Shown here: positions 1 to 64,000 of the stretch, piece by piece
Layout of the letters: every line of letters starts with the position of its first letter
Position numbering within the stretch: position 1 is the stretch's first letter
DNA from: Candidatus Eisenbacteria bacterium
GTDB taxonomy: Bacteria; Eisenbacteria; RBG-16-71-46; CAIMUX01; JAHJDP01
Length of the DNA stretch: 64,000 nt
NCBI GenBank assembly: GCA_018831195.1
Contig: JAHJDP010000012.1
Coordinates: 62,001-126,000, forward strand
Direction of reading: 5' to 3'
Notes under the pieces: model-generated
Seen by the model: only the letters and a program-made list of their open reading frames with translations
Databases searched by the model: none
What the model was told of the DNA's origin: nothing
Made by a program: the position numbers and the translations under genes

Positions 1-498
1 CTTCAGATCGGCGTCTTCGCGGATAGCAAGAAAACCCCCATCGGCATCCCGAAGAATACGCCCGTACCCGCTGGGGTCCGGCATCTCGGCGGTCAGAATC
101 GTCGCGCCATTCTTTTGTACAATATGTGTTTCCATCAAGGCCGCCAGCGTCCAGGGACGGAGAAGGGGAACATCCCCATAGAGAACCATCAACGGTCCAT
201 TCCATGTTTCAAGGTAGGGGGCGACACGCGCGACGGCATCCCCCGTTCCCAGCTGTTCTGTCTGGTCAACCCAGCTCAGCTCCTCGCTATGGAATGAGGC
301 CTTCACCTGATCCGCTCCATGCCCGACGACCACAAAGAGCTTCTGCGGATCCAGATGGCGGGCGGTTGCGAGAACGTGCGCCAGAAGGGGGACACCCAAG
401 ACGGGATGCAGGACTTTCGGCAAAGAGGAGCCCATCCGCTTCCCTTTGCCCGCGGCCAGGACAACCACCGTCCAGGAGCTGGGGGCCGCCCATTCCAT
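1..498 (-). CDS. glmU: GlmU, N-terminal uridyltransferase part (runs off left edge)
   Basis: Makes UDP-N-acetylglucosamine for peptidoglycan and lipid A; the N-terminal half is the pyrophosphorylase. Translating the minus strand from ATG 498 gives 166 codons open to the window edge. They contain the nucleotide-binding signature LAAGKGKRMGSSLPKVLHP (residues about 11-29), then VVVGHGADQV, an EQLGTGDAV substrate motif and YGDVPLL (the metal-binding Asp). This order matches GlmU closely. The C-terminal acetyltransferase left-handed helix is outside the window, so a single-domain NTP transferase cannot be excluded. The ATG lies one base after the panC stop, so translation is probably coupled. Confidence 0.9.
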   Translation of the reverse strand, partial: MEWAAPSSWTVVVLAAGKGKRMGSSLPKVLHPVLGVPLLAHVLATARHLDPQKLFVVVGHGADQVKASFHSEELSWVDQTEQLGTGDAVARVAPYLETWNGPLMVLYGDVPLLRPWTLAALMETHIVQKNGATILTAEMPDPSGYGRILRDADGGFLAIREDADLK

Positions 499-499
499 T

Positions 500-1408
500 T
501 TAAGCCCCCCCTTGACGATGGCGTTCGGTGGCCATGCGCCCCGGCACCGTCACCGGAAGATTGTCTATTAATCGGGCCTCCCCGAAATAGGCGGCGACGG
601 CCAGCAGGATCCTTCCCCGCAACGGATCCATCCCCTCCAGTGATTCGTGATCGACAGCCCGCGCATAATCAAGACGGGCCAGGGGTTCAGACTCGATCAT
701 TTCCTTCATGAGAGTCTCTATCGCTTCAACACCCGTCTCACCCCCGACAAGCATTTTTTTCTGCACGGCTCTCAGAGCCCTGCTGAGAACCGGGGCCTGA
801 CGGCGCTCTTCTTCTGAGAGATAGGCGTTCCGGCTGGAAAGGGCCAAACCATCCTTTTCCCGCACGGTTGGGACAATGGTCAACTTGGAATCCAGATTGA
901 AATCATCAACCATCCTGGTAATGATCAATGCCTGTTGGGCGTCCTTTTGGCCTAAATAGAAACGATCGGGCCGGACAATTTCCAGAAGTTTCAGAACAAC
1001 TGTGGCCACTCCGTCAAAATGGCCGGGCCGGCTTTTCCCGCAGAGTAATTCTCCCAGTCTGCCCACGGAGACTTTTGTGCTGAATCCGTCGGGATAGAGA
1101 TCTTTCGTTTCCGGGATAAAAACAGCCCCGACCCCTTCATCCCGGCAGATATCCATGTCCCGGGGAAGATCCCTGGGATACCGGTCACAATCTTCATGAG
1201 GTCCGAATTGCATCGGATTCACAAAAATCGAAACGACAATCTCGTCATTCTGCTGTCGCGCCTTGCGAATGATGGCGATATGTCCATCATGGAAATAACC
1301 CATTGTGGGTACGAAGCCAATGCTTCGTCCCTGCTTCTGGAGGTTACGGCAATACTTCTTCATCGATTGCGGCGCTTGAAAACGGCGTGTCTTTTTTGAC
1401 GCCGGCAT
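500..1408 (-). CDS. panC: Pantothenate synthetase
   Basis: Joins pantoate and beta-alanine using ATP to make pantothenate in the cytoplasm. The product is 302 aa, the usual PanC size. It has the HIGH-like motif PTMGYFHDGH near residue 35, FVNPMQFGPHEDCDRYPR, the YLGQKDAQQ segment and the KMSKS-equivalent DGLALSSRN. The open frame extends upstream to 1516, but the start at 1408 is preferred: GGAGG lies 9 nt upstream and the homology begins there. It sits 4 nt after panB and 1 nt before glmU, so it is part of the groEL-folK-kinase-panB-panC-glmU run. Confidence 0.96.
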   Translation of the reverse strand: MPASKKTRRFQAPQSMKKYCRNLQKQGRSIGFVPTMGYFHDGHIAIIRKARQQNDEIVVSIFVNPMQFGPHEDCDRYPRDLPRDMDICRDEGVGAVFIPETKDLYPDGFSTKVSVGRLGELLCGKSRPGHFDGVATVVLKLLEIVRPDRFYLGQKDAQQALIITRMVDDFNLDSKLTIVPTVREKDGLALSSRNAYLSEEERRQAPVLSRALRAVQKKMLVGGETGVEAIETLMKEMIESEPLARLDYARAVDHESLEGMDPLRGRILLAVAAYFGEARLIDNLPVTVPGRMATERHRQGGA

Positions 1409-1412
1409 AAGA

Positions 1413-2259
1413 TTATTCCTCCGTGTAGCTTTCATCACGAGATGGGAAATCTCCATCACGGACGGCTTGCATATAACTCTCCACCGCCTCCTCCATAACT
1501 CGAGCAACGGAACCAAACCGTCTTACAAAGCGGGGTTTGAACTCCTCATAGAGGCCCAGCATATCGTGCAGAACCAGCACCTGTCCGTCGCAATGAGGTC
1601 CGGCGCCGATCCCGATTGTGAAAATCTTAAGGCTTTCGGTGATCTCTTTGGCGAGATCGCTGGGAACAGCCTCGAGAACGAGTCCAAAACATCCGGCTTC
1701 CTCCAAAAGGGCGGCTTCTTGCAGAAGCCTTTGCCGGGAACCTTTGCTTCTCCCTTGAACCCGGTAGCTTCCGAGCTGGAGTATCGATTGGGGCGTCAAG
1801 CCGATATGCCCCATGACCGGAATCCCGGCGGAGACAATCCGGCGCACACTTTCAAGGCGATCTCCGGCTCCCTCCAACTTGACCGCATCGGCGCCGGTTT
1901 CCTTTATAATCCGGCCCGCCGCTTCCACCGATTTCTCAGGACTGATTTGGAAAGAAAGAAAGGGCATATCCACAACCACCAGGGATTTGGTTTTTGCCCG
2001 CACCACCGCTTTAGCGTGGTGGATCATCTCCTCCATCGTGACGGGAATCGTTGATTCATATCCCAAGATGACATTGCCCAGGCTGTCGCCGACAAGAAGG
2101 ATGGGAACACCACACCGATCCAAAATCCGAGCGGTCGAGAAATCATAGCAGGTAAGGACGGGGGATTTTCTCGTCCCGGCACTTGAACTTTAACAGTTGA
2201 CGGACCGTCATGTGCTCTCCGGGAGTGAAACCGGCGCTTCCGGATGTAACTTCAGTCAT
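1413..2259 (-). CDS. panB: 3-methyl-2-oxobutanoate hydroxymethyltransferase, frameshifted as read
   Basis: Forms ketopantoate from 2-oxoisovalerate and methylene-tetrahydrofolate, the first pantothenate step. The N-terminus (ATG 2259, AGGAGA just upstream; TVRQLLKFKCRDEKIP) and the remainder (VLTCYDFSTARILDRCG, then LLVGDSLGNV, TLxPVTMEEM-like and HIGLTPQS segments) are in different frames. They join if one G is removed from the G5 run at 2160-2164. The restored product is about 281 aa, normal for PanB. As read, the upstream frame hits a stop at 2145-2143, and the downstream frame alone has an ATG only at 2123, inside the fold. A homopolymer sequencing error is the simplest explanation; a real pseudogene is possible. 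Confidence 0.92.
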
Positions 2260-2290
2260 CACATCTCTCCTATGGCAAAGATCCGCCGCC

Positions 2291-2980
2291 TTATTTCCTG
2301 TCGGATTTCCGCGAGATCTTGCGTCCCATGATCTCATCATCCTCAACCGGAGCGTAATAGGAAGTCCCGGCCTTCTGCTCCAGGATGCGGCCGGCCAGCT
2401 CCTCCACACTTTCGGAACTCTGAGTGAAATCAACATGATCTGTATTGACAATGAGCAGCGGAGCATCGGTGTAATGGATAAAGAAGTGATTGTACGCTTC
2501 CATAAGTGTTTCAAGGTATTCAGGCGAGATGTCCTTCTCAAACGGGCGTCCCCGCTTCTCTATCCGTTGCAAGAGAGAGGGCAGGCTCGCCTGGAGGTAG
2601 ACAACGCGATCCGGCTGGGGGATTTCCCGCTCCAGCAGAGGAAGCACCTGGTCGTAAAGAGCCATTTCATGGTCATCCAGGTTGATGCTGGCGAAAATCT
2701 TGTCCTTTTGAAAAAGATAATCGCAGACGATGAGAGGCTGGAAAATATCTCTTTGCACGAAACCCTTGAGCTGGCGGTACCGGCTCAGGAGAAAGAAGAG
2801 CTGGGTCTGAAAGGCGTAGCGTCTCGGATCCTTGTAAAAATCCGAAAGAAACGGATTTTCCTCGACTTCTTCTTTGATCTGCTGCCCGCCCCAGAATTGA
2901 GAAAGGGCTTTCGTTAAACTGGTCTTGCCGACACCAATGACGCCTTCGATGGTTACATAATGTACAGGCCGATCACTCAT
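2291..2980 (-). CDS. Deoxynucleoside kinase (dGK/dAK family)
   Basis: Predicted to phosphorylate deoxynucleosides in the salvage pathway. The 229-aa product starts VHYVTIEGVIGVGKTSL, giving the P-loop GVIGVGKTS at about residues 13-21. It continues with the family motifs EEVEENPFL and CDYLFQKDKIFA (the DRS-like region), then a lid segment RGRPFEKDI around residue 140. These fit the bacterial dAK/dGK branch rather than thymidylate kinase. The substrate (dA, dG or dC) cannot be told from sequence. It lies between folK and panB on the same strand, 48 nt and 31 nt away. Confidence 0.85.
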   Translation of the reverse strand: MSDRPVHYVTIEGVIGVGKTSLTKALSQFWGGQQIKEEVEENPFLSDFYKDPRRYAFQTQLFFLLSRYRQLKGFVQRDIFQPLIVCDYLFQKDKIFASINLDDHEMALYDQVLPLLEREIPQPDRVVYLQASLPSLLQRIEKRGRPFEKDISPEYLETLMEAYNHFFIHYTDAPLLIVNTDHVDFTQSSESVEELAGRILEQKAGTSYYAPVEDDEIMGRKISRKSDRK

Positions 2981-3028
2981 GCCCCTCCATCCTCTGTCTC
3001 GAACCTAGTGTCCGAGCATCATGCCGCA

Positions 3029-3550
3029 TTACCGGTTGGGCTCATCTCCGCCCGGCGCCGGGCATTTTTCAACCAGGTGGCTCCACTCACCGAGCGATTT
3101 CAAAAGCTGGCATACCGTCCGGCCTGTCTCTGGAATTGATAATCCGGGATCCAACTCACTAAGGGGGACAAGGACAAAAGCCCTTTCCACGATCCGTGGA
3201 TGCGGAATCTCGAGTTCGGGATCGCGAACAATCTCCTGGCCCTCAATGCCGGACAATAGGATATCCAGATCCAGAATCCGGGGTCCCCACCGGGGACCTC
3301 CCACGCGGCCCGCATCTTTCTCAATCCTTTTCAAGAGAGGGAGCAGGTCTCCCGCCGTCCCCCCCCACAAGCCCCGGACCACCTGGTTGAGAAAACGGGG
3401 TTGGGAGCCCGATCCTTGTGGAACGGTAGAGTAGACTGAGGATACGGCCTCAGGCTGAAAGCCGGCTCCCTCGAGCTGGTTCAAGGCGAATTGGAGGTTC
3501 TCATTCCGATTCCCAAGATTGGAGCCGCTGCCGATCCAGACTCGTGTCAT
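3029..3550 (-). CDS. folK: HPPK, 6-hydroxymethyl-dihydropterin pyrophosphokinase
   Basis: Transfers pyrophosphate from ATP to hydroxymethyl-dihydropterin in folate synthesis. The 173 aa include the N-terminal IGSGSNLGNR, the pterin-side segment VYSTVPQGSGSQPRFLNQVV, and the conserved catalytic stretch GPRILDLDILL (two metal-binding Asp) followed by IPHPRIVERAFVLVPL. Length and motif order match HPPK. It is the first gene after the groEL terminator and precedes the kinase and panB, which uses the folate cofactor. Confidence 0.95.
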   Translation of the reverse strand: MTRVWIGSGSNLGNRNENLQFALNQLEGAGFQPEAVSSVYSTVPQGSGSQPRFLNQVVRGLWGGTAGDLLPLLKRIEKDAGRVGGPRWGPRILDLDILLSGIEGQEIVRDPELEIPHPRIVERAFVLVPLSELDPGLSIPETGRTVCQLLKSLGEWSHLVEKCPAPGGDEPNR

Positions 3551-3700
3551 TTTCCCATCCCGTTTCCGGATCCCGTCATCAGGCGCCGGTGAGCCTCATC
3601 TGACGCGCCGTTCCACCCCCTCAGATTCAGGGTGGACGGCCCCAACCATAAAGAAGAAGACCTTCCCTTTCAAGAAGAAGGCCTGTTCGAAATAAAGAAT

Positions 3701-3726
3701 GGGCCGGGGGATGCAACCCCCGACCC
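3701..3726 (-). terminator. Hairpin terminator after groEL
   Basis: On the minus strand, 26 nt past the groEL stop, a 10-bp arm (9 of 10 paired, one A-C mismatch) encloses the 6-nt loop formed by 3711-3716. It is followed by the moderately T-rich tail ATTCTTTATTT. Its position between groEL and folK fits an intrinsic terminator that separates the heat-shock gene from the biosynthetic genes. The U tract is weak. Confidence 0.6.
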
Positions 3727-3751
3727 CTTACAATCCCTTTGAGGATGGGTT

Positions 3752-5425
<1,674 letters not shown>

Positions 5426-5433
5426 CTAAAGAG

Positions 5434-5460
5434 GTAGCACCCCTGTGCCGCGAGTGCTAT
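5434..5460 (-). promoter_or_regulatory. CIRCE operator (HrcA site) upstream of groEL
   Basis: GTAGCACCC, a 9-nt spacer, then GAGTGCTAT. This matches the CIRCE consensus TTAGCACTC-N9-GAGTGCTAA at 14 of 18 arm positions with the correct spacer. It lies 84 nt upstream of the groEL start and is nearly symmetric, so it acts on either strand. A second small palindrome, TTAGCC-AA-GGCTAA, lies between it and the gene at 5416-5429; its role is unknown. Confidence 0.85.
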
Positions 5461-5598
5461 GAGAAGACTAGTGCCCCGAGACGCTCCGCGCAAGGATGGA
5501 AGTAGGCTCGTGGGAGCGGACTTGAGGCAAGGGGAGGAGAAAAAATCGCAGATCATTTCCCGGCATCGACGCCTGCGGGTCTCCGCCTCCTTCTTAAG

Positions 5599-6399
5599 AT
5601 GGCGATGCTGAGCCGAACCTCATGGGGTCAAGCCCTCAGTCCCCTGATTCTTCTATCCCCAAAGCTCAGACGGGCCTTTCAAACGAATCACCGGATGCTG
5701 GCTCGCGCCGGTTCGGAAATCCCCACTTTGAAACAAACCGCGGACTATTATTTCCACTCAAGACGAAGCGCCTTGCGCCTCTTGGGAGGAGAGATGCCAA
5801 ACTTGAGTTTCGAAGGCCGCCGCCATTTGGAGGATGCTCTGGATAGGAAGCGCGGGGTTCTTTGTGTTTCAGCCCATCTCGGGTCGATTGAACTTGGGGC
5901 GGCCGGAATGGCAAGATTTGGACGCGTTCATTCTGTGGCCGGCATACAACTTCATGGCCCTTGGACCCTATCGGTCCGATCCCGCCTTCACGCTTGGGGT
6001 GTCGATCTTTACCAGGGCCCCTGGTCATATCGCAGGATGGAACGAGCTCTCCGCAACGGGGGCCTAGCGGCGCTCCCCCTGGATGGGGATCAGGCCCTCG
6101 CACGGCGACCGGCGCCCTTTCTGGGAACGCAGCTCCATCTCCCGCTGGGACCGGCTTGGCTGGCTGCTCGAACCGGCGCCGCCGTCCTCCCCACGGCCTG
6201 TCTCCTCACCGAATCGGGTTGGAACCTCATCTTTCACCCACCCATCAAACCGGATGAATCTTCTGAGTCATCAGCGGCCGCATGGCATCTGGCCATCGCC
6301 CGAGCTGTTGAAGGATTGATTTTAGCGGCGCCGGATCAGTGGGTTCTGCCCTCTCCGCTCATCGATTATTCTTTCACTTCCCTTGCGGATTCCGGCTAA
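5599..6399 (+). CDS. LpxL/HtrB-family lysophospholipid (lauroyl) acyltransferase
   Basis: Predicted membrane-associated acyltransferase. The 266 aa contain the catalytic HX4E motif as HLGSIE at about residue 93, a GxxxxxxxD segment (PLDGDQALARR near residue 153) and PFLGTQLHLPLGPAWLAARTGAAVLP. These are typical of the LpxL/PatA family. The next gene is a GT4 glycosyltransferase, the pairing seen for PatA-PimA in actinobacteria, so it may acylate a glycolipid and not lipid A. The start is uncertain: no good ribosome site precedes ATG 5599, the frame stays open back to 5506, and GGAGGAG at 5533-5539 sits before a possible ATC codon. Confidence 0.8.
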   Translation: MAMLSRTSWGQALSPLILLSPKLRRAFQTNHRMLARAGSEIPTLKQTADYYFHSRRSALRLLGGEMPNLSFEGRRHLEDALDRKRGVLCVSAHLGSIELGAAGMARFGRVHSVAGIQLHGPWTLSVRSRLHAWGVDLYQGPWSYRRMERALRNGGLAALPLDGDQALARRPAPFLGTQLHLPLGPAWLAARTGAAVLPTACLLTESGWNLIFHPPIKPDESSESSAAAWHLAIARAVEGLILAAPDQWVLPSPLIDYSFTSLADSG

Positions 6400-6440
6400 G
6401 CCTTGTTGCCTCAAACCGCATTGGAAGGGAATATTGGGGG

Positions 6441-7721
6441 ATGAGACCTCTTCGCATCGCGCTGGTCAGTCAATCGTATCCCCCCTTTCATGGAGGAATC
6501 GCCGAACATGTCGCGCACCTCGGGGAGGCCCTCCGCGATCGCGGTCATGCGATCACGGTCATTACGGGGGGGCGGAAATTAGGGCGGAACGGCGGATCCG
6601 CCGATCTCGCGCGGCCGCCCTTTGAAGAGCCGGCCACGCCGAATCCCTCCGGGGGCCCCTCAATCGTTTCCTCAAATGTTCACACAAATGACCCCTCCCA
6701 TGGAAGGATCCGTGTCTGCCGGATCGGTAGAACTTTGAGAATCCCCAGCAACGGCGCTTCCGTCTGTATAACATTAAGCCTCCCCCTTATCCGAAACGGC
6801 AATCCTTTGAGCCGGGAAGTCTTCGATCTTGTCCACCTGCATGCGCCTTTTGAACCAATCCTTCCTCTTCTCACACTCTTTCACAAAAACGCCCCTCTGG
6901 TGGCGACCTTTCACTCCGCCGGTCATCCTCATTGGGCTCACCGCTGCTTCCGGCCCATCCTGCGTGTGCTGAGCGCGAGACTGGAAGCCCGGATCGCCGT
7001 CAGCCAGGCCGCGATCGATTTTGTCGCCCCCGATGTGCCGGGCGACTATATCATTATTCCTAATGGCATTGATACGCGGCGATTCCGGTCGCAGCCCCTC
7101 CCCGATCCCTCGGAACCGCTGACCCTGCTCTTTGTGGGACGTCTCGATCCAAGAAAAGGGATTGAATGTCTCATCGACGCCCTCCCCCTCATTCACCGGG
7201 AGATCCAGCGTCCCTTGCGGTGTTGGATTGTTGGAGACGGTCCCCGCCGCCGGAGCTTGACCCAGAGGTCGAAACGATCGGATGTCCCGATACATTTCTG
7301 GGGAGCTGTATCCCGCAGGGACTTACCGAATTTTTATAGAGATGCGCACATGGTCATCAGTCCGGCGCTTCATGGGGAGTCCTTCGGTGTTGTTCTGCTC
7401 GAAGGGCTCGCCTCCGGCCGGCCGGTTATCGCATCGGATCTTCCCGGATATTCGGAGGTTTTAGGGACCCAACAGGGCTCGATTCTCTTTCGCACCGGCT
7501 CCGTCCCCGATCTGGTCCGCGCCGTTGTTAAAGCCGCACAGTCGGAAACGATGAAGCGGTTATCGAGTGAAGCATCCCGGGCGGCCGCCCCCTACGACTG
7601 GATGCGCGTCGCCGCGAAAGTGGAAAATGTCTACCGGAGGGTGCTGGGGCTCTCGGAATCTACCACGCCCGAATCATCTCGGGATTGCGCGAGACCTGCG
7701 GCGGAATTCATTTCAATATAG
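6441..7721 (+). CDS. GT4-family glycosyltransferase (PimA-like)
   Basis: Retaining GT-B glycosyltransferase, probably acting on a lipid acceptor at the inner face of the membrane. The 426-aa product has the N-terminal IALVSQSYPPFHGGIAEHV acceptor domain, LLFVGRLDPRKGIECLIDAL at about residue 230, and the donor-site EX7E region HGESFGVVLLEGLASGRPVIA near residue 311. The start at 6441 (MRPLRIALV) is preferred over the open frame from 6339, since the fold begins there. It follows the acyltransferase by 41 nt. The sugar donor and acceptor cannot be assigned. Confidence 0.85.
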   Translation: MRPLRIALVSQSYPPFHGGIAEHVAHLGEALRDRGHAITVITGGRKLGRNGGSADLARPPFEEPATPNPSGGPSIVSSNVHTNDPSHGRIRVCRIGRTLRIPSNGASVCITLSLPLIRNGNPLSREVFDLVHLHAPFEPILPLLTLFHKNAPLVATFHSAGHPHWAHRCFRPILRVLSARLEARIAVSQAAIDFVAPDVPGDYIIIPNGIDTRRFRSQPLPDPSEPLTLLFVGRLDPRKGIECLIDALPLIHREIQRPLRCWIVGDGPRRRSLTQRSKRSDVPIHFWGAVSRRDLPNFYRDAHMVISPALHGESFGVVLLEGLASGRPVIASDLPGYSEVLGTQQGSILFRTGSVPDLVRAVVKAAQSETMKRLSSEASRAAAPYDWMRVAAKVENVYRRVLGLSESTTPESSRDCARPAAEFISI

Positions 7722-7741
7722 ACAAGAAAAATCCATTCAGA

Positions 7742-8557
7742 TCAGCGATTCAACAAGAGGGCATGATAAAGCCCGGACAGCGTCAACCCGGGACGAACCT
7801 CTTTAATCGTCTTTGAGGCTCCGGAAATTGTTGAAGCTAGACCTCCGGTCGCCATGACAAAGGCCTTCTTTCCGAGTTCCTTCTGGATACCGTTGACGAT
7901 CCCATCGATCTGTCCAACCGCCCCATAGAAAAGACCGGACTGCAGACTTTCCTCTGTTGTTTTTCCGATGAAACGGCGTGGTTGTTTAATCTCAACCTTT
8001 GCCAGGCGGGCCGCGCGCCTGAAAAGATTCTCGGATGAGGTCTCAAGACCCGGCGCAATCACGCCACCCATATAGCTGCGCTGTTCATCGATCACATCAA
8101 ATGTGGTCGCTGTGCCCATATCAACGACAATCGCCGGCAAGCGTCCTCTCACCACCGCCCCAATCGCATTTGCGATCCTATCGGCGCCGACGGAGGCAGG
8201 ATCCACGACCCGCAGCCGGATTCCCAGCTTCAGCCGATGGTCGAGCACGAGCGCTTTCGCATGAAACAATCTCGCCACAGCCGCTTCATGCTCACGGGTC
8301 AGGGCAGGAACCACCGATCCGATAATCACCGCCCGGTCGCGGGCAAGATCGTCCAATTCGCGGCGCAACAACGGTTCGAGAATAGTCAAAAGCTCATCAC
8401 CGGTGGCGCTGGGGCGGGATGCGAATCTCCATTGCTGTATCAATTCGCCGTCACGGAAAAATCCGACACCGGTATGCGTATTACCCACATCCAATGTTAA
8501 TGCGGTACCGGGATGATCAACCATCTTTCCGGTAAGATCGGATTTTCTCTTGCTCAT
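7742..8557 (-). CDS. coaX: Type III pantothenate kinase
   Basis: Phosphorylates pantothenate, the first committed step to coenzyme A. The 271 aa show the ASKHA-fold phosphate loop LTLDVGNTHTGVGFF (about residue 20), the GADRIANAIGAV substrate motif, VVDMGTATTFDVID and GGVIAPGLETS. All are hallmarks of CoaX and not CoaA. The start overlaps the tatC stop by four bases (ATGA), implying coupling. With panB and panC 6 kb away, most of the pantothenate-to-CoA entry route is in this window. Confidence 0.95.
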   Translation of the reverse strand: MSKRKSDLTGKMVDHPGTALTLDVGNTHTGVGFFRDGELIQQWRFASRPSATGDELLTILEPLLRRELDDLARDRAVIIGSVVPALTREHEAAVARLFHAKALVLDHRLKLGIRLRVVDPASVGADRIANAIGAVVRGRLPAIVVDMGTATTFDVIDEQRSYMGGVIAPGLETSSENLFRRAARLAKVEIKQPRRFIGKTTEESLQSGLFYGAVGQIDGIVNGIQKELGKKAFVMATGGLASTISGASKTIKEVRPGLTLSGLYHALLLNR

Positions 8558-9330
8558 TCCTCGCCTCCGGGCTCATCGGGCAATCGCGATTTTAGTTTCT
8601 GTTTCCAGATCATCTTTGAGATGAAGATACTGACAAAATACAGGAGAATGACCGGCGCACCCAAAGCCAATTGGCTTGCCGCATCACTGGGTGTCAGAAT
8701 GGCAGAAACGATAAGGATGATCACGACGGCGTGTCGCCATTTTGAAATTAAAAACCTTGGTGTGATAATCTCGGTTAGACTCAGAAGGGCCACAACAAGC
8801 GGGAGTTGAAACAACACGCCGCAGGCCAATGACATTTTGATAAAGAAATCCAAAAGGTAGGAGATTGAAAGATTCGCCACGATGTGGTCGGTGGCGAATC
8901 CAAGAAGGAATTTCACCATGGTCGGCGTTAGTAGAATGCTGGCGAAAGCCACCCCGACAAGAAAGAGCCCCGTTGAAGCAATGACCATCGGCGTGACGAG
9001 ACGGCGCTCCTTTTTAAGCAGCCCGGGAACGATAAAAGCCCAGATCTGATAGAGAACAACCGGCAAGGAGATGATCAGGCCCAAAAGAAGGCTGATTTTT
9101 ATGCGAACACCGAATCCCTCCATCGGACTCAGGAATTGCGCCTGGCCGACCGTGTGTGAAACCAGGAATTCGAGAATCCATGCGGAAGTGGCGTACACAA
9201 GGCTGGCGCCGACGATGATGGCCAAGGCTGCGCGCAACAGGACCGCTCTGAGTTCATCCAAGTGATCCCAAAGCGCCATTTCTCCAGACGCGGATTTTTG
9301 CTTTGCCGCCGATTTAAAAGGATTCTTCAT
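8554..9330 (-). CDS. tatC: Sec-independent protein translocase TatC
   Basis: Core receptor of the twin-arginine translocase in the inner membrane. The 258-aa protein has the N-terminal WDHLDELRAVLLRAAL segment with the conserved Glu, then six predicted hydrophobic helices, LSPMEGFGVRIKISLLLGLIISLP, YQIWAFIVPGLLKKERR and the late SAILTPSDAASQLALGAPVI. It lies 11 nt after smc and overlaps coaX. TatA/B are not in the window. Confidence 0.96.
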   Translation of the reverse strand: MKNPFKSAAKQKSASGEMALWDHLDELRAVLLRAALAIIVGASLVYATSAWILEFLVSHTVGQAQFLSPMEGFGVRIKISLLLGLIISLPVVLYQIWAFIVPGLLKKERRLVTPMVIASTGLFLVGVAFASILLTPTMVKFLLGFATDHIVANLSISYLLDFFIKMSLACGVLFQLPLVVALLSLTEIITPRFLISKWRHAVVIILIVSAILTPSDAASQLALGAPVILLYFVSIFISKMIWKQKLKSRLPDEPGGEE

Positions 9331-9341
9331 GATTGGCGGTG

Positions 9342-12300
9342 CTAGGACGCCGTCTCGGGAGGCCTGGAATCGCCGTCGGGAGGTGAGGATTCGGGTCCGG
9401 GCGCATCGGACGCAAAGTCCTGAGCCTCACGCAATCTCACCGAAACGATCTTTGAGATTCCGAGTTCCTCCATCGTTACACCATAGAGGACATCTCCCGC
9501 CTCCATCGTTCTTTTGTTATGCGTAATCAAAACAAACTGCGTGCGATGACTGAAGTGGCGCATCATTCCAATGAAACGATTGGTATTGGGATCATCCAAA
9601 GGCGCATCGACCTCATCGAGGATGCAGAACGGGCTCGGCTTGACCAAATAGAGGGCAAACAATAATGCTGTAGCTGTTAAAGTTCTCTCGCCGGTAGACA
9701 ATAGGCGAATGGATTCCAGTTTCTTTCCCCGCGGCCGGGCTTGAATATCAATTTCGGCTTCCAGAGGATCGTCATCCGCCAAGACCAGCCGGGCTTCACC
9801 ACCGGGGAAGAGCGATTGGAAGGTGCCCTGAAAATGTTCTTGAACCTGCCCAAAAGTTTCGAGGAAGAGCTCCCGCGCCCGGGTATTGATCTTTTCAATC
9901 GCCTCAAGCAGACTGGCTCTGGCCGAATCCAAATCCTGCCGTTGATCGCGGAGATACAGAACATGTTTCTTTTTCTCATCATAGTCGGTGATGGCCAGTA
10001 AATTCACCGGCCCCAGCTGGTTCATCCTCAAACGGAGTCCCCGCAGGGATTCGTCGACCGCTTCTTCGCTCAGCGCGGTTTCTTCCTCCGACCATGGCAG
10101 AGGATCGGGCAGAGGTTTTCCGAGATCCAATTGATGCTCTTGAAGAACCGATTGACGGATCTGTTCTCTCTCGCCCTGAATCTGCGTCAGGCGAACCTCT
10201 CGTTCCCTCAATGTGTCTTGAACCTGCGTTAGATTGGAGCGGAGGGAGCGCATCTCTTTCTCCAATCCCATCAATTCATCCTGTGAGCGGCTTCTTTCCC
10301 CCCGATGATCGTTCAAGACCTTCACCTGGGATTCCCGGTCACGGATTAAAATTTCAATGGAGCGCGTCAGTTCTTCCAGCTCTTTGTGCGCCTCTTCCCT
10401 TTCCCGGTGGCACTCTACTTCTTCCGTCTTCATTGAAGTGAGAGAAGCTTCCAGACGTTCACATTCCTCCTCGAGACGGCTTACCTCGGAAGAAACTTCC
10501 CGAAGAACACCTTCACGACGCATCGTTTCCAGACGGTGCTCGGAGGCTCTGGATTGTTGGGCTTCCCGTTTATCCTCAAGTTCTCTCACAAGAGTGGAGA
10601 GATGGCCCAATTCCTCTTCGGCGTTTTTCTCCTGGCGTTTCAAAACCTCCCGGCGCGCCGCCAGGCCTTCAAGATCGTGACTCGTGGCCGCTACACCTTC
10701 TTGGAGTTCTCCTTCCTCGTTGGTTAGACGCTCCTTCTCTGCTCCGAGAATCCTCAATTCCAGATCCTGCTCGGAGACACGGCGTTCGGTGACGATGACC
10801 CGGCGGTCAAGATCGGCCAGTCTATCCTTCAATTCACGATATCTAACGTCTAGTGCCTTCACGTCCCGGTCTAACTGTTCCGTCCGCTCTTCCAGTGCTG
10901 TGCGTTCCACCTCTAATGCTTCAGTTTGCCGCTGCAACTCAATGATTGCCGGTCCCCGTCTCAAAATGTCTTCTCCGGGAACGGCGGCGCCGGCGGCCCG
11001 GATCCAGCCTGAGGCGCCATGCACGCGTCCTGTCGCCGAAATCCAAACACGACCCGCTTCCCGTTGCGCCGGCGCGGGAAGTTCCTCATCCGAATTCACA
11101 CAACAGATCCATGTCCGGAGGAATGTCACGATCGGTCTTATTTCGGCCGAGGCGCTCAAGGCGTCGATCGGAAGGGAATCTTTCGAATCGAGTTCGGATG
11201 ATGGAGAGCTGAGGGAATCCAGGGGCAGGAAAGTCACCGCGCCAAGACCCTCTTCCCGGAGCCATTCCATGGCGGCCGAAGCCGTTTTGAGATCGTCCAC
11301 AACGATCCAACTGACCATCTCTCCCATGGCCAAACCGACGGGGCCGGCCCACTGCGGTGATACCGTCACCAGATCGCCAAGGGCGCCGCGAACACCGGGA
11401 AAGCGATCGGGCGCCGCTTCGAGAAGACGCCGGACACCGGTTAAGTGTCCCTCAAAGGTCCGCCTTTGTTCTTCCAGGAGATGGAGACGGCTGTCGGCGG
11501 CGGCCCACTCCCTTTGAAGCTCGGCGCTCCGTTGCGAAAATTTCTCTCTGAGGTCCGCCTGCTCCTGTTTCTGCCGGTCGGCGTCTTCAACATTTTCCTG
11601 AGCCGCCTCCTGCTCCTCCTTCAGTGCGCCGAGTTTCCCGGCATCCAATTCCCTTTCAGAGAAAATCTTGTCATACCGCTCCTGCAAAGCCGCGCGCTGC
11701 CTTCCGATATTTTCAATCGATTTGAGGAATCCCTCCTTTCTCTCAACGGTCTTCATCCACATTGAGCGCAGTTGGGCTTCCTGCTCTAATCCTTCCAAGC
11801 CCTTCTGCTGGCCGCGACCCAACTCAATTTTTGTTTCTTTGAGCTGTTTATCCAATGCATTGAGGATTTCCTCGGCCTGTTTGGCTTCCTTGTCGCGCTC
11901 TTTCCACTCCGCTTCAACGATCTCTTGGCGCGGCTTTAGATCTCCGAGCCGCTCCATCGCATGCTCTCTCCGGCGGCGTTCCCCCTGCATCCGCTCGCCG
12001 AGGGAATGAATCCGGCCGGACAGGGACTCGCCTCTTTCGCGAAGAATGAGAATTCGCTCACTCGAAGTTCGGACGCGCTCTTGTTGCTCATCGAGCGTCG
12101 ACTGCAAATGCTCACCCTCACGATCCTTCTCGAGAAGCATGGTTTGGATCGTCTCCACGCGCGCATCCTTTTGTGAAATCTCAGCCTCGAGACTAATCCG
12201 GCGCCGAGCTTCCTCGCCGTGCGCATCCCCCATTCCCGCCTCGCGGTGTTGCAGGTCCTCCCACAACCGATGGGAACGGAGAAGGTCGAGACTGCGAATC

Positions 12301-12962
12301 CTGTCACGCAGCCGCTGATAGCGGCGTGTTTTACCGACCTGGCGCGCCAGAGAGCGCATCTCCCGCTCTTCAACATCGAGAATATCCTGAAGGCGCGTCA
12401 GATTCCTTTCCGTGGCGTCAAGCTTTAGAATCGTTTCGCGGCGGCGGGCTTTGTAACGCGTGATCCCTGACGCTTCCTCAAAGAGGTTCCGCCGGGCTTC
12501 ATCCCGCTCAGAAAGTACAATATCGATCATGTCACGCGTAATGACGGAATAGGCGAAACTGCCGAGACCGGTATCGAGAAAAAGAGTCTTAATATCTTTT
12601 AATCGGCAGGCCGTCCCATTGATAAAGAATTGACTTTCACCCGAACGGAACACGCGGCGGCGAATCGCCACATGCTCAAATTCGATCGGCAACCGGCCAT
12701 CCTGATTGTTCAAGGTGATCGTCACTTCGGCCATGCCGAGAGGGCGGACATCGCGGGTGCCATTGAAAATTACATCTTGCAGGGAATCCCCTCGAATCTG
12801 ACGGATATTCTGTTCACCCAAGACCCAGCGAAAAGCATCGCAGACATTTGATTTGCCGCAGCCATTGGGACCGACAATGCCGGTCAGACCAGGGCTGAAG
12901 CGCATTTCCGTCTTCTGGGCGAATGATTTAAAACCGAAGAACTCGAGCTTTTCAACAAACAC
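9342..12962 (-). CDS. smc: Chromosome segregation protein SMC
   Basis: Condensin ATPase for chromosome compaction. The 1,206-aa protein has the N-terminal FKSFAQKTEMRF and Walker A GPNGCGKSN (about residue 33), a long coiled coil, a hinge around residues 510-650, a second coiled coil, and a C-terminal ABC head with Walker B FCILDEVDAPLDD. The signature motif reads LLSTGERTLTATA, with Thr in place of the first Gly of the usual LSGGE. The start is GTG with GGAGG 6 nt upstream. ScpA/ScpB are not nearby. Confidence 0.97.
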   Translation of the reverse strand: MFVEKLEFFGFKSFAQKTEMRFSPGLTGIVGPNGCGKSNVCDAFRWVLGEQNIRQIRGDSLQDVIFNGTRDVRPLGMAEVTITLNNQDGRLPIEFEHVAIRRRVFRSGESQFFINGTACRLKDIKTLFLDTGLGSFAYSVITRDMIDIVLSERDEARRNLFEEASGITRYKARRRETILKLDATERNLTRLQDILDVEEREMRSLARQVGKTRRYQRLRDRIRSLDLLRSHRLWEDLQHREAGMGDAHGEEARRRISLEAEISQKDARVETIQTMLLEKDREGEHLQSTLDEQQERVRTSSERILILRERGESLSGRIHSLGERMQGERRRREHAMERLGDLKPRQEIVEAEWKERDKEAKQAEEILNALDKQLKETKIELGRGQQKGLEGLEQEAQLRSMWMKTVERKEGFLKSIENIGRQRAALQERYDKIFSERELDAGKLGALKEEQEAAQENVEDADRQKQEQADLREKFSQRSAELQREWAAADSRLHLLEEQRRTFEGHLTGVRRLLEAAPDRFPGVRGALGDLVTVSPQWAGPVGLAMGEMVSWIVVDDLKTASAAMEWLREEGLGAVTFLPLDSLSSPSSELDSKDSLPIDALSASAEIRPIVTFLRTWICCVNSDEELPAPAQREAGRVWISATGRVHGASGWIRAAGAAVPGEDILRRGPAIIELQRQTEALEVERTALEERTEQLDRDVKALDVRYRELKDRLADLDRRVIVTERRVSEQDLELRILGAEKERLTNEEGELQEGVAATSHDLEGLAARREVLKRQEKNAEEELGHLSTLVRELEDKREAQQSRASEHRLETMRREGVLREVSSEVSRLEEECERLEASLTSMKTEEVECHREREEAHKELEELTRSIEILIRDRESQVKVLNDHRGERSRSQDELMGLEKEMRSLRSNLTQVQDTLREREVRLTQIQGEREQIRQSVLQEHQLDLGKPLPDPLPWSEEETALSEEAVDESLRGLRLRMNQLGPVNLLAITDYDEKKKHVLYLRDQRQDLDSARASLLEAIEKINTRARELFLETFGQVQEHFQGTFQSLFPGGEARLVLADDDPLEAEIDIQARPRGKKLESIRLLSTGERTLTATALLFALYLVKPSPFCILDEVDAPLDDPNTNRFIGMMRHFSHRTQFVLITHNKRTMEAGDVLYGVTMEELGISKIVSVRLREAQDFASDAPGPESSPPDGDSRPPETAS

Positions 12963-13003
12963 GAAAGCCTCCGTCGAAGATGCTTTTTATTTTATTTGTT
13001 ATC

Positions 13004-14992
13004 CTAACGATGGCTCAGGGACCAGAGGATATTGCCCCGCCCGCCCCGGGTCACAATAAAAGCCTGCCCGACATCGGGATGTCCCTGTAACTCTTTCACC
13101 AGCAAGAGAGCCGCTTCAGGATTCCTGAAACTCCCCGTCACTACCCGGCAGTACCGGCCCTTTTCTGGAAGTGTGACCCAAAGCGTATCAGCCGGATACC
13201 CCAGGGCATCGAGCCTGTCCACCTCAAACAGCGCCCCATCCCCGCTCTGGAATGCAGCGACTTGTACAGTAAGGGGATAAAGTGAAGGATCCAACCCTGG
13301 AATCTGGTTTTCCGAAAGATTCTTCGTGTCCGGAGCCGGCGTTTGTTTACGATTGTCATCCCAACCTGGAAGATCAACCGGTAGCCCCTCATCCTCCTCA
13401 GTAATCTCAGGAACCCAGTCTGCCTTCAGGCTTTCGGCCGGTTCGCCTTCACTCGGCCGGCCTTCGGCCTCAGAATTCACGGCGTCTCCTGCAATGATCG
13501 GTGGTGGGATGACGATCCGCGTTTCCAACTCACGGGTTCGCTGCTCGCCGGCGGCCCAACTCTCATCTTCGAGAGTTTTCTGATCGATGGCCTTCCAATC
13601 CCGATCCTCCTCCCGGATCTTTTCGACCGGTATCTCCTCAGCCGATATCTCCTTGACCGGTATCTTCTCAGCCGGTATATCCTCAGCCGACTTCACCGAT
13701 TCCGAAACGGCTTCCATTCGTTCAGGGCTTGCTTCCGGCGTCGATGGAGCCGGTGGTGTCACTTCCGGCGTCATCGTTGATCCCGACGGCGCCCCTGTTT
13801 CGGGTTCATCTCCATCCAACGGAGGAGAGAGTACGGCAGGTGGGGTCGCCTCCTCGGCGGCGGCGATATCTCGCCTGAAGGCGGAGACCGAATCGACCGA
13901 AACCGTCGATCCATTGAGGGTGGACGAATCGCCGGCCGCCCCCATCTCGCCACCTGTCGGAGAGCTCAAAATCGGCTTAAACTTTGTATAAGCAAACCCG
14001 CCGATGAGGCCAAGGACCAGGATCCAGGGCCATGAGCGGGCGATCCGCCGAACGATCTTCCGGCCTCTTGATTGCCCTGAGCTAAAGCGGGCCGCCCAAT
14101 CAACCCTCACTACGGATTCACTACCCGAGGGGACCGGCGGCAATGGTCTCCGGGGTGGCTTTGGGATCTGCTTGGCCGGTGCGGGGGGGGGCGTTGGTAT
14201 GGATTCCGGCCCGGCTGGTGGCGGAGACGGAGGCGGAGGTGGAGGCGCGGGTCTGGATCTTGCCGGGGGAGTTGAGGGAAGATCTTTGGAACCGTCGCTT
14301 GATCCCGCGGCAACAAGGCCTACCAGACGATGCCCGGCTGATCGGATCCGCTCCTTGGCCCACAAAATGTGAGAGAGAGGATGATCCCTGTAGGAGACAA
14401 CCAATAAAACCGCATCAACAATATGAGAAGGTGGATTCCAACCCTCTTCCTCAACAGGCGATAGGACCAAGACAGCCCGGTTGCCCTTTTCAGGATCCCC
14501 CTCCGGCAGGTTCATCGTCGGAATGGGATCATCCGACTCCGGTGCGGGCAGGGCGCGGGAGACACCGGCGAGATCGCTTCGCCAAAATTGCATCGGCCGG
14601 CCCATCAGGTTGTCGACAAACGACTGAACCCCCTCATTGAGCCTCTCAACCGCCCCGGCCGGCGCCGGGAGATGCATATCCCCGACCTGAGCCAGTATCG
14701 CCCCTTCACTGATCGAACAGGCTGTCTCCGCTATTCCAACAGCGCAGGGCGCCTGCTCCCACGATCCGGGCAATGAGGCGATCCAGAGAACGGGCGGCCG
14801 GGCGGGATTTCCTAAGGTGTCGAGGATAGCATGATAGATGTGAGCCGAACGCATCGGGTCCAATGCGAATTCCCCGAGATGCCCGAGACGCTCCAGGAAT
14901 CGGGATTCGGGTTCGAACTGGCCCAGCAGAGGAAGGCCACATTCCTCAGAAAGCTGTGCCGGGCTGGTCGCATATGGTTCCCTATTGACCAT
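13004..14992 (-). CDS. SPOR-domain single-pass membrane protein with ParA/CpsD-like cytoplasmic part
   Basis: A 662-aa protein that should bind denuded peptidoglycan through its C-terminus. Residues 1-250 resemble a degenerate P-loop tyrosine-kinase/ParA fold (DPMRSAHIYHAILDTL, PVLWIASLPGS), but no Walker A lysine is visible. Next come a proline-rich linker (about 255-315), one membrane helix at about 340-360 (WPWILVLGLIGGFAY), a long acidic periplasmic region and a SPOR domain (about 580-655). The acidic part includes five near-pentapeptide repeats of the x-E-K-I-P type at about 13615-13690. It sits between selA and smc, 9 and 41 nt away. A cell-division or envelope role is inferred. Confidence 0.7.
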   Translation of the reverse strand: MVNREPYATSPAQLSEECGLPLLGQFEPESRFLERLGHLGEFALDPMRSAHIYHAILDTLGNPARPPVLWIASLPGSWEQAPCAVGIAETACSISEGAILAQVGDMHLPAPAGAVERLNEGVQSFVDNLMGRPMQFWRSDLAGVSRALPAPESDDPIPTMNLPEGDPEKGNRAVLVLSPVEEEGWNPPSHIVDAVLLVVSYRDHPLSHILWAKERIRSAGHRLVGLVAAGSSDGSKDLPSTPPARSRPAPPPPPPSPPPAGPESIPTPPPAPAKQIPKPPRRPLPPVPSGSESVVRVDWAARFSSGQSRGRKIVRRIARSWPWILVLGLIGGFAYTKFKPILSSPTGGEMGAAGDSSTLNGSTVSVDSVSAFRRDIAAAEEATPPAVLSPPLDGDEPETGAPSGSTMTPEVTPPAPSTPEASPERMEAVSESVKSAEDIPAEKIPVKEISAEEIPVEKIREEDRDWKAIDQKTLEDESWAAGEQRTRELETRIVIPPPIIAGDAVNSEAEGRPSEGEPAESLKADWVPEITEEDEGLPVDLPGWDDNRKQTPAPDTKNLSENQIPGLDPSLYPLTVQVAAFQSGDGALFEVDRLDALGYPADTLWVTLPEKGRYCRVVTGSFRNPEAALLLVKELQGHPDVGQAFIVTRGGRGNILWSLSHR

Positions 14993-15001
14993 CCGGTCTC
15001 C

Positions 15002-16417
15002 TTATCCCTTCCGATCTTTTCTGACCGCGCCCGCCAGAACCTCGGGTAGCTCCTGTAAATCCTCCTCCAGAAGGGTGCGGAGGTCCAGGTGAAGCTGGTC
15101 CTCGACGATGCGTCCAATGATGGGGGGAGTGGCGGCTCTAAGACAAGCGGCGAGACGCTCGGCGCTCCAATCGGGATGTCCGATCTTCAGCGCGCGGCTG
15201 GGAAGATATTCACCCGGCAAGCTCCCACCCCCGACGGCGATATCCGTCACCGCCGTCTCTATCGACCAATCCTGATCGAGGTGATTCATCAGACGCTCCC
15301 GCAGCCGCCGGCCCATCGCCTCCAGCTCCTCGAGAGATCGCGCCATCACTTGCTGCAGAGGCAACCGGCTCCATCCCGGCGCTCCCAAAGAGATCGTCGC
15401 CAGCGTCGCCTCCAGGGCGCAAAGAAGTATCTTATCAAGACGGACGACTCGCGCGAGGGGATGCCGCTTGATCCGGTCGATGAGATCCGCACCGCCGAAG
15501 ATCAATCCGGCCTGCGGCCCCCCGAGCAGTTTGTCCCCGCTCGATGTGACGAGATCGGCGCCTGCCTTTAACATATCTTGGATCGAGGATTCATTCCCCC
15601 GCACACCCTCCGGCTGCTGATCCAATGACCCGCTTCCCAGATCGAAAACAAATGGGATCCCGGCCGCCCGTGTGATCTGGGCGATATCGGCGGCCGCAGT
15701 GTCCTCGGTGAATCCCTGAATTGTATAATTACTGGGATGAACTTTCAGGATGAGCGCCGCTCCCCGTTCGATCGCCTTCGCATAATCTTCAATCCGCGTC
15801 CGGTTTGTGGTCCCCACCTCCATCAACCGCGCCCCGCTCGCTTCGATAATATCGGGCAGCCGGAATGACCCGCCGATCTCAACCTGTTCCCCCCGCGAAA
15901 TAGCCACGGGGCGGTCCTTCGCGAAAATATGGAGAATTGTATAAACAGCGGCGGCATTGTTATTCACCGCCATCGCCGCGGGGGCCTGCGTTAAATCGGC
16001 CAGCATGGACGTAACACGGGAGAGACGGGACCGCCGGCGGCCGGTTTCGAGATCCATCTCCAAGCTGCAATAGCCGGCGATGACTTCATGCACCGCCTGT
16101 TGCGCCTGGAGACCCAGGGGCGCCCGCCCGAGATTCGTATGCAGGATAATTCCGGTGGCATTGATGACATGTCGCAATGTGCCGGACCACTTTTTGTCTA
16201 ACCGCAGTGCCGCCTCCCGCGCCATCTCGTCGACAGAAGGAACGGAGGCCTGCCGACCGCGTTGCCGGATATGTTCACGGGTCTCGGCCAGGACTTCACG
16301 AATCGCGGCGACAACGAGACCCCGATCCCTTCGGGCCAGGACTTGCGATATAAGGTCCGTCTCGAGGATCCTATCCACACCAGGAATCCTTCGCAGGGAC
16401 TCTTCAGTCCCTCCCAT
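15002..16417 (-). CDS. selA: L-seryl-tRNA(Sec) selenium transferase
   Basis: PLP enzyme converting Ser-tRNA(Sec) to Sec-tRNA(Sec) with selenophosphate. The 471 aa are full length and include NATGIILHTNLGRAPL, the AVNNNAAAVYTIL segment, EIGGSFRLPDI, and the PLP lysine context TSSGDKLLGGPQAG. The start ATG 16417 has AAGGAGGG 8 nt upstream. No selB, selC or selD is in the window, and no gene here needs an in-frame UGA, so the selenoproteins it serves lie elsewhere. Confidence 0.96.
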   Translation of the reverse strand: MGGTEESLRRIPGVDRILETDLISQVLARRDRGLVVAAIREVLAETREHIRQRGRQASVPSVDEMAREAALRLDKKWSGTLRHVINATGIILHTNLGRAPLGLQAQQAVHEVIAGYCSLEMDLETGRRRSRLSRVTSMLADLTQAPAAMAVNNNAAAVYTILHIFAKDRPVAISRGEQVEIGGSFRLPDIIEASGARLMEVGTTNRTRIEDYAKAIERGAALILKVHPSNYTIQGFTEDTAAADIAQITRAAGIPFVFDLGSGSLDQQPEGVRGNESSIQDMLKAGADLVTSSGDKLLGGPQAGLIFGGADLIDRIKRHPLARVVRLDKILLCALEATLATISLGAPGWSRLPLQQVMARSLEELEAMGRRLRERLMNHLDQDWSIETAVTDIAVGGGSLPGEYLPSRALKIGHPDWSAERLAACLRAATPPIIGRIVEDQLHLDLRTLLEEDLQELPEVLAGAVRKDRKG

Positions 16418-16471
16418 AGACCACCCTCCTTTATTCAGCGGATTCTTCCCTGATCAAGACCGAATCATGAA

Positions 16472-18538
16472 CTAATATGATATATGCTTTGCTTCAGGAT
16501 CCGACACTTCTTCGAAACGATCCAACATCATGGAGTAGCCGCCGCGTCCTTGGGTGACGCTTCGGAGATCGGTCGCATAGCCGAACATCCGCGCCAGTGG
16601 GACGCGGGCCTTGACGATCTGGAAGTTTTCCCGTGTCTCCGTTCCCAGAACACGCCCTCCACGAGACGCCAATCCGGTCAGCACGCTTCCCGTAAATTCC
16701 GTTGGATAGGTGAGTTCCAATCTCATATTCGGCTCGAGAAGGATGGGACCCGCTTTCTCGCATCCATCCCGAAGAGCCATCAATGTCGCATTGCGATAAC
16801 CTAATTCGGATGAGCTGTTTTCATTGTGGGAACATCCGATCAATTCGACCTCGACATCAACAATGGGATAACCAAGGCGGATCCCGGATCCCAACCCCTC
16901 CCTCACCGCGCTCTCAATAACATTGATGAACGGCGCAGGGATTAGATCCTCGGTTATTGAGTTGATAAACTCGTTTCCTGTCCCCCGGGCGCGCGGGCGC
17001 AGCATCAGGGTGACCTCTCCAAACTGCTCGCTCCCGCCAAGGACTTTTTGGAAGCGCCCCTCGCTTTTGACGGTCTCGCTGATGCTCTCCCGGTAGCTGA
17101 CCTGCGGCTTCCCGACTCGAATCTTGAGGTTGAACTCACGCACAAGTCGATCCTCCAGAATTTCGAGATGAAGTTCCCCCATGCCGGAAATCACTCTTTG
17201 CCCGGTCTGATCATCAATCCGAACAATAAAGGTCGGATCGTCCCTGGCCAGCGCCTCGAGGGCGGTCTGAATCTTCTCCTCTTCCCCACCATGCCGCGCC
17301 TCCAGCGCCGCGGAGACAACCGGTTCAGGAAAGATCATGGCTTCCAGCGCCACCGGGTAATCGGGATCGGTGAGCGTCTCACTGGTCGTACTGTGCTTCA
17401 AACCGGTGGCAACAACGATGTCCCCAGGAAGTCCCTCCGGGATTCTCTTGCGTTTGTCGGCCGACACGCGGTAGAGACGGGCGACACGGTCCTTTTCGCC
17501 GGCCCGTACATTGAGGATCGTTTGGCCCTCAACCATCTTTCCGGAGTAAATCCGGATAAAGCAACTCCGCCGCCTATCCTGATCGGTATGTGTTTTGAAC
17601 GCCAAACCGCAAAAGGGATCCTGTACGGTAGGATGGCGGACGACAATCTCACCGGTTCGCGGATCGGGACCCCGGGGAGCCGGGACCTCATCAGGGGCGG
17701 GCAGAAAATCGACAATCCCGTTCATCACGGGTTGGATACCGGCGTCTCTGAGGGCCGCCCCGGAAAAGACAGGTATAAGGGTTCGATTCAATGTCGCCTT
17801 TCTCAGAACCCTGTAAATATCCTCCCATTGGAGTTCCTCGCCTGAAATAAACTGATCCAACATTGCTTCATCTTCACCGGCGACGGCTTCGAAGAGCTCT
17901 TGCCGTCCCTTCTCCACAATCTTTTCAAACGCCGCTGAAATCGGCGTCTCCAAAATCTCTCGTCCCCGGCTCTCCCTATCCCAACGGAGATGAGTGCGGC
18001 TCAGCAGATCGAGAACACCGTCGAATGTATCACCCGACCCGACAGGGATATTGAGAGGAATAGGAATAACTTCCAGCTTCTCCCGGATATCACTTAGAAC
18101 CTTTTCAAAATCAGCGCCCTGGCGGTCCATTTTGTTGATCAAAATAATCGAGGGAACACGGTAATGTTGAGCTTGTCGCCAGACAACTTCGGTTTGGGGT
18201 TCAACACCACCCACACCACAAAGGACAACAACAGCGCCATCGAGAACGCGGAGACTGCGTTCAACCTCAGCGGTGAAATCCACATGACCCGGTGTGTCGA
18301 CAATATTGATCTGATGGTCGCGCCACTGACAGGTGATGGCCGCCGATGTAATGGTGATCCCCCGCTCCCGTTCTTGCTCCATCCAATCGGTCGTCGTGGA
18401 TCCCTCGTCAACCTCACCGATATGGTGGGAAACTCCTGTGTAAAAGAGGATTCTCTCCGTCGTCGTCGTCTTGCCCGCATCGATGTGGGCAATGATGCCG
18501 ATATTCCGGATCCTGGAAAGTCGTGTCGGTTTAGCCAT
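16472..18538 (-). CDS. Translation elongation factor G, paralogue (EF-G2-type)
   Basis: GTPase promoting ribosome translocation or recycling. The 688 aa show all EF-G domains: P-loop AHIDAGKTTTTER, switch I ERERGITITSAA, DTPGHVDF, NKMD and domain IV LGSGIRLGYPIVDVEVELI. The sequence just before switch I (GEVDEGSTTTDWME) and parts of domains II and V diverge from canonical EF-G1. The gene is not beside rpsL, rpsG or tuf. Both facts suggest a second, EF-G2/spdEFG2-like copy; canonical FusA cannot be ruled out without a tree. It heads the fusA-like-selA-SPOR-smc-tatC-coaX run. Confidence 0.88.
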   Translation of the reverse strand: MAKPTRLSRIRNIGIIAHIDAGKTTTTERILFYTGVSHHIGEVDEGSTTTDWMEQERERGITITSAAITCQWRDHQINIVDTPGHVDFTAEVERSLRVLDGAVVVLCGVGGVEPQTEVVWRQAQHYRVPSIILINKMDRQGADFEKVLSDIREKLEVIPIPLNIPVGSGDTFDGVLDLLSRTHLRWDRESRGREILETPISAAFEKIVEKGRQELFEAVAGEDEAMLDQFISGEELQWEDIYRVLRKATLNRTLIPVFSGAALRDAGIQPVMNGIVDFLPAPDEVPAPRGPDPRTGEIVVRHPTVQDPFCGLAFKTHTDQDRRRSCFIRIYSGKMVEGQTILNVRAGEKDRVARLYRVSADKRKRIPEGLPGDIVVATGLKHSTTSETLTDPDYPVALEAMIFPEPVVSAALEARHGGEEEKIQTALEALARDDPTFIVRIDDQTGQRVISGMGELHLEILEDRLVREFNLKIRVGKPQVSYRESISETVKSEGRFQKVLGGSEQFGEVTLMLRPRARGTGNEFINSITEDLIPAPFINVIESAVREGLGSGIRLGYPIVDVEVELIGCSHNENSSSELGYRNATLMALRDGCEKAGPILLEPNMRLELTYPTEFTGSVLTGLASRGGRVLGTETRENFQIVKARVPLARMFGYATDLRSVTQGRGGYSMMLDRFEEVSDPEAKHISY

Positions 18539-18661
18539 GTTTAATTACCTTATTCCCAAAAGGTTGAGGTTACGGCTCTTGAGCCGAGTCGTCAAGCTGA
18601 GGCCGACTTGTGGCCGGCTCTATTCGGGATTATTCTCAATGAGGGGTGAGGTATTGGGTCT

Positions 18662-19423
18662 ATGATTCGAGCGGGACGTTACTACTGCGAAACCGATCCG
18701 CCATACCGGAAACGGCTCATCATAACTCTTGCCGCCGCAATCCTTCTCCATCTCTTTCTTGCAGCTCTGATCCCCCGGTCCTGGTGGGGTGGGGAGGAAG
18801 CTCCCCATCCGGCCATGATCGGTCCCGCCCGCCCCGCGCTGGAGATCTCTGAGCAGTTTCCCATTCACGCCAAGATCCGCAGGGAATCACGACCCCGTCT
18901 CACCGCGGGCGCCCTGCAAATGATCCATATCGAGATCATTCCCGACCCGTCCGATCAGCGCGCCCGGAGAACGGCACGGCCTGAACCTGAACTCATTCAC
19001 CCAACGCCCGCTCCCGCAGAGAAGGATCCGACGCTCTTGGCTGCCCGCAAAAATCTGGAAATGGAGGGAGGTCTCAATCCCCGCCAAACAACGATCATTG
19101 AGCTGGGCGAGGATCTATCCCCCACCAGTTCATCCCCGCTAAGCGCTCAAAGTGAGGACTTCGCGATTTTACGAATGGTTCGGCCGGCTTATCCTGAAAT
19201 TTCAATTATACAATATGTTGAAGGACGGATCCGGGTCCGGGCGCGCGTTGATTCCAAGGGAAGGGTCCTCGATGTTTGGGTTGTTGATTCCGAGGTCGAT
19301 CTATTTTGTGAAAACTCCGTCAAAGCAGCCGTCAGGCAATGGTTATTCAAACCTCTTCAGAAAAATGGAAGGAACATATCCTTCACCGTGATGATCCCGT
19401 TCCGGTTCCAACTCGAAGACTAA
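18662..19423 (+). CDS. TonB-family energy transducer-like protein
   Basis: Likely couples inner-membrane proton motive force to an outer-membrane partner. The 253 aa have a short cytoplasmic start, one membrane helix (about residues 22-37, LIITLAAAILLHLFLAALI), a proline-rich periplasmic spacer, and a C-terminal TonB fold from about residue 165. That fold reads VRPAYPEISIIQYVEGRIR, VRVDSKGRVLDVWV, then AVRQWLFKPL and IPFRFQLED. No exbB/exbD or receptor is adjacent. It diverges from the EF-G gene and converges on the binding-protein gene with a 4-nt gap. Confidence 0.8.
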   Translation: MIRAGRYYCETDPPYRKRLIITLAAAILLHLFLAALIPRSWWGGEEAPHPAMIGPARPALEISEQFPIHAKIRRESRPRLTAGALQMIHIEIIPDPSDQRARRTARPEPELIHPTPAPAEKDPTLLAARKNLEMEGGLNPRQTTIIELGEDLSPTSSSPLSAQSEDFAILRMVRPAYPEISIIQYVEGRIRVRARVDSKGRVLDVWVVDSEVDLFCENSVKAAVRQWLFKPLQKNGRNISFTVMIPFRFQLED

Positions 19424-19427
19424 ATTC

Positions 19428-20549
19428 CTACCAGACACTCTTCACTACGCCGCCTTCAATCGATATGAGCTGCACGCGGGCCATTGTTTCAGGCGGATTC
19501 AGAACACGTTTGCGTCCGGGCTCCATCGGATCCCGGAGATTCTCCAGCCCCCCCTCCAGCGCTTCAATTGATTCACCGCTGGAAGAGATGATTTGATAGA
19601 GCAGCAGCATGCTCAAAAAACCGTGACGCGCAAAGCGATCCGCCGCTGTTCCAAACTGCTGCCGATAAACTTGGTCAAAAGCGTCGGGATTCTCACCGCC
19701 CGGCAGGGTTACCGCATAGGAATCGTCGGCATAAGCCGCCAGACAAAGACGCTCCTGGAGTAGATGTATATTTTCGTCCGTGCCCAATGTCTCCAAACCG
19801 AGATAAGGGCCGAGAAAGCCCTTTTGAGAAGCATGCGAAACCAGCGACAGAGTCTCCCGTGAGGAACCCAGCGCAATGATCGCATCGGCTCCGCCGGATA
19901 GAGCCTCTTCGACATCTTGTACAAAATCATGCTGGCCGGGTGTATAAGCGAACCGGCGGGGTGAAGGCATGCCGAGAGAAATCCAAATATCCGTAACGAT
20001 ATCTCTTAGAGCCCGCCCATCTTCGGCGTCAGAGTAAAACAGCGCCGGCCGTTTCACTTCGAGAGACTCCTTGGCATACACCAGCAGACGCTCCATCTGC
20101 CGGATCCTCGAAACAGCGAGGGAGTAGATCCCTTGACCGACCCTCCCCACAGCGGGATCGCTGGCCACCGGAGAAATCATTAGAACATCCCGCGCGCGGG
20201 CGACGCCGGCGACAGCCAGTGTTCGGGATGACCAAATTTCACCCAAAAGAAGATCCACATCATTCTGATCAAGAAGATTCAACGCCTTCTGGATCGCCTC
20301 CGCCTCGCCGCCGGAGGTGTCCTCCACGAAGAGACTCACATCAGCATGGCGACTCCGCGCTTGATAGGAGAGGGCCAGATCGACGCCGTTGGCCAAGGCC
20401 ACGCCGACAGGGGCATCGGGTCCATTCAAAGGGGCAAGGATCCCCACCTTGACTTGAGCTTCCAGAGAAGTGATGGACAGAAGCATCACCAGCGCGGGGA
20501 CCACCCGGATGGCGGAGCGGGATATAGCGCCAAGAATCGATTTATTCAT
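19428..20549 (-). CDS. Periplasmic ABC-type ligand-binding protein (Leu/Ile/Val-binding fold)
   Basis: About 373 aa: a signal peptide ending near SLEA, then a type I periplasmic-binding fold (KVGILAPLNGPDAPVGVALANGVDLA; LLLGEIWSSRTLAVAGVAR; MISPVASDPAVGR; ADAIIALGSSRETLSL). No permease or ATPase is adjacent, so it may act in sensing or as an LpoA/YraM-like scaffold and not in transport. The open frame begins at 20585; ATG 20549 is chosen because it directly precedes the hydrophobic leader and overlaps the stop of the upstream gene, though ATG 20558 is equally possible. It is the last gene of the rpsF run. Confidence 0.75.
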   Translation of the reverse strand: MNKSILGAISRSAIRVVPALVMLLSITSLEAQVKVGILAPLNGPDAPVGVALANGVDLALSYQARSRHADVSLFVEDTSGGEAEAIQKALNLLDQNDVDLLLGEIWSSRTLAVAGVARARDVLMISPVASDPAVGRVGQGIYSLAVSRIRQMERLLVYAKESLEVKRPALFYSDAEDGRALRDIVTDIWISLGMPSPRRFAYTPGQHDFVQDVEEALSGGADAIIALGSSRETLSLVSHASQKGFLGPYLGLETLGTDENIHLLQERLCLAAYADDSYAVTLPGGENPDAFDQVYRQQFGTAADRFARHGFLSMLLLYQIISSSGESIEALEGGLENLRDPMEPGRKRVLNPPETMARVQLISIEGGVVKSVW

Positions 20550-21078
20550 GGACGCCATCACGATATTCCGAGGCGTAATCAACATACGTCCGAGCTGAAG
20601 CCCTAATCTTTTCCACCTCTTTTTCTTCCAGAGACCGCTTCACTCGCGCTGGGACGCCGAGCACAAGACTTCGCGGAGGAATGATCATATTCGGTGTTAC
20701 GACGGCGCCGGCGGCGACAAGGCTCTCCCGCCCGATCTGCGCCCCGTCAAGGATCCTCGCGCCGATGCCGACGAAACAGCCGTCTTCAATCGAGCATCCA
20801 TGAATGACGGCGGCGTGTGCGATCGTCACCTCATCGCCGATATTCAACGGATGAGTACCGGCGGATACATGCAGCACGCACTGATCTTGTACATTTGTCC
20901 GCCGGCCTATTCTCACATAGTTCACATCAGCGCGGATAATGGAATGAAACCAGACCGAAGAATCCTCACCGAGGATGACGTCCCCGACGATACAAACACC
21001 GGGCGCGAGATAACAACTCTCTGGCAGGATAGGCCGAATGCCGCGGAAGGGAAGGATCAGCGGTTTCAAGTTCGTCAT
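20542..21078 (-). CDS. Gamma-carbonic-anhydrase-like hexapeptide protein
   Basis: A 178-aa trimeric left-handed beta-helix protein of the YrdA/PaaY/CamH group. It has imperfect hexapeptide repeats throughout, the segments DSSVWFHSIIRADVNYVRIG and NVQDQCVLHVS, and the metal-ligand histidines in TIAHAAVIHGCSI. The C-terminal helix (SLEEKEVEKIRASARTYV) is typical. Whether it has carbonic anhydrase or acyltransferase-like activity cannot be told. It lies 18 nt after the nuclease-family gene. Confidence 0.88.
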   Translation of the reverse strand: MTNLKPLILPFRGIRPILPESCYLAPGVCIVGDVILGEDSSVWFHSIIRADVNYVRIGRRTNVQDQCVLHVSAGTHPLNIGDEVTIAHAAVIHGCSIEDGCFVGIGARILDGAQIGRESLVAAGAVVTPNMIIPPRSLVLGVPARVKRSLEEKEVEKIRASARTYVDYASEYRDGVHE

Positions 21079-21096
21079 GCGGCAATACCCGATCTA

Positions 21097-21609
21097 TTAA
21101 AAGGAAAATTTGCCGAAGTCCTTTGGATTGAGATCTTCTATGAAACGGCGCAGATCTTCGGCCCGCCGCTCCTCATCCTCCTCGTTTTGACCTACCTGTT
21201 CAACCGTGGAGAAGAGACTGCCCACTTCTTCCGAGAAAAGCTGAGGATTTACGAATATTCTGGCTTTGGTCTTAAGGGCGATGGCGATCGAATCGCTGGG
21301 GCGCGCATCAATGCAAAGGACCTCGCCCTCCCTCTCTAAATAAATCTTTGCATAAAATGTATTTTCGACAAGCTCTGTAACTTCCACACGTTGAACATGA
21401 ACGCCCATCCCCTGCAGAATAATCGCGAGGAGATCATGCGTCAGAGGACGTTGGAATTTCTTGCCGGCGATTTCCATAGCGATGGCGCTGGCCTCGGGGG
21501 GACCGATCCAGATGGGCAAACGTTTGGATCCATCACGGGTTTGTAGAATCACCACGGGATACTGGTTTTTCTCATCGATCGCCAGGCTCCAAACCTCAAC
21601 TTCGACCAT
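21097..21609 (-). CDS. Bifunctional nuclease family protein (DUF151)
   Basis: 170 aa with the BFN signature: MVEVEVWSLAIDEKNQYPVVILQ, LPIWIGPPEASAIAMEI, RPLTHDLLAIILQGMG and IDARPSDSIAIALKTKA, followed by an acidic C-terminal helix (EDEERRAEDLRRFIEDLNP). Plant homologues were described as DNase/RNase; the bacterial role is not established. An AAGGGG-type site precedes the ATG. Confidence 0.92.
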   Translation of the reverse strand: MVEVEVWSLAIDEKNQYPVVILQTRDGSKRLPIWIGPPEASAIAMEIAGKKFQRPLTHDLLAIILQGMGVHVQRVEVTELVENTFYAKIYLEREGEVLCIDARPSDSIAIALKTKARIFVNPQLFSEEVGSLFSTVEQVGQNEEDEERRAEDLRRFIEDLNPKDFGKFSF

Positions 21610-21654
21610 GACGAATCCCCTTCCCCTTTTCGATGGCCATCTAGGTTGTGATGC

Positions 21655-22881
21655 CTATTTGATGATGGCCGGTTTTTCGGTATCCGGCAAAGCCTCTCCC
21701 GGATGTTCGAGTATCCATTGGGATGAAGCAACCAATGCATCGCCGGGGAAACGGCGGATTAACTCCTCAAAGCTTTTGCGCGCCGCGTCCTTATCACCGA
21801 ACTCTTCAAGATTAATATAACCTACCATGAAGAGAGCTTCCGGACAACGCGAGCTCTCGGGCATCCTGTCGAGAATTTCTTGATAGAATCGGATTTGTGA
21901 TTTGGAATCCTTTGCTCTCCTGGCTTCACCGAGTAATTCCTCTTCGGTCATGAGAGAGCATCGATAATCCTCCAGCACATCCTCGTATACGGCGACATCC
22001 AGAGCCACATGCAGTGAATCAAGCACGGCCTGCTTATACGGCATCATATTCACTTTTTGCAACCGTTCGACAATCTGATCGCGCACCGACTCGAGAGGGC
22101 GCTTTGACTCCGGCCGATTCTCAGTGACCTCGGCGATATGCCAGCCCTTTTTCGTTTTGAAGGGCCTGCTGATCTCGCCGACCTGAAGACTAAAGACAAC
22201 CCGGTTGAATTCGGGGGCTTTCCCCAGCGACATGATCTCGCCGTCCCGGGTCACCGCGCCGACTTTGCCGCCCTGGTGCCCGGACGGCTTATCAATTGAA
22301 TATTCCCCGGCCAGTTTGTCCCAATTGCCGCCGTTCAACAGAAGATTGCGGACCTGATTCGCCTCATCCTCCGTCTCCGTCATGATATGCCGCACCATGA
22401 CCCGCTCGGAAGTGGTGAAGAGAACTTCGTTTTCATTATAGAACTTGAGAACCTGTTCTTCAGTCGGTTCGGAGTTTTTAACAAAAACCTCTTGAAGCAG
22501 CAGATCGGCCAAAACATACCTTTTGGCGAATTCGACGGTCTTCTTATAACGCTCGGATTCTTCAAACCCGAGATTCTTGGCCATATCGACCATGCAGAGT
22601 TCCTGAACATATATCTTCAGGATTTCCCGCATCTGATTGTAGCCGGCCGAACCCTCCTCGGGAATCAGTTTCGGATACTGGATTCGCAATTTGTCATAGA
22701 CATCACCGATTGTTATTTCTGAGCCGCCGACGCGGGCAATGACCAACTCGGATTGGGGGATATCATTCCCCAAGGTTCCATGGTCTTTGTCCTCAACGGT
22801 CCCGCTCCCGCCGCACCCGGCGAAAAGAACGCCGGCGGCGGTGCAGAGAATCAAACAGAGACGGGCGCCCCAGATTGACAT
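21655..22881 (-). CDS. Parvulin-type peptidyl-prolyl isomerase lipoprotein with C-terminal TPR-like tail
   Basis: Envelope folding factor, SurA/PrsA-like. The 408 aa begin with a signal peptide and lipobox LFAGC (Cys about 22). A SurA_N-like helical region follows (IGDVYDKLRIQYP, LQEVFVKNSEPTEEQVLKFY), then a parvulin domain at about 155-265 (MVRHIMTETEDEANQVR, LAGEYSIDKPSGHQGGKVG, FKTKKGWHIAEVTE). The last ~80 residues form a TPR-like helix pair (FYQEILDRMPESSRCPEALFM) seen in YfgM/BamD-type proteins. AGGAG lies 8 nt before the ATG. Confidence 0.88.
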   Translation of the reverse strand: MSIWGARLCLILCTAAGVLFAGCGGSGTVEDKDHGTLGNDIPQSELVIARVGGSEITIGDVYDKLRIQYPKLIPEEGSAGYNQMREILKIYVQELCMVDMAKNLGFEESERYKKTVEFAKRYVLADLLLQEVFVKNSEPTEEQVLKFYNENEVLFTTSERVMVRHIMTETEDEANQVRNLLLNGGNWDKLAGEYSIDKPSGHQGGKVGAVTRDGEIMSLGKAPEFNRVVFSLQVGEISRPFKTKKGWHIAEVTENRPESKRPLESVRDQIVERLQKVNMMPYKQAVLDSLHVALDVAVYEDVLEDYRCSLMTEEELLGEARRAKDSKSQIRFYQEILDRMPESSRCPEALFMVGYINLEEFGDKDAARKSFEELIRRFPGDALVASSQWILEHPGEALPDTEKPAIIK

Positions 22882-22901
22882 TGTGCGACTCCTAGCGGGA
22901 G

Positions 22902-23354
22902 CTACGCTCCGGTTTGTGGACGAACCAGGACCTTAACCTTGGAATCAACCTCCGGATGAAGTTTGACTTTCACGGTATAAACGCCCAGAACCTTCAAGGG
23001 TTCCTCCAACTGGATCGTCCGACGATCAATCTCAATCCCCTCATCCGCGAGGGCCTGCGCGATATCGGCGCTGGTGACCGAACCGAAGAGCTTGTCATCC
23101 TCACCGACCTGGACGGCAATCTGAAGAGAGATCGATTTCAGACGGTCGGCCAGCTTCTGCGCATCCCGCCGGGCCCGGTTGACCTGCGCGATCCGCTGGC
23201 GATCCAGCTCAGCAAATTGACGAGCTCCTGTGCTGGTCGCCTCCAACGCTAACTTCATCGGAAAGAGAAAATTACGGGCATAGCCGGGAGCGACCTGCGT
23301 TTTATCCCCCTGCTTGCCCAAACCTTCTACATCCTGGATCAGGATAATGTCCAT
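22902..23354 (-). CDS. rplI: Ribosomal protein bL9
   Basis: Large-subunit protein bL9, 150 aa. The N-terminal domain reads MDIILIQDVEGLGKQGD...VAPGYARNFLFP, then a long linker helix and the C-terminal domain (LFGSVTSADIAQAL). The open frame extends to 23534, but the start at 23354 matches the family, has AGGGGG upstream, and leaves a plain 89-nt gap from rpsR. Confidence 0.97.
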   Translation of the reverse strand: MDIILIQDVEGLGKQGDKTQVAPGYARNFLFPMKLALEATSTGARQFAELDRQRIAQVNRARRDAQKLADRLKSISLQIAVQVGEDDKLFGSVTSADIAQALADEGIEIDRRTIQLEEPLKVLGVYTVKVKLHPEVDSKVKVLVRPQTGA

Positions 23355-23443
23355 AATTCCCCCTAAAACGATCCCCGGCGGGCTCTTCAGAAGAGGTTCA
23401 GAAGGCCCGATGGAATCACATTTCGGTTCAAAAGCCTCGTTGA

Positions 23444-23683
23444 TTACTTGAACGAGTCGCCCTGGAATGGCAATAGTGCCAATATCCGCGCCCGGCGTAC
23501 GGCCCGAGTAATGAGCCTCTGATGCCTGGCGCAATTGCCTGAAACCCGCCGGGGTACGATTTTACCCCGATCCGTGATGGCCCGGTTGAGACGTTTCTCA
23601 TCTTTGTAATCAATGTAATCAACCCGATCCAGGCACAGCTTGCAAACCTTCTTTCTGGGTCCTCGCGCCACTCCGCGTGCCAT
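23444..23683 (-). CDS. rpsR: Ribosomal protein bS18
   Basis: Small-subunit protein bS18, 79 aa, with [20 protein letters not shown] near the start and the core [25 protein letters not shown] then [18 protein letters not shown] CxxC pair is kept, so a zinc-binding (C+) form is possible. It lies in the canonical rpsF-ssb-rpsR-rplI order, 14 nt after ssb. Confidence 0.97.
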
Positions 23684-23697
23684 AATATCCTTACCTC

Positions 23698-24198
23698 CTA
23701 TTTCAGATCACTCGAGCTTGCCCGTGAAGTCCTGATGGACCGGCCGGTGGTTTCCGAACCGGACACGGCTTCATCCGAGCATCCCAAATCCAATATCTCA
23801 AAGCGGCGGGCATGAATTTCTAGAATTTGCCGCCGCCCCCCAGCCCGGTCCTCAACAGTCCGGGCCTGCAGCACTCCTTCAATATCAATGAAGGCGCCGG
23901 TCGAAACGGATTTCCCAGCGGAGTGCGCCAACTCATTCCAGCAAACCACATCGACCAGAGCCGCCGGCGAACGTCGCGCACCGGAGGGCGGTTGGGTCGG
24001 TGCATCGGCGACAATCCTGAAAGTCGCGACCGCGCTTCCCGAAGGAGTATACCGGATGTCCGGGTTTTCGATACAGCGACCCGTCAGCAGCACTCGATTG
24101 ATCGAAAGGCCGCGTTCCCCGCCTCGGGAGGTTGCTCCCGGCGGTGGGTCGCCCCGTAGGTCGCCCCGTGGGTCAACTTGTTCGTCAAGTGTGGACAT
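23698..24198 (-). CDS. ssb: Single-stranded DNA-binding protein
   Basis: OB-fold protein protecting single-stranded DNA. The core [30 protein letters not shown] starts at about residue 33, with [27 protein letters not shown] further on. The product is about 166 aa from ATG 24198; no strong ribosome site is visible and the frame is open to 24339. The 32 residues before the core include a short repeat ([12 protein letters not shown]), unusual for SSB. The C-terminus lacks the typical DDDIPF acidic tip and ends SRASSSDLK, so partner binding through that tip is doubtful. Its place between rpsF and rpsR is canonical. Confidence 0.88.
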
Positions 24199-24220
24199 CC
24201 GTTTGAAATCCGACAGGCTG

Positions 24221-24754
24221 TCAGGATTCCGTTGGCCCGCTCTCCGCTCGTATGGATGCCGGATCGCCCTCTTCCAAAGAGGCCATCGGCGGATTTTCCA
24301 CGGCAGCGGCTGCGGATTCGGATTCGGGTGTTTCGGCAACCGGGGTCATCTCGGGTGATTCAACAGCTTCCACCGGGATCTTCAACTCACCCAGCTCTGA
24401 CTTTTCCGACGGATGCTCCAGCGTCTCTGCTTTCTCGCCACCCTCGTCAGGTCCGCCTCTTAACGACTTGGGATGGGCGACCACCGTGAGATAACGCAGA
24501 ACATTTTCATTGAGCTTGTAGCGCCGATCCAGATCTTTAACCGTTTGGGGCTCTCCAGAGTATTGTATAACAGTGTAGAGTCCCTCATGGATTTTCTGGA
24601 TTTCATAAGCCAGCCGCTTCCGGCCCCATTTCTGAACGTCCAGAATCTGCCCATCGGCCTGGGTGATGATGTCTTTGACCTTTTGAATCTCCTCCTCGAC
24701 TTTTGCGTCATCGAGGCGGGGATGAAGGACAAAGACCGTCTCATAATCTTTCAT
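24221..24754 (-). CDS. rpsF: Ribosomal protein bS6 with long acidic C-terminal extension
   Basis: Small-subunit protein bS6. Residues 1-95 are the normal fold (MKDYETVFVLHPRLDD, WGRKRLAYEIQKIHEGLYTVIQ, LNENVLRYLTVV). Another ~80 residues, rich in Glu, Pro, Ser and Ala, follow, giving 177 aa against the usual 95-135. AGGAGG lies 6 nt before the ATG. It is the first gene of a run down to the binding protein at 19428. Confidence 0.95.
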   Translation of the reverse strand: MKDYETVFVLHPRLDDAKVEEEIQKVKDIITQADGQILDVQKWGRKRLAYEIQKIHEGLYTVIQYSGEPQTVKDLDRRYKLNENVLRYLTVVAHPKSLRGGPDEGGEKAETLEHPSEKSELGELKIPVEAVESPEMTPVAETPESESAAAAVENPPMASLEEGDPASIRAESGPTES

Positions 24755-24779
24755 TCAGTCCTCCTAGCTACGATCTTTG

Positions 24780-24844
24780 GGTTCGGTCTCTGACAGCCGA
24801 ACCAATCCCCCTAAGTTGATCATTAGATGGTCCATGAACCATCT
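24780..24844 (-). terminator. Two hairpins between the pyrophosphatase gene and rpsF
   Basis: Just after the hppA stop lies a perfect 7-bp stem, AGATGGT/ACCATCT (24825-24831 and 24838-24844, 6-nt loop). A second perfect 7-bp stem, GGTTCGG/CCGAACC, lies at 24780-24786 and 24797-24803. The region ends the hppA transcript or precedes the rpsF transcript. No clear U tract follows either stem, so Rho-independent termination is uncertain. Confidence 0.4.
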
Positions 24845-26938
24845 TTAGAACAACCCGGCTACCAACTTGTGGATGCTCCAAATCAGAGGCGTAAAGACCA
24901 GGGATACAATCGCCATGAGTTTGAGCAAAATATTCATCGCCGGTCCGGATGTGTCCTTGAAAGGGTCACCGACCGTGTCACCAACCACCGCGGCCTTGTG
25001 GGCATCCGAACCCTTGCCCCCAAAGTGACCCGCTTCGATATACTTCTTTGCATTATCCCAGGCGCCGCCGGAATTAGCCAGCAGCAACGCGAGGGGTACG
25101 CCCGAGATCAGGGCGCCCGCCAGGAATCCGCCGAGGGTCTCCATGCCGAGGATCGCCCCAACGGCGATCGGAATAATGACGGCCAGGGTTCCCGGACGGA
25201 TCATCTCTTTCAGCGCGCCGGCGGTGGTGATATCGACACACTTCGCATACTCGGCGCGCGCCGATGGATCCCCATCCTTGAGACCCGGGATCTCCCGGAA
25301 TTGACGCCGGACTTCATTGATGACCTTGAATGCGGCCCGGCCCACCGCCGCCATCGTATCAGCAGCAAAGAGAAAGGGGGTTACACCGCCGAGAAAAAGC
25401 CCGACGAGAACCGGGATATCCATGATATTCATCTCGAGATTAAATCCTGTAACCACTTTCACGCCTTTTACATAAGCGGTGAAAAGGGCCAGGGCGGTTA
25501 GGGCGGCCGAGCCTATGGCAAAACCCTTTGCAATCGCGGCCGTGGTATTGCCGGCGGCATCCAGGCTGTCGGTGCGCTTGCGGATCTCGGGACCCAGATG
25601 AGCCATCTCGGCAATCCCCCCGGCATTATCGGCAATGGGACCGTAGGCATCAACCGAGACGGTCATGCCGGTAATCGCCAGCATTCCGATGGCGGCCAAG
25701 GCGATCCCCAGGGTTCCCCCAAGGTGGTAGGCGACGAGAATCGCTATTGAGAGGATGAAGATAGGCAATACCGTGCTGCGCATGCCGAGCCCAAATCCAT
25801 GAATGATATTGGTGGCGGAACCGGTTTGGGAGCTCTCGGCAATCCCCTCAATCCTCTTGCCGGTTGTATAATACTCCGCGACAAGACCGACAATCGTGCC
25901 GGCGACGAGCCCGCAGACGCTTGAGAAGAAGTATCTCAATCCGGAAACCTCGCCAATACGGGGGAAAAAGATAAGGGTGACGGCCAAACCTCCTAGCATG
26001 AAGAGGAAGGCCGCTCCCAGTGTCCCGTTTCTCAAGGCGGCTGTCGCGTCTCCATCCTCCTTGACGCGAACGAAGAGAAGTCCAAGGAGTGAAGCGACAA
26101 TACCCACCGAGACCAGACTCATGGCGTAGCCGATGATCGATCCCGCGAAGGGCCTATATGCATCAACAGCAAAGGCGATCACCAGGGCGCTGATGATGGC
26201 GCCGACATACGATTCGAAAAGATCGGCCCCCATACCGGCGACATCACCCACATTGTCACCGACATTGTCGGCGATGACGGCGGGATTGCGGGGATCATCC
26301 TCGGGAATACCGGCCTCCACCTTGCCGACGAGGTCGGCGCCGACATCGGCCGCCTTTGTAAAAATGCCGCCCCCGACACGGGCGAAGAGAGCAATCGATG
26401 ACGCCCCAAGGGAGAATCCCGTGATAATGCTGGCCGCGTTCTGCAGTCCCAGAGAATGACCGAAAATGAGAAACAGAGCGGAAAGACCCAGCAGCCCCAA
26501 ACCAACCACGGAGAATCCCATGACGGCGCCCCCCGGGAAAGCCACATTGAGGGCTTTGTTAAAGGATTCCTGTGCGGCATGCGCCGTGCGCGTATTGGCG
26601 CGCGTTGCGACACTCATCCCCACGAAACCGGCGAGCATCGAACAGCCGGCCCCCGCGAGATAGGCAATGGCCGTCCGCCAACCCAATCCCGCCAGGGTGT
26701 TCGACTTAATTCCCACCGAAATAATGAGCGCCATGGCCGCGATAAAGATGAGCAGGGTTTTATATTCCCGTCCCAGAAAAGCCATAGCTCCTTCATAGAT
26801 CGCATCGGAGATCTCCACCATCCGTGGTGTGCCCGGATCCTTTGAGAGAACCTTCCAGCGCGCGATCCCCCAAGCCGCCGCAAGACTCACCAATCCCATC
26901 AAGAGTGCGACGATGACAGCCGTGGGCATCGATTCCAT
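24845..26938 (-). CDS. hppA: Membrane-bound ion-pumping pyrophosphatase
   Basis: Hydrolyses pyrophosphate to pump H+ or Na+ across the membrane. The 697 aa give about 16 hydrophobic helices. The catalytic loops include [56 protein letters not shown] and [19 protein letters not shown]. The determinant segment reads [16 protein letters not shown]. Ala after GNTTA, and not Lys, is the signature of the K+-dependent class, which includes Na+ pumps and H+ pumps. GGAGG precedes the ATG. It lies 3 nt after pth. Confidence 0.96.
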
Positions 26939-26941
26939 GGG

Positions 26942-27601
26942 TTACATACCTCCCTCTGACTCCGTATCCGTCAGTTCGCCTGGCCCGAGCGCTCCGTTAT
27001 AAGCGTTCATGGCCGCTTCCAGCCCCTCCCCGATAGCCAAATGGACGGCTTCCGCCGCCCAGGGGAGAATCCGATTCCACATCTCTTCTTCTTCCGGCGA
27101 CTCAACTTCTAAAACAAAGTCGGCGGGATCTTGGTTGGGTGGCGGCGCTCCGATCCCCAATCGCAACCGGGGAAACTGATCGGTCTTTAATGCCTCCACC
27201 AACGAAATCAAACCGCGGTGGCCACCCGAACCACCGCCGGGCCGAAATCGAATCCGACCCAAAGGCAAGTCAAGATCATCGGTCAGAACCAGGATTTCTT
27301 CAGCCCCGATACCGGCCCACTCCGCCCATTCCGCGACGGCCGGGCCACTGAGATTCATATAGGTGCGGGTTCGGACGAGTTCCACTTCACGACCGGCGAG
27401 GAAAATCGTTGTGACGCTGACCCGGCCCTGGCTGCGAAACTCATTTCCACCGGCCTTCCGACGGATCAACTCAAGGAGGCGGACACCCAGATTGTGTCGA
27501 GTCGACACATATTGAAGGCCCGGATTTCCCAATCCAACGATTGACTTCAAGAGCTCACGGCGATTCCGGGATTCTGCCTCCGCCGGTGCCGGCGTCGACA
27601 C
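26942..27601 (-). CDS. pth: Peptidyl-tRNA hydrolase
   Basis: Releases peptides from peptidyl-tRNA. The 219 aa include IVGLGNPGLQYVSTRHNLGV (catalytic His), RTRTYMNLSGPAVAEWA, LVLTDDLDLPLGRIR and GGGSGGHRGLISL. The start used is GTG 27601, giving a 20-residue extension before the fold; no strong ribosome site is seen, and an internal TTG just before KSIVGLGNPG is an alternative. The rplY-pth order is conserved across bacteria. Confidence 0.95.
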   Translation of the reverse strand: MSTPAPAEAESRNRRELLKSIVGLGNPGLQYVSTRHNLGVRLLELIRRKAGGNEFRSQGRVSVTTIFLAGREVELVRTRTYMNLSGPAVAEWAEWAGIGAEEILVLTDDLDLPLGRIRFRPGGGSGGHRGLISLVEALKTDQFPRLRLGIGAPPPNQDPADFVLEVESPEEEEMWNRILPWAAEAVHLAIGEGLEAAMNAYNGALGPGELTDTESEGGM

Positions 27602-27610
27602 AAGACCGGT

Positions 27611-28282
27611 CTAGCTCGCCGAATCCTCTTTCTTGGCCCCTTCATCCGCAGCTTCAACCACAGCAGCTTCTTCAGCCGCCGCCGCTTCCGCCTCTGCCTC
27701 GGCCACTGTTTTCTCTTCGATCCTTTGACCGGTGATCGTCACGACGACCGCTTCCGCAGCATGCCGAATGAAAACCCCCTCGGGGGGTACGATATCCCTG
27801 ACATGTAGAGCCTGCCCCTTTTCCAGCGCACTCACATCAACCTCGAGATACGAGGGGATATTGATGGGGAGGCATTCGATTTCCAGCACTCTGAGAACAT
27901 GATCCTGGACGCCGGCCTGATCTTTGACGCCAATCGACAATCCGGTGAGATGAATAGGCACCGACAACTGTAAACGGCGCCCCGCCATCAATTCCTGAAA
28001 ATCGGCATGGACCAGACGGGAATGAATGGGATTTCGTTGGACATCCTTTATCAATGTCTGAATCGAGCGCCCTCCCTCATCTTTGAGCTGGAGTTCCACA
28101 ACGAGACTCGATCCCTCGCCACGGCGAAGCACCGACTCCAGTTCACGCGAGGATACAGAGATCATCAAGGGCAGTTCTCCGCCATAGATGATAGCGGGCA
28201 CCTCTCCCCCGGACCTCATCCGGCGGGCCGGCCCCTTACCCGTTTCGGACCGGATGGAAGCGTCTAGGGTAACGGATTTCAT
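27611..28282 (-). CDS. rplY: Ribosomal protein bL25 (CTC/TL5 form)
   Basis: 5S rRNA-binding protein of the general-stress CTC type, 223 aa. The N-terminal L25 domain (ETGKGPARRMRSGGEVPAIIY, LIKDVQRNPIHSRLVHADF) is followed by the TL5 beta-domain (IPIHLTGLSIGVKDQAG, IVPPEGVFIRHAAEAVV). The tail is rich in Glu and Ala. AAGGAGG lies 10 nt before the ATG. Confidence 0.95.
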   Translation of the reverse strand: MKSVTLDASIRSETGKGPARRMRSGGEVPAIIYGGELPLMISVSSRELESVLRRGEGSSLVVELQLKDEGGRSIQTLIKDVQRNPIHSRLVHADFQELMAGRRLQLSVPIHLTGLSIGVKDQAGVQDHVLRVLEIECLPINIPSYLEVDVSALEKGQALHVRDIVPPEGVFIRHAAEAVVVTITGQRIEEKTVAEAEAEAAAAEEAAVVEAADEGAKKEDSAS

Positions 28283-28359
28283 GTCGCCAAACCTCCTTTA
28301 AAACCGGCTACTATGACAGATTTCTTATGATTTTGAGAAACCCCGTGTCTCGCCGGATA

Positions 28360-29295
28360 CTAGATAAAAAGACTACTGAGGGATCGTTCCTCGTGAATTC
28401 TGCGGATGGCCTCCCCCAACAACTCATCAATAGACAACACGCGAATGCCGATCCCCTCCGGCACGTGCTCTTGCGGGATTGTATCCGTCACGACCAGTTC
28501 CTGGATATCCGAATTCCTCAAATTCTCAAAGGATTTCTCCGTGAGAATGGCATGAGTGCAGCCGGCATAGATCGTGCGAGCTCCATTTTCTTTCAAAGCC
28601 GCCGCAGCACGGGCCAAGGTTCCGCCGGTTGATATCATATCATCGAAAATGATCGCATTCTTGCCCTCAACCTCACCGATGAGATGCATGACAGCTGTTT
28701 CACCATCATCCGTCCGTCGCTTATCGACGAGAGCCAGATCGGCGCCGAGACGCTTCGCATAGGCGCGGGCCATCTTGGCGCTTCCGATATCCGGACCGAC
28801 AACCACCGTATCCTTCATGGCCCGATCCCGAAAATACCCCAAGAGCACGGGCGCCGCGAAGAGGTGATCGAAGGGGATATCGAAAAACCCCTGGATCTGC
28901 GAAGAGTGGAGATCCATTGTCAACACCCGGTCGGCTCCAGCAACGGTCACAAGATTCGCGACCAGCTTTGCGCTAATGGGAGCCCGAGGGCGATCCTTCC
29001 TATCTTGACGGGCATACCCAAAATACGGAATGACCGCCGTCACACGGCGGGGTGAAGCCCGCCGGAGGGCATCGACAACGATGAGGAGCTCCAGTAGGTT
29101 CTCGGCGGGAGCCTGCGTCGGTTGAACGACGAAGACATCACAGCCCCGAACATTTTCATTAATTCGGACCCGGATTTCCCCATCGTTAAATCGGCTGACC
29201 TTTGCATCAGAGGGCTCGATGCAGAGGTATTTGCAGATTCGGTCCGATAGGGGCCGGTTGGCCGTGCCCGTGAAGATCCGAAGAGTATCCAACAT
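28360..29295 (-). CDS. prs: Ribose-phosphate pyrophosphokinase (PRPP synthase)
   Basis: Makes PRPP from ribose-5-phosphate and ATP for nucleotide, His, Trp and NAD synthesis. About 311 aa, with FNDGEIRVRINENVRGCDVF, the flexible-loop YFGYARQDRKDRPRAPISAK, MDLHSSQIQGFFDIP, and the PRPP-binding loop IIFDDMISTGGTL. The open frame runs on to 29457 through the tRNA-Gln gene, so that part is not coding; ATG 29295 matches the family start, although only a weak GGGATT-type site is seen. Confidence 0.96.
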   Translation of the reverse strand: MLDTLRIFTGTANRPLSDRICKYLCIEPSDAKVSRFNDGEIRVRINENVRGCDVFVVQPTQAPAENLLELLIVVDALRRASPRRVTAVIPYFGYARQDRKDRPRAPISAKLVANLVTVAGADRVLTMDLHSSQIQGFFDIPFDHLFAAPVLLGYFRDRAMKDTVVVGPDIGSAKMARAYAKRLGADLALVDKRRTDDGETAVMHLIGEVEGKNAIIFDDMISTGGTLARAAAALKENGARTIYAGCTHAILTEKSFENLRNSDIQELVVTDTIPQEHVPEGIGIRVLSIDELLGEAIRRIHEERSLSSLFI

Positions 29296-29384
29296 AAATG
29301 CCAATCCCAGAACAAGGCCCCGGTGATGTTCCGGGACCTTGGGTTCTTTACTTCCTCTTAGAATCCAAGTAAGACCAGAAAACT

Positions 29385-29456
29385 CTGGGGCGGGAGGACT
29401 CGAACCTCCGGTAACAGGATCCAAAATCCTGTGTCTTACCACTAGACGACGCCCCA
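29385..29456 (-). tRNA. tRNA-Gln (anticodon TTG)
   Basis: The minus strand folds as a 72-nt cloverleaf. The acceptor TGGGGCG pairs with CGCCCCA. The anticodon loop is TTTTGGA (anticodon TTG), closed by CAGGA/TCCTG, and the T arm is GGAGG-TTCGAGT-CCTCC. CCA is not encoded. It sits 89 nt upstream of prs and probably shares its transcript. Confidence 0.95.
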
Positions 29457-29539
29457 AGCCAGATGCACATCTTAGCGCACCTGGTTCTTATCGTCTAGTC
29501 TCCTGGACGAGGGCTAGAATCAAGTCCTTGTGGGAGACC

Positions 29540-29602
29540 GATCGGTTTTACCGATCCACATTGTTCCCCGAAACCATTGAGGCCACGATCCTTGACGGCC
29601 TC
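29540..29602 (-). terminator. Paired hairpins downstream of spoVG
   Basis: Two inverted repeats follow the spoVG stop. One is GAGGCC/GGCCTC (29579-29584 and 29597-29602); the other is a perfect GATCGGT/ACCGATC with a 3-nt loop (29540-29556). No U tract follows. They may be terminator or processing structures before the tRNA. Confidence 0.3.
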
Positions 29603-29611
29603 CACACTCTA

Positions 29612-29881
29612 CTACGTCAGAGGAGCCGCTTCCAGCATCTCCAGGTATTTGGCGATAATCTGATCCTCCATCTCCTGCCGGGTTCCCCGGTTGATGGGAT
29701 GCACCAAATCCTGGTAGGTACCGTCCGGCTTCCGCCGGTTGGGCATGGCGACAAAAATTCCCTTCGACCCCTTGATGATCTTCATCCCCCGGATCACAAA
29801 GCAGTTATTGAGGGTCATGGTGACGAAGGCTTTTAGCTTGTCGTCATTGCGCAGAGTGATGCGAATTTCGGTGATTTCCAT
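29612..29881 (-). CDS. spoVG: SpoVG family RNA/DNA-binding regulator
   Basis: An 89-aa nucleic-acid-binding regulator with the full family sequence: MEITEIRITLRNDDKLKAFV, LNNCFVIRGMKIIKGSKGIF, VAMPNRRKPDGTYQDLVHPI and a C-terminal helix. The site GGTGGTG precedes the ATG. It stands between ispE and prs as in Firmicutes, although this genome shows diderm-type envelope genes, so a sporulation role is not implied. Confidence 0.95.
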   Translation of the reverse strand: MEITEIRITLRNDDKLKAFVTMTLNNCFVIRGMKIIKGSKGIFVAMPNRRKPDGTYQDLVHPINRGTRQEMEDQIIAKYLEMLEAAPLT

Positions 29882-30016
29882 TGAATCACCACCTTATGTT
29901 GGTCTGTTTAGGACCTACACAGTCCCCTGCTTACGCGGGCCTACAAAGAGACGACGCAAAATCGACTCAGATCAACGCTGCCAACAGGATAATACTTTAT
30001 CCTTGGGACGTCACCC

Positions 30017-30928
30017 TTATCTCCAGACCCATCCCTTCTGCGTCGCCCGTACCAGCTCGATACGACACCCGGAATCCATGAAGGCCCTCCGGGTTTCCTG
30101 TACCCGATCCTTCGGAGCGGGCCAGAAAAAGAGTGCCGATCCACTGCCTGTCATCCGAACAATGGGATAACCTAGCTCTTCTAAACGATCCCTGTATTCC
30201 AAGAGCTTCGGCGCCATTGTTCGAGCGGCCGCTTCAAGGTCATTGTTAAGTAGATCCGCCAATTCCCTGGCATCTCCAGTTACTATCAATTGCTGTACCA
30301 TCTTTGCACTTAGCGAGTTACGTGTCAAGCTTGGCTCAAAACACCCGTACACCTCACGCGTGGCCAGGTGGATCGGCGAAAGCAACAGCCCACACTCGAT
30401 ATCTATATTGGGGTGAAGGGGTTCCAGAATTTCTCCACGTCCTATGGCCCGGCAGGTCCCCCCTCGCAGGAAAAAAGGAATATCGGAACCGATCTCTGCC
30501 GCCAAGGACTCCAATTCCCGCAATTCCAGGGCCAGGCCCCACAGAACCGAACCGGCTGCCAGGGCGCATGCAGCATCGCTACTGCCGCCGCCCAGCCCCG
30601 CGCCCGCCGGGATCCCCTTCTTGATCTCCACCTCCATCCCCAAATTATTCCGCCCGACTTCGGTTCGAAGCCTATTCAACGCCTTCCAAACCAGGTTTTC
30701 CTCTCCATCCGGAATCCCCGGATCATCGCATACAACCCGAAGATGACCGGTACGGGAGGGTCGGAATTGGAGGGTGTCGGAGAGGTCGACGGTCTGCAGG
30801 ATCGTGTCGATTTCATGATACCCATCGGGGCGCCGGCCCAGAACCCGGAGCCCCAGATTGATCTTGGCATAGGCTTCGGCGATGCGGGGCTCCAGCGTCT
30901 CCGCCGTCTGTTCTCTTCGCGGCGTCAT
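30017..30928 (-). CDS. ispE: 4-diphosphocytidyl-2-C-methyl-D-erythritol kinase
   Basis: GHMP kinase of the MEP isoprenoid pathway. The 303 aa have AYAKINLGLRVLGRRPDGYH at about residue 18, the ATP loop PAGAGLGGGSSDAACAL near residue 108, IPFFLRGGTCRAIGRGE and the C-terminal MTGSGSALFFW. Its start overlaps the stop of the UbiA-type gene by one base. The ispE-spoVG-prs-rplY-pth order is a well-known conserved cluster. Confidence 0.96.
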   Translation of the reverse strand: MTPRREQTAETLEPRIAEAYAKINLGLRVLGRRPDGYHEIDTILQTVDLSDTLQFRPSRTGHLRVVCDDPGIPDGEENLVWKALNRLRTEVGRNNLGMEVEIKKGIPAGAGLGGGSSDAACALAAGSVLWGLALELRELESLAAEIGSDIPFFLRGGTCRAIGRGEILEPLHPNIDIECGLLLSPIHLATREVYGCFEPSLTRNSLSAKMVQQLIVTGDARELADLLNNDLEAAARTMAPKLLEYRDRLEELGYPIVRMTGSGSALFFWPAPKDRVQETRRAFMDSGCRIELVRATQKGWVWR

Positions 30929-31809
30929 CAGGAAGGGATGAGATAGAGGAAGGTGAGGACGGCGCCGAACCAGAGAATGATATTAATCAACAGCGGGCCG
31001 TCGGCCAGCAGCGCCTCGGAGGGGGCGCCTCCCTGCCCCTTTTTGAAAACCAGATAGAGATATCTGAAAATCCCAAAAACGACAAAGGGGACGGTATAGA
31101 CCAATCGGGAGGTACCCAATCTTGCCTGTGTTTGAGGAGAGACCGTATATATTGTATAACCAAGAATCGTGGCGGCGGTAACAATGGAGATAAATTGATC
31201 CAAGAGCGCCGGAGGATATTCGGCCAGGATCGCCCGGTGGGATCCGGCGTTATCGAGGAGGAGGGTGCGTTCATGCCGGCGCTTGGCCACGGCGAGAAAG
31301 AGAGCCAGAAAAAAGGTGCAAACCAAAAGCCAAGGAGAGATTTCCGCCGGAGGAGATAAGACCTCAACACCGGCCACGGCGCGTATAACAAACCCGATAG
31401 CGATGATCATCACATCAAGCAATACCACTCGTTTCAACTTCCAGGAGTAGAGAAGATTCACAATGAAATAGGCCATGGCCAGAATTCCGAAGGATCGCTG
31501 CAGTTTAAAGGCCAATATCAATCCGGTGAAGGCCAAAACCAACGCAAGGACAAGAGCGCCCGTGATGGGGAACCGTCCGGCGGCAAGGGGGCGGTTTTTC
31601 TTTTGGGGATGGGCTCGATCCTGCTCGAGATCCGCCAAATCGTTAAAGATATACACGGCTGAAGAGAGCAGGCAGAAGGTGCCGAATCCGGCCAGAGCCC
31701 TGAGAAGACTCGCCGTGTGCGTGAATTCTTGGGCGAAGACGACACCGGCAAAGAGGACGACATTCTTGGTCCACTGGCGAACCCTCAGGAGATGTATCAG
31801 GGTTTTCAT
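30928..31809 (-). CDS. UbiA-family prenyltransferase, decaprenyl-phosphate phosphoribosyltransferase-like
   Basis: Integral membrane transferase, 293 aa with about eight hydrophobic helices. The first Asp-rich motif is NDLADLEQDRAHPQKKNRPLAAG at about residues 57-79. With LLRVRQWTKNVVLFAGVVFA and the late AKRRHERTLL segment, it fits the DPPR-synthase branch (Rv3806c-like), which attaches phosphoribose to a polyprenyl phosphate, better than quinone-pathway UbiA. ATG 31809 overlaps the rfbD stop (ATGA). A role in surface-glycan precursor synthesis is inferred. Confidence 0.8.
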   Translation of the reverse strand: MKTLIHLLRVRQWTKNVVLFAGVVFAQEFTHTASLLRALAGFGTFCLLSSAVYIFNDLADLEQDRAHPQKKNRPLAAGRFPITGALVLALVLAFTGLILAFKLQRSFGILAMAYFIVNLLYSWKLKRVVLLDVMIIAIGFVIRAVAGVEVLSPPAEISPWLLVCTFFLALFLAVAKRRHERTLLLDNAGSHRAILAEYPPALLDQFISIVTAATILGYTIYTVSPQTQARLGTSRLVYTVPFVVFGIFRYLYLVFKKGQGGAPSEALLADGPLLINIILWFGAVLTFLYLIPS

Positions 31810-32654
31810 GATTCCGCCAACTCCCCGAGATACTCCCGTAATCCTGCGCGCCATGACGGCGGAGACCAGGAAAAGGTGTGCCTGAAATTGGAGGTGTCGA
31901 GGACGCTATAACGCGGCCGCTCTGCAGGCCGATGCGATTCCATCGTATTCAGGGGATGAAGCCGGGTCTCTGCGAGACCGGAAAGCTTGAGGATCTCTTG
32001 GGCGAAGTCAAACCAAGTGGTGGCCCCATCTGATGTCAGATGATAAATGCCATAGAGACCCGATCCGAGCAACCGATCAACCCCTTCCGCCACATGAGGG
32101 GCATAGGTGGGCGCCAGGATCTGATCAGAAACGACATCCAATCTCTCACCCAACCGAGCCTTCCGAAGAATCGTCTCGGGGAAGCAAGCGCCACCCACAC
32201 CGAAAAGTCCCGAAATGCGAATGATGACGTGCCGTGCGACGATCCCGGCGACGGCCTCTTCGCCAAACGACTTGCTCCGGCCATAGACATTCAATGGATT
32301 CTTGGCATCATGCTCTCTATACGGCTCTTTAGAAGTTCCATCGAAGACATAATCGCTGCTGAAATAGATAAGATCCGCACCATACTTCAACGCCGCGGCG
32401 GCCACATTTCTCGCGCCCCAAGCGTTGATCCGGAAGGCCTTCTGCGGATCTGATTCACAAGCGTCAACATGGGTCCAGGCCCCGCAATGAAGGATCGTTT
32501 CCGGCCGGATATCACCAGCGACCGCGAAGACCTCTGCGGTCTTTTCGACATCCATCTCTTCACGACCGGTAATCACCACCTCATGGCGGGATTGAAGCCT
32601 CTTGATCAGAGCCCTCGCCAACATTCCCTTACCACCGGTGATGAGGATCTTCAC
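31806..32654 (-). CDS. rfbD: dTDP-4-dehydrorhamnose reductase family (SDR)
   Basis: NAD(P)H-dependent extended SDR, 282 aa. It has ILITGGKGMLARALIKRL at the N-terminus, the DVEKTAEVF...ILHCGAWTHVDACESD core, the YFSSDYVFDG motif and the YGRSKSFGEEAV catalytic Tyr-Lys pair. The usual substrate is dTDP-4-dehydrorhamnose, but other rfb genes are absent, so the exact sugar is uncertain. The start is GTG. Confidence 0.85.
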   Translation of the reverse strand: MKILITGGKGMLARALIKRLQSRHEVVITGREEMDVEKTAEVFAVAGDIRPETILHCGAWTHVDACESDPQKAFRINAWGARNVAAAALKYGADLIYFSSDYVFDGTSKEPYREHDAKNPLNVYGRSKSFGEEAVAGIVARHVIIRISGLFGVGGACFPETILRKARLGERLDVVSDQILAPTYAPHVAEGVDRLLGSGLYGIYHLTSDGATTWFDFAQEILKLSGLAETRLHPLNTMESHRPAERPRYSVLDTSNFRHTFSWSPPSWRAGLREYLGELAES

Positions 32655-32694
32655 AACGCTCGTCTCCCATTCCTATTTTGGGACCTCAACTGCT

Positions 32695-35298
32695 TTAAAC
32701 CCTCAATTTCTCCCGCAGCCAGTTCCGGGCCGTCTCCAAAGTCTCTTCCAACTTTTCTGGATCACCCACACCCCCCAGCGCCATCCGGGGTTTCCCGCCG
32801 CCCCGCCCCCCCGAAACGGCAGCTGCGGTTCGAATCAGCTCATCGGCGCGCAGATCGATTTCGGAAACCAGATCCTGGGTGACAAAGGCCAGCAGAGGCA
32901 TCTTGTCCCCGACCCTGGCCACGAGCAAACCGGCGCCGGATCCAAGGGCTTTCACAATATGGTCCCCTTGCTTTCTCAGAAGATCGACCGAAGCCGCCTC
33001 AGTCTGGCCCACAACAAACTTCCGGCCTCCGATCGACTCGGCATTCTTAATGAGATCTTCGAGATTGGAACTCGGTCTCTGCTCCAAGGCATTGCGGACA
33101 TCCTTGCGAAGCTTCGCGATTTCAGCAAAAAGCTGATCCACCTTGGGCGCGATTTCATTTTGTGGAACCTGGAGTGAACGCCGGAGATGACGCATCGTCT
33201 CCTGCATCTCACGCCGGACGAGAAAGGCCTGTTCTCCCGTCACGGCCTCAATCCGGCGAATACCGGCGCTGATCGTGCCTTCCTCGAGAAGAATACACTG
33301 CCCGATCTCAGCTGTATTCCGCACATGCGTTCCCCCACAGAGTTCCCGGCTGGCCTCGCCGATCTCCACCCGCCGGACCCGGTCTTCATATTTTTCACCG
33401 AAGAGGGCCATGACTCCGGCTTCGATCGCCGCATCATAATCCGACCAATGAATATTCACAGGAATGGCCTGGAGGATCCTATCATTGATCCATTGTTCAA
33501 CCGCGGCCAATGGCTCGGGCTCCACCGGTCCGTAATGGGTAAAGTCAAATCTTAACCGCGCCGGTGACACGAGCGATCCGGCCTGGGTGACATGAGTTCC
33601 GAGAACCTCACGCAGCGCGGCGTGAAGCAGATGTGTAGCGGTATGGTTTCGCGCGGTGGATATCCGGTTGGATGCCGAGACGGACGCCCGAACCGGTTTA
33701 TCATTCCACCCTCCCCTGCTGAGTTTCACGCGATGGAGGATTTCGCCGCTGCGCTTTTGCGTTTCCAGGACTTCTGATTCCAGGCCGTCGTTGAAGAGAA
33801 TCCCGATATCCCCGACCTGGCCGCCCGATTCGGGATAAAAGGGTGTTTCCTCCAGCACAACCCAATACTCACCCGGTTTGTCCGGCACCGGAGCTATCCG
33901 CCGAACCCGTGTTTCAATCTCCAGAGACTCATTTCCAACGAAACGGCTGCTCTCCCCTTTGGAATATTCCGTCCATTCCAAGGACTCTCCATCCGATTTC
34001 TGAAACGTAGAAGCACTGCGGGATTTTTCCTTCTGCCGCTCCATTTGCCTTGTGAATCCTTCTTCATCCACTTCCAGACCCTGCTCAGCAGCCATCTCCC
34101 GCACCAAATCAAGGGGAAAACCATAGGTGTCGTACAGCAGGAAGGCATCCTTCCCCGCGAGTCTTTTTGATTCCGAATCCCGCACTGTTTGGGCCAAACG
34201 CTCGAAGCGGTTCAAGCCGGCCTCCAGGGTTTCGGTGAATCTTTCCTCTTCACCCTTCAACGCCATCGAAACCCGGGGCAGAGCTTCAACTAATTCAGGA
34301 TAGGCGGGGGACATGACCTCTGTCACCGTTTCAGCCAGCCGGTGGAGGAAAGGTTCCCGCAATCCCATGAGGTGGCCCTGCAGGGCGGCGCGTCTCAAAA
34401 TTCTACGAAGGACATAGCCCCGTCCTTCATTGCTTGGCATGATCCCTTCGGCAAAAGCAAAGGTCAGGGCCCGGACATGATCGGCGACAATGTTCATCGA
34501 AGAGGCATGACCGGCATATGGCTTTTGTACAAACTCTTCCAAACGCCGGATAACCGGCTGGAATAGATCGGTGGCGAAAATCGTCTGCTGGCCTTGCAGA
34601 ACCATAACAACCCGTTCCAGACCGATGCCGGTGTCGATGCCGCGATTCAGGAGCGGCGCCAGGCTGCCATCGGGCTGTTTATCAAACTGCGGGAAGACGA
34701 AATTGCCGATCTCCACCCAGCGATCGCAATCGCACCCCGGTCCGCAATTGGGATTGGAACACTCAAAAGACGGGCCCAGATCGTAGTAAACTTCCGACGA
34801 GGGGCCGCAGGGTCCTGTGTCGCCCGCCGGTCCCCAGAAATTATGTTCCTCCCCCAGGCGAAAGATCCAATCCTCCGGCAATCCAATCTCGTCACGCCAA
34901 ATGGCGAAGGCCTCGTCATCATCATTGAAAACCGAGACGCGCATCCGCTCTTCAGGGATCCCATAAACATTCCGGAAGAGCTCCCAATTCCAGGAGATCG
35001 CCTCCCTTTTAAAATAATCTCCGAAAGAGAAGTGGCCCAGCATTTCAAAGAATGTACAATGCCGCGGCGTCCGCCCCACATCTTCCAGGTCGGTTGCCCG
35101 GAGGCACTTCTGGACGGAAACGGCGCGCCGGTATTCCGGATTTGCAGTGACCCACATCGATTTAAAGGGAACCATCCCGGCCGATGTGAAAAGCAGCGTC
35201 GGATCCCCCTGGGGCAACAATGGCGCGCTTTTACAAAAGCGATGGTCCCGCTCTTTGTAGAATTCCAAAAATATTCTACGGATGTCCGCTGCAGTCAT
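32695..35298 (-). CDS. alaS: Alanyl-tRNA synthetase
   Basis: Charges tRNA-Ala and edits mischarged Ser/Gly. 867 aa, near the usual 876. The class II core includes PTLLFTSAGMVPFK, CTFFEMLGHFSFGDYFK and NRGIDTGIGLERVV. The editing domain carries HTATHLLHAAL and CGGTHV, the zinc ligands. The C-terminal DHHA1 part ends with SGGRGGGKPRMALGG. It follows recX by 50 nt. Confidence 0.98.
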   Translation of the reverse strand: MTAADIRRIFLEFYKERDHRFCKSAPLLPQGDPTLLFTSAGMVPFKSMWVTANPEYRRAVSVQKCLRATDLEDVGRTPRHCTFFEMLGHFSFGDYFKREAISWNWELFRNVYGIPEERMRVSVFNDDDEAFAIWRDEIGLPEDWIFRLGEEHNFWGPAGDTGPCGPSSEVYYDLGPSFECSNPNCGPGCDCDRWVEIGNFVFPQFDKQPDGSLAPLLNRGIDTGIGLERVVMVLQGQQTIFATDLFQPVIRRLEEFVQKPYAGHASSMNIVADHVRALTFAFAEGIMPSNEGRGYVLRRILRRAALQGHLMGLREPFLHRLAETVTEVMSPAYPELVEALPRVSMALKGEEERFTETLEAGLNRFERLAQTVRDSESKRLAGKDAFLLYDTYGFPLDLVREMAAEQGLEVDEEGFTRQMERQKEKSRSASTFQKSDGESLEWTEYSKGESSRFVGNESLEIETRVRRIAPVPDKPGEYWVVLEETPFYPESGGQVGDIGILFNDGLESEVLETQKRSGEILHRVKLSRGGWNDKPVRASVSASNRISTARNHTATHLLHAALREVLGTHVTQAGSLVSPARLRFDFTHYGPVEPEPLAAVEQWINDRILQAIPVNIHWSDYDAAIEAGVMALFGEKYEDRVRRVEIGEASRELCGGTHVRNTAEIGQCILLEEGTISAGIRRIEAVTGEQAFLVRREMQETMRHLRRSLQVPQNEIAPKVDQLFAEIAKLRKDVRNALEQRPSSNLEDLIKNAESIGGRKFVVGQTEAASVDLLRKQGDHIVKALGSGAGLLVARVGDKMPLLAFVTQDLVSEIDLRADELIRTAAAVSGGRGGGKPRMALGGVGDPEKLEETLETARNWLREKLRV

Positions 35299-35348
35299 AA
35301 TCCATTACTCTCTCCGGCTGCGGGTTATTAGGAACCGAAGGATCGGTT

Positions 35349-35852
35349 TCAATCAAATCCCCCATCTGCCGGCGTTTCGACCTCCGCCATCTCTCCGGCC
35401 AAACGGCGGGCCAAAGAGAGCGGATAACCCTTCGTGCGCAACCACCGTATAAGAGAAACCCTCCGGCTCTTCAAATCACCGGAAAGGCTTCTCCACCGGC
35501 GCAGCGCTTGAGAACGCGCCATTTCCTCTTCGGGAAACTCGGCCTGGAATTCGCTCAAGACCCTTTGCCGGATCTCCAGAGCCACGCCGCGCGCCGAAAG
35601 TTCCCGATCGATCATCCTATATGATTTGGGACGAAGCCGGATCCGATCCCGAACAAAGAACGTTGCGAATCGTTCATCGTTGATCCACCCCCGAGCTTCA
35701 TAGATGTTGAGCAGATCTTCTATGCGCTCGTTCGCATGTCCCTTTTGTTTGAGACGTCTTTCCAGCTCCTTGCGGCATCTTTCCCGGACTTTGAGAAGTC
35801 TCAACGCATCCCGCTCGAGGGCCGCATCCCGCGCCGGGACAGGGGGCTTCAC
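35349..35852 (-). CDS. recX: RecA regulator RecX
   Basis: Modulates RecA filaments. The 167 aa form the three-helix repeats of the family: [40 protein letters not shown] and [18 protein letters not shown]. The start overlaps the recA stop by four bases (ATGA), which is typical of recA-recX pairs. Confidence 0.93.
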
Positions 35853-36931
35853 GACTTACCGCGCCCCTTCCGCGAGCCTTTCCCAGACGTTACGATCGCC
35901 TCCACCGATTCGGCGGAGAGGCTCTTTGGAGTCGGCAGCTCAGCGGCCTGGCGAACCTCTTTTTCCAGCTTTGCCAGGAGCGCGGGCTGATCGAGAAGGG
36001 ATTTTCGGGCGTTCTCCCGTCCCTGGCCGAGACGCTCTTCACCATAGGACATCCAGGTTCCCGATCGTGAAACAATGCCGAATTCAATACCCAGATCGAG
36101 GAGTTCACCGGTCGTGTTGATCCCTTCATTAAATAGAAGATCGAATTCCGCCGACCGGAAGGGCGCGGCAACCTTATTTTTAACCACCCGGACCCGCACA
36201 CGGTTTCCGACAGCCTGTTCCTTCTCTTTGATGCTCGCGACCCTGCGGATATCCAACCGAACCGATGAATAGAATTTGAGGGCGTTGCCACCCGACGTCG
36301 TTTCAGGATTTCCGAACATGACACCGATCTTCATCCTGATTTGATTAATAAAGATAATGATGCAGTGGCTTTTGCTGATCGAGCCGGTCAGCTTTCGCAG
36401 CGCCTGGCTCATCAATCGCGCCTGAAGTCCCACATGAGCGTCACCCATCTCCCCTTCGATTTCCGCCCGGGGGACGAGCGCCGCGACCGAATCGATGGCG
36501 ATAATATCAACCGCGCCACTTCGCACCAGTTGATCTGCGATTTCAAGAGCCTCCTCACCTGTATCAGGCTGGGAAACATGGAGGTTTTCGATATCCACGC
36601 CAAGAAGCCGCGCATAGGAGGGCTGGAGAGCATGTTCGGCATCGATAAAGACGGCATTGCCGCCGAGTTTTTGGGCCTGCGCCAGTATCGAAAGGGTCAG
36701 GGTCGTTTTGCCGGAAGATTCGGGTCCGAAGACCTCAATCACCCGTCCCCTCGGAATTCCTCCGACACCGAGCGCGATATCCAAACCGAGGCTTCCGGTG
36801 GGGATAACATCCAAGGCCTTCGGAGCCTTATTATCTCCCAGACGCATGATCGACCCCTGACCGAACTGCTTCTCAATCTGAGATACAGCCAATTCAAAAG
36901 CTTTGGCTCTTTCATTGGTGTCTGACGCCAT
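35849..36931 (-). CDS. recA: Recombinase RecA
   Basis: ATP-dependent homologous recombinase and SOS co-protease. 360 aa with [20 protein letters not shown], Walker [11 protein letters not shown], Walker [21 protein letters not shown], the L2-region [19 protein letters not shown], and a basic C-terminal tip ([11 protein letters not shown]) where many bacteria have an acidic tail. AAGGAG lies 8 nt before the ATG. No LexA box was recognised upstream. Confidence 0.98.
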
Positions 36932-36934
36932 CAG

Positions 36935-37552
36935 TTATTCTCCTTCATCAGGCGGCTCATTCCCGCGGGAGGGAGCCTCCACGAGTGTTGTGTACAGAGG
37001 TCCTTGGGGGCGTAGGATGCTACGAAATAACTGCATCGAACGAATCATAAAAGGCCCGGGGGCGGGTGTCAAACCGCCCTGGGAGCCCTCGAGAGCCGCC
37101 CCATCCAATTTTTCCCCACGCCGGACCCGGCCCAAAGTTAAATGGGCGCGGAAGGGTTTATCTGGAGGGCCAAATCCAAAATCCCTCAAACGGGCCTGAG
37201 TATCATCTATCAGAGGAGTGAGACGATTCTCGAGATCATTCAATCCCACCCATATAACCTGGGCCTTGCGGCTGGATGGAAAGGCTCCAAGCCCGCCCCA
37301 GGAGACAGGCACGGCATCCCAAGCGCCGGCCAACCTCTCGATGGCGCGCCGGGCCTGCATCAACCGGCCCTTGTTCAATCCGCCAAAGAAATAGATTGTC
37401 AAATGCAGGTTCTCCGGAGCCACCCACTTTACACATCCCCGCCCGAGCTTTTCCATCATCTGAGAGGAAAGTGCTGTCGGATAGGCGAGGTCCTCTTTTG
37501 AGAAGGTCAGCGCCAGAAAGCACCGGGTGATCCGCTCTCCCTTATCTTCCAT
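36935..37552 (-). CDS. thpR: RNA 2',3'-cyclic phosphodiesterase (2H/LigT family)
   Basis: 205 aa with the two 2H motifs, HLTIYFFG (about residue 50) and HLTLGRV (about residue 137), and the N-terminal RCFLALTFS strand. It opens 2',3'-cyclic phosphates on RNA ends in vitro. It overlaps cinA by 11 nt and precedes recA by 3 nt, a common arrangement. Confidence 0.92.
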   Translation of the reverse strand: MEDKGERITRCFLALTFSKEDLAYPTALSSQMMEKLGRGCVKWVAPENLHLTIYFFGGLNKGRLMQARRAIERLAGAWDAVPVSWGGLGAFPSSRKAQVIWVGLNDLENRLTPLIDDTQARLRDFGFGPPDKPFRAHLTLGRVRRGEKLDGAALEGSQGGLTPAPGPFMIRSMQLFRSILRPQGPLYTTLVEAPSRGNEPPDEGE

Positions 37553-38810
37553 CCCGAGACCTCCCCGGCTCTTCCTCGACGAGTCCTCTCATTAAAACGA
37601 GACGAAGCACGTTCAGTGCCGCCACAACCGACCGCTCGATATTTCCAACCCGGTGGCTCCTGAATTGGAACGGGAAAGCCCGGCAATGAGGCCCTTCCGC
37701 ACATCCGACATAAACTAATCCAACCGGTTTCGCCGGCGTGGCGCCCGACGGGCCGGCGATACCCGTTGTCGAAACGGCGACATCACTCCCGAGTTTCCGG
37801 CGGACCCCCTGCGCCATGGCGCAGGCGACTTGGGGGCTGACGGCGCCATGTTCTCGTAGGAGTCCGGGATCAACGCCGAGGAGATCCTCCTTCGCCCGGT
37901 TGCTGTAGGCCACGATCGAGCCGAGAAAGTACCGCGAACTTCCAGGCTCACGGGTGATCCAGCTTCCCAGCGTTCCTCCCGTGAGAGACTCCGCGACACC
38001 GAGAGTGCGGGATGACGAGGACAGAAGTTTTCCCACAACACCTTCTAATGTGTCGCCATCCTGGCCATAGGCTGCATCGCCCATGACCTCGGCGACACGA
38101 GCCGTCACCGCGGCGAGGTTTCGTGAAAGCTCCGGTTCCACACCGCTCAATCCAAGGACGATATCGACGAGACCGGGTTGGCAGAGATAGCCGACCTCAA
38201 CCTCTGGTGATAGCACCGGGAAAACTCTATTGACCACCTCCGTCTCCGGCAGGCCACAGGTATGAAGGGTCCGCCATCGGCGAAGCCGTTCCCCAGACCA
38301 CCGCTCCAACAAACGCGTCGCATGCAATCCCCAGATGGCCTCCATCTCAGAGGGAACACCGGGCAGCGCGACCACAAGCGTCCCCCTCTCTTCGAGGGCA
38401 AAACCGGGGGCCAGGCCTTTGGGGTTTTCCAGGGCTTCCGCGCCCAGCGGCAGAAGGGCGGATGATTCTTCAGGGAGCCCGCCGGGACCCGATCGATGAC
38501 GGAGCCGCCTGCGGATATTCTCAGCGGAGGCTTCGTGCAGGGCCAGCCGGCGACGGCATGCGCGGGCTACACCGGATCGGGTTTGGTCATCCGGCGTCGC
38601 GCCCAGACCGCCGGTCAGCACGACGAGTTCCGTCCTTCCCAGCCATTCATCCAGTGTATCCCGGATCTCCTCCGGATCATCGCCCACGCTGATCACACGT
38701 AGAATTGTGAAACCCTCCCGCGCAAGAAAACGGGTCAAGAAGAGGGCGTTTGTATTAGCATGCGAGCCGTCAAGGAGCTCGGATCCAATGGAGATAAGGC
38801 AGGCGTTCAT
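37542..38810 (-). CDS. cinA: CinA, competence/damage-inducible protein
   Basis: 422 aa with the N-terminal molybdopterin-binding-like domain (LISIGSELLDGSHANTNALF, LTGGLGATPDDQTRSGVA, LPGVPSEMEAIW). The C-terminal domain has NMN-deamidase-type motifs (TLGVAESLTGGTLGSWIT, GSIVAYSNRAKEDLLGV, STTGIAGPSGATPAKPVG). Such proteins recycle NMN or ADP-ribose. The open frame extends to 39053, but ATG 38810 with GGAG upstream starts the fold. pgpA-cinA-thpR-recA is a conserved run. Confidence 0.95.
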   Translation of the reverse strand: MNACLISIGSELLDGSHANTNALFLTRFLAREGFTILRVISVGDDPEEIRDTLDEWLGRTELVVLTGGLGATPDDQTRSGVARACRRRLALHEASAENIRRRLRHRSGPGGLPEESSALLPLGAEALENPKGLAPGFALEERGTLVVALPGVPSEMEAIWGLHATRLLERWSGERLRRWRTLHTCGLPETEVVNRVFPVLSPEVEVGYLCQPGLVDIVLGLSGVEPELSRNLAAVTARVAEVMGDAAYGQDGDTLEGVVGKLLSSSSRTLGVAESLTGGTLGSWITREPGSSRYFLGSIVAYSNRAKEDLLGVDPGLLREHGAVSPQVACAMAQGVRRKLGSDVAVSTTGIAGPSGATPAKPVGLVYVGCAEGPHCRAFPFQFRSHRVGNIERSVVAALNVLRLVLMRGLVEEEPGRSRDGR

Positions 38811-38823
38811 GGTCGGACTCCGG

Positions 38824-39327
38824 TCATTGTGGTAGTAAGCCGAATGCGTCAAGAAGCCGTAAGACGATCTGAGCGTAGATTCCCGCGATGACATCGTCAG
38901 CCATGACGCCCCACCCCTTAGGCAGCGCCTGGATCTGGTAGGCTGGAGGCGGTTTAACAATATCCATGGCACGGAAGAGGAAAAATCCCAAGACCAGCAC
39001 GACGGGCGACCAGGTAAATCCCCAGATGGTAATGAGAGCGCCGGCGACCTCATCTATGACGATCGGAGAGGCATCCCCGCCCCAGGCCTCTTCCCCCCGG
39101 CGGCTGGCCCAGACTCCAACGAGTGTAATAAAAATGATGACGCCCAAAAGAACGACGGGCGAGGGTGTATAACTCCACCCACCCGCCATGCCGAGCAGTA
39201 GATAGAGCACCAAGGTCGCGAAGGTCGCGGGTGCGAAAGGGAAAAACCCGGTCCCGAAAAAACTCGCCAACATCAATGAGGGCTTCCGCCATACAGCTCG
39301 TTTGTTATGGACTCTATTGAGCTTCAC
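38824..39327 (-). CDS. pgpA: Phosphatidylglycerophosphatase A
   Basis: Inner-membrane phosphatase making phosphatidylglycerol. The 167 aa include FFGTGFFPFAPATFATL, the IVIDEVAGALIT motif with conserved Asp-Glu, FLFRAMDIVKPPPAYQIQAL and WGVMADDVIAGIYAQIVL. Four hydrophobic helices are visible. The start is GTG with GGAGGGG 6 nt upstream. Confidence 0.93.
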   Translation of the reverse strand: MKLNRVHNKRAVWRKPSLMLASFFGTGFFPFAPATFATLVLYLLLGMAGGWSYTPSPVVLLGVIIFITLVGVWASRRGEEAWGGDASPIVIDEVAGALITIWGFTWSPVVLVLGFFLFRAMDIVKPPPAYQIQALPKGWGVMADDVIAGIYAQIVLRLLDAFGLLPQ

Positions 39328-39439
39328 CTATCCCCTCCCTGATCGATCAACGGGGAGTGCTCATCACCGCATCACCCCTAAAGAATTGGAGTATGCCACA
39401 ACCGCAGGCCGAAGCCGATGAAAAGAGTGAGTTTGGGGA

Positions 39440-40027
39440 TTAGGGAGCGGGGGTGAGTTCGCGCAGCACCATTTTTGTCATCGTCTTGAGCGTTTCCAAT
39501 ACACCCCGGCCCTGATTGGCGACAGCGTGGAAGCAAGGATTCTCGCCGACACCGAGGCTGCGCCTCATGACCTGCTCTGGAGTTTTGGGGTCGAGATCCC
39601 TCTTATTCAGCTGAAAAACCTTCGGCATTTTTGTGAGATCCAGCCCCAATTCCACGAGATTCATCTCCAAGTCTTTCAGACTATCCTCATTGGCATGAAG
39701 CCGGTTGGGATGCGAATCAGCTACGAAAATGATCCCGTCGACATCGCGAAGCATCACCAGCCGGCTGCGCCGGAAGCGGACCTGGCCGGGAACCGTGTAA
39801 AGATGAATCCGGGTCTGAAAACCAGAGCCGGAGCCCAGATTGAGGGGAAGGAAATCAAAGTAGAGGGTCCGATCTTCCTCGGATTTCAAGGCGACCCATT
39901 GCCCGCGGAGATGCGGCGGGATGCGGTTATGAAGATGCATCAGGTTTGTGGTCTTGCCTCCAAACCCGGGACCGTAATAAACGATCTTCAGGTGGAGCTG
40001 ACGCTGATCAAGATGGACTAGAGCCAT
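39440..40027 (-). CDS. mglA: MglA-type small Ras-like GTPase
   Basis: Cytoplasmic GTPase of the cell-polarity/gliding family, 195 aa. It has the P-loop YYGPGFGGKTTNL (about residues 17-29), the MglA-specific switch II HLYTVPGQVRF with Pro replacing Ala/Gly of the usual DTAG, ADSHPNRLHANEDS and NKRDLD. The Roadblock-domain gene 97 nt upstream is the likely MglB-type GAP partner. Whether this organism glides or uses it for pole marking cannot be said. Confidence 0.92.
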   Translation of the reverse strand: MALVHLDQRQLHLKIVYYGPGFGGKTTNLMHLHNRIPPHLRGQWVALKSEEDRTLYFDFLPLNLGSGSGFQTRIHLYTVPGQVRFRRSRLVMLRDVDGIIFVADSHPNRLHANEDSLKDLEMNLVELGLDLTKMPKVFQLNKRDLDPKTPEQVMRRSLGVGENPCFHAVANQGRGVLETLKTMTKMVLRELTPAP

Positions 40028-40124
40028 ATCCCCCTCCGGGGGGATGAAAGACAGCCGCCATGTTGTCTAGCCATCGATGCATCTTCCGAGGCGCTTATAC
40101 AAATGGCAAACCCTTCTGGCTGGA

Positions 40125-40616
40125 TTACTCGAACATCCTCTCGATGTCTTCCGAGATCTGCTCAAACTCTTCCTCCCCAAGCGCCCGCGTCATTGACTCG
40201 GCGGGAGGGGTTAAAGCAGCATGCAGCAACGGCTGAATCCGCGGACGTGTTTTGCGGATGGAATGGCGGACAAGACCGAGTGTCGTCGAACGATCGAACA
40301 AGACGGCCATCAACATCCCATCGCAAATCTGGGTGATATACACTCCATGACGTTCCCCTTGATGAAAGAGATCGTGAAAGGTCTCCTCACCGAGCAGCCT
40401 CGCCAGTTCACGATTCGCCGCGAAATCAGAGGCGCTCAAGCTGACAAAAGAGGTAATATCGAATTGGGGGATGACGGTTCCAACCATTGTCAGCAGCCGC
40501 CCCGCCGAATCCATGAGCATAGACGTCAGAGCGCCCGATTTCGTCAGGAACCGCCGCAATTCCGATTGCAGGGAAAGGATCTCCCCCTCTCCCCCATACC
40601 ACTGCAGGTGAACCAT
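40125..40616 (-). CDS. Roadblock/LC7-domain protein (candidate MglB partner)
   Basis: 163 aa: a single Roadblock/LC7 fold (LRRFLTKSGALTSMLMDSAG, ITSFVSLSASDFAANRELA, IYITQICDGMLMAVLFD-like strand, STTLGLVRHSIRK), plus a C-terminal acidic helix (EEEFEQISEDIERMFE). It is immediately upstream of mglA on the same strand, so it probably dimerises and controls MglA GTP hydrolysis. AAGGGAGGGG precedes the ATG. Confidence 0.82.
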   Translation of the reverse strand: MVHLQWYGGEGEILSLQSELRRFLTKSGALTSMLMDSAGRLLTMVGTVIPQFDITSFVSLSASDFAANRELARLLGEETFHDLFHQGERHGVYITQICDGMLMAVLFDRSTTLGLVRHSIRKTRPRIQPLLHAALTPPAESMTRALGEEEFEQISEDIERMFE

Positions 40617-40712
40617 CGGTTCCCCTCCCTTCTCATGGGATCAGATCGGGAAAGAGACTGTGCGACCAACTCAACCGAGTAAGGCGGAATTCAAGTGTAA
40701 GTCAAGGGTTTT

Positions 40713-41312
40713 CTATAGCTCTTTGCGGCCTTCCAGCGATCGCGTCAGCGTGGCTTGATCAAAAAGTTCGAGATCGCTGCCCATCGGAACGCCCCGGGCG
40801 ATGCGGGTGACCTGGACCGGGTGTCCTTCTAGAAGGGATCGGATCAAGTGGGCTGTGGCTTCCCCCTGCGGAGTGGGGTTGGTCGCCACGACCACCTCTT
40901 GGAAACGCTCTTTTCGGACCCTGTCGATGAGGGCTTGAAGACCTATCTCTTCAGGACCCGCCCCATCGAGGGGCGACAAAGAACCCCGTAGAACGTGGTA
41001 GAGGCCCTTAAAGGCTCCTGTCCGCTCAAGGACAACGACATCGCCGGGCTGCTCTACAACGCAGAGCAAGGAGAGGTCGCGTTTATCATCCCGGCAAATA
41101 TAACAAGGCTGAGTTTCAGAGACATTGCCGCAGGTAAGACAGGTTCCGACCTCGTCCCGAACACGAAGGATCGCGTTTGCCAGATCGCGGGCATTCTCAT
41201 CGGGCACGCGGAGCAGATGAAAACCAAGCCGCTGGGCCGTCTTCACACCAATACCCGGTAGGCGGGCAAGACAGCCGATGAGAGTTTCAAGGTGTTGGGA
41301 GCTGTACAACAA
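40713..41312 (-). CDS. recR: Recombination mediator RecR
   Basis: Helps load RecA at gaps with RecF/RecO. About 199 aa: helix-hairpin-helix RLPGIGVKTAQRLGFHLL, zinc finger with four Cys (CLTCGNVSETQPCYIC), Toprim (SLLCVVEQPGDVVVLERT, VVVATNPTPQGEATA) and a C-terminal RGVPMGSDLELFD. A GTG at 41363 would overlap ybaB by 32 nt; the TTG at 41312, 8 nt after GAGG, fits better and gives the family length. Confidence 0.94.
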   Translation of the reverse strand: MLYSSQHLETLIGCLARLPGIGVKTAQRLGFHLLRVPDENARDLANAILRVRDEVGTCLTCGNVSETQPCYICRDDKRDLSLLCVVEQPGDVVVLERTGAFKGLYHVLRGSLSPLDGAGPEEIGLQALIDRVRKERFQEVVVATNPTPQGEATAHLIRSLLEGHPVQVTRIARGVPMGSDLELFDQATLTRSLEGRKEL

Positions 41313-41331
41313 TGTCTCTTCCTCGAGAGTC

Positions 41332-41643
41332 TTAGCCGAAGAGGCCCGGCATCGGCAGGCCACCGGTCAGTTTGGACATTTCCTCTTTGAACATCTCTTC
41401 GGATTGCCGCTGCGCTTCATTGACGGCGGCGACAATGAGATCCTCCAGCATTTCCACATCCTGCGGATCAACAACTTGCGGGTCGATTTTGAGGGATAGG
41501 ATTTCATGCCGGCCGTTGGCTTCTACGGTCACCATCCCACCACCGGCTGTCGCCGTGATCCTGCGTTCCGCCAATTCTTCCTTCAGCTCACTCAGTTGCG
41601 CCTGCATCTTCTGAGCCTGCTTCATGAGTTTTCCGATATCCAT
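41332..41643 (-). CDS. ybaB: YbaB/EbfC nucleoid-associated protein
   Basis: 103-aa DNA-binding protein. The N-terminal helix MDIGKLMKQAQKMQAQLSEL, the core AGGGMVTVEANGRHEILSLKI, IDPQVVDPQDVEMLEDLIV and the C-terminal KLTGGLPMPGLFG are characteristic. AGGGAGG precedes the ATG. dnaX-ybaB-recR is a widely conserved trio. Confidence 0.95.
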   Translation of the reverse strand: MDIGKLMKQAQKMQAQLSELKEELAERRITATAGGGMVTVEANGRHEILSLKIDPQVVDPQDVEMLEDLIVAAVNEAQRQSEEMFKEEMSKLTGGLPMPGLFG

Positions 41644-41678
41644 CCTAATAATCCTCCCTCAGCTGTGGCTGCGAACGC

Positions 41679-43372
41679 TTAGACCGGTCCTTGAATCTCG
41701 CCATCCATAAGGCGGGCGATTCGACGAACAGGATCCATTTTCTTTTCGGCTTCCGAGCCCGGGGTCTCCGGGGCGGGCGTCACCCTGCCCTCGACAAATC
41801 GACACCGCGTTGCCGGGCCGAAAACATCTTTGATCGCATCCTGTGTCAACCGGCGATGGACGGGAAGTGCCAACTGCTGGGCCATAAAGAGATCCCCCGC
41901 CTTCCTTTCAACGATCAATTCCCCATTTTCGAATGATTGGATCCGGCAGGAAGCCAAACATGTCGCCAAAGCCATCTTTTGCGCGCGGACCTGGGAGATC
42001 ACCCGGCCCCACGGATCGGTCTGTAGATCGCCCTGTGGGTCAGCAGGGACATCGGCCCGGTCATCGGCCCGAACCTCACCCCTGCCGGCGGATGGTGGTT
42101 CTTGCCGTGGAGCGGGCTGCGTTTCCCTTACCCGCGGCGGCGCATCGACCTCGCCCAGGGATCCGGCCGGCGGTGCCGGGTTTCGATGGACCGATGAATC
42201 TTTCTTCGGCCGCTTGCCGCCGGTGGGTGTCGCATCCGACTCCACCCCACCGAGGAGGTTCAAGATTCGTGCAAGATCCTCCGTTCCCGGCAAAGTAGCA
42301 CATTCCGCCAAGGCCAGCTCCATGTGAAACCGGGGAAAGGGGGAGCGCCGCATCCGTCCCGCTTCATCCATGAGAATTCTCAGGATTCGAAGAAGATCTT
42401 CCGGGGTGAAATGACGGACCTGTTCGCGGTAATGAATCCGCTCATCTTCGGTCGCCTCGAGCAACCCCTCTAATGTCTCATCGGTGGAGACGAAAAGCAG
42501 ATTACGGACATGCTGGATCAATTCCTCCATGATCTCCTGCAAATTGAGTCCCTGCTGATAAGCGTCGTCCAATTTCGCCAGAACACCCCCGATATTTTTT
42601 TCAGAGATCCGCTGCGTCAAATCAAATGTTAAAGATCGGCCGCTGAGGCCGAGAAGAGCCTGAACCATTTTTTCATCGAAGGGGCCCTTCCCCGATGCCG
42701 CCACCTGATCCAGCAAGGTCAGGGCGTCCCGGACGCCTCCCTCCGCCCTCCGGGCGATGAGGGTCAGGGCGTCGCGGTCCATTTTAATCTCTTCGGATTG
42801 GCAGATCTTCTCGAGGTGTTGCACAATTTGAGCCACGGTCAAACGTCCGAAATCAAAACGCTGGCAGCGGGACATAATTGTCTGAGGAATCTTCAGCGGT
42901 TCGGTTGTCGCCAAAATAAAAACGGCGTGGGAAGGCGGCTCCTCTAATGTCTTCAACAAGGCGTTAAAGGCATCCGTCGTGAGCATATGGATCTCATCGA
43001 TGATCGTGACCTTGGTGCGATAGCGCGACGGGGCGTATCGAACCGTTTCTTTCAATTCCCGGATATCGTCGATCCCGCGATTAGAGGCCCCATCGATTTC
43101 AAGAACATCCATGCAAGCACCGCGAGTGATCTCGAGACAGGCATCGCATTTATTGCAGGGCTCCGACGTCGGGCCCTTTTCACAATTCAACGCCTTGGCG
43201 AGGATCCGGGCCATCGACGTCTTGCCGACACCCCGAGGGCCGTTAAAGAGGTAGGCATGCCCCGTACGGTTTGTTTCAAGGGCCCGTTTAAGGACAAGGG
43301 AAACCGATTTCTGCCCTGCTACATCGGCAAAAGTCTGCGGGCGCCATTTAGAGCCAGAACGACATAGCTCAT
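41679..43372 (-). CDS. dnaX: DNA polymerase III gamma/tau subunit, frameshifted as read near the N-terminus
   Basis: Clamp-loader ATPase. The start ATG 43372 (AGGA upstream) reads MSYVVLA; a one-base deletion near 43347-43353 then shifts the frame. The conserved continuation KWRPQTFADVAGQKSVSLVL, HAYLFNGPRGVGKTSMARIL (Walker A) and the rest (zinc-finger Cys set, IIDEIHML, LKTLEEPPSHAVFILATT) are in the other frame down to 41679. Without correction the first start in that frame is ATG 43214, after the Walker A, which would give a dead ATPase. Probably a sequencing error: one more A in the AAA run, or a lost G before it, restores the frame. Confidence 0.93.
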
Positions 43373-43479
43373 ATTGGTTTTCCTAGTGTCTAAACGAAGG
43401 TTTAAACAAGCTGTGAAGTCATCGGCCGTGCACCCCTTCTCGCCCGCCTCTCCAACACCCCCCGTGAGCTGGTGGCTCC

Positions 43480-43605
43480 GGTCAGGTATAACTACGGCAC
43501 GCGAGGGTGACCACTTACCGCTGCTACCTCCCGGTCCTGACGGGGTTCATGGGCCATCGCTGCGTAGGACCTGGCCTTCAATGCTCCGTGTCCCACGAGA
43601 CATGT
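43480..43605 (-). ncRNA. ffs: Signal recognition particle RNA (4.5S type)
   Basis: On the minus strand, 43516-43545 carries the SRP Alu-less apical signature GTCAGGACCGGGAGGTAGCA, close to the E. coli GTCAGGTCCGGAAGGAAGCA. The flanks pair: GGCCAGGT with ACCTGACC, 7 of 8 positions. It lies just upstream of dnaX, a very common site for ffs. The ends are approximate; a longer form with extra 5' and 3' helices is possible. Confidence 0.78.
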
Positions 43606-43619
43606 GAATCAGTCGATCT

Positions 43620-43638
43620 AAAAGGGGGATTCAACCCC
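43620..43638 (-). terminator. Weak hairpin after tRNA-Ala
   Basis: GGGG/CCCC with a 6-nt loop (43625-43638), followed on the minus strand by CTTTT. It is placed between tRNA-Ala and the SRP RNA. The stem is only 4 bp, so support is low. Confidence 0.3.
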
Positions 43639-43746
43639 GCATAAGGCGGATTTCGGGCTACAGGGCACCGCCAACTCCCCGTCTAGCACGGCCTAAAATG
43701 CTGTCTACACCAAACATGAGGGCGGACCCTCCCCTACGAGTCTCTG

Positions 43747-43819
43747 TGGAGATGAGCGGATTCGAACCGCCGGCCTCCTCGTTGCGAACGAGGCGCTCTC
43801 CCAGCTGAGCTACATCCCC
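43747..43819 (-). tRNA. tRNA-Ala (anticodon CGC)
   Basis: 73-nt cloverleaf on the minus strand. The acceptor GGGGATG pairs with CATCTCC plus discriminator A. The D arm is AGCTCAGCTGGGAGAGC, the anticodon loop TTCGCAA (anticodon CGC) is closed by CCTCG/CGAGG, and the T arm carries GGTTCGAATCC. CCA is not encoded. Confidence 0.94.
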
Positions 43820-43825
43820 AAAATC

Positions 43826-43915
43826 TGGCGGAGAGACAGGGATTCGAACCCTGGAAGGGCTTACACCCTTACACGCTCTCCAGGCGTGCTCCTTCGACCA
43901 CTCGGACATCTCTCC
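43826..43915 (-). tRNA. tRNA-Ser (anticodon GGA)
   Basis: 90 nt including an encoded CCA. The acceptor GGAGAGA pairs with TCTCTCC plus discriminator G. The anticodon loop CTGGAGA (GGA) is closed by CACGC/GCGTG. A long variable arm (AAGGGTGTAAGCCCTT) follows, as expected for Ser. It is only 6 nt from tRNA-Ala. Confidence 0.94.
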
Positions 43916-44026
43916 GCAGGAACCGTGTTCAACCCAATCGGAGCCCGCCTGGCAAAGGTTACAACGGACGCCCGCGGGTCTCAAGCCATTACAAACCAGA
44001 ATCCCTGATGGGGGATTTAAAACCGG

Positions 44027-44113
44027 CGGAGAGACAGGGATTCGAACCCTGGAGGGGCTCACGCCCCTAACGGTTTTCGAGACCGCCCGATTCAACCACT
44101 CTCGCATCTCTCC
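44027..44113 (-). tRNA. tRNA-Ser (anticodon CGA)
   Basis: 87 nt without encoded CCA. The acceptor GGAGAGA pairs with TCTCTCC plus G. The anticodon loop CTCGAAA (CGA) is closed by GCGGT/ACCGT, and a long variable arm (AGGGGCGTGAGCCCCT) follows. Its 5' 47 nt overlap the 3' end of tadA as read. Confidence 0.93.
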
Positions 44114-44588
44114 GCAGCATCTGAAAAAACTCCTGTACAAGGGATTGGGAGGCTTCCACCTCAACACCTCCATGAATCTGAATCCCCTGTGTCAAACCCT
44201 CTATTTTTGTTAAATCGGCGCGGCTCCCGCAGGCGCCGAAACGGGGTTCTGGAGCCCCATAGATAATCCCATCGACCCTCGCCAAACCGGCCGCCCCAAG
44301 ACACATGGGGCATGGCTCTAAAGTCGTATAGAGCCACGCCCCATTAAGCCGCCAATCCCCCACCGTTTGACAAGCCGCTGTAAGGGCCAGCATCTCCGCG
44401 TGCGCGGTGGGATCTTTCAAGGCCTCCACCCGGTTGTGCCCGCGGCCGATGATCCGACCATCGCTCACAACAACGGAACCGACCGGCACCTCTTTCTCAC
44501 CCAGGGCGATCCGCGCTTCATCGATGGCGAGTTTCATCCACCGCTTGATCTCATCGGCCTCCGGGAGATTTGGCATGGGTGAAACCAC
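44067..44588 (-). CDS. tadA: tRNA-specific adenosine deaminase
   Basis: Converts A34 to inosine in tRNA-Arg(ACG). 173 aa with the deaminase zinc motifs HAEMLAL and EPCPMCLGAAGLARV, and EVPVGSVVVSDGRIIGRGHN upstream. GTG 44588 has AGGA upstream; ATG 44576 is an alternative. The last ~16 codons read through the 5' half of tRNA-Ser(CGA), since no earlier stop exists. Its substrate tRNA-Arg(ACG) lies about 800 nt upstream on the same strand. Confidence 0.93.
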   Translation of the reverse strand: MVSPMPNLPEADEIKRWMKLAIDEARIALGEKEVPVGSVVVSDGRIIGRGHNRVEALKDPTAHAEMLALTAACQTVGDWRLNGAWLYTTLEPCPMCLGAAGLARVDGIIYGAPEPRFGACGSRADLTKIEGLTQGIQIHGGVEVEASQSLVQEFFQMLRRDARVVESGGLENR

Positions 44589-44597
44589 GGCAAGGTC

Positions 44598-45344
44598 CTA
44601 ACGTGACAGAGATCCCAAGCTTGCGATCAATATCCGGACGACTTCCTCCGCTACAAATTCCTGCCGGGGTGGATCGGCTGTGACGGCGCCGGTGTGCGGC
44701 GCGACTGATTCTGCGGCTTCCGTTCCGAAACCCTCCGAAAAAACAGCCTGGCCGCCGGGCTCCTTTCTCAAATCCTCATGCACTTCCCAAACCCTGCGGC
44801 CATCCTTTGGATCAACAATAGAGAGCGACATGCCGACCCGGGAGAAAGAGGATTGCTCACTCTTCCAATCCGCCTTCTCTCTCTCCCAAGCTGAGATACT
44901 GGCATAGAGCAGCCCATCGACATGCAATATCTCGCAAAGCTCTTTTGCCTGATTTGGATCGACCTTCCTATGATCCATCCATACATCCTGGACCTTGGTA
45001 AAAAGATCCTCTCTCCCGGCCTTCTGCGCCGTCGTGCGCGCCTGCTGATCATTGACGATGAAAAACCGGTGCTGCTCGGAGGTGAGAAGCGGCACCAAAT
45101 AGGCATTGACGATATTCTTTGCCTGATCATCCATCACACCGCTGTAGGTCCCGACAAAGACGAGACTCTCGATTTTGCGCTCCGTGAAGGACGGGTCGAT
45201 GAAAACCTGCGAGGGGCCGCCAACCGTGCTGGCCTGCTGGCATCCCATTGAAGCCAGGATGAGTATGACAAATAAGGCCCGAAGAAACCCCGGGCTCACA
45301 TTGAAACGGACCACGTGAATTGGACCCTTCTCTATCGCTAACAT
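44598..45344 (-). CDS. Uncharacterised lipoprotein
   Basis: I do not recognise the family. About 248 aa: an N-terminal signal with hydrophobic stretch and lipobox LASMGC (Cys about 35), then a soluble alpha/beta domain (IESLVFVGTYSGVMDDQAK, AKELCEILHVDGLLYASISA, LSIVDPKDGRRVWEVHEDL). The last motifs resemble proteins that report an envelope subunit, such as GNA1162/CsgG-like lipoproteins, but this is weak. The open frame extends through tRNA-Arg to 45488; ATG 45344, with AGGAGTG upstream, is the real start. Confidence 0.72.
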   Translation of the reverse strand: MLAIEKGPIHVVRFNVSPGFLRALFVILILASMGCQQASTVGGPSQVFIDPSFTERKIESLVFVGTYSGVMDDQAKNIVNAYLVPLLTSEQHRFFIVNDQQARTTAQKAGREDLFTKVQDVWMDHRKVDPNQAKELCEILHVDGLLYASISAWEREKADWKSEQSSFSRVGMSLSIVDPKDGRRVWEVHEDLRKEPGGQAVFSEGFGTEAAESVAPHTGAVTADPPRQEFVAEEVVRILIASLGSLSR

Positions 45345-45405
45345 CTTTTCACTCCTGTCTTTAGTCGGAAAGGTCACGGCCCTCCAGATCCAGCCAAAGA
45401 CACTG

Positions 45406-45479
45406 TACGCCCAGGAGGACTTGAACCCCCAACCTTCTGGTCCGTAGCCAGACGCTCTATCCAATTGAGCTATGGGCGC
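45406..45479 (-). tRNA. tRNA-Arg (anticodon ACG)
   Basis: 74-nt cloverleaf. The acceptor GCGCCCA pairs with TGGGCGT (one G-T) plus discriminator A. The anticodon loop CTACGGA (ACG) is closed by TCTGG/CCAGA, and the T arm carries GGTTCAAGTCC. CCA is not encoded. ACG is the tRNA that TadA edits. Confidence 0.94.
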
Positions 45480-45516
45480 AAAAAACAAACCCCCTCATCG
45501 AGGAGATAAATCGCTG

Positions 45517-45603
45517 CGGAGAGGGGGAGATTCGAACTCCCGGTAGGCTTTCACCTACAACACATTAGCAATGTGCCGCCTTCGGCCACTCGGCCACCTC
45601 TCC
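45517..45603 (-). tRNA. tRNA-Ser (anticodon GCT)
   Basis: 87 nt. The acceptor GGAGAGG pairs with CCTCTCC plus discriminator G. The anticodon loop TTGCTAA (GCT) is closed by GCACA/TGTGT. The long variable arm TGTAGGTGAAAGCCTAC confirms the Ser class. CCA is not encoded. Confidence 0.94.
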
Positions 45604-45705
45604 ACGTGGCTGGAATCTATCAAGGCCCCGAGAATGTGTCAAGATTGCACCCACCCGAGTTTAACGGAAACGGGTTTTGACACTCCTCTCTTGCAACAAT
45701 CGGGC

Positions 45706-46890
45706 TTATTTCCCGCTCGACACACGCCGGTCCAAAGCCGTCAGGATCCGGCCGCCGCCGATGAGAAGATCGCCCTGGTAGAGCACCGCCGATTGCCCCG
45801 GAGAAACTGACTCAGCGGGCTCATTCAACTGTACTTGAAATTCGCCGCTGGGGTTCCATTCAACCGCTTTCACCGCCACCGGGTCATGATGAGCCCGGAT
45901 CTGCACCTTCAGCTCTTCTCCCGCGAAGTAGGATGAGGGCGCCAGTCGATTGAAGGAATCACCCGCGAGCCCCCAGGCCTGCAGCTCAAGCCGGTCGCCG
46001 ACCCAGAGCCCATTGGAGAGGGGATCGAGCCGGATGACATAATAGGGACGGCCGGTGGGAGAACTCAGGCCGAGCCCCCTTCTCTGACCCACCGTGTAAT
46101 GTATAAGGCCCTTGTGCCGGCCGATGATTTCGCCGGCGCCGGTGCGGATCGGCCCGGTCTTGGAAAGGGGCAAATCCCCCCCGCTTCGCTCCCGGATAAA
46201 ATCGGTATAATGGCCTTCCTTCACAAAACAGATATCCTGGCTCTCCGGTTTTTCCGCCGTCGGAAGCTGCATTTCAGCCGCCAAAAGGCGAACCTCCCCC
46301 TTCTCGAGATCCCCCAGCGGGAAAACAAATCTTTCAAGGAGCTCTGATTTCAAACCCCACAACACATAGGATTGATCCTTGAGCCGGTCACGCCCTCGCG
46401 CCAGGAGCCACTTGAAGCCCTCCTCCCCCGAGGTCAACAGGATCTTGCGAACATAGTGGCCGGTGGCGACGCCGTGAAACCCGATCTCGTCGACCCATTT
46501 CAGCAGCGTGCCGAATTTGACATAACTATTGCAGCGGACACACGGATTGGGGGTCCGCCCCATCGAATACTCGGCGACAAAATCATCGAGAACCGTTTCG
46601 CTGAAGCTCTCTTCCATATCCAATACGTAATGTTTCATACCGAGACGGTAAGCGCAGCGCCGCGCCTCCTCGATACTCTCTAGCGAGCAGCAGGTTTTGG
46701 GAGAGGATTCGGCATTCCCATAACAGAAAACTTTTAGAGTGGCGCCCATCGTCGGAACACCGGTTTCAGCGAGCAGACCCGCCGCGACGGAGCTGTCGAC
46801 CCCCCCGCTCATCGCGACAAGGATCCCCTGGTCCCGGCCCCACCCTTTCGGCAAAAACCTCTGCGGATCCTTTGCCAGCCTTCCCGCCAT
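45706..46890 (-). CDS. mnmA: tRNA-specific 2-thiouridylase MnmA
   Basis: Thiolates U34 of tRNA-Lys, Glu and Gln. 394 aa: PP-loop AMSGGVDSSVAAGLL, catalytic cysteines in NPCVRCN and SQDICFV, plus GVATGHYVRK, KDQSYVLWGL, GLIHYTVGQRRGLGL and a C-terminal beta-barrel. The open frame extends to 46944, but ATG 46890 has AGGAG 8 nt upstream. A perfect terminator separates it from the TPR gene upstream. Confidence 0.95.
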   Translation of the reverse strand: MAGRLAKDPQRFLPKGWGRDQGILVAMSGGVDSSVAAGLLAETGVPTMGATLKVFCYGNAESSPKTCCSLESIEEARRCAYRLGMKHYVLDMEESFSETVLDDFVAEYSMGRTPNPCVRCNSYVKFGTLLKWVDEIGFHGVATGHYVRKILLTSGEEGFKWLLARGRDRLKDQSYVLWGLKSELLERFVFPLGDLEKGEVRLLAAEMQLPTAEKPESQDICFVKEGHYTDFIRERSGGDLPLSKTGPIRTGAGEIIGRHKGLIHYTVGQRRGLGLSSPTGRPYYVIRLDPLSNGLWVGDRLELQAWGLAGDSFNRLAPSSYFAGEELKVQIRAHHDPVAVKAVEWNPSGEFQVQLNEPAESVSPGQSAVLYQGDLLIGGGRILTALDRRVSSGK

Positions 46891-46950
46891 TCCCAATCTC
46901 CTCTTCGGCCGGCGGCTTTCCTCCGGCATGGCCCCCTGCGGCATCGCAAC

Positions 46951-46980
46951 ACAAAAGGCCTCCCGGGGGAGGCCTTTTGT
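46951..46980 (-). terminator. Strong bidirectional-type hairpin between TPR gene and mnmA
   Basis: Perfect 14-nt arms, ACAAAAGGCCTCCC and GGGAGGCCTTTTGT, around a 2-nt centre, with AAAA/TTTT on both flanks. It lies 28 nt after the stop of the TPR gene (47009) and ends its transcript before mnmA. Confidence 0.85.
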
Positions 46981-47008
46981 AAATTTCTCACCCGCTTCTT
47001 TTAATTGA

Positions 47009-48184
47009 TTAACCCGCTGACGAGCTGGGGGCTTCCAGTTCCTTCTTTTGCTTCTCTTTATTGGTGATCGTCACGAATTGCTCCATTCGTTCGATCTCAC
47101 TTGAACATTGCCGGGCACAGAATGATCCATTGACGCATTTTTCAAATTGGGTGATGGCATCCCGGAAAAAACCGACGGCCTCGTCATATCGCTCTGCGGC
47201 CTTGGCGTCTTTTGCTTTGGATTCATACACTTTACCGGAGGCGTAGTACAGACACTGATAAGAGGGATCCTGCCGCAAGCCTCTCTCAACGACATTGAGC
47301 GCCTTGTCATAGGCTTTCGAATCGTTATACATCAGCGCCAGATTGTAGAAGTTCTCCAGCTTCTCCGGTTCGTGTTCGGTGATATACTCGTACTCTTCCG
47401 CCGCCTCCATGGCGAGTCCGGCTTTTTTGAGACAGAGCGCCAGAATCTTGTGCTCGAAGAGGGAACTCGGACTTTCAGGCTCCGCTTCCAATACGGCTCG
47501 ATAGATCGGGATAGCCTTTTCGGAGAGTTGAACCTGGAAATAGAAATAGCCCAGGATCCTCTGAATGGAAATATCCTCCGGCTGCTTCGCATAGAGCATT
47601 TCGTAAAGGTTCATCGCCTCCAGGTAGAGCTTCTTGTCGAGGGCGGTGCGGGCGGCCTGCTGCAACCCGACGATGTCGCTCGGATCGACCGACAGAACCA
47701 TCTTGGCCATCATCAATGCTTCCGGCCAGGAACCCTGTCTTTCATAAAGATAGGCAAGATTTTTGTATATCCCATGCCGCTCGGGATCCAAATCCAAAAT
47801 ATCCTGATAAAGGCGGATTGATTTCTCCAGATCACCCGAGGCGCCGTAGGTATAGGCCAGCGCCTCTTTAATAGAGAGGTTCCGAGGCTCCACCTCCAAG
47901 GCCCTCTGGTAAATATCGATAGCATCCGGATATTTTTTCAGTTGCGTTAGAACGTGTCCGAGATTGAGGTAGGCGTCGATATGATCGGGGCATGTTTCCA
48001 CCACAAGGGTGAAAAACTCCTCCGCATCCTGATACTTGAGATTCTTCTTGTACTCCATGGCGGTTTGGAAATTCTTCCGGCAGATCTCCTCGGTTGAAAA
48101 GACCTCGCTCTGAGCTTCCGCGGCTGTCCACCCCGCGATTGAAAATAGAAGCAGGAAGGTCCATCCCGCTGTCATGAGTTTCAT
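47009..48184 (-). CDS. Secreted TPR-repeat protein
   Basis: About 391 aa: a signal peptide (MKLMTAGWTFLLLFSIAGWTAAEAQ written in parts: hydrophobic core FLLLFSIAG, cleavage near AEA) followed by about eight tetratricopeptide repeats (AYLNLGHVLTQLKKYPDAI; IYKNLAYLYERQGSWPEAL; FYNLALMYNDSKAYDKAL). It ends with a Cys-containing helix. Such proteins act as periplasmic scaffolds; no partner can be named. ATG 48184 has GAGG 8 nt upstream; ATG 48208 is an alternative. It lies 134 nt after a second TPR gene. Confidence 0.75.
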   Translation of the reverse strand: MKLMTAGWTFLLLFSIAGWTAAEAQSEVFSTEEICRKNFQTAMEYKKNLKYQDAEEFFTLVVETCPDHIDAYLNLGHVLTQLKKYPDAIDIYQRALEVEPRNLSIKEALAYTYGASGDLEKSIRLYQDILDLDPERHGIYKNLAYLYERQGSWPEALMMAKMVLSVDPSDIVGLQQAARTALDKKLYLEAMNLYEMLYAKQPEDISIQRILGYFYFQVQLSEKAIPIYRAVLEAEPESPSSLFEHKILALCLKKAGLAMEAAEEYEYITEHEPEKLENFYNLALMYNDSKAYDKALNVVERGLRQDPSYQCLYYASGKVYESKAKDAKAAERYDEAVGFFRDAITQFEKCVNGSFCARQCSSEIERMEQFVTITNKEKQKKELEAPSSSAG

Positions 48185-48318
48185 ATTGGCAATCCTCAAA
48201 TGCGCCATCTTTATCACCCCACTGGTCACCCCGAACCAAACATTTCTTGAATTCAAAGTATCAGAGCCCCTTGGGAGGGTCAAGCCGCTCCGGGAGGATC
48301 CGAAACAGACGCCGCCGC

Positions 48319-49053
48319 TCAGTCGCCTCTCTTCATCACATTCCGGAGAACGCGGATATTATCTTGAGCCTGGCGGGCGGCATCTGATTTAGGATCGATC
48401 TGCGCCACCTGCCTCCACTCCCTGATCGCCTCTTCATATATACCCGCGTCGGCGAATGCCACTCCCAAATTATAATGGGCCAGCTGACTTTCCGGATCGA
48501 TACTCAACGCCTTGGTATAGAGGTCCACCGCCTTGGCGAAATTTTCCAAGGAGTAGTAGGCCAAGCCAAGATTGCAGAGAGCCATTACATCATCCGGAGC
48601 GTGGGCAACCGCGTATTCCAAATGGAGGATGGCTTCTTCCGCCTTCCCTGTCTCATTCAGCACGACACCCAAGTTTACGCGTGATGGAAGGTGATCGGGA
48701 TCTCTTCGGATCGCCTCTTCGAAGGCGTACCGGGCCAGATCCCTTTGACCTTCGTCGTAGTAGACATTTCCAAGTTCGTAGAATTTCTGAACACCGACTG
48801 TATCGGAACGCATCGCTTCCCAAGCGCTTTTATGCTCCTCGGTCTGCGGGGGCGGGAGATACGATGCATCCAGAACGCTGGGCCGCGGCTCGATGACGGT
48901 CATCGGCGGGGTGGAATCGTGAAATTCCGGGGGCTCCGCCTTCACGGGAGGCCGATTTTCCTGCTGGGCCGCCACCCCCCACTGAATGAGAACGATCAGT
49001 AAGACAGCTGATCCCAAAACCTGAACCCAACGAAACCTCTGAGACCTTTTCAA
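48319..49053 (-). CDS. Secreted TPR-repeat protein (shorter)
   Basis: 244 aa: an N-terminal hydrophobic signal or anchor (VLGSAVLLIVLIQWGVAAQ), a proline-rich linker, then four TPRs (FYELGNVYYDEGQRDLARYA; SRVNLGVVLNETGKAEEAI; ALCNLGLAYYSLENFAKAV; AHYNLGVAFADAGIYEEAI). The start is TTG with GGAGG 8 nt upstream. It is transcribed before the larger TPR gene, and together they look like a two-gene unit. Confidence 0.75.
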   Translation of the reverse strand: MKRSQRFRWVQVLGSAVLLIVLIQWGVAAQQENRPPVKAEPPEFHDSTPPMTVIEPRPSVLDASYLPPPQTEEHKSAWEAMRSDTVGVQKFYELGNVYYDEGQRDLARYAFEEAIRRDPDHLPSRVNLGVVLNETGKAEEAILHLEYAVAHAPDDVMALCNLGLAYYSLENFAKAVDLYTKALSIDPESQLAHYNLGVAFADAGIYEEAIREWRQVAQIDPKSDAARQAQDNIRVLRNVMKRGD

Positions 49054-49201
49054 TCTCCATCCTCCTCAGTTGGCGCGTTCTATCCCGTGTCGCCCCCATT
49101 CTGCGACACTCTGCATCGTGTGGCTTCCCAACCGGCATCGCCTTCCATCCTGCCGCAGGATCGATCCCTCTCCGGGCGACCTCATCATCGGCTGTGGAAC
49201 G

Positions 49202-49274
49202 TAATCTTTGTCAGTCTGACAGAAGATTCTTGCCCAGGAAAGGGGGCAGACGCCGAAGAGGACCTCCTCTTCGG
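49202..49274. repeat. Cluster of inverted repeats in the gap between TPR and beta-helix genes
   Basis: The 282-nt gap (49054-49335) has no gene. It holds three palindromes in a row: an imperfect AATCTTTGTCAG/CTGACAGAAGATT (49203-49229), a short TGCCC/GGGCA-type stem (49231-49248) and a perfect CCGAAGAGGA-CC-TCCTCTTCGG (49253-49274). They could end the beta-helix gene transcript (minus) or structure the TPR leader. No U tract follows the perfect one. Confidence 0.45.
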
Positions 49275-49335
49275 TCGACGCTGCTAACGCCTTGTTTTTT
49301 ATAAAGATAGCCAGATGGCAGCCCTCTCCCCGCCC

Positions 49336-52300
49336 TTACCGAATCATGGTGACTCTCCGGACGATCGTCTTCGGTCCCGACACCCGTGCAAAGTAGATCC
49401 CTGAGCCGGCGGGGTGGCCGTTCTCGGTTTTCCCATCCCACAAAATGATCTGCGGATTCTCGAGCACCGGCCCGCGCCATAACGATCGAATCTTCCGCCC
49501 GGCCGTATCATAAATCGTCACCGTCACTGGGAGACCCGGCGGAGCCTGAAGCCGGAAGGTTGTGGCGCCCGCACAGGGATTGGGCGCCGGCTTTGAAAAA
49601 TCGAGAAGAACTCGTCCCGGATTGAGATCAACTGCTCCCAGAATCTGCTCCGAGCCATCGGGAAGAATCATAACGAGGGCATACAGCAGGGCGACGTCGC
49701 GAGGTGGATCCGGATCGATAAAAGTACAGGTTGTGCAGACCGGAAGGGAGACGGATGTGAGCCGTGCCGGTTCGCCCTCGGGCCACTCACGGCGGTCGAT
49801 ATGGAGGGCCGGCGGATCGATATCATGCGCGATGAACCAGGTGAGTTGGACCCGCTTATCGACCCACTCTGCGTCGAGCCCCCACATGAGGAGCGGAACG
49901 GCGTCGCAACCGATCCCATAAGCCCCGATCGTATCGGGCCATCCTATGGCATTGTTAAAGGGGAGCGCGGGGCTCCCGGGACCGATACGGTAATCGCCGT
50001 TCTGGAAATCGCAAAAGAGAGGATCGGCGACAAGATTGGAGTCGGCCCAGTTGGGGAAATTATTCCTGATATCTGAAGAGACCCCGGATCGATAAAGGAT
50101 ATTCCCGGCGAAATCCGGTTCAATGGATTTGCTTTCTGTTATTTCAGCGGGATCTCCGCCGGAAGGCCTAATAGGCGGTCGTGACTGTATGTGGTGCTGG
50201 GTTTCGAGGAGCGTCGGCAGTGGGACACCTTCCCCCACATAGATCCCAACAAAGATATTCCCGGTCCAATGGATTGCCTGGTGAGGGTATTGCCAAATGT
50301 AACCCTCGCCGCCCAGGCTGATGAACGAATTGCGCTCGACGAGATCCCCTTCAGAAAACTCGCTTTCCGGGTAGCTGCTGTCAAAAAGATTCTTCAGGAT
50401 CGTGCACTGGCCGCTGGTTCCCAGATCACCCGGCAAACCGGAATTGTTACTGAAGAGATTTCCCCGGATAAAGGACCCGGCGCGTGCGGACAGCCCGCCG
50501 ATCCCGCCGAAATTCCAGCAATCATCATAGGGATCTACATTACTATAACTATGATTATTCCGAATTTTATTGCCGGTCACCTCGGAGCTCACGGCATAGA
50601 TACCGCCTCCATTGGGCGAACCGTTATTCTGAATCAGGTTGCGCTCCAGCCCGGCATCGGAGCAGCAAACGCCACCGCCGCTGCCATGGTACGAATCGCA
50701 GGGATTCGTCGGCCAATGGCCGGGACTGATCTCAACGGAATGATTATTTTGTATAATATTGCCGATCACGCGGGAATGATTGTCGGCATAAATCCCGCCG
50801 CCACAGGGTGAATAAGATGAGGAATCACCCTCGGCCAGGTTGTTTTCTATGATACATCCTTGTACGAGCGCTGGGGCGTCACAACGGAGTCCTGCGCCGA
50901 TCCGCTGCCGCCCACCGGTTAGAGTGAAACCGCCCAGTTCCGCAAAGGTGCCGCATTCTTCCTGAATCGTCACCACCCGCTGATTGAGACCTGCCGCCGT
51001 GATCGTCGTCACCTCAGGTCCGTCGGTGCTGAGAAGACGGATTGATTTCCCTTGAAAGCTTATACTTTCATTGTACTCGCCCGGTCCGACCAAAATTTTG
51101 ACGCCATCCAGGGCGCCGTCAATGGCGGCCTGAATCGTCGGATACTCTTCCGGGACGCGTAGGATACTATAACCAAGAAGTGTAAAAGCCTCCTCCAACA
51201 CCAGCAGATCACCGTTGGGATTCTGCACCTCCATGTTATATTTCCCGATGATCGCATCCGACAGATCAAAGAGGGCATGGATCGAATCGGGTTGCCAAAT
51301 CGTCTGCTCGATGCCTGCATAGGATTCCCCTGTCGCAACGCACCGAAGAGAGGCCTGGCCATTCAGCAGGATCGGGTATCCTCGGATGCCGACCCGGACC
51401 GAATCAAAGGCGCGGCCGTTATCGGGTGTGATCGATGACAACGCCCCGGAAAGAACCCGCAGGCTTGATTTAAGCCTCTGTACGTCACCATTCTGATGGG
51501 TGGCTTCAAGATCATAGACGCCGGCCGGGGCGGCATAAAAGGGAGAGGGAATCTTGGCGCTGCGGCCGTCTGCACTGACAATAGGCTCCACGGGAAAATC
51601 AAGCGCATCGTGTTCGCTGGTGAAATGCCAATCCTGAATGGTCCCCAGCTCCCAACCGCTGATTGTGAGCGTATCCCGCCCCAGATAGTCCACCTCTCTC
51701 GGACTCACCCCGCTGACGACGGGATCATCACAACCGATCGAAACTCCGGCGATCGTGTCGCAATCGTCACCCATACCGGCCGTTCTATTTTCGGCGAGAA
51801 GCGGGCTCAGGGCATGCACGGAAAAATCACGCAACGTCATATCACAGAAAAGCGGATCCTCCTGAAAATTGCCATAGCTCGTGCGAATATGGGTCATCCC
51901 CTCACCGTAAGCGCCGGTATTCCAGAAATCATTGCAAGAGACTCTGCGCTCATCACTATCTCGAGCCGCGATCAGTGTATCGGCGCAGTAAAAGAGGTTA
52001 TGGTTGATCGTTTGCCACACCGGATCCTTCACCCTTACCGAACGGGTGAAGATATTATCCACCAGTCCAATGCGGGGCGCGTTTTGCGCCTGAAGATCCG
52101 CCGGGGCGTTAAGGGTAAAACGGCACCTCATCACCGCATAGTAGGCGGCATCATCGACGTCGACCGCTGAACCCGAGGGGCTTTCCGCCTGATTCCCATG
52201 AAAGCGGCATCGCTGCAGAATCAGTGAATCCGCGCCGCTGGCATAGATCGCACCGCCGCACACGGAATCATCCCGAAGGGTTGACCTGTTTTGGAGAAAG

Positions 52301-54171
52301 GTGCAATCAGAGACAATGAGCGACACCCCTTCGGCGTACAACCCTCCTCCCCTTTCCGCTTCACCGCCTGTTATTGTTAAACCAGAAAGGAAGCAGGGCC
52401 GGGGCGCCGCCGGCGGAATCGTGATCACCGGGCGATGCCATCCCGCTCCAGTGATAATGGTTTCATCGGACCCCTGTGTTCCCTCCAACTCCAGGAACTT
52501 CCCCCCAAAATCAAGCGCTTCATAATAGGTGCCCGGCTCGATTTCAATCTTGACCCCGCTCACGGCGATATCGATCGCTCCCTGGATCGTCCCGGCATCC
52601 CCGGGCACGGTGAGCACCCGGCCGGCGGGGATCGTGAAGGCCTCCTCCATGAATAAATGATCCTGATTGGGATTTTCGATGTGGAGATTATATACCCCCA
52701 AAGAGGCCTGGGTCAGATCGAAGATCGCTTCGATGGAGTCGGGTTCCAGAACGCACATTTCAAAGGGTCTGAGAAGTTCACCGGTAAGGCGGCTTTCCAG
52801 CCACAGATCCAGACCGAGCAGAAAGGAACGGCCATGTATCGTGACCGGCACATGATTCAGAATCCAATCGGTGTCATAAACGACAGACGTAATGTTGCCT
52901 TGCACAACCTCAATCGAGTTCTCAAGTCTCAGCATCTCGCCTTCGAGCGTGGCGGCCTCTAATGTATAGATGGCGGGTTCCCGCCCATAGAATGGAGAGG
53001 GAAAGATCGCGGCACGCCCCGCTGGAAGCACGAGGGGATCAATCGGAATGGAATCGAATCCGGCGCTCGTAAGGGTCCAAGAGTCCAATTCATCAAGACG
53101 GTAACCCGCCACCGTGAGCTCTTCACGACCGGAATAGGTCAGGCGGGATGGAGTTATCGAAATGAGAACCACGGTGGTGCAGCCGGCTTCAAAATTGCCG
53201 ATGGCTGAACAATCACAGCCCCGCGGATGATTCCCCGGCAGCAAGGGACTCAGAACATGAGCCGTGGGGGAGGCGAAGATCGGAACGCAGAGATGGGGAT
53301 CTTCGCGAACCGTGCAGGAATCAAAGAATGCCGTTTCCATGCCGGCGCCGGATACGGATGTTTGCCAAAAGGCATTGCAGAAGACGCGGTGGTCCAGGGG
53401 TGTATGCTGCGCCTCAAGGGTTCCGGCATCGTAAAAGAGATTGCTTTCGATGATTTGATGCCGAGGCGTCCCGATCACGACATCATTGGTAAAGAGGTTG
53501 CCGATCAGAACAACCGTTACCGTCCCGCTGGTCGAAAGATCCAAGGGGTCATTTCGCAGAAATCTGCAGCGTTCCAAATGGAATTGTTCACCACCATCGA
53601 GATGAACCGTCGCGGCCTCTCCTGACACCCAAGACCGGTTATCCAGAAACTGGCAATCCTCGATTCGGAGATCCGGCGATTGCTGCGCATAAACGGCGTT
53701 GCCTTTGCCGGGACCATTGCCATAAAAGGCGCGATTATGGGAAAAAACACAGTTCTTTATAATGAGGGGAGCCTGATCTACCCGAATCGCACCCCCTCTT
53801 GCGGACTTCCCGTAGGCCAGCGTGAATCCATTGATCTCCGATGCGAGGGTATTGTCGATGACGGTGATGAGGGTTGCTTCATCCGCGCCATATAGAATCG
53901 TCGTCCCCGCCCCTTCGCGGCCGAGAAGGGTGACGCCGCCGGGCAGGTCCGGGAATTGCTGGTAAGATCCCGGCCCCACGCTCACCGTATCGCCCGGCAT
54001 GACAAGATTGAGGGCCCTCTGCAGGTTGGACTCGTCTTCCGGAACACGGATCGTTGCCGGGAGAACAGCTTCGGAAAGAACGGCCGACAACAGCATAACC
54101 ATGGCGAGGAGCGGGCAGGGCTCCCGCATCGGCCGGCAGCCATCTCTTCTCATCATCCTCACGGGCTCCAT
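49336..54171 (-). CDS. Giant secreted parallel beta-helix protein with IPT-like spacers and FlgD-like C-terminus
   Basis: 1,611 aa from ATG 54171 (GGAG upstream; the frame is open to 54231). A signal peptide (about 16-40) is followed by three right-handed beta-helix modules (about 40-330, 520-840, 1010-1400). Each starts with a VPEDESNLQRAL / VPGDAGTIQGAI / VPEEYPTIQAAI segment and continues with coils rich in N, C and G (NCVFSHNRAFY, RCRFHGNQAE, IIQNNHS). Modules 1 and 2 are followed by IPT/TIG-like Ig domains (SRLTYSGREELTVAGYRL; REVDYLGRDTLTISGWEL). The C-terminus (about 1520-1611) is FlgD-like: PNPCAGATTFRL, VTIYDTAGRKIRSL, GSGIYFARV. A surface carbohydrate-active or adhesive role is inferred. 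Confidence 0.8.
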   Translation of the reverse strand: MEPVRMMRRDGCRPMREPCPLLAMVMLLSAVLSEAVLPATIRVPEDESNLQRALNLVMPGDTVSVGPGSYQQFPDLPGGVTLLGREGAGTTILYGADEATLITVIDNTLASEINGFTLAYGKSARGGAIRVDQAPLIIKNCVFSHNRAFYGNGPGKGNAVYAQQSPDLRIEDCQFLDNRSWVSGEAATVHLDGGEQFHLERCRFLRNDPLDLSTSGTVTVVLIGNLFTNDVVIGTPRHQIIESNLFYDAGTLEAQHTPLDHRVFCNAFWQTSVSGAGMETAFFDSCTVREDPHLCVPIFASPTAHVLSPLLPGNHPRGCDCSAIGNFEAGCTTVVLISITPSRLTYSGREELTVAGYRLDELDSWTLTSAGFDSIPIDPLVLPAGRAAIFPSPFYGREPAIYTLEAATLEGEMLRLENSIEVVQGNITSVVYDTDWILNHVPVTIHGRSFLLGLDLWLESRLTGELLRPFEMCVLEPDSIEAIFDLTQASLGVYNLHIENPNQDHLFMEEAFTIPAGRVLTVPGDAGTIQGAIDIAVSGVKIEIEPGTYYEALDFGGKFLELEGTQGSDETIITGAGWHRPVITIPPAAPRPCFLSGLTITGGEAERGGGLYAEGVSLIVSDCTFLQNRSTLRDDSVCGGAIYASGADSLILQRCRFHGNQAESPSGSAVDVDDAAYYAVMRCRFTLNAPADLQAQNAPRIGLVDNIFTRSVRVKDPVWQTINHNLFYCADTLIAARDSDERRVSCNDFWNTGAYGEGMTHIRTSYGNFQEDPLFCDMTLRDFSVHALSPLLAENRTAGMGDDCDTIAGVSIGCDDPVVSGVSPREVDYLGRDTLTISGWELGTIQDWHFTSEHDALDFPVEPIVSADGRSAKIPSPFYAAPAGVYDLEATHQNGDVQRLKSSLRVLSGALSSITPDNGRAFDSVRVGIRGYPILLNGQASLRCVATGESYAGIEQTIWQPDSIHALFDLSDAIIGKYNMEVQNPNGDLLVLEEAFTLLGYSILRVPEEYPTIQAAIDGALDGVKILVGPGEYNESISFQGKSIRLLSTDGPEVTTITAAGLNQRVVTIQEECGTFAELGGFTLTGGRQRIGAGLRCDAPALVQGCIIENNLAEGDSSSYSPCGGGIYADNHSRVIGNIIQNNHSVEISPGHWPTNPCDSYHGSGGGVCCSDAGLERNLIQNNGSPNGGGIYAVSSEVTGNKIRNNHSYSNVDPYDDCWNFGGIGGLSARAGSFIRGNLFSNNSGLPGDLGTSGQCTILKNLFDSSYPESEFSEGDLVERNSFISLGGEGYIWQYPHQAIHWTGNIFVGIYVGEGVPLPTLLETQHHIQSRPPIRPSGGDPAEITESKSIEPDFAGNILYRSGVSSDIRNNFPNWADSNLVADPLFCDFQNGDYRIGPGSPALPFNNAIGWPDTIGAYGIGCDAVPLLMWGLDAEWVDKRVQLTWFIAHDIDPPALHIDRREWPEGEPARLTSVSLPVCTTCTFIDPDPPRDVALLYALVMILPDGSEQILGAVDLNPGRVLLDFSKPAPNPCAGATTFRLQAPPGLPVTVTIYDTAGRKIRSLWRGPVLENPQIILWDGKTENGHPAGSGIYFARVSGPKTIVRRVTMIR

Positions 54172-54346
54172 GGCTGAGCTCTCCGATAAGCAGTCTGCCA
54201 AGAGGATAAGGGGTGGGGGGATAAAAGGCAAGGAGAGCGGGACCGGGAGGGATCCGATAAAAAGAATTGGAGTCCATAACCATATATATTTCCATCAATT
54301 GCAGCTACTCTTCTACATCGTATTAGCATCACTCATTTTAAATCCA

Positions 54347-54376
54347 TTGACAGTAGGTGTCCATATTTGTTAATAT
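54347..54376 (+). promoter_or_regulatory. Sigma-70-like promoter for the PEP-CTERM gene
   Basis: TTGACA at 54347-54352 and TAATAT at 54371-54376 with an 18-nt spacer, 67 nt before the ATG at 54444. The surrounding 54290-54390 stretch is notably AT-rich compared with the neighbours. The 272-nt divergent gap (54172-54443) also serves the beta-helix gene on the minus strand, for which no clear promoter was seen. Confidence 0.55.
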
Positions 54377-54443
54377 AGTAAATGATAGTTTACATTCTTG
54401 GGGTCGCTCTAGGGCATCTTGGCTGTAAGGAGTCACCAAATCC

Positions 54444-55193
54444 ATGAAAAAAGCACGCAACACCTTATTCGTCATTCTGTTAGCCGTTTTCATCCTGGCG
54501 CCGGCATCAGAGGCATCCCTCTTCCTCTCCTCTTGGGGGATTTCCTACGGCAATTGGGATCCGGTCTCCACTTTGGCGCCATCGCATATCGCCTATAGTG
54601 TCGAGGATTGGACGGGTAGTCCGAGTGATGGATACCTGGACCCCGGATATGGCGGCAATGGCTATGATGTCGAGGCGGTCTATGCCGGTTGCGACAATGA
54701 CTATTTCTATGTTGCCGTTGTCACGGGATTTCCTATCGCCGGCCGCCGTTCGGGCGATGAAATTTTCGCCCCCGGAGACATTGCCATCGACACCAATCTC
54801 GATAATATCTATGACCTGGCCGTCGATACCGACGCGGGTGGCACATTGCGTCAAACCAATCTGACTTGGGAAAACCCCTCGGTCGGCGGGCATCCGGTTT
54901 GGGGCGGGGCTTCCGATCCTCTGCGGGTCACCGGCTGGAGCCAATCCTCCGCTCCGGCGGCCTGGTCCTACGGCGCTTTCCATGGACGGTATGCGATCGA
55001 AGCGATGATTGACCGGAGTTTTCTAGGTTCCGAAACGGGATTCGCGATGCATTGGACGATGGGATGCGGCAACGATGTCGGTGAAGTCAGACTCGACTGC
55101 ACACCGCCGGTGCCGGAACCAGCCAGTCTCGGTCTTCTCGGTCTCGGGCTGATGGGCGGCGGACTGCTTCGCCGGCTGAGACACAAGAAATAG
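54444..55193 (+). CDS. PEP-CTERM sorting-domain secreted protein
   Basis: 249 aa: a signal peptide (LFVILLAVFILAPASEA), a Gly/Asp-rich beta domain (SSWGISYGNWDPVSTLAPSH; DNDYFYVAVVTGFPIA; DIAIDTNLDNIYDLAVDTD), then a PEP-CTERM tail with VPEPASLGLLGLGLMGGGLL and the basic stop RRLRHKK. The tail predicts processing by an exosortase; none is in the window. AAGGAG lies 8 nt before the ATG. It stands alone on the plus strand between a promoter and a strong terminator. Confidence 0.85.
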   Translation: MKKARNTLFVILLAVFILAPASEASLFLSSWGISYGNWDPVSTLAPSHIAYSVEDWTGSPSDGYLDPGYGGNGYDVEAVYAGCDNDYFYVAVVTGFPIAGRRSGDEIFAPGDIAIDTNLDNIYDLAVDTDAGGTLRQTNLTWENPSVGGHPVWGGASDPLRVTGWSQSSAPAAWSYGAFHGRYAIEAMIDRSFLGSETGFAMHWTMGCGNDVGEVRLDCTPPVPEPASLGLLGLGLMGGGLLRRLRHKK

Positions 55194-55223
55194 ATTTTCT
55201 TCCCCCCCTCGGGGAGCTGCACC

Positions 55224-55258
55224 AAGGCGGTGGATGCTGAACGGATCCACCGCCTTTC
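55224..55258 (+). terminator. Hairpin terminator after the PEP-CTERM gene
   Basis: Perfect 12-bp stem AAGGCGGTGGAT/ATCCACCGCCTT with a 9-nt loop, followed by TTCTC. It is 30 nt past the stop codon. The M1 peptidase gene converges from the other side and may share it. Confidence 0.8.
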
Positions 55259-55307
55259 TCATGCCCATCCTTGGTACCATCGCTGGTATTTAACTGCGGG
55301 TGTACAA

Positions 55308-57500
55308 CTACGGAATCATCACCCTCAGGGGGTGGTCTTCCACCGCCCAGACACCTTTGAGAACATTTTGGCCGTCCTGGAAGGCCAGATAAGAATACTT
55401 CCCATAGTGTGGAATCTTCCGGCGCGCACTGTCGAGAGCGCCGGCGTCAGCGGCGACAAGATAGGCCGCCACCTTTTCTTGATCATATGGATGCCGCCAA
55501 ATATAGATCGCCATATTGAAATCAGCGCCCATCTCCTGTTCCCACAGCCGCAACGATGAGGTGGAGAGGGCCGCCTCCACCGGCTGATCCTTGAGAAACT
55601 CCTCGGGGATTCCCGCCTCCCCCGGGTATCCAAGCCACAGGATCGAACCGGTGATCGATGCCTTCTTCCAGCTCTTGGCGGAAATCACCTGCCCGCCCTC
55701 TCCACGCGTCAGCTGCTGCGCGAGAGTCTCGTAGGCGGCGGCCAGAAGGCTGTCGGCGGGATCAGGGAGCGCCGGCAGAACGACGGTGAAATCGGGATCC
55801 CCCATGAGCCATGCCAGGGTCGGCGGCATCTCCTCCCAGGGCATACGGCGGAATGTATAATGATCGGGATCAACCGTTACCGAGACGGGTTTCTCATCAA
55901 GTTCAATATCCCATGTCGCGTTGCGCTTTTCCAAATCAACAATCCGCTTCGTTTGCTTCCCGCTCACTGTCTCAACGATCAGGGGAACCGGAAGATTAAA
56001 AACCTTTCCCTTTTGCCGGAGAACTCCGGTGAGCTGATATGATCGGCCGGCCGATTGCAGTTTCACTTCGGCCAATTCCAAATCGGGAGCGCCGGTTTGT
56101 TCAACCCATTGTATGAAAAAGTCCGTCAAATCCCTTTTTGATGTCGCTTCAAATTCCCGCCGCCAATCTTCCCATGTCATATACTTGAAGGCATAATCCT
56201 GCACCACCCTGCGGAACGTTTCGAGGATAGCCTCCCTGCCCAGAAGCTCCTCCAGCATGATAAAAACCATCGCGCTCTTGCCATATCCAATCGATCGAGA
56301 ATCGGGCGTCGTCCGGGAGATAAACTGCGTGAGGGGAAAATCATTATCCTCCCTCACATAAGCGCTGTAATCCCGGTTAATTTGAAAGCGGTAATCGCGG
56401 CCCCCGTCCGGTCCGCGCAACTTGGCATATTCATAATCGGCGCAGAAAACGGTTATACCTTCACACCAGTTCCCCATCTTATAATCGGGATAGACGCTGT
56501 TCCCCCACCAATTGTGCACATACTCGTGCCCCAAGGATGTAAACCGGATGAAGGGCAGCCGCAGAACCTGCGAGCCGAGGAGGGTGAAAGAAGGCATGCC
56601 GTATCCGGTGGGGAAAAAGTTCTCTACAACGGCGAACTTTGTGAACGGGTAGGGACCGAACATTTCGTTATATTGGTGCGCATATCCGGCCAGTGATTCC
56701 AGATAGCCGATGGCCAGGTCCGGGTCATCTTCATAGAGATAGACAGCGAGTTGAATCCCATCGACATCGGTATCCCATACTTTATAAGGCCCCGCCACCA
56801 AATGCAGACCCTCCATCGGACGCGGCTCCCAAAAGAGGGTCCTGGAGCGGCCGCTCGTCGAATCCCCCTCTTCCGAAAGGATCCGGCCCTCGGCCATGGC
56901 CTTCCACGGCCAGGGGAGGGAGAGATCGAGACGGAAAGGGGTCAGCTCATCTTCGCCATGCGGATACCAGCAGGTGCCGGGTGTCAGAAAGGCCCCCTCG
57001 GCCGAAATGATTCCCGATGTCTCATCGGCCAATTCCATCCGGCTGAAAGCGGGAGTTTCCAGGTCGTCGTAGATCTCTCCCTCATAGTTGAGGCGGATAT
57101 CCCAAGAACCGGCCCGATCCAGTCTCAAAACAAGAAGATCACGCGTCTCCCCCGACTCAAGATTGTTGTTGATGTTGAGATTCGCATATCCCTGCTTGGC
57201 GCCCTTCTCCAGCGATTCACGCCGCACCGCTGCGGCGGGCAATGGGATCCACCCCCGGGTTCCCCTGAGGCGGATCGCGGCCTCTCTGACCACCAATCCT
57301 TTATGAAAATAGAGCGCCACCTCACCGGCCGGCGCGGCAAGACGCAGGGTATCGATGGCCTGAATATGATGAGCCGCGGGATCCAATGTCACCTGCAGCG
57401 AGTGGCTGCGGATCTGCACCGGATCGTCCGCCAGAGTCGAAAAGCAGGACAGTGCAAGCCCCCATCCCAGAAGAAGTAAAATCCGCATTATCCGCCCCAT
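55308..57500 (-). CDS. M1-family (gluzincin) secreted metallopeptidase
   Basis: 730 aa: signal peptide (ILLLLGWGLALSCFSTLA), an N-terminal beta domain from about 30, and the catalytic domain at about 310-480. That domain has YPFTKFAVVENFFPTGYGMP (GAMEN-loop counterpart, GYGMPSF), and the zinc motif HEYVHNWWGNS with the third ligand in WCEGITVF. The spacing is HEXXH-x17-E, one shorter than classical M1. A C-terminal domain of unknown type follows. AGGAGG lies 9 nt before ATG 57500; the frame is open far upstream to 57836 but that part is not supported. Confidence 0.88.
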   Translation of the reverse strand: MGRIMRILLLLGWGLALSCFSTLADDPVQIRSHSLQVTLDPAAHHIQAIDTLRLAAPAGEVALYFHKGLVVREAAIRLRGTRGWIPLPAAAVRRESLEKGAKQGYANLNINNNLESGETRDLLVLRLDRAGSWDIRLNYEGEIYDDLETPAFSRMELADETSGIISAEGAFLTPGTCWYPHGEDELTPFRLDLSLPWPWKAMAEGRILSEEGDSTSGRSRTLFWEPRPMEGLHLVAGPYKVWDTDVDGIQLAVYLYEDDPDLAIGYLESLAGYAHQYNEMFGPYPFTKFAVVENFFPTGYGMPSFTLLGSQVLRLPFIRFTSLGHEYVHNWWGNSVYPDYKMGNWCEGITVFCADYEYAKLRGPDGGRDYRFQINRDYSAYVREDNDFPLTQFISRTTPDSRSIGYGKSAMVFIMLEELLGREAILETFRRVVQDYAFKYMTWEDWRREFEATSKRDLTDFFIQWVEQTGAPDLELAEVKLQSAGRSYQLTGVLRQKGKVFNLPVPLIVETVSGKQTKRIVDLEKRNATWDIELDEKPVSVTVDPDHYTFRRMPWEEMPPTLAWLMGDPDFTVVLPALPDPADSLLAAAYETLAQQLTRGEGGQVISAKSWKKASITGSILWLGYPGEAGIPEEFLKDQPVEAALSTSSLRLWEQEMGADFNMAIYIWRHPYDQEKVAAYLVAADAGALDSARRKIPHYGKYSYLAFQDGQNVLKGVWAVEDHPLRVMIP

Positions 57501-57622
57501 CCTCGGTGACCTCCTTCCACTCTCAAGAATCGTCTTTAACTTATAAAGATTAGAGGTCCGCGGCATGCAGTGCAATGAATCACTGCGCCGGATGCATCCA
57601 TGCTTGGGGCAAGGGCGTTCCG

Positions 57623-58321
57623 TTACTTCTCCTTCTGAAGGCGCCTCTGCTGCTTGCGGCGGCCCCGTTCCTTCTTTTTCCGAAGCGCTTCCCGTGCTTC
57701 CCTGCTCATTTCGGCGGCTTGAGGCATCGGCTTTTCGGGAACCGTCGCGGCGGTTTTCCTTTTTTGCCGCGCGGGAACCGGCCGCACCGGCAAACCGGAC
57801 GGCGGCGGTGGGGGGATCTCTTCCTCCTCCGGCCACCCCCCGCCCCGCTTCAGAAGCTCCGCTTCGACATCCGAAAAATCGCCTTTAATCCGTTTCTCAT
57901 CCGGATTTTCAGGCCGTCCGGCCAACTCCTTGAAAAAGTCGATCGGGGAGACAATCACAGCGCCAGCGGGGAGGCCGGGGCTCAATGTTCTGAGATCAGA
58001 AGTCAGCACCCGAACGCGGCATCCGTGGGATAGATATTGCGAGGCGAGATATTGAATCCGGTCATCCGCTTCTTCGGGTTGGAATGTATAAATGGTTTCC
58101 AGGTATTCGGAAGACACAACATCCGGATTCTGTTCGAGACGGTTGCCATCGTAGACAATGATGACGCGCTCACCAGAACGCATGGAATATCTCGAAAATA
58201 TCTTCTCCAGGCCGCGGCGGGCTTCATGACGCCTTTGGGTGACCTGCAGCTCCTCAAGATGAGGGATTTGAAAGATGAGATTGTGTCCGTCGACAATCCA
58301 GATGCGCGGGCGCTTCACCAT
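57623..58321 (-). CDS. NYN-domain (YacP/Rae1-like) predicted ribonuclease
   Basis: 232 aa. The N-terminal PIN-like NYN fold reads RIWIVDGHNLIFQIPHLEEL, ERVIIVYDGNRLEQ, EADDRIQYLASQYLS and VRVLTSDLRTL, with the acidic residues D..N, D and DD expected for metal binding. The last ~75 residues form a charged, low-complexity tail with Pro runs and a basic C-terminal helix (EALRKKKERGRRKQQRRLQK). The target RNA is unknown; Rae1 homologues cut mRNA on ribosomes. Confidence 0.82.
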   Translation of the reverse strand: MVKRPRIWIVDGHNLIFQIPHLEELQVTQRRHEARRGLEKIFSRYSMRSGERVIIVYDGNRLEQNPDVVSSEYLETIYTFQPEEADDRIQYLASQYLSHGCRVRVLTSDLRTLSPGLPAGAVIVSPIDFFKELAGRPENPDEKRIKGDFSDVEAELLKRGGGWPEEEEIPPPPPSGLPVRPVPARQKRKTAATVPEKPMPQAAEMSREAREALRKKKERGRRKQQRRLQKEK

Positions 58322-58351
58322 GGGTTTACATTCCGGTGGCGGTTGGCGCGT

Positions 58352-61300
58352 TCATCGCAACAGGATCAACCGCCGGATTTGCCGACGTTGTGGATCGGAC
58401 AAGCGGGCGAAATAAACGCCGCTGGCCACAGGATTCCGGATCTCATTCCTTCCATCCCATTCCACATTGTAAAAGCCGGGATCATGCCGGCCATCCGCCA
58501 GACGCCGGATCATACGGCCATTAACATCGTAAATCACCAGGCTGATCTCTTCCCGTCTTGGAACACCGAAGCGAAGAATCGTTCTGCTTCCAAACGGGTT
58601 GGGTTTGGGGGAATCGAGGACAAGGCGGATAGGATTTCCAGGCACAGAAATGTGAACAGGCCCCAGGTGATGAACACCGCCGTCAGGGAGCAGGGCGGCG
58701 ATCAGGTATTCATAATCACGCCCCGCCTCGGCGGAATCATCCTCAAACAGCAACGCACCCCATCCGACAACAGGCTGCTGCGGGTTTAACGTTTCATAAA
58801 TATCCTCGCTGCCCGCGATACGCCGCTGGATAAGGTATCCGGACGGCTGGATGTCGGATTCGACTTCCCACATCAGGAGAACCTTGCCGTCAGATGTAAC
58901 CTCAGCCCGGGCGTACCTTAAAAACACAGGGGTCAATGCGAGATGAACGAAGGCTGCCATTGGTTTTATAAAGTATGGATTGGCCGAGACGATGACATAG
59001 TCATCGGTGGTGGGGTTGTAACGAAACACGGCGCCGGGGTGCCCGCCAAGAACAAGAGGATCCGCGTCGCTATCGACGACAAGAAGGCTGTTGTTTTTGT
59101 CCATGAAAAGATCGACGGGCCGTCGGAAATGTTTCGATTGCGAGTGGAAGCTGACCGTTCCATCATGAATCCTGAACACCGCGCCCACGGCGCCCGTCTC
59201 GGGATTAAACATGGCGCCGCGATCCAATACAAAGAGATCCCCCGCCGGATGAACCAAGACGCGGTAGGGATCGACAAACAGCGTGTCGCTGGCTATAACC
59301 TGGAGATCATTTGTATAGAGGTCCAGGCGGAAAATGGCCCCGGGCCGATTCCCCAACTCAAAAGGATCGGCGTTCATATCCGCAATGTACAACCCTCCGT
59401 TGTCATCCAGATCGATTCCAATGGGAATAGACAACGCCGAATCGGAATAAGCGACCTCCACATCGCCGCTGGGAAGATCGACTCTGTATATGGCGCCGTG
59501 CCGTGACGGGAAAGCGTAGGGGTTCGCCAGTGGATCCACGACAAAGATGAGATTTTCATTGACGACGACCATCTGGGCGGGATCCAGGAATGTCGGTTCC
59601 GCCGCAAGAAAATGGAGCGAACCATCGCCGATCTCTACTTTATACAAAGCGCCGCGATGGTTGCCATAGCCCATCGGATCGGCATCCGAATCGAGAAGCA
59701 CCAGGGTTTCATCTTCCAATGATAGGACTTCGGCGTCGATCGGAGTGTACAATTCACTTCCGCTTGTAACGAGCTGCAAATTACCGGAAGGCATACCTAT
59801 TCTAAAAACACCGCCGACAGGAATACCCGTGTTCAATGGGTCAATATCCGAATCGACGACATAGACCGCTCCTGGAATCAGGTTCATTCTCACAACATGA
59901 ACGAGTTTCTTGGCCCCTCCCCAGCGGCCACTGGAGCCGTAAACCTCCGCAACCCTCTCAATCCGGGTGCCCGGCGGGGTCACAGGGTCCAGGATCGCCT
60001 GATAGGAAATTTCCGCGGAGTCACCGGCCGCGATAACCCCTTCCCAGCGGAATACGGCGCCTTGGTCGCTTCCAATGACCTCAAATGTCCCATTGTCCGC
60101 CTGGAAGCTCCCTTCCTGTAGCGTAAGAATGGAGGGGAGTGTATCGACATAGGCGGCTTCAGGCTCGATTGTCTGTCCCGTGTTGGCCACGACGGCGTGA
60201 TATGTGATCAGGTCGCCGGGATCCAGCATACCGCCATTGACATCCACTGAAGCAAGGTTTCGCAAGACGGCGATCGGCCTGGGAATATAAAGAAAATTCC
60301 GAAGAGCGCGGAATTGATTTGTATAAGCAAGGTAGTTGACCGCTCGCGTATCGGGATCCACCGTGAGAATCGCTCCGACAAGATCCTGGCCGATGGGATC
60401 GGCGCCCCGGTCGGCGACCATGACCATCCCATCTTCCCGGACCTGTGAGCGGCCGGGCATGGTAAAGTAAGGCGAATGGGCATAGACTTGAACATTCGAT
60501 GTGGCGGGATCAATCGTAAAGAGAGCGCCGGTTCTTGCCGGGTAGCCGTAAGGATCTGAAAACTCATCGGTGAGCAGGATCCTTCCGTCAGGGAGGAGAT
60601 CCAGGTCTTTGGGATCAACAAAGTAGTCGGAAACAATTGTCTCCACCAACGCCCCTGTTTCACCGTCAAGACGAAAAACAGCGCCGGTATTCCTGCCGGT
60701 TCCCTGCGGATCAGCACTGATATCGGCGACATAGATATCGCCGTTTCCGGCCCGAACCAGGCTTTGAGGTTTGCGGAAAGGTTCTGCCGCGGAGAAGAGA
60801 TGCATCGGACCCTGCAAGCTCTCGAGACGGAAGATCGCCCCCTTGCGTTCCGGTACAGGATCCTGAAAGGGGTCGGCCAATTCGTCCACAATCAGAAATT
60901 CGCCGCCGTCGGCTTTCAACTCGACCGGCGAATAGAGATTGTCGCTCCAATAGAGCAAATCCAACATGCCCGTGAACAGATCAAGATAGAAAATGGCGCC
61001 CGTCGCGTGATCCAACCCGGCCGGGTTGGCCGACGCATCCAGGATTACGATATTCCCCTCTCCATCCAGTGCCGCTGACACGGGATCGCTTAGAGCCCGA
61101 TCACTAAATAGGGCGCGCGATCCAACACCATCCTCATCCATTAATAGAAGCGCCCCCGGCCGGTTGCCAAGACCCAACGGATCGGAATCGCGGTCGACCG
61201 CGATAAGATCTCCCTGGCGAAGGGGGGTGACCAGTCGAAAAGTTAAAGGGGGTAATCCATCGAACAGACCCCCGCCGATCTTGAAGTTCACATTATAGGG

Positions 61301-63976
61301 TTCCCAGAAGCTGACTTCCCCCTGGGGATCCATCACAAAGTTGGCAATGAGGTCCAGCGATTCATCCCGCCGCACCGAGCCCAGCCAGAGGGCGCCGTTG
61401 CTCCCCGCCATGATACCGATATGCCCTGAATCGGCGGAGACGGAAACGATTTCTATCCCCGGCAATCCGCTGAATTCAGCATTGATCGTTTTCGCATCCA
61501 CCACACCCGTGTTCTTCACAATGGCATGAACCCGGACTGTATCCCCCGGCAAGAGCGGCGGTCCGTCAATATCCGCGCCTTCGAACCACGATTCTCTGAA
61601 ATCTCCTTGCCCGAAAATCGTCAGGCATGTTGGATCATTGAGACGCCAGCTTTCCAGCTGGGTGGTCAATATATTTCCTGCAATGTTATAGCGCCAGATA
61701 GCGCCGCGATTTCCTCCCATATTGTTGGGATCGGCGTCAATATCGGCGAGGAGGATATCACCAAGGGTATCTTGTACTCCGCTGGTCGGGCCGACGAGCC
61801 TGGAATCCGCAAAAAAGAGCCGTACCGAGCCGTCCGATCGATCGATCTCAAAAAGGGCGCCGGTCGGAGAACCTATCCCCAGGGGATCGGCCGACCGGTC
61901 CACCACCAAGAGACGTCCATCCTTCAAAGGAATCAGACCACGTGGATCGACAAAGTCGGGATGTGTAAAAGTTCGGAGCACTTCTCCAGTGGTAGGATCC
62001 AATTCAAAGACGGCGCCGGGATCACCACCCAAACCGAGGGGATCGGCGGCGACATCCGCCACCATCAGCCGGCCGTATTGATCCAATAAAAGATCAATCG
62101 GGTGAAGAAAGGGCTCACCGACACGAAGCGATTCAGGTTGATACGTTGACCGCGAGAGCTTATAAACACCGCCCGGCTCGTCCGGAAAGGGAAAGGGACG
62201 CGGAACACCGACATCCGCGACATAGATCTGGTCGCCGGCTCCCAAGGCGACCGCGGCCGGCGTTCTCACGGGGAGCCCGGCGGCGAGGGGCGAAACCTCG
62301 CCCCAGCCTGGATCCATGACAAAGATGGCGCCGGCTTCTCCTGCTACAATATCGGCTTTGGAATCGGCAATGATCAGGTAGCCGTCGGATCGGAACACCA
62401 ATCCGGCGGGAGCAACCAATTGCTGCGACTCGGTGAGGGACACCAGCCCCCCAATACTTGTGTCGAGACTATAAATTCCCGTGGGGTCACTGACAACGAC
62501 TGTCCAGGCATCCAGTGCGGCCGGCAACCCAACCCGCCACTCCATCTTGAAATCCGTCTGATTGGAGAGTCCCCGGATGTATTGTTCAACAGGAGTCCTT
62601 GCATATTCCTCTACACGAATCCGGAATGTAATCAACTCCTGGGCGCCGGGAGCCAGAGAACTCGTCCAGCTGAGTCCCGGCAGATCCTGCAAATACTTGA
62701 ATTCTCCGCTCGCGGCCACTTCCGATCCGGGTAATAATGTTATGCCGGTCTTGAAACTGTCGACGACCGTCAGCCGGCCCGTATCCTCATCTCCGGTATT
62801 CCGCAGTTTCAGCCGCACCTCCATCGGATCACCTCGGCCGAGCGGCGGGCCGTTGAGATCCCCGACCGTAATCGTCGACGAGTCAAGGTCCGCGCCATAA
62901 ACGGGAACCAGCGTTCTGCAGAGGACAAAGCCATCCCGGCTCCAGGTGCCCAAAACCTGGTTGGTTTCCGGGTCCATCTCAAAGACAGCCCCCTGACCAT
63001 CCTCCAGTTGAAGAGGATCGGCGGTGCGATCGAGTACAAATAGACGGCCATCCCGAAGCATCGCCACATCGACGGGATCGCGAAAGAATTGATGGCTGGC
63101 CAGGGTATCGGCAATCGTCAGGGTGGATCGGTCCACCAGGTAAACCGCTCCCGGCGCGCCGCCGATGCGGAAGGGATCCGAATCCCGGTCCAGCAAAATA
63201 TAGTCATCATCCGGCGTTCGTCGTAGCGATGTTAGGTTTGTGAAACCCGCCTGGGAGAAAAGGCACGTCATTTCAAATGTTGATGGATCCAGTCGGAAGA
63301 TAGCTCCCGGCCCTCCACCCACACCCAGCGGATCGGCCAAACGATCGAGAATAAGGTAGCTGCCGTCGAAATCCTCGATGATTCGAACCAGATCCCGGAA
63401 TTCCGGCGAAGAGGCGAGAATCTCCTCATACTGCGTTACCGGATCAATACGAAAAACGGCCCCGATCGGGGATCCCGTGCCGAGAGGATCGGCGCGCCGA
63501 TCCAAGACAATAAGGCGATTTTCGGAATCGACCAGGATACTGATCGGTTCAGAAAAACGAGGAGAAGCCGCCATAAGCTCCGCATCTTGCGACGGATAAT
63601 GATAGGGATCGATCCGGAAGACGGCCCCATTGTTATCTCCAAATCCTCTTGGATCAGCTTCGGCATCGGTCACATAAAGAAACTTCTGATGGGCCACAAA
63701 GAGATCTGTGGGATCGACAAAATCGGAAGGAGATGAGATGAGGATGACGGTATTCGCGACATCGGGATTGATGGTAAAGGCCGCTCCCGGATCTGAGTGA
63801 ATATGGTAGGGGTCTGACATCCGGTCCAAAACCATGAGATTGCCGGAGTAGAAACGCATTTCGCCGGGGGCGGGAGTGGAGACGAGGATGAGCAAGGCGA
63901 CCAGGATAGGGAAGCCACCTCGCAGAACCTTCCAGCCTGTTCGGAGATGTCGAGGGTCGCACTCGCAGCGGTACAT
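58352..63976 (-). CDS. Giant secreted protein: four sets of six propeller-type repeats, three Ig spacers, FlgD-like C-terminus
   Basis: 1,874 aa with a signal peptide (about 20-38). 24 repeats of about 53 residues follow the pattern LxVLDRxADPxGxGxxxGAVFRIDP, in sets at about 45-360, 488-790, 922-1232 and 1368-1678. DUF11/CARDB-like Ig domains (DLNGPPLGRGDPMEVRL; DIDGPPLLPGDTVRVHA; LDPGDLITYHAVVANTG) sit between the sets. A fibronectin-III-like part (1685-1780) and a FlgD-like domain (1788-1874: PNPFGSRTILRF, VIYDVNGRMIRRL, ASGVYFARL) end it. Each set of six suggests one six-bladed propeller; the Asp/Asn cluster in each repeat may bind calcium. The start at 63976 has AAAGGG upstream and looks complete. 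Function unknown; surface display is inferred. Confidence 0.82.
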   Translation of the reverse strand: MYRCECDPRHLRTGWKVLRGGFPILVALLILVSTPAPGEMRFYSGNLMVLDRMSDPYHIHSDPGAAFTINPDVANTVILISSPSDFVDPTDLFVAHQKFLYVTDAEADPRGFGDNNGAVFRIDPYHYPSQDAELMAASPRFSEPISILVDSENRLIVLDRRADPLGTGSPIGAVFRIDPVTQYEEILASSPEFRDLVRIIEDFDGSYLILDRLADPLGVGGGPGAIFRLDPSTFEMTCLFSQAGFTNLTSLRRTPDDDYILLDRDSDPFRIGGAPGAVYLVDRSTLTIADTLASHQFFRDPVDVAMLRDGRLFVLDRTADPLQLEDGQGAVFEMDPETNQVLGTWSRDGFVLCRTLVPVYGADLDSSTITVGDLNGPPLGRGDPMEVRLKLRNTGDEDTGRLTVVDSFKTGITLLPGSEVAASGEFKYLQDLPGLSWTSSLAPGAQELITFRIRVEEYARTPVEQYIRGLSNQTDFKMEWRVGLPAALDAWTVVVSDPTGIYSLDTSIGGLVSLTESQQLVAPAGLVFRSDGYLIIADSKADIVAGEAGAIFVMDPGWGEVSPLAAGLPVRTPAAVALGAGDQIYVADVGVPRPFPFPDEPGGVYKLSRSTYQPESLRVGEPFLHPIDLLLDQYGRLMVADVAADPLGLGGDPGAVFELDPTTGEVLRTFTHPDFVDPRGLIPLKDGRLLVVDRSADPLGIGSPTGALFEIDRSDGSVRLFFADSRLVGPTSGVQDTLGDILLADIDADPNNMGGNRGAIWRYNIAGNILTTQLESWRLNDPTCLTIFGQGDFRESWFEGADIDGPPLLPGDTVRVHAIVKNTGVVDAKTINAEFSGLPGIEIVSVSADSGHIGIMAGSNGALWLGSVRRDESLDLIANFVMDPQGEVSFWEPYNVNFKIGGGLFDGLPPLTFRLVTPLRQGDLIAVDRDSDPLGLGNRPGALLLMDEDGVGSRALFSDRALSDPVSAALDGEGNIVILDASANPAGLDHATGAIFYLDLFTGMLDLLYWSDNLYSPVELKADGGEFLIVDELADPFQDPVPERKGAIFRLESLQGPMHLFSAAEPFRKPQSLVRAGNGDIYVADISADPQGTGRNTGAVFRLDGETGALVETIVSDYFVDPKDLDLLPDGRILLTDEFSDPYGYPARTGALFTIDPATSNVQVYAHSPYFTMPGRSQVREDGMVMVADRGADPIGQDLVGAILTVDPDTRAVNYLAYTNQFRALRNFLYIPRPIAVLRNLASVDVNGGMLDPGDLITYHAVVANTGQTIEPEAAYVDTLPSILTLQEGSFQADNGTFEVIGSDQGAVFRWEGVIAAGDSAEISYQAILDPVTPPGTRIERVAEVYGSSGRWGGAKKLVHVVRMNLIPGAVYVVDSDIDPLNTGIPVGGVFRIGMPSGNLQLVTSGSELYTPIDAEVLSLEDETLVLLDSDADPMGYGNHRGALYKVEIGDGSLHFLAAEPTFLDPAQMVVVNENLIFVVDPLANPYAFPSRHGAIYRVDLPSGDVEVAYSDSALSIPIGIDLDDNGGLYIADMNADPFELGNRPGAIFRLDLYTNDLQVIASDTLFVDPYRVLVHPAGDLFVLDRGAMFNPETGAVGAVFRIHDGTVSFHSQSKHFRRPVDLFMDKNNSLLVVDSDADPLVLGGHPGAVFRYNPTTDDYVIVSANPYFIKPMAAFVHLALTPVFLRYARAEVTSDGKVLLMWEVESDIQPSGYLIQRRIAGSEDIYETLNPQQPVVGWGALLFEDDSAEAGRDYEYLIAALLPDGGVHHLGPVHISVPGNPIRLVLDSPKPNPFGSRTILRFGVPRREEISLVIYDVNGRMIRRLADGRHDPGFYNVEWDGRNEIRNPVASGVYFARLSDPQRRQIRRLILLR
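58940..63850 (-). repeat. 24 diverged ~160-bp coding repeats (DP..G.G...GAVFR.DP)
   Basis: Coding repeats of the giant protein. Repeats within a set are spaced about 52-53 codons apart (for example at residues 48, 100, 156, 208, 260, 313). They are clearly related in protein but strongly diverged in DNA, so they are not a recent tandem expansion. The seventh repeat (about residue 490) is the most degenerate. Confidence 0.8.
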
Positions 63977-64000
63977 ATGGCTTCAGCCCTTTCTCTCCCC

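Follow-up and report, generated by a model that had tools for sequence, protein, structure and literature searches.

The window, the whole 64,000-nucleotide stretch of Candidatus Eisenbacteria DNA that was analysed, carries on its minus strand a gene for a protein in which predicted beta-helices alternate with immunoglobulin-like domains. It is a single uninterrupted open reading frame of 1611 codons with a GGAGAG, resembling a ribosome site, 7 nt 5' of the ATG at 54171. The order of the domains is probable signal peptide, beta-helix H1, Ig pair I1, beta-helix H2, Ig pair I2, beta-helix H3, an FnIII-like domain and a FlgD-like C-terminus. The signal peptide was assigned by inspection of the sequence; in two paralogues encoded by the same genome, C4 and C74, the first helix begins after an equivalent boundary. 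The parts are as follows.

49336..54171, minus strand: whole gene, 1611 aa, ATG start, GGAGAG upstream
54055..54171, minus strand: probable Sec signal peptide, aa 1-39; basic, hydrophobic, ending LPA/T, without lipobox
53170..54054, minus strand: predicted beta-helix module H1, aa 40-334 (module comparison, AlphaFold)
52624..53169, minus strand: paired Ig/IPT-like spacer I1, aa 335-516 (module comparison, Foldseek, TIG homology)
51730..52623, minus strand: predicted beta-helix module H2, aa 517-814 (similarity to H1)
51166..51729, minus strand: paired Ig/IPT-like spacer I2, aa 815-1002 (Pfam TIG, PF01833, 19.4 bits, slightly under the cut-off of 20.9)
49885..51165, minus strand: predicted beta-helix module H3, aa 1003-1429, longer (similarity to the C4 and C74 helices, AlphaFold)
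49591..49884, minus strand: FnIII-like domain, aa 1430-1527 (paralogue comparison, AlphaFold, Foldseek)
49339..49590, minus strand: FlgD-like C-terminal domain, a predicted T9SS type A sorting domain, aa 1528-1611 (profile matches)

Each helix or spacer module has a net charge of about -14 to -24. Two TPR proteins are encoded directly downstream on the same strand (47009-49053), while a divergent gene upstream (54444-55193, plus strand) encodes a PEP-CTERM protein.

The modules were cut at their apparent boundaries and all compared pairwise, with Smith-Waterman z values calculated against 200 shuffles each. H1 and H2 align end-to-end (296 aa, 31% identity, E 9e-46, z = 68) and I1 and I2 are 38% identical over 182 residues (E 2.6e-43, z = 62), from which it follows that H1-I1 and H2-I2 constitute a co-linear tandem duplication some 480 residues long. 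The third predicted helix, H3, is longer and divergent; its identity to H2 (z = 34) is 39% in the first 135 residues and 35% in the last 74, and its comparison with H1 gives z = 20. All pairs of a helix with an Ig module gave z values of 2.3 or less. The internal doubling of helix plus IPT domains, proposed in the first-pass annotation, is thus borne out by the H1/H2 and I1/I2 statistics, and the similarity that it assumed among the three helices lies far beyond chance. The duplication must be old, since no near-identical DNA repeats remain in the gene.

The beta-helix fold that had been assigned to the modules is supported by the strand pattern of structural models and by similarity to known beta-helix proteins. 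AlphaFold predicts for both H1-I1 (pLDDT 79.8) and H3-F (pLDDT 72.9; F stands for the C-terminal end) the short-strand series of a beta-helix followed by Ig-like sandwiches, from shallow alignments of 5 and 8 sequences, respectively, and with low confidence in part of H3 (about model residues 316-353 and nearby stretches). The window protein remains under the Pfam cut-offs for Beta_helix (PF13229) and NosD and exceeds that of Chlam_PMP (23.5 bits, cut-off 20.6); its relatives C4, C23, G007 and G040 exceed the PF13229 cut-off. With the NosD/Chlamydia-PMP-like right-handed beta-helix proteins (PF13229, PF05048, PF02415) it has in common the VPxDxxTIQxAI cap and the GGA[IV] and CxFxxN steps, but it differs from them in having three helices with Ig pairs in between, and a T9SS domain in place of an autotransporter barrel. 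Two details of the coil sequence called for correction. A TIQ-AI opening had been claimed for every module, which does not hold for the first opening segment, VPEDESNLQRAL. The ladder of CxF motifs ascribed to the later coils is present in H2 (622, 654, 682) and also in H1 (aa 140, 172, 201), but H3 has none. Fixed-period autocorrelation of the coils yielded nothing above shuffles in any module, which indicates that coil length varies.

The paired IPT/Ig-like domains described between the helices find support from two sides. Both spacers share homology with TIG arrays in L127 (best E 4e-10), which themselves score 54.6 bits against the cut-off of 20.9; compared with such IPT/TIG arrays (PF01833), the spacers here hold two domains each. 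In Foldseek searches I1 resembles a tandem of Ig domains and the F end a tandem of FnIII-like ones, the top matches being mostly tandem Ig/FnIII pairs with low TM-scores and hence usable as support for the spacer and FnIII assignments only.

The FlgD-like domain is a predicted sorting domain of type A for the type IX secretion system (T9SS), a point overlooked in the first-pass annotation. The C-terminal 84 residues score over the curated NCBIfam cut-off of 23 for this domain (TIGR04183), with 24.0 bits for the whole-protein query and 28.9 bits for the genome frame, and a search of the PDB with an H3-F profile matched FlgD and the PorU chain 6za2 across the C-terminal domain. The end of the protein had been called the same as that of a propeller protein nearby, and this was confirmed; the latter, an NHL-propeller/DUF11 protein of 1874 aa (58352-63976, minus strand), likewise carries this type A sorting domain. 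The genome encodes no fewer than 150 such domains, as well as SprA (549.7 bits, cut-off 200), PorU (549 bits, cut-off 420) and, adjoining PorU, a member of the PorV family (180.5 bits, cut-off 90). GldM gave no match with TIGR03517 in the genome; the controls were equally silent, so its absence is not proven. A relative of the M6-like T9SS-associated metalloproteases follows PorU and PorV on the same strand in an operon-like arrangement (L058:2936-11769, contig C61 of genome G000).

Two papers on Bacteroidota describe the type A domain as an outer-membrane export signal, which in P. gingivalis is cut off by PorU (PMC4804311, PMC11285876). Such sorting domains may work in one species and not in another (PMC11285876). 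The combination of a type A domain with SprA, PorU and PorV in the genome would provide the protein with an export route, and it supports the surface location that had been suggested for it. Like the known T9SS type A cargo (TIGR04183 Por_Secre_tail; e.g. gingipain RgpB, PMC4804311) the protein combines a probable, hydrophobic N-terminal signal with a C-terminal Ig-like sorting domain, and the SprA, PorU and PorV of those systems recur in this genome; it differs in that the cargo here consists of several beta-helix modules, that the genome gave no GldM match, and that its export is predicted from sequence. The protein is one of 150 or more predicted type A cargo proteins in a genome with SprA, PorU and PorV; an early survey reported T9SS from Bacteroidetes only (PMC4793230).

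Taken together, the protein is likely to be a surface rod or adhesin that is exported by the T9SS and lacks catalytic activity, its export, cleavage, rod shape and adhesion being what we infer from these features. It would be made with a Sec signal peptide and enter the periplasm, where recognition of the C-terminal Ig-like type A domain would lead to export via the SprA/PorV type IX translocon. PorU would then probably cut off the C-terminal domain and fix the remainder to the outer surface, on which the H-I-H-I-H array could form a long, stiff and negatively charged rod, most likely an adhesin or binding scaffold and not an enzyme.

The paralogues place this rod in a series of lengths. C4 (1123 aa) has the order H-I-H-F with one H-I unit and C74 (659 aa) the order H-F with zero, so that proteins with 0, 1 and 2 units have the same F end in common; the C-terminal domain of the triple-helix protein is 58% identical to that of C4 and 47% to that of C74, and H3 has 45% identity with the final C4 helix as well as with the C74 helix. 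H-I-H-F is also found in C23 and its relative in G007, from another family of the order. Of the 47 genomes in the phylum, 2 clearly contain the paired spacer and two others have TIG arrays that match it weakly; the three-helix architecture was seen in one gene only. A whole-protein search of genome contigs returned a single weak match, in a Bacteroidia bin and to the first helix only. In a tree of the modules the last helices of the window protein, C4 and C74 cluster (93/95), as do H1 and C4_Ha (85/86). The third module probably arose when the H-I unit was duplicated within a shorter H-I-H-F ancestor, and the tree is compatible with a duplication either earlier or later than the split from C4. 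A surface rod would thereby lengthen by helix-plus-Ig duplication, and a single genome has kept the forms with 0, 1 and 2 units. A passive structural layer or part of a stalk, such as an S-layer-like sheath, could give rise to just such a length series, and a spacer role would agree with the charge and with stiff modules; we nevertheless regard this as unlikely, given that the triple-module gene was seen once only and that there is no sign of the expected abundance or self-assembly.

The helices themselves raise the question of enzymatic activity. Profile A2 matches the alginate lyase BcAlyPL6 (7dmk, E 7e-7), profile A3 the pectinesterase 1xg2 (E 5e-5), and C74 has a weak Pectinesterase score (17.5 bits, cut-off 27), which speaks for a surface carbohydrate-active enzyme with repeated catalytic helices of the pectate-lyase, pectinesterase or alginate-lyase type. 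However, the similarity to PL6 and pectinesterases is limited to the N-terminal cap and first coils. The catalytic residues of these families lie mostly beyond that region. A profile search found no CAZyme family at cut-off in the window protein, and the invariant columns of the helix alignments are taken up by residues of a structural kind such as Gly, Cys, Phe, Asn and Pro, besides one His and one Tyr; D, E, K and R are nowhere invariant. With no catalytic signature in either the CAZyme search or the helix alignments, the enzyme reading was set low and appears improbable. The absence of such signatures, which had been proposed as the check that would separate enzyme from adhesin, fits adhesion and thus favours a non-catalytic surface rod or adhesin; no ligand site or known adhesin family was recognised in the window protein, and adhesion itself is presumed. 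That the FlgD-like end is no more than a generic Ig domain, the protein exiting by another route or remaining periplasmic, is very improbable, for although the FlgD_ig fold is broad, the score against T9SS models modest and GldM undetected, TIGR04183 exceeds its cut-off in all of those 150 or more proteins and the genome has SprA, PorU and PorV. As a putative exported rod the protein is known in kind and fairly ordinary.

Of wider consequence is a putative second C-terminal label, borne by homologous beta-helix proteins without a T9SS domain. These end instead in a short tail with the consensus P-T-P-[VT]-x-x-[ST]-T-W-G-x-I-K-[SA]-L-Y-R-stop. WGxIKxxY occurs in 56 copies in the own genome (0 for a reversed-pattern control), and it lies 8-15 residues ahead of the stop in 30/30 of the matches inspected there (e.g. 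L055, L065-L094) and in every inspected match from relatives in the phylum (L098-L123). Across the 47 genomes of the phylum there are about 353 matches, compared with 2 for the control, and the tail is present in 44 of them, including 26/26 of good quality. Twelve genomes from outside the phylum gave 3 matches and no convincing tail, one match being internal and two tiny chance frames. The tail is attached to very different bodies, with 25 mutually dissimilar families among 51 distinct proteins and PPC, beta-helix and FGE-sulfatase among the types. Of the 53 rows of tail proteins, among them 2 chance matches in genomes beyond the phylum and some frames whose start was misjudged, 44 show a hydrophobic N-terminus. 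No NCBIfam model covers the WGxIKxLYR tail, four exact variants of it were not found in the literature searched, and the 64-kb window is free of the tail.

The tail is probably an apparently undescribed candidate sorting tag, with a role in sorting or anchoring suggested by its position, the predicted export of its bearers and its spread over unrelated bodies. One exosortase is encoded in the genome (G000:C72:11085-11831, L131; 210.8 bits), and together with the PEP-CTERM neighbour of the triple-helix gene it indicates that T9SS and exosortase exist side by side here, possibly with the WGxIK tail as a third system. We lean slightly towards the view that beta-helix bodies take interchangeable C-terminal labels, either T9SS type A or the tail of a hitherto unrecognised sorting or anchoring route that almost all genomes of the phylum would have in addition to T9SS and exosortase/PEP-CTERM. 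A short, phylum-wide tail on exported proteins would be a new sorting signal open to direct testing, and this outweighs the finding of the rod. Among the tail proteins, four single-helix proteins of about 365-400 aa, all WGxIK-tailed and without a T9SS domain, are encoded in tandem at L055 (contig C120 of G000). In a relative, a WGxIK-tailed protein of the FGE-sulfatase type (L112:1498-2475) is a distant relative of GldK (75.9 bits, cut-off 350).
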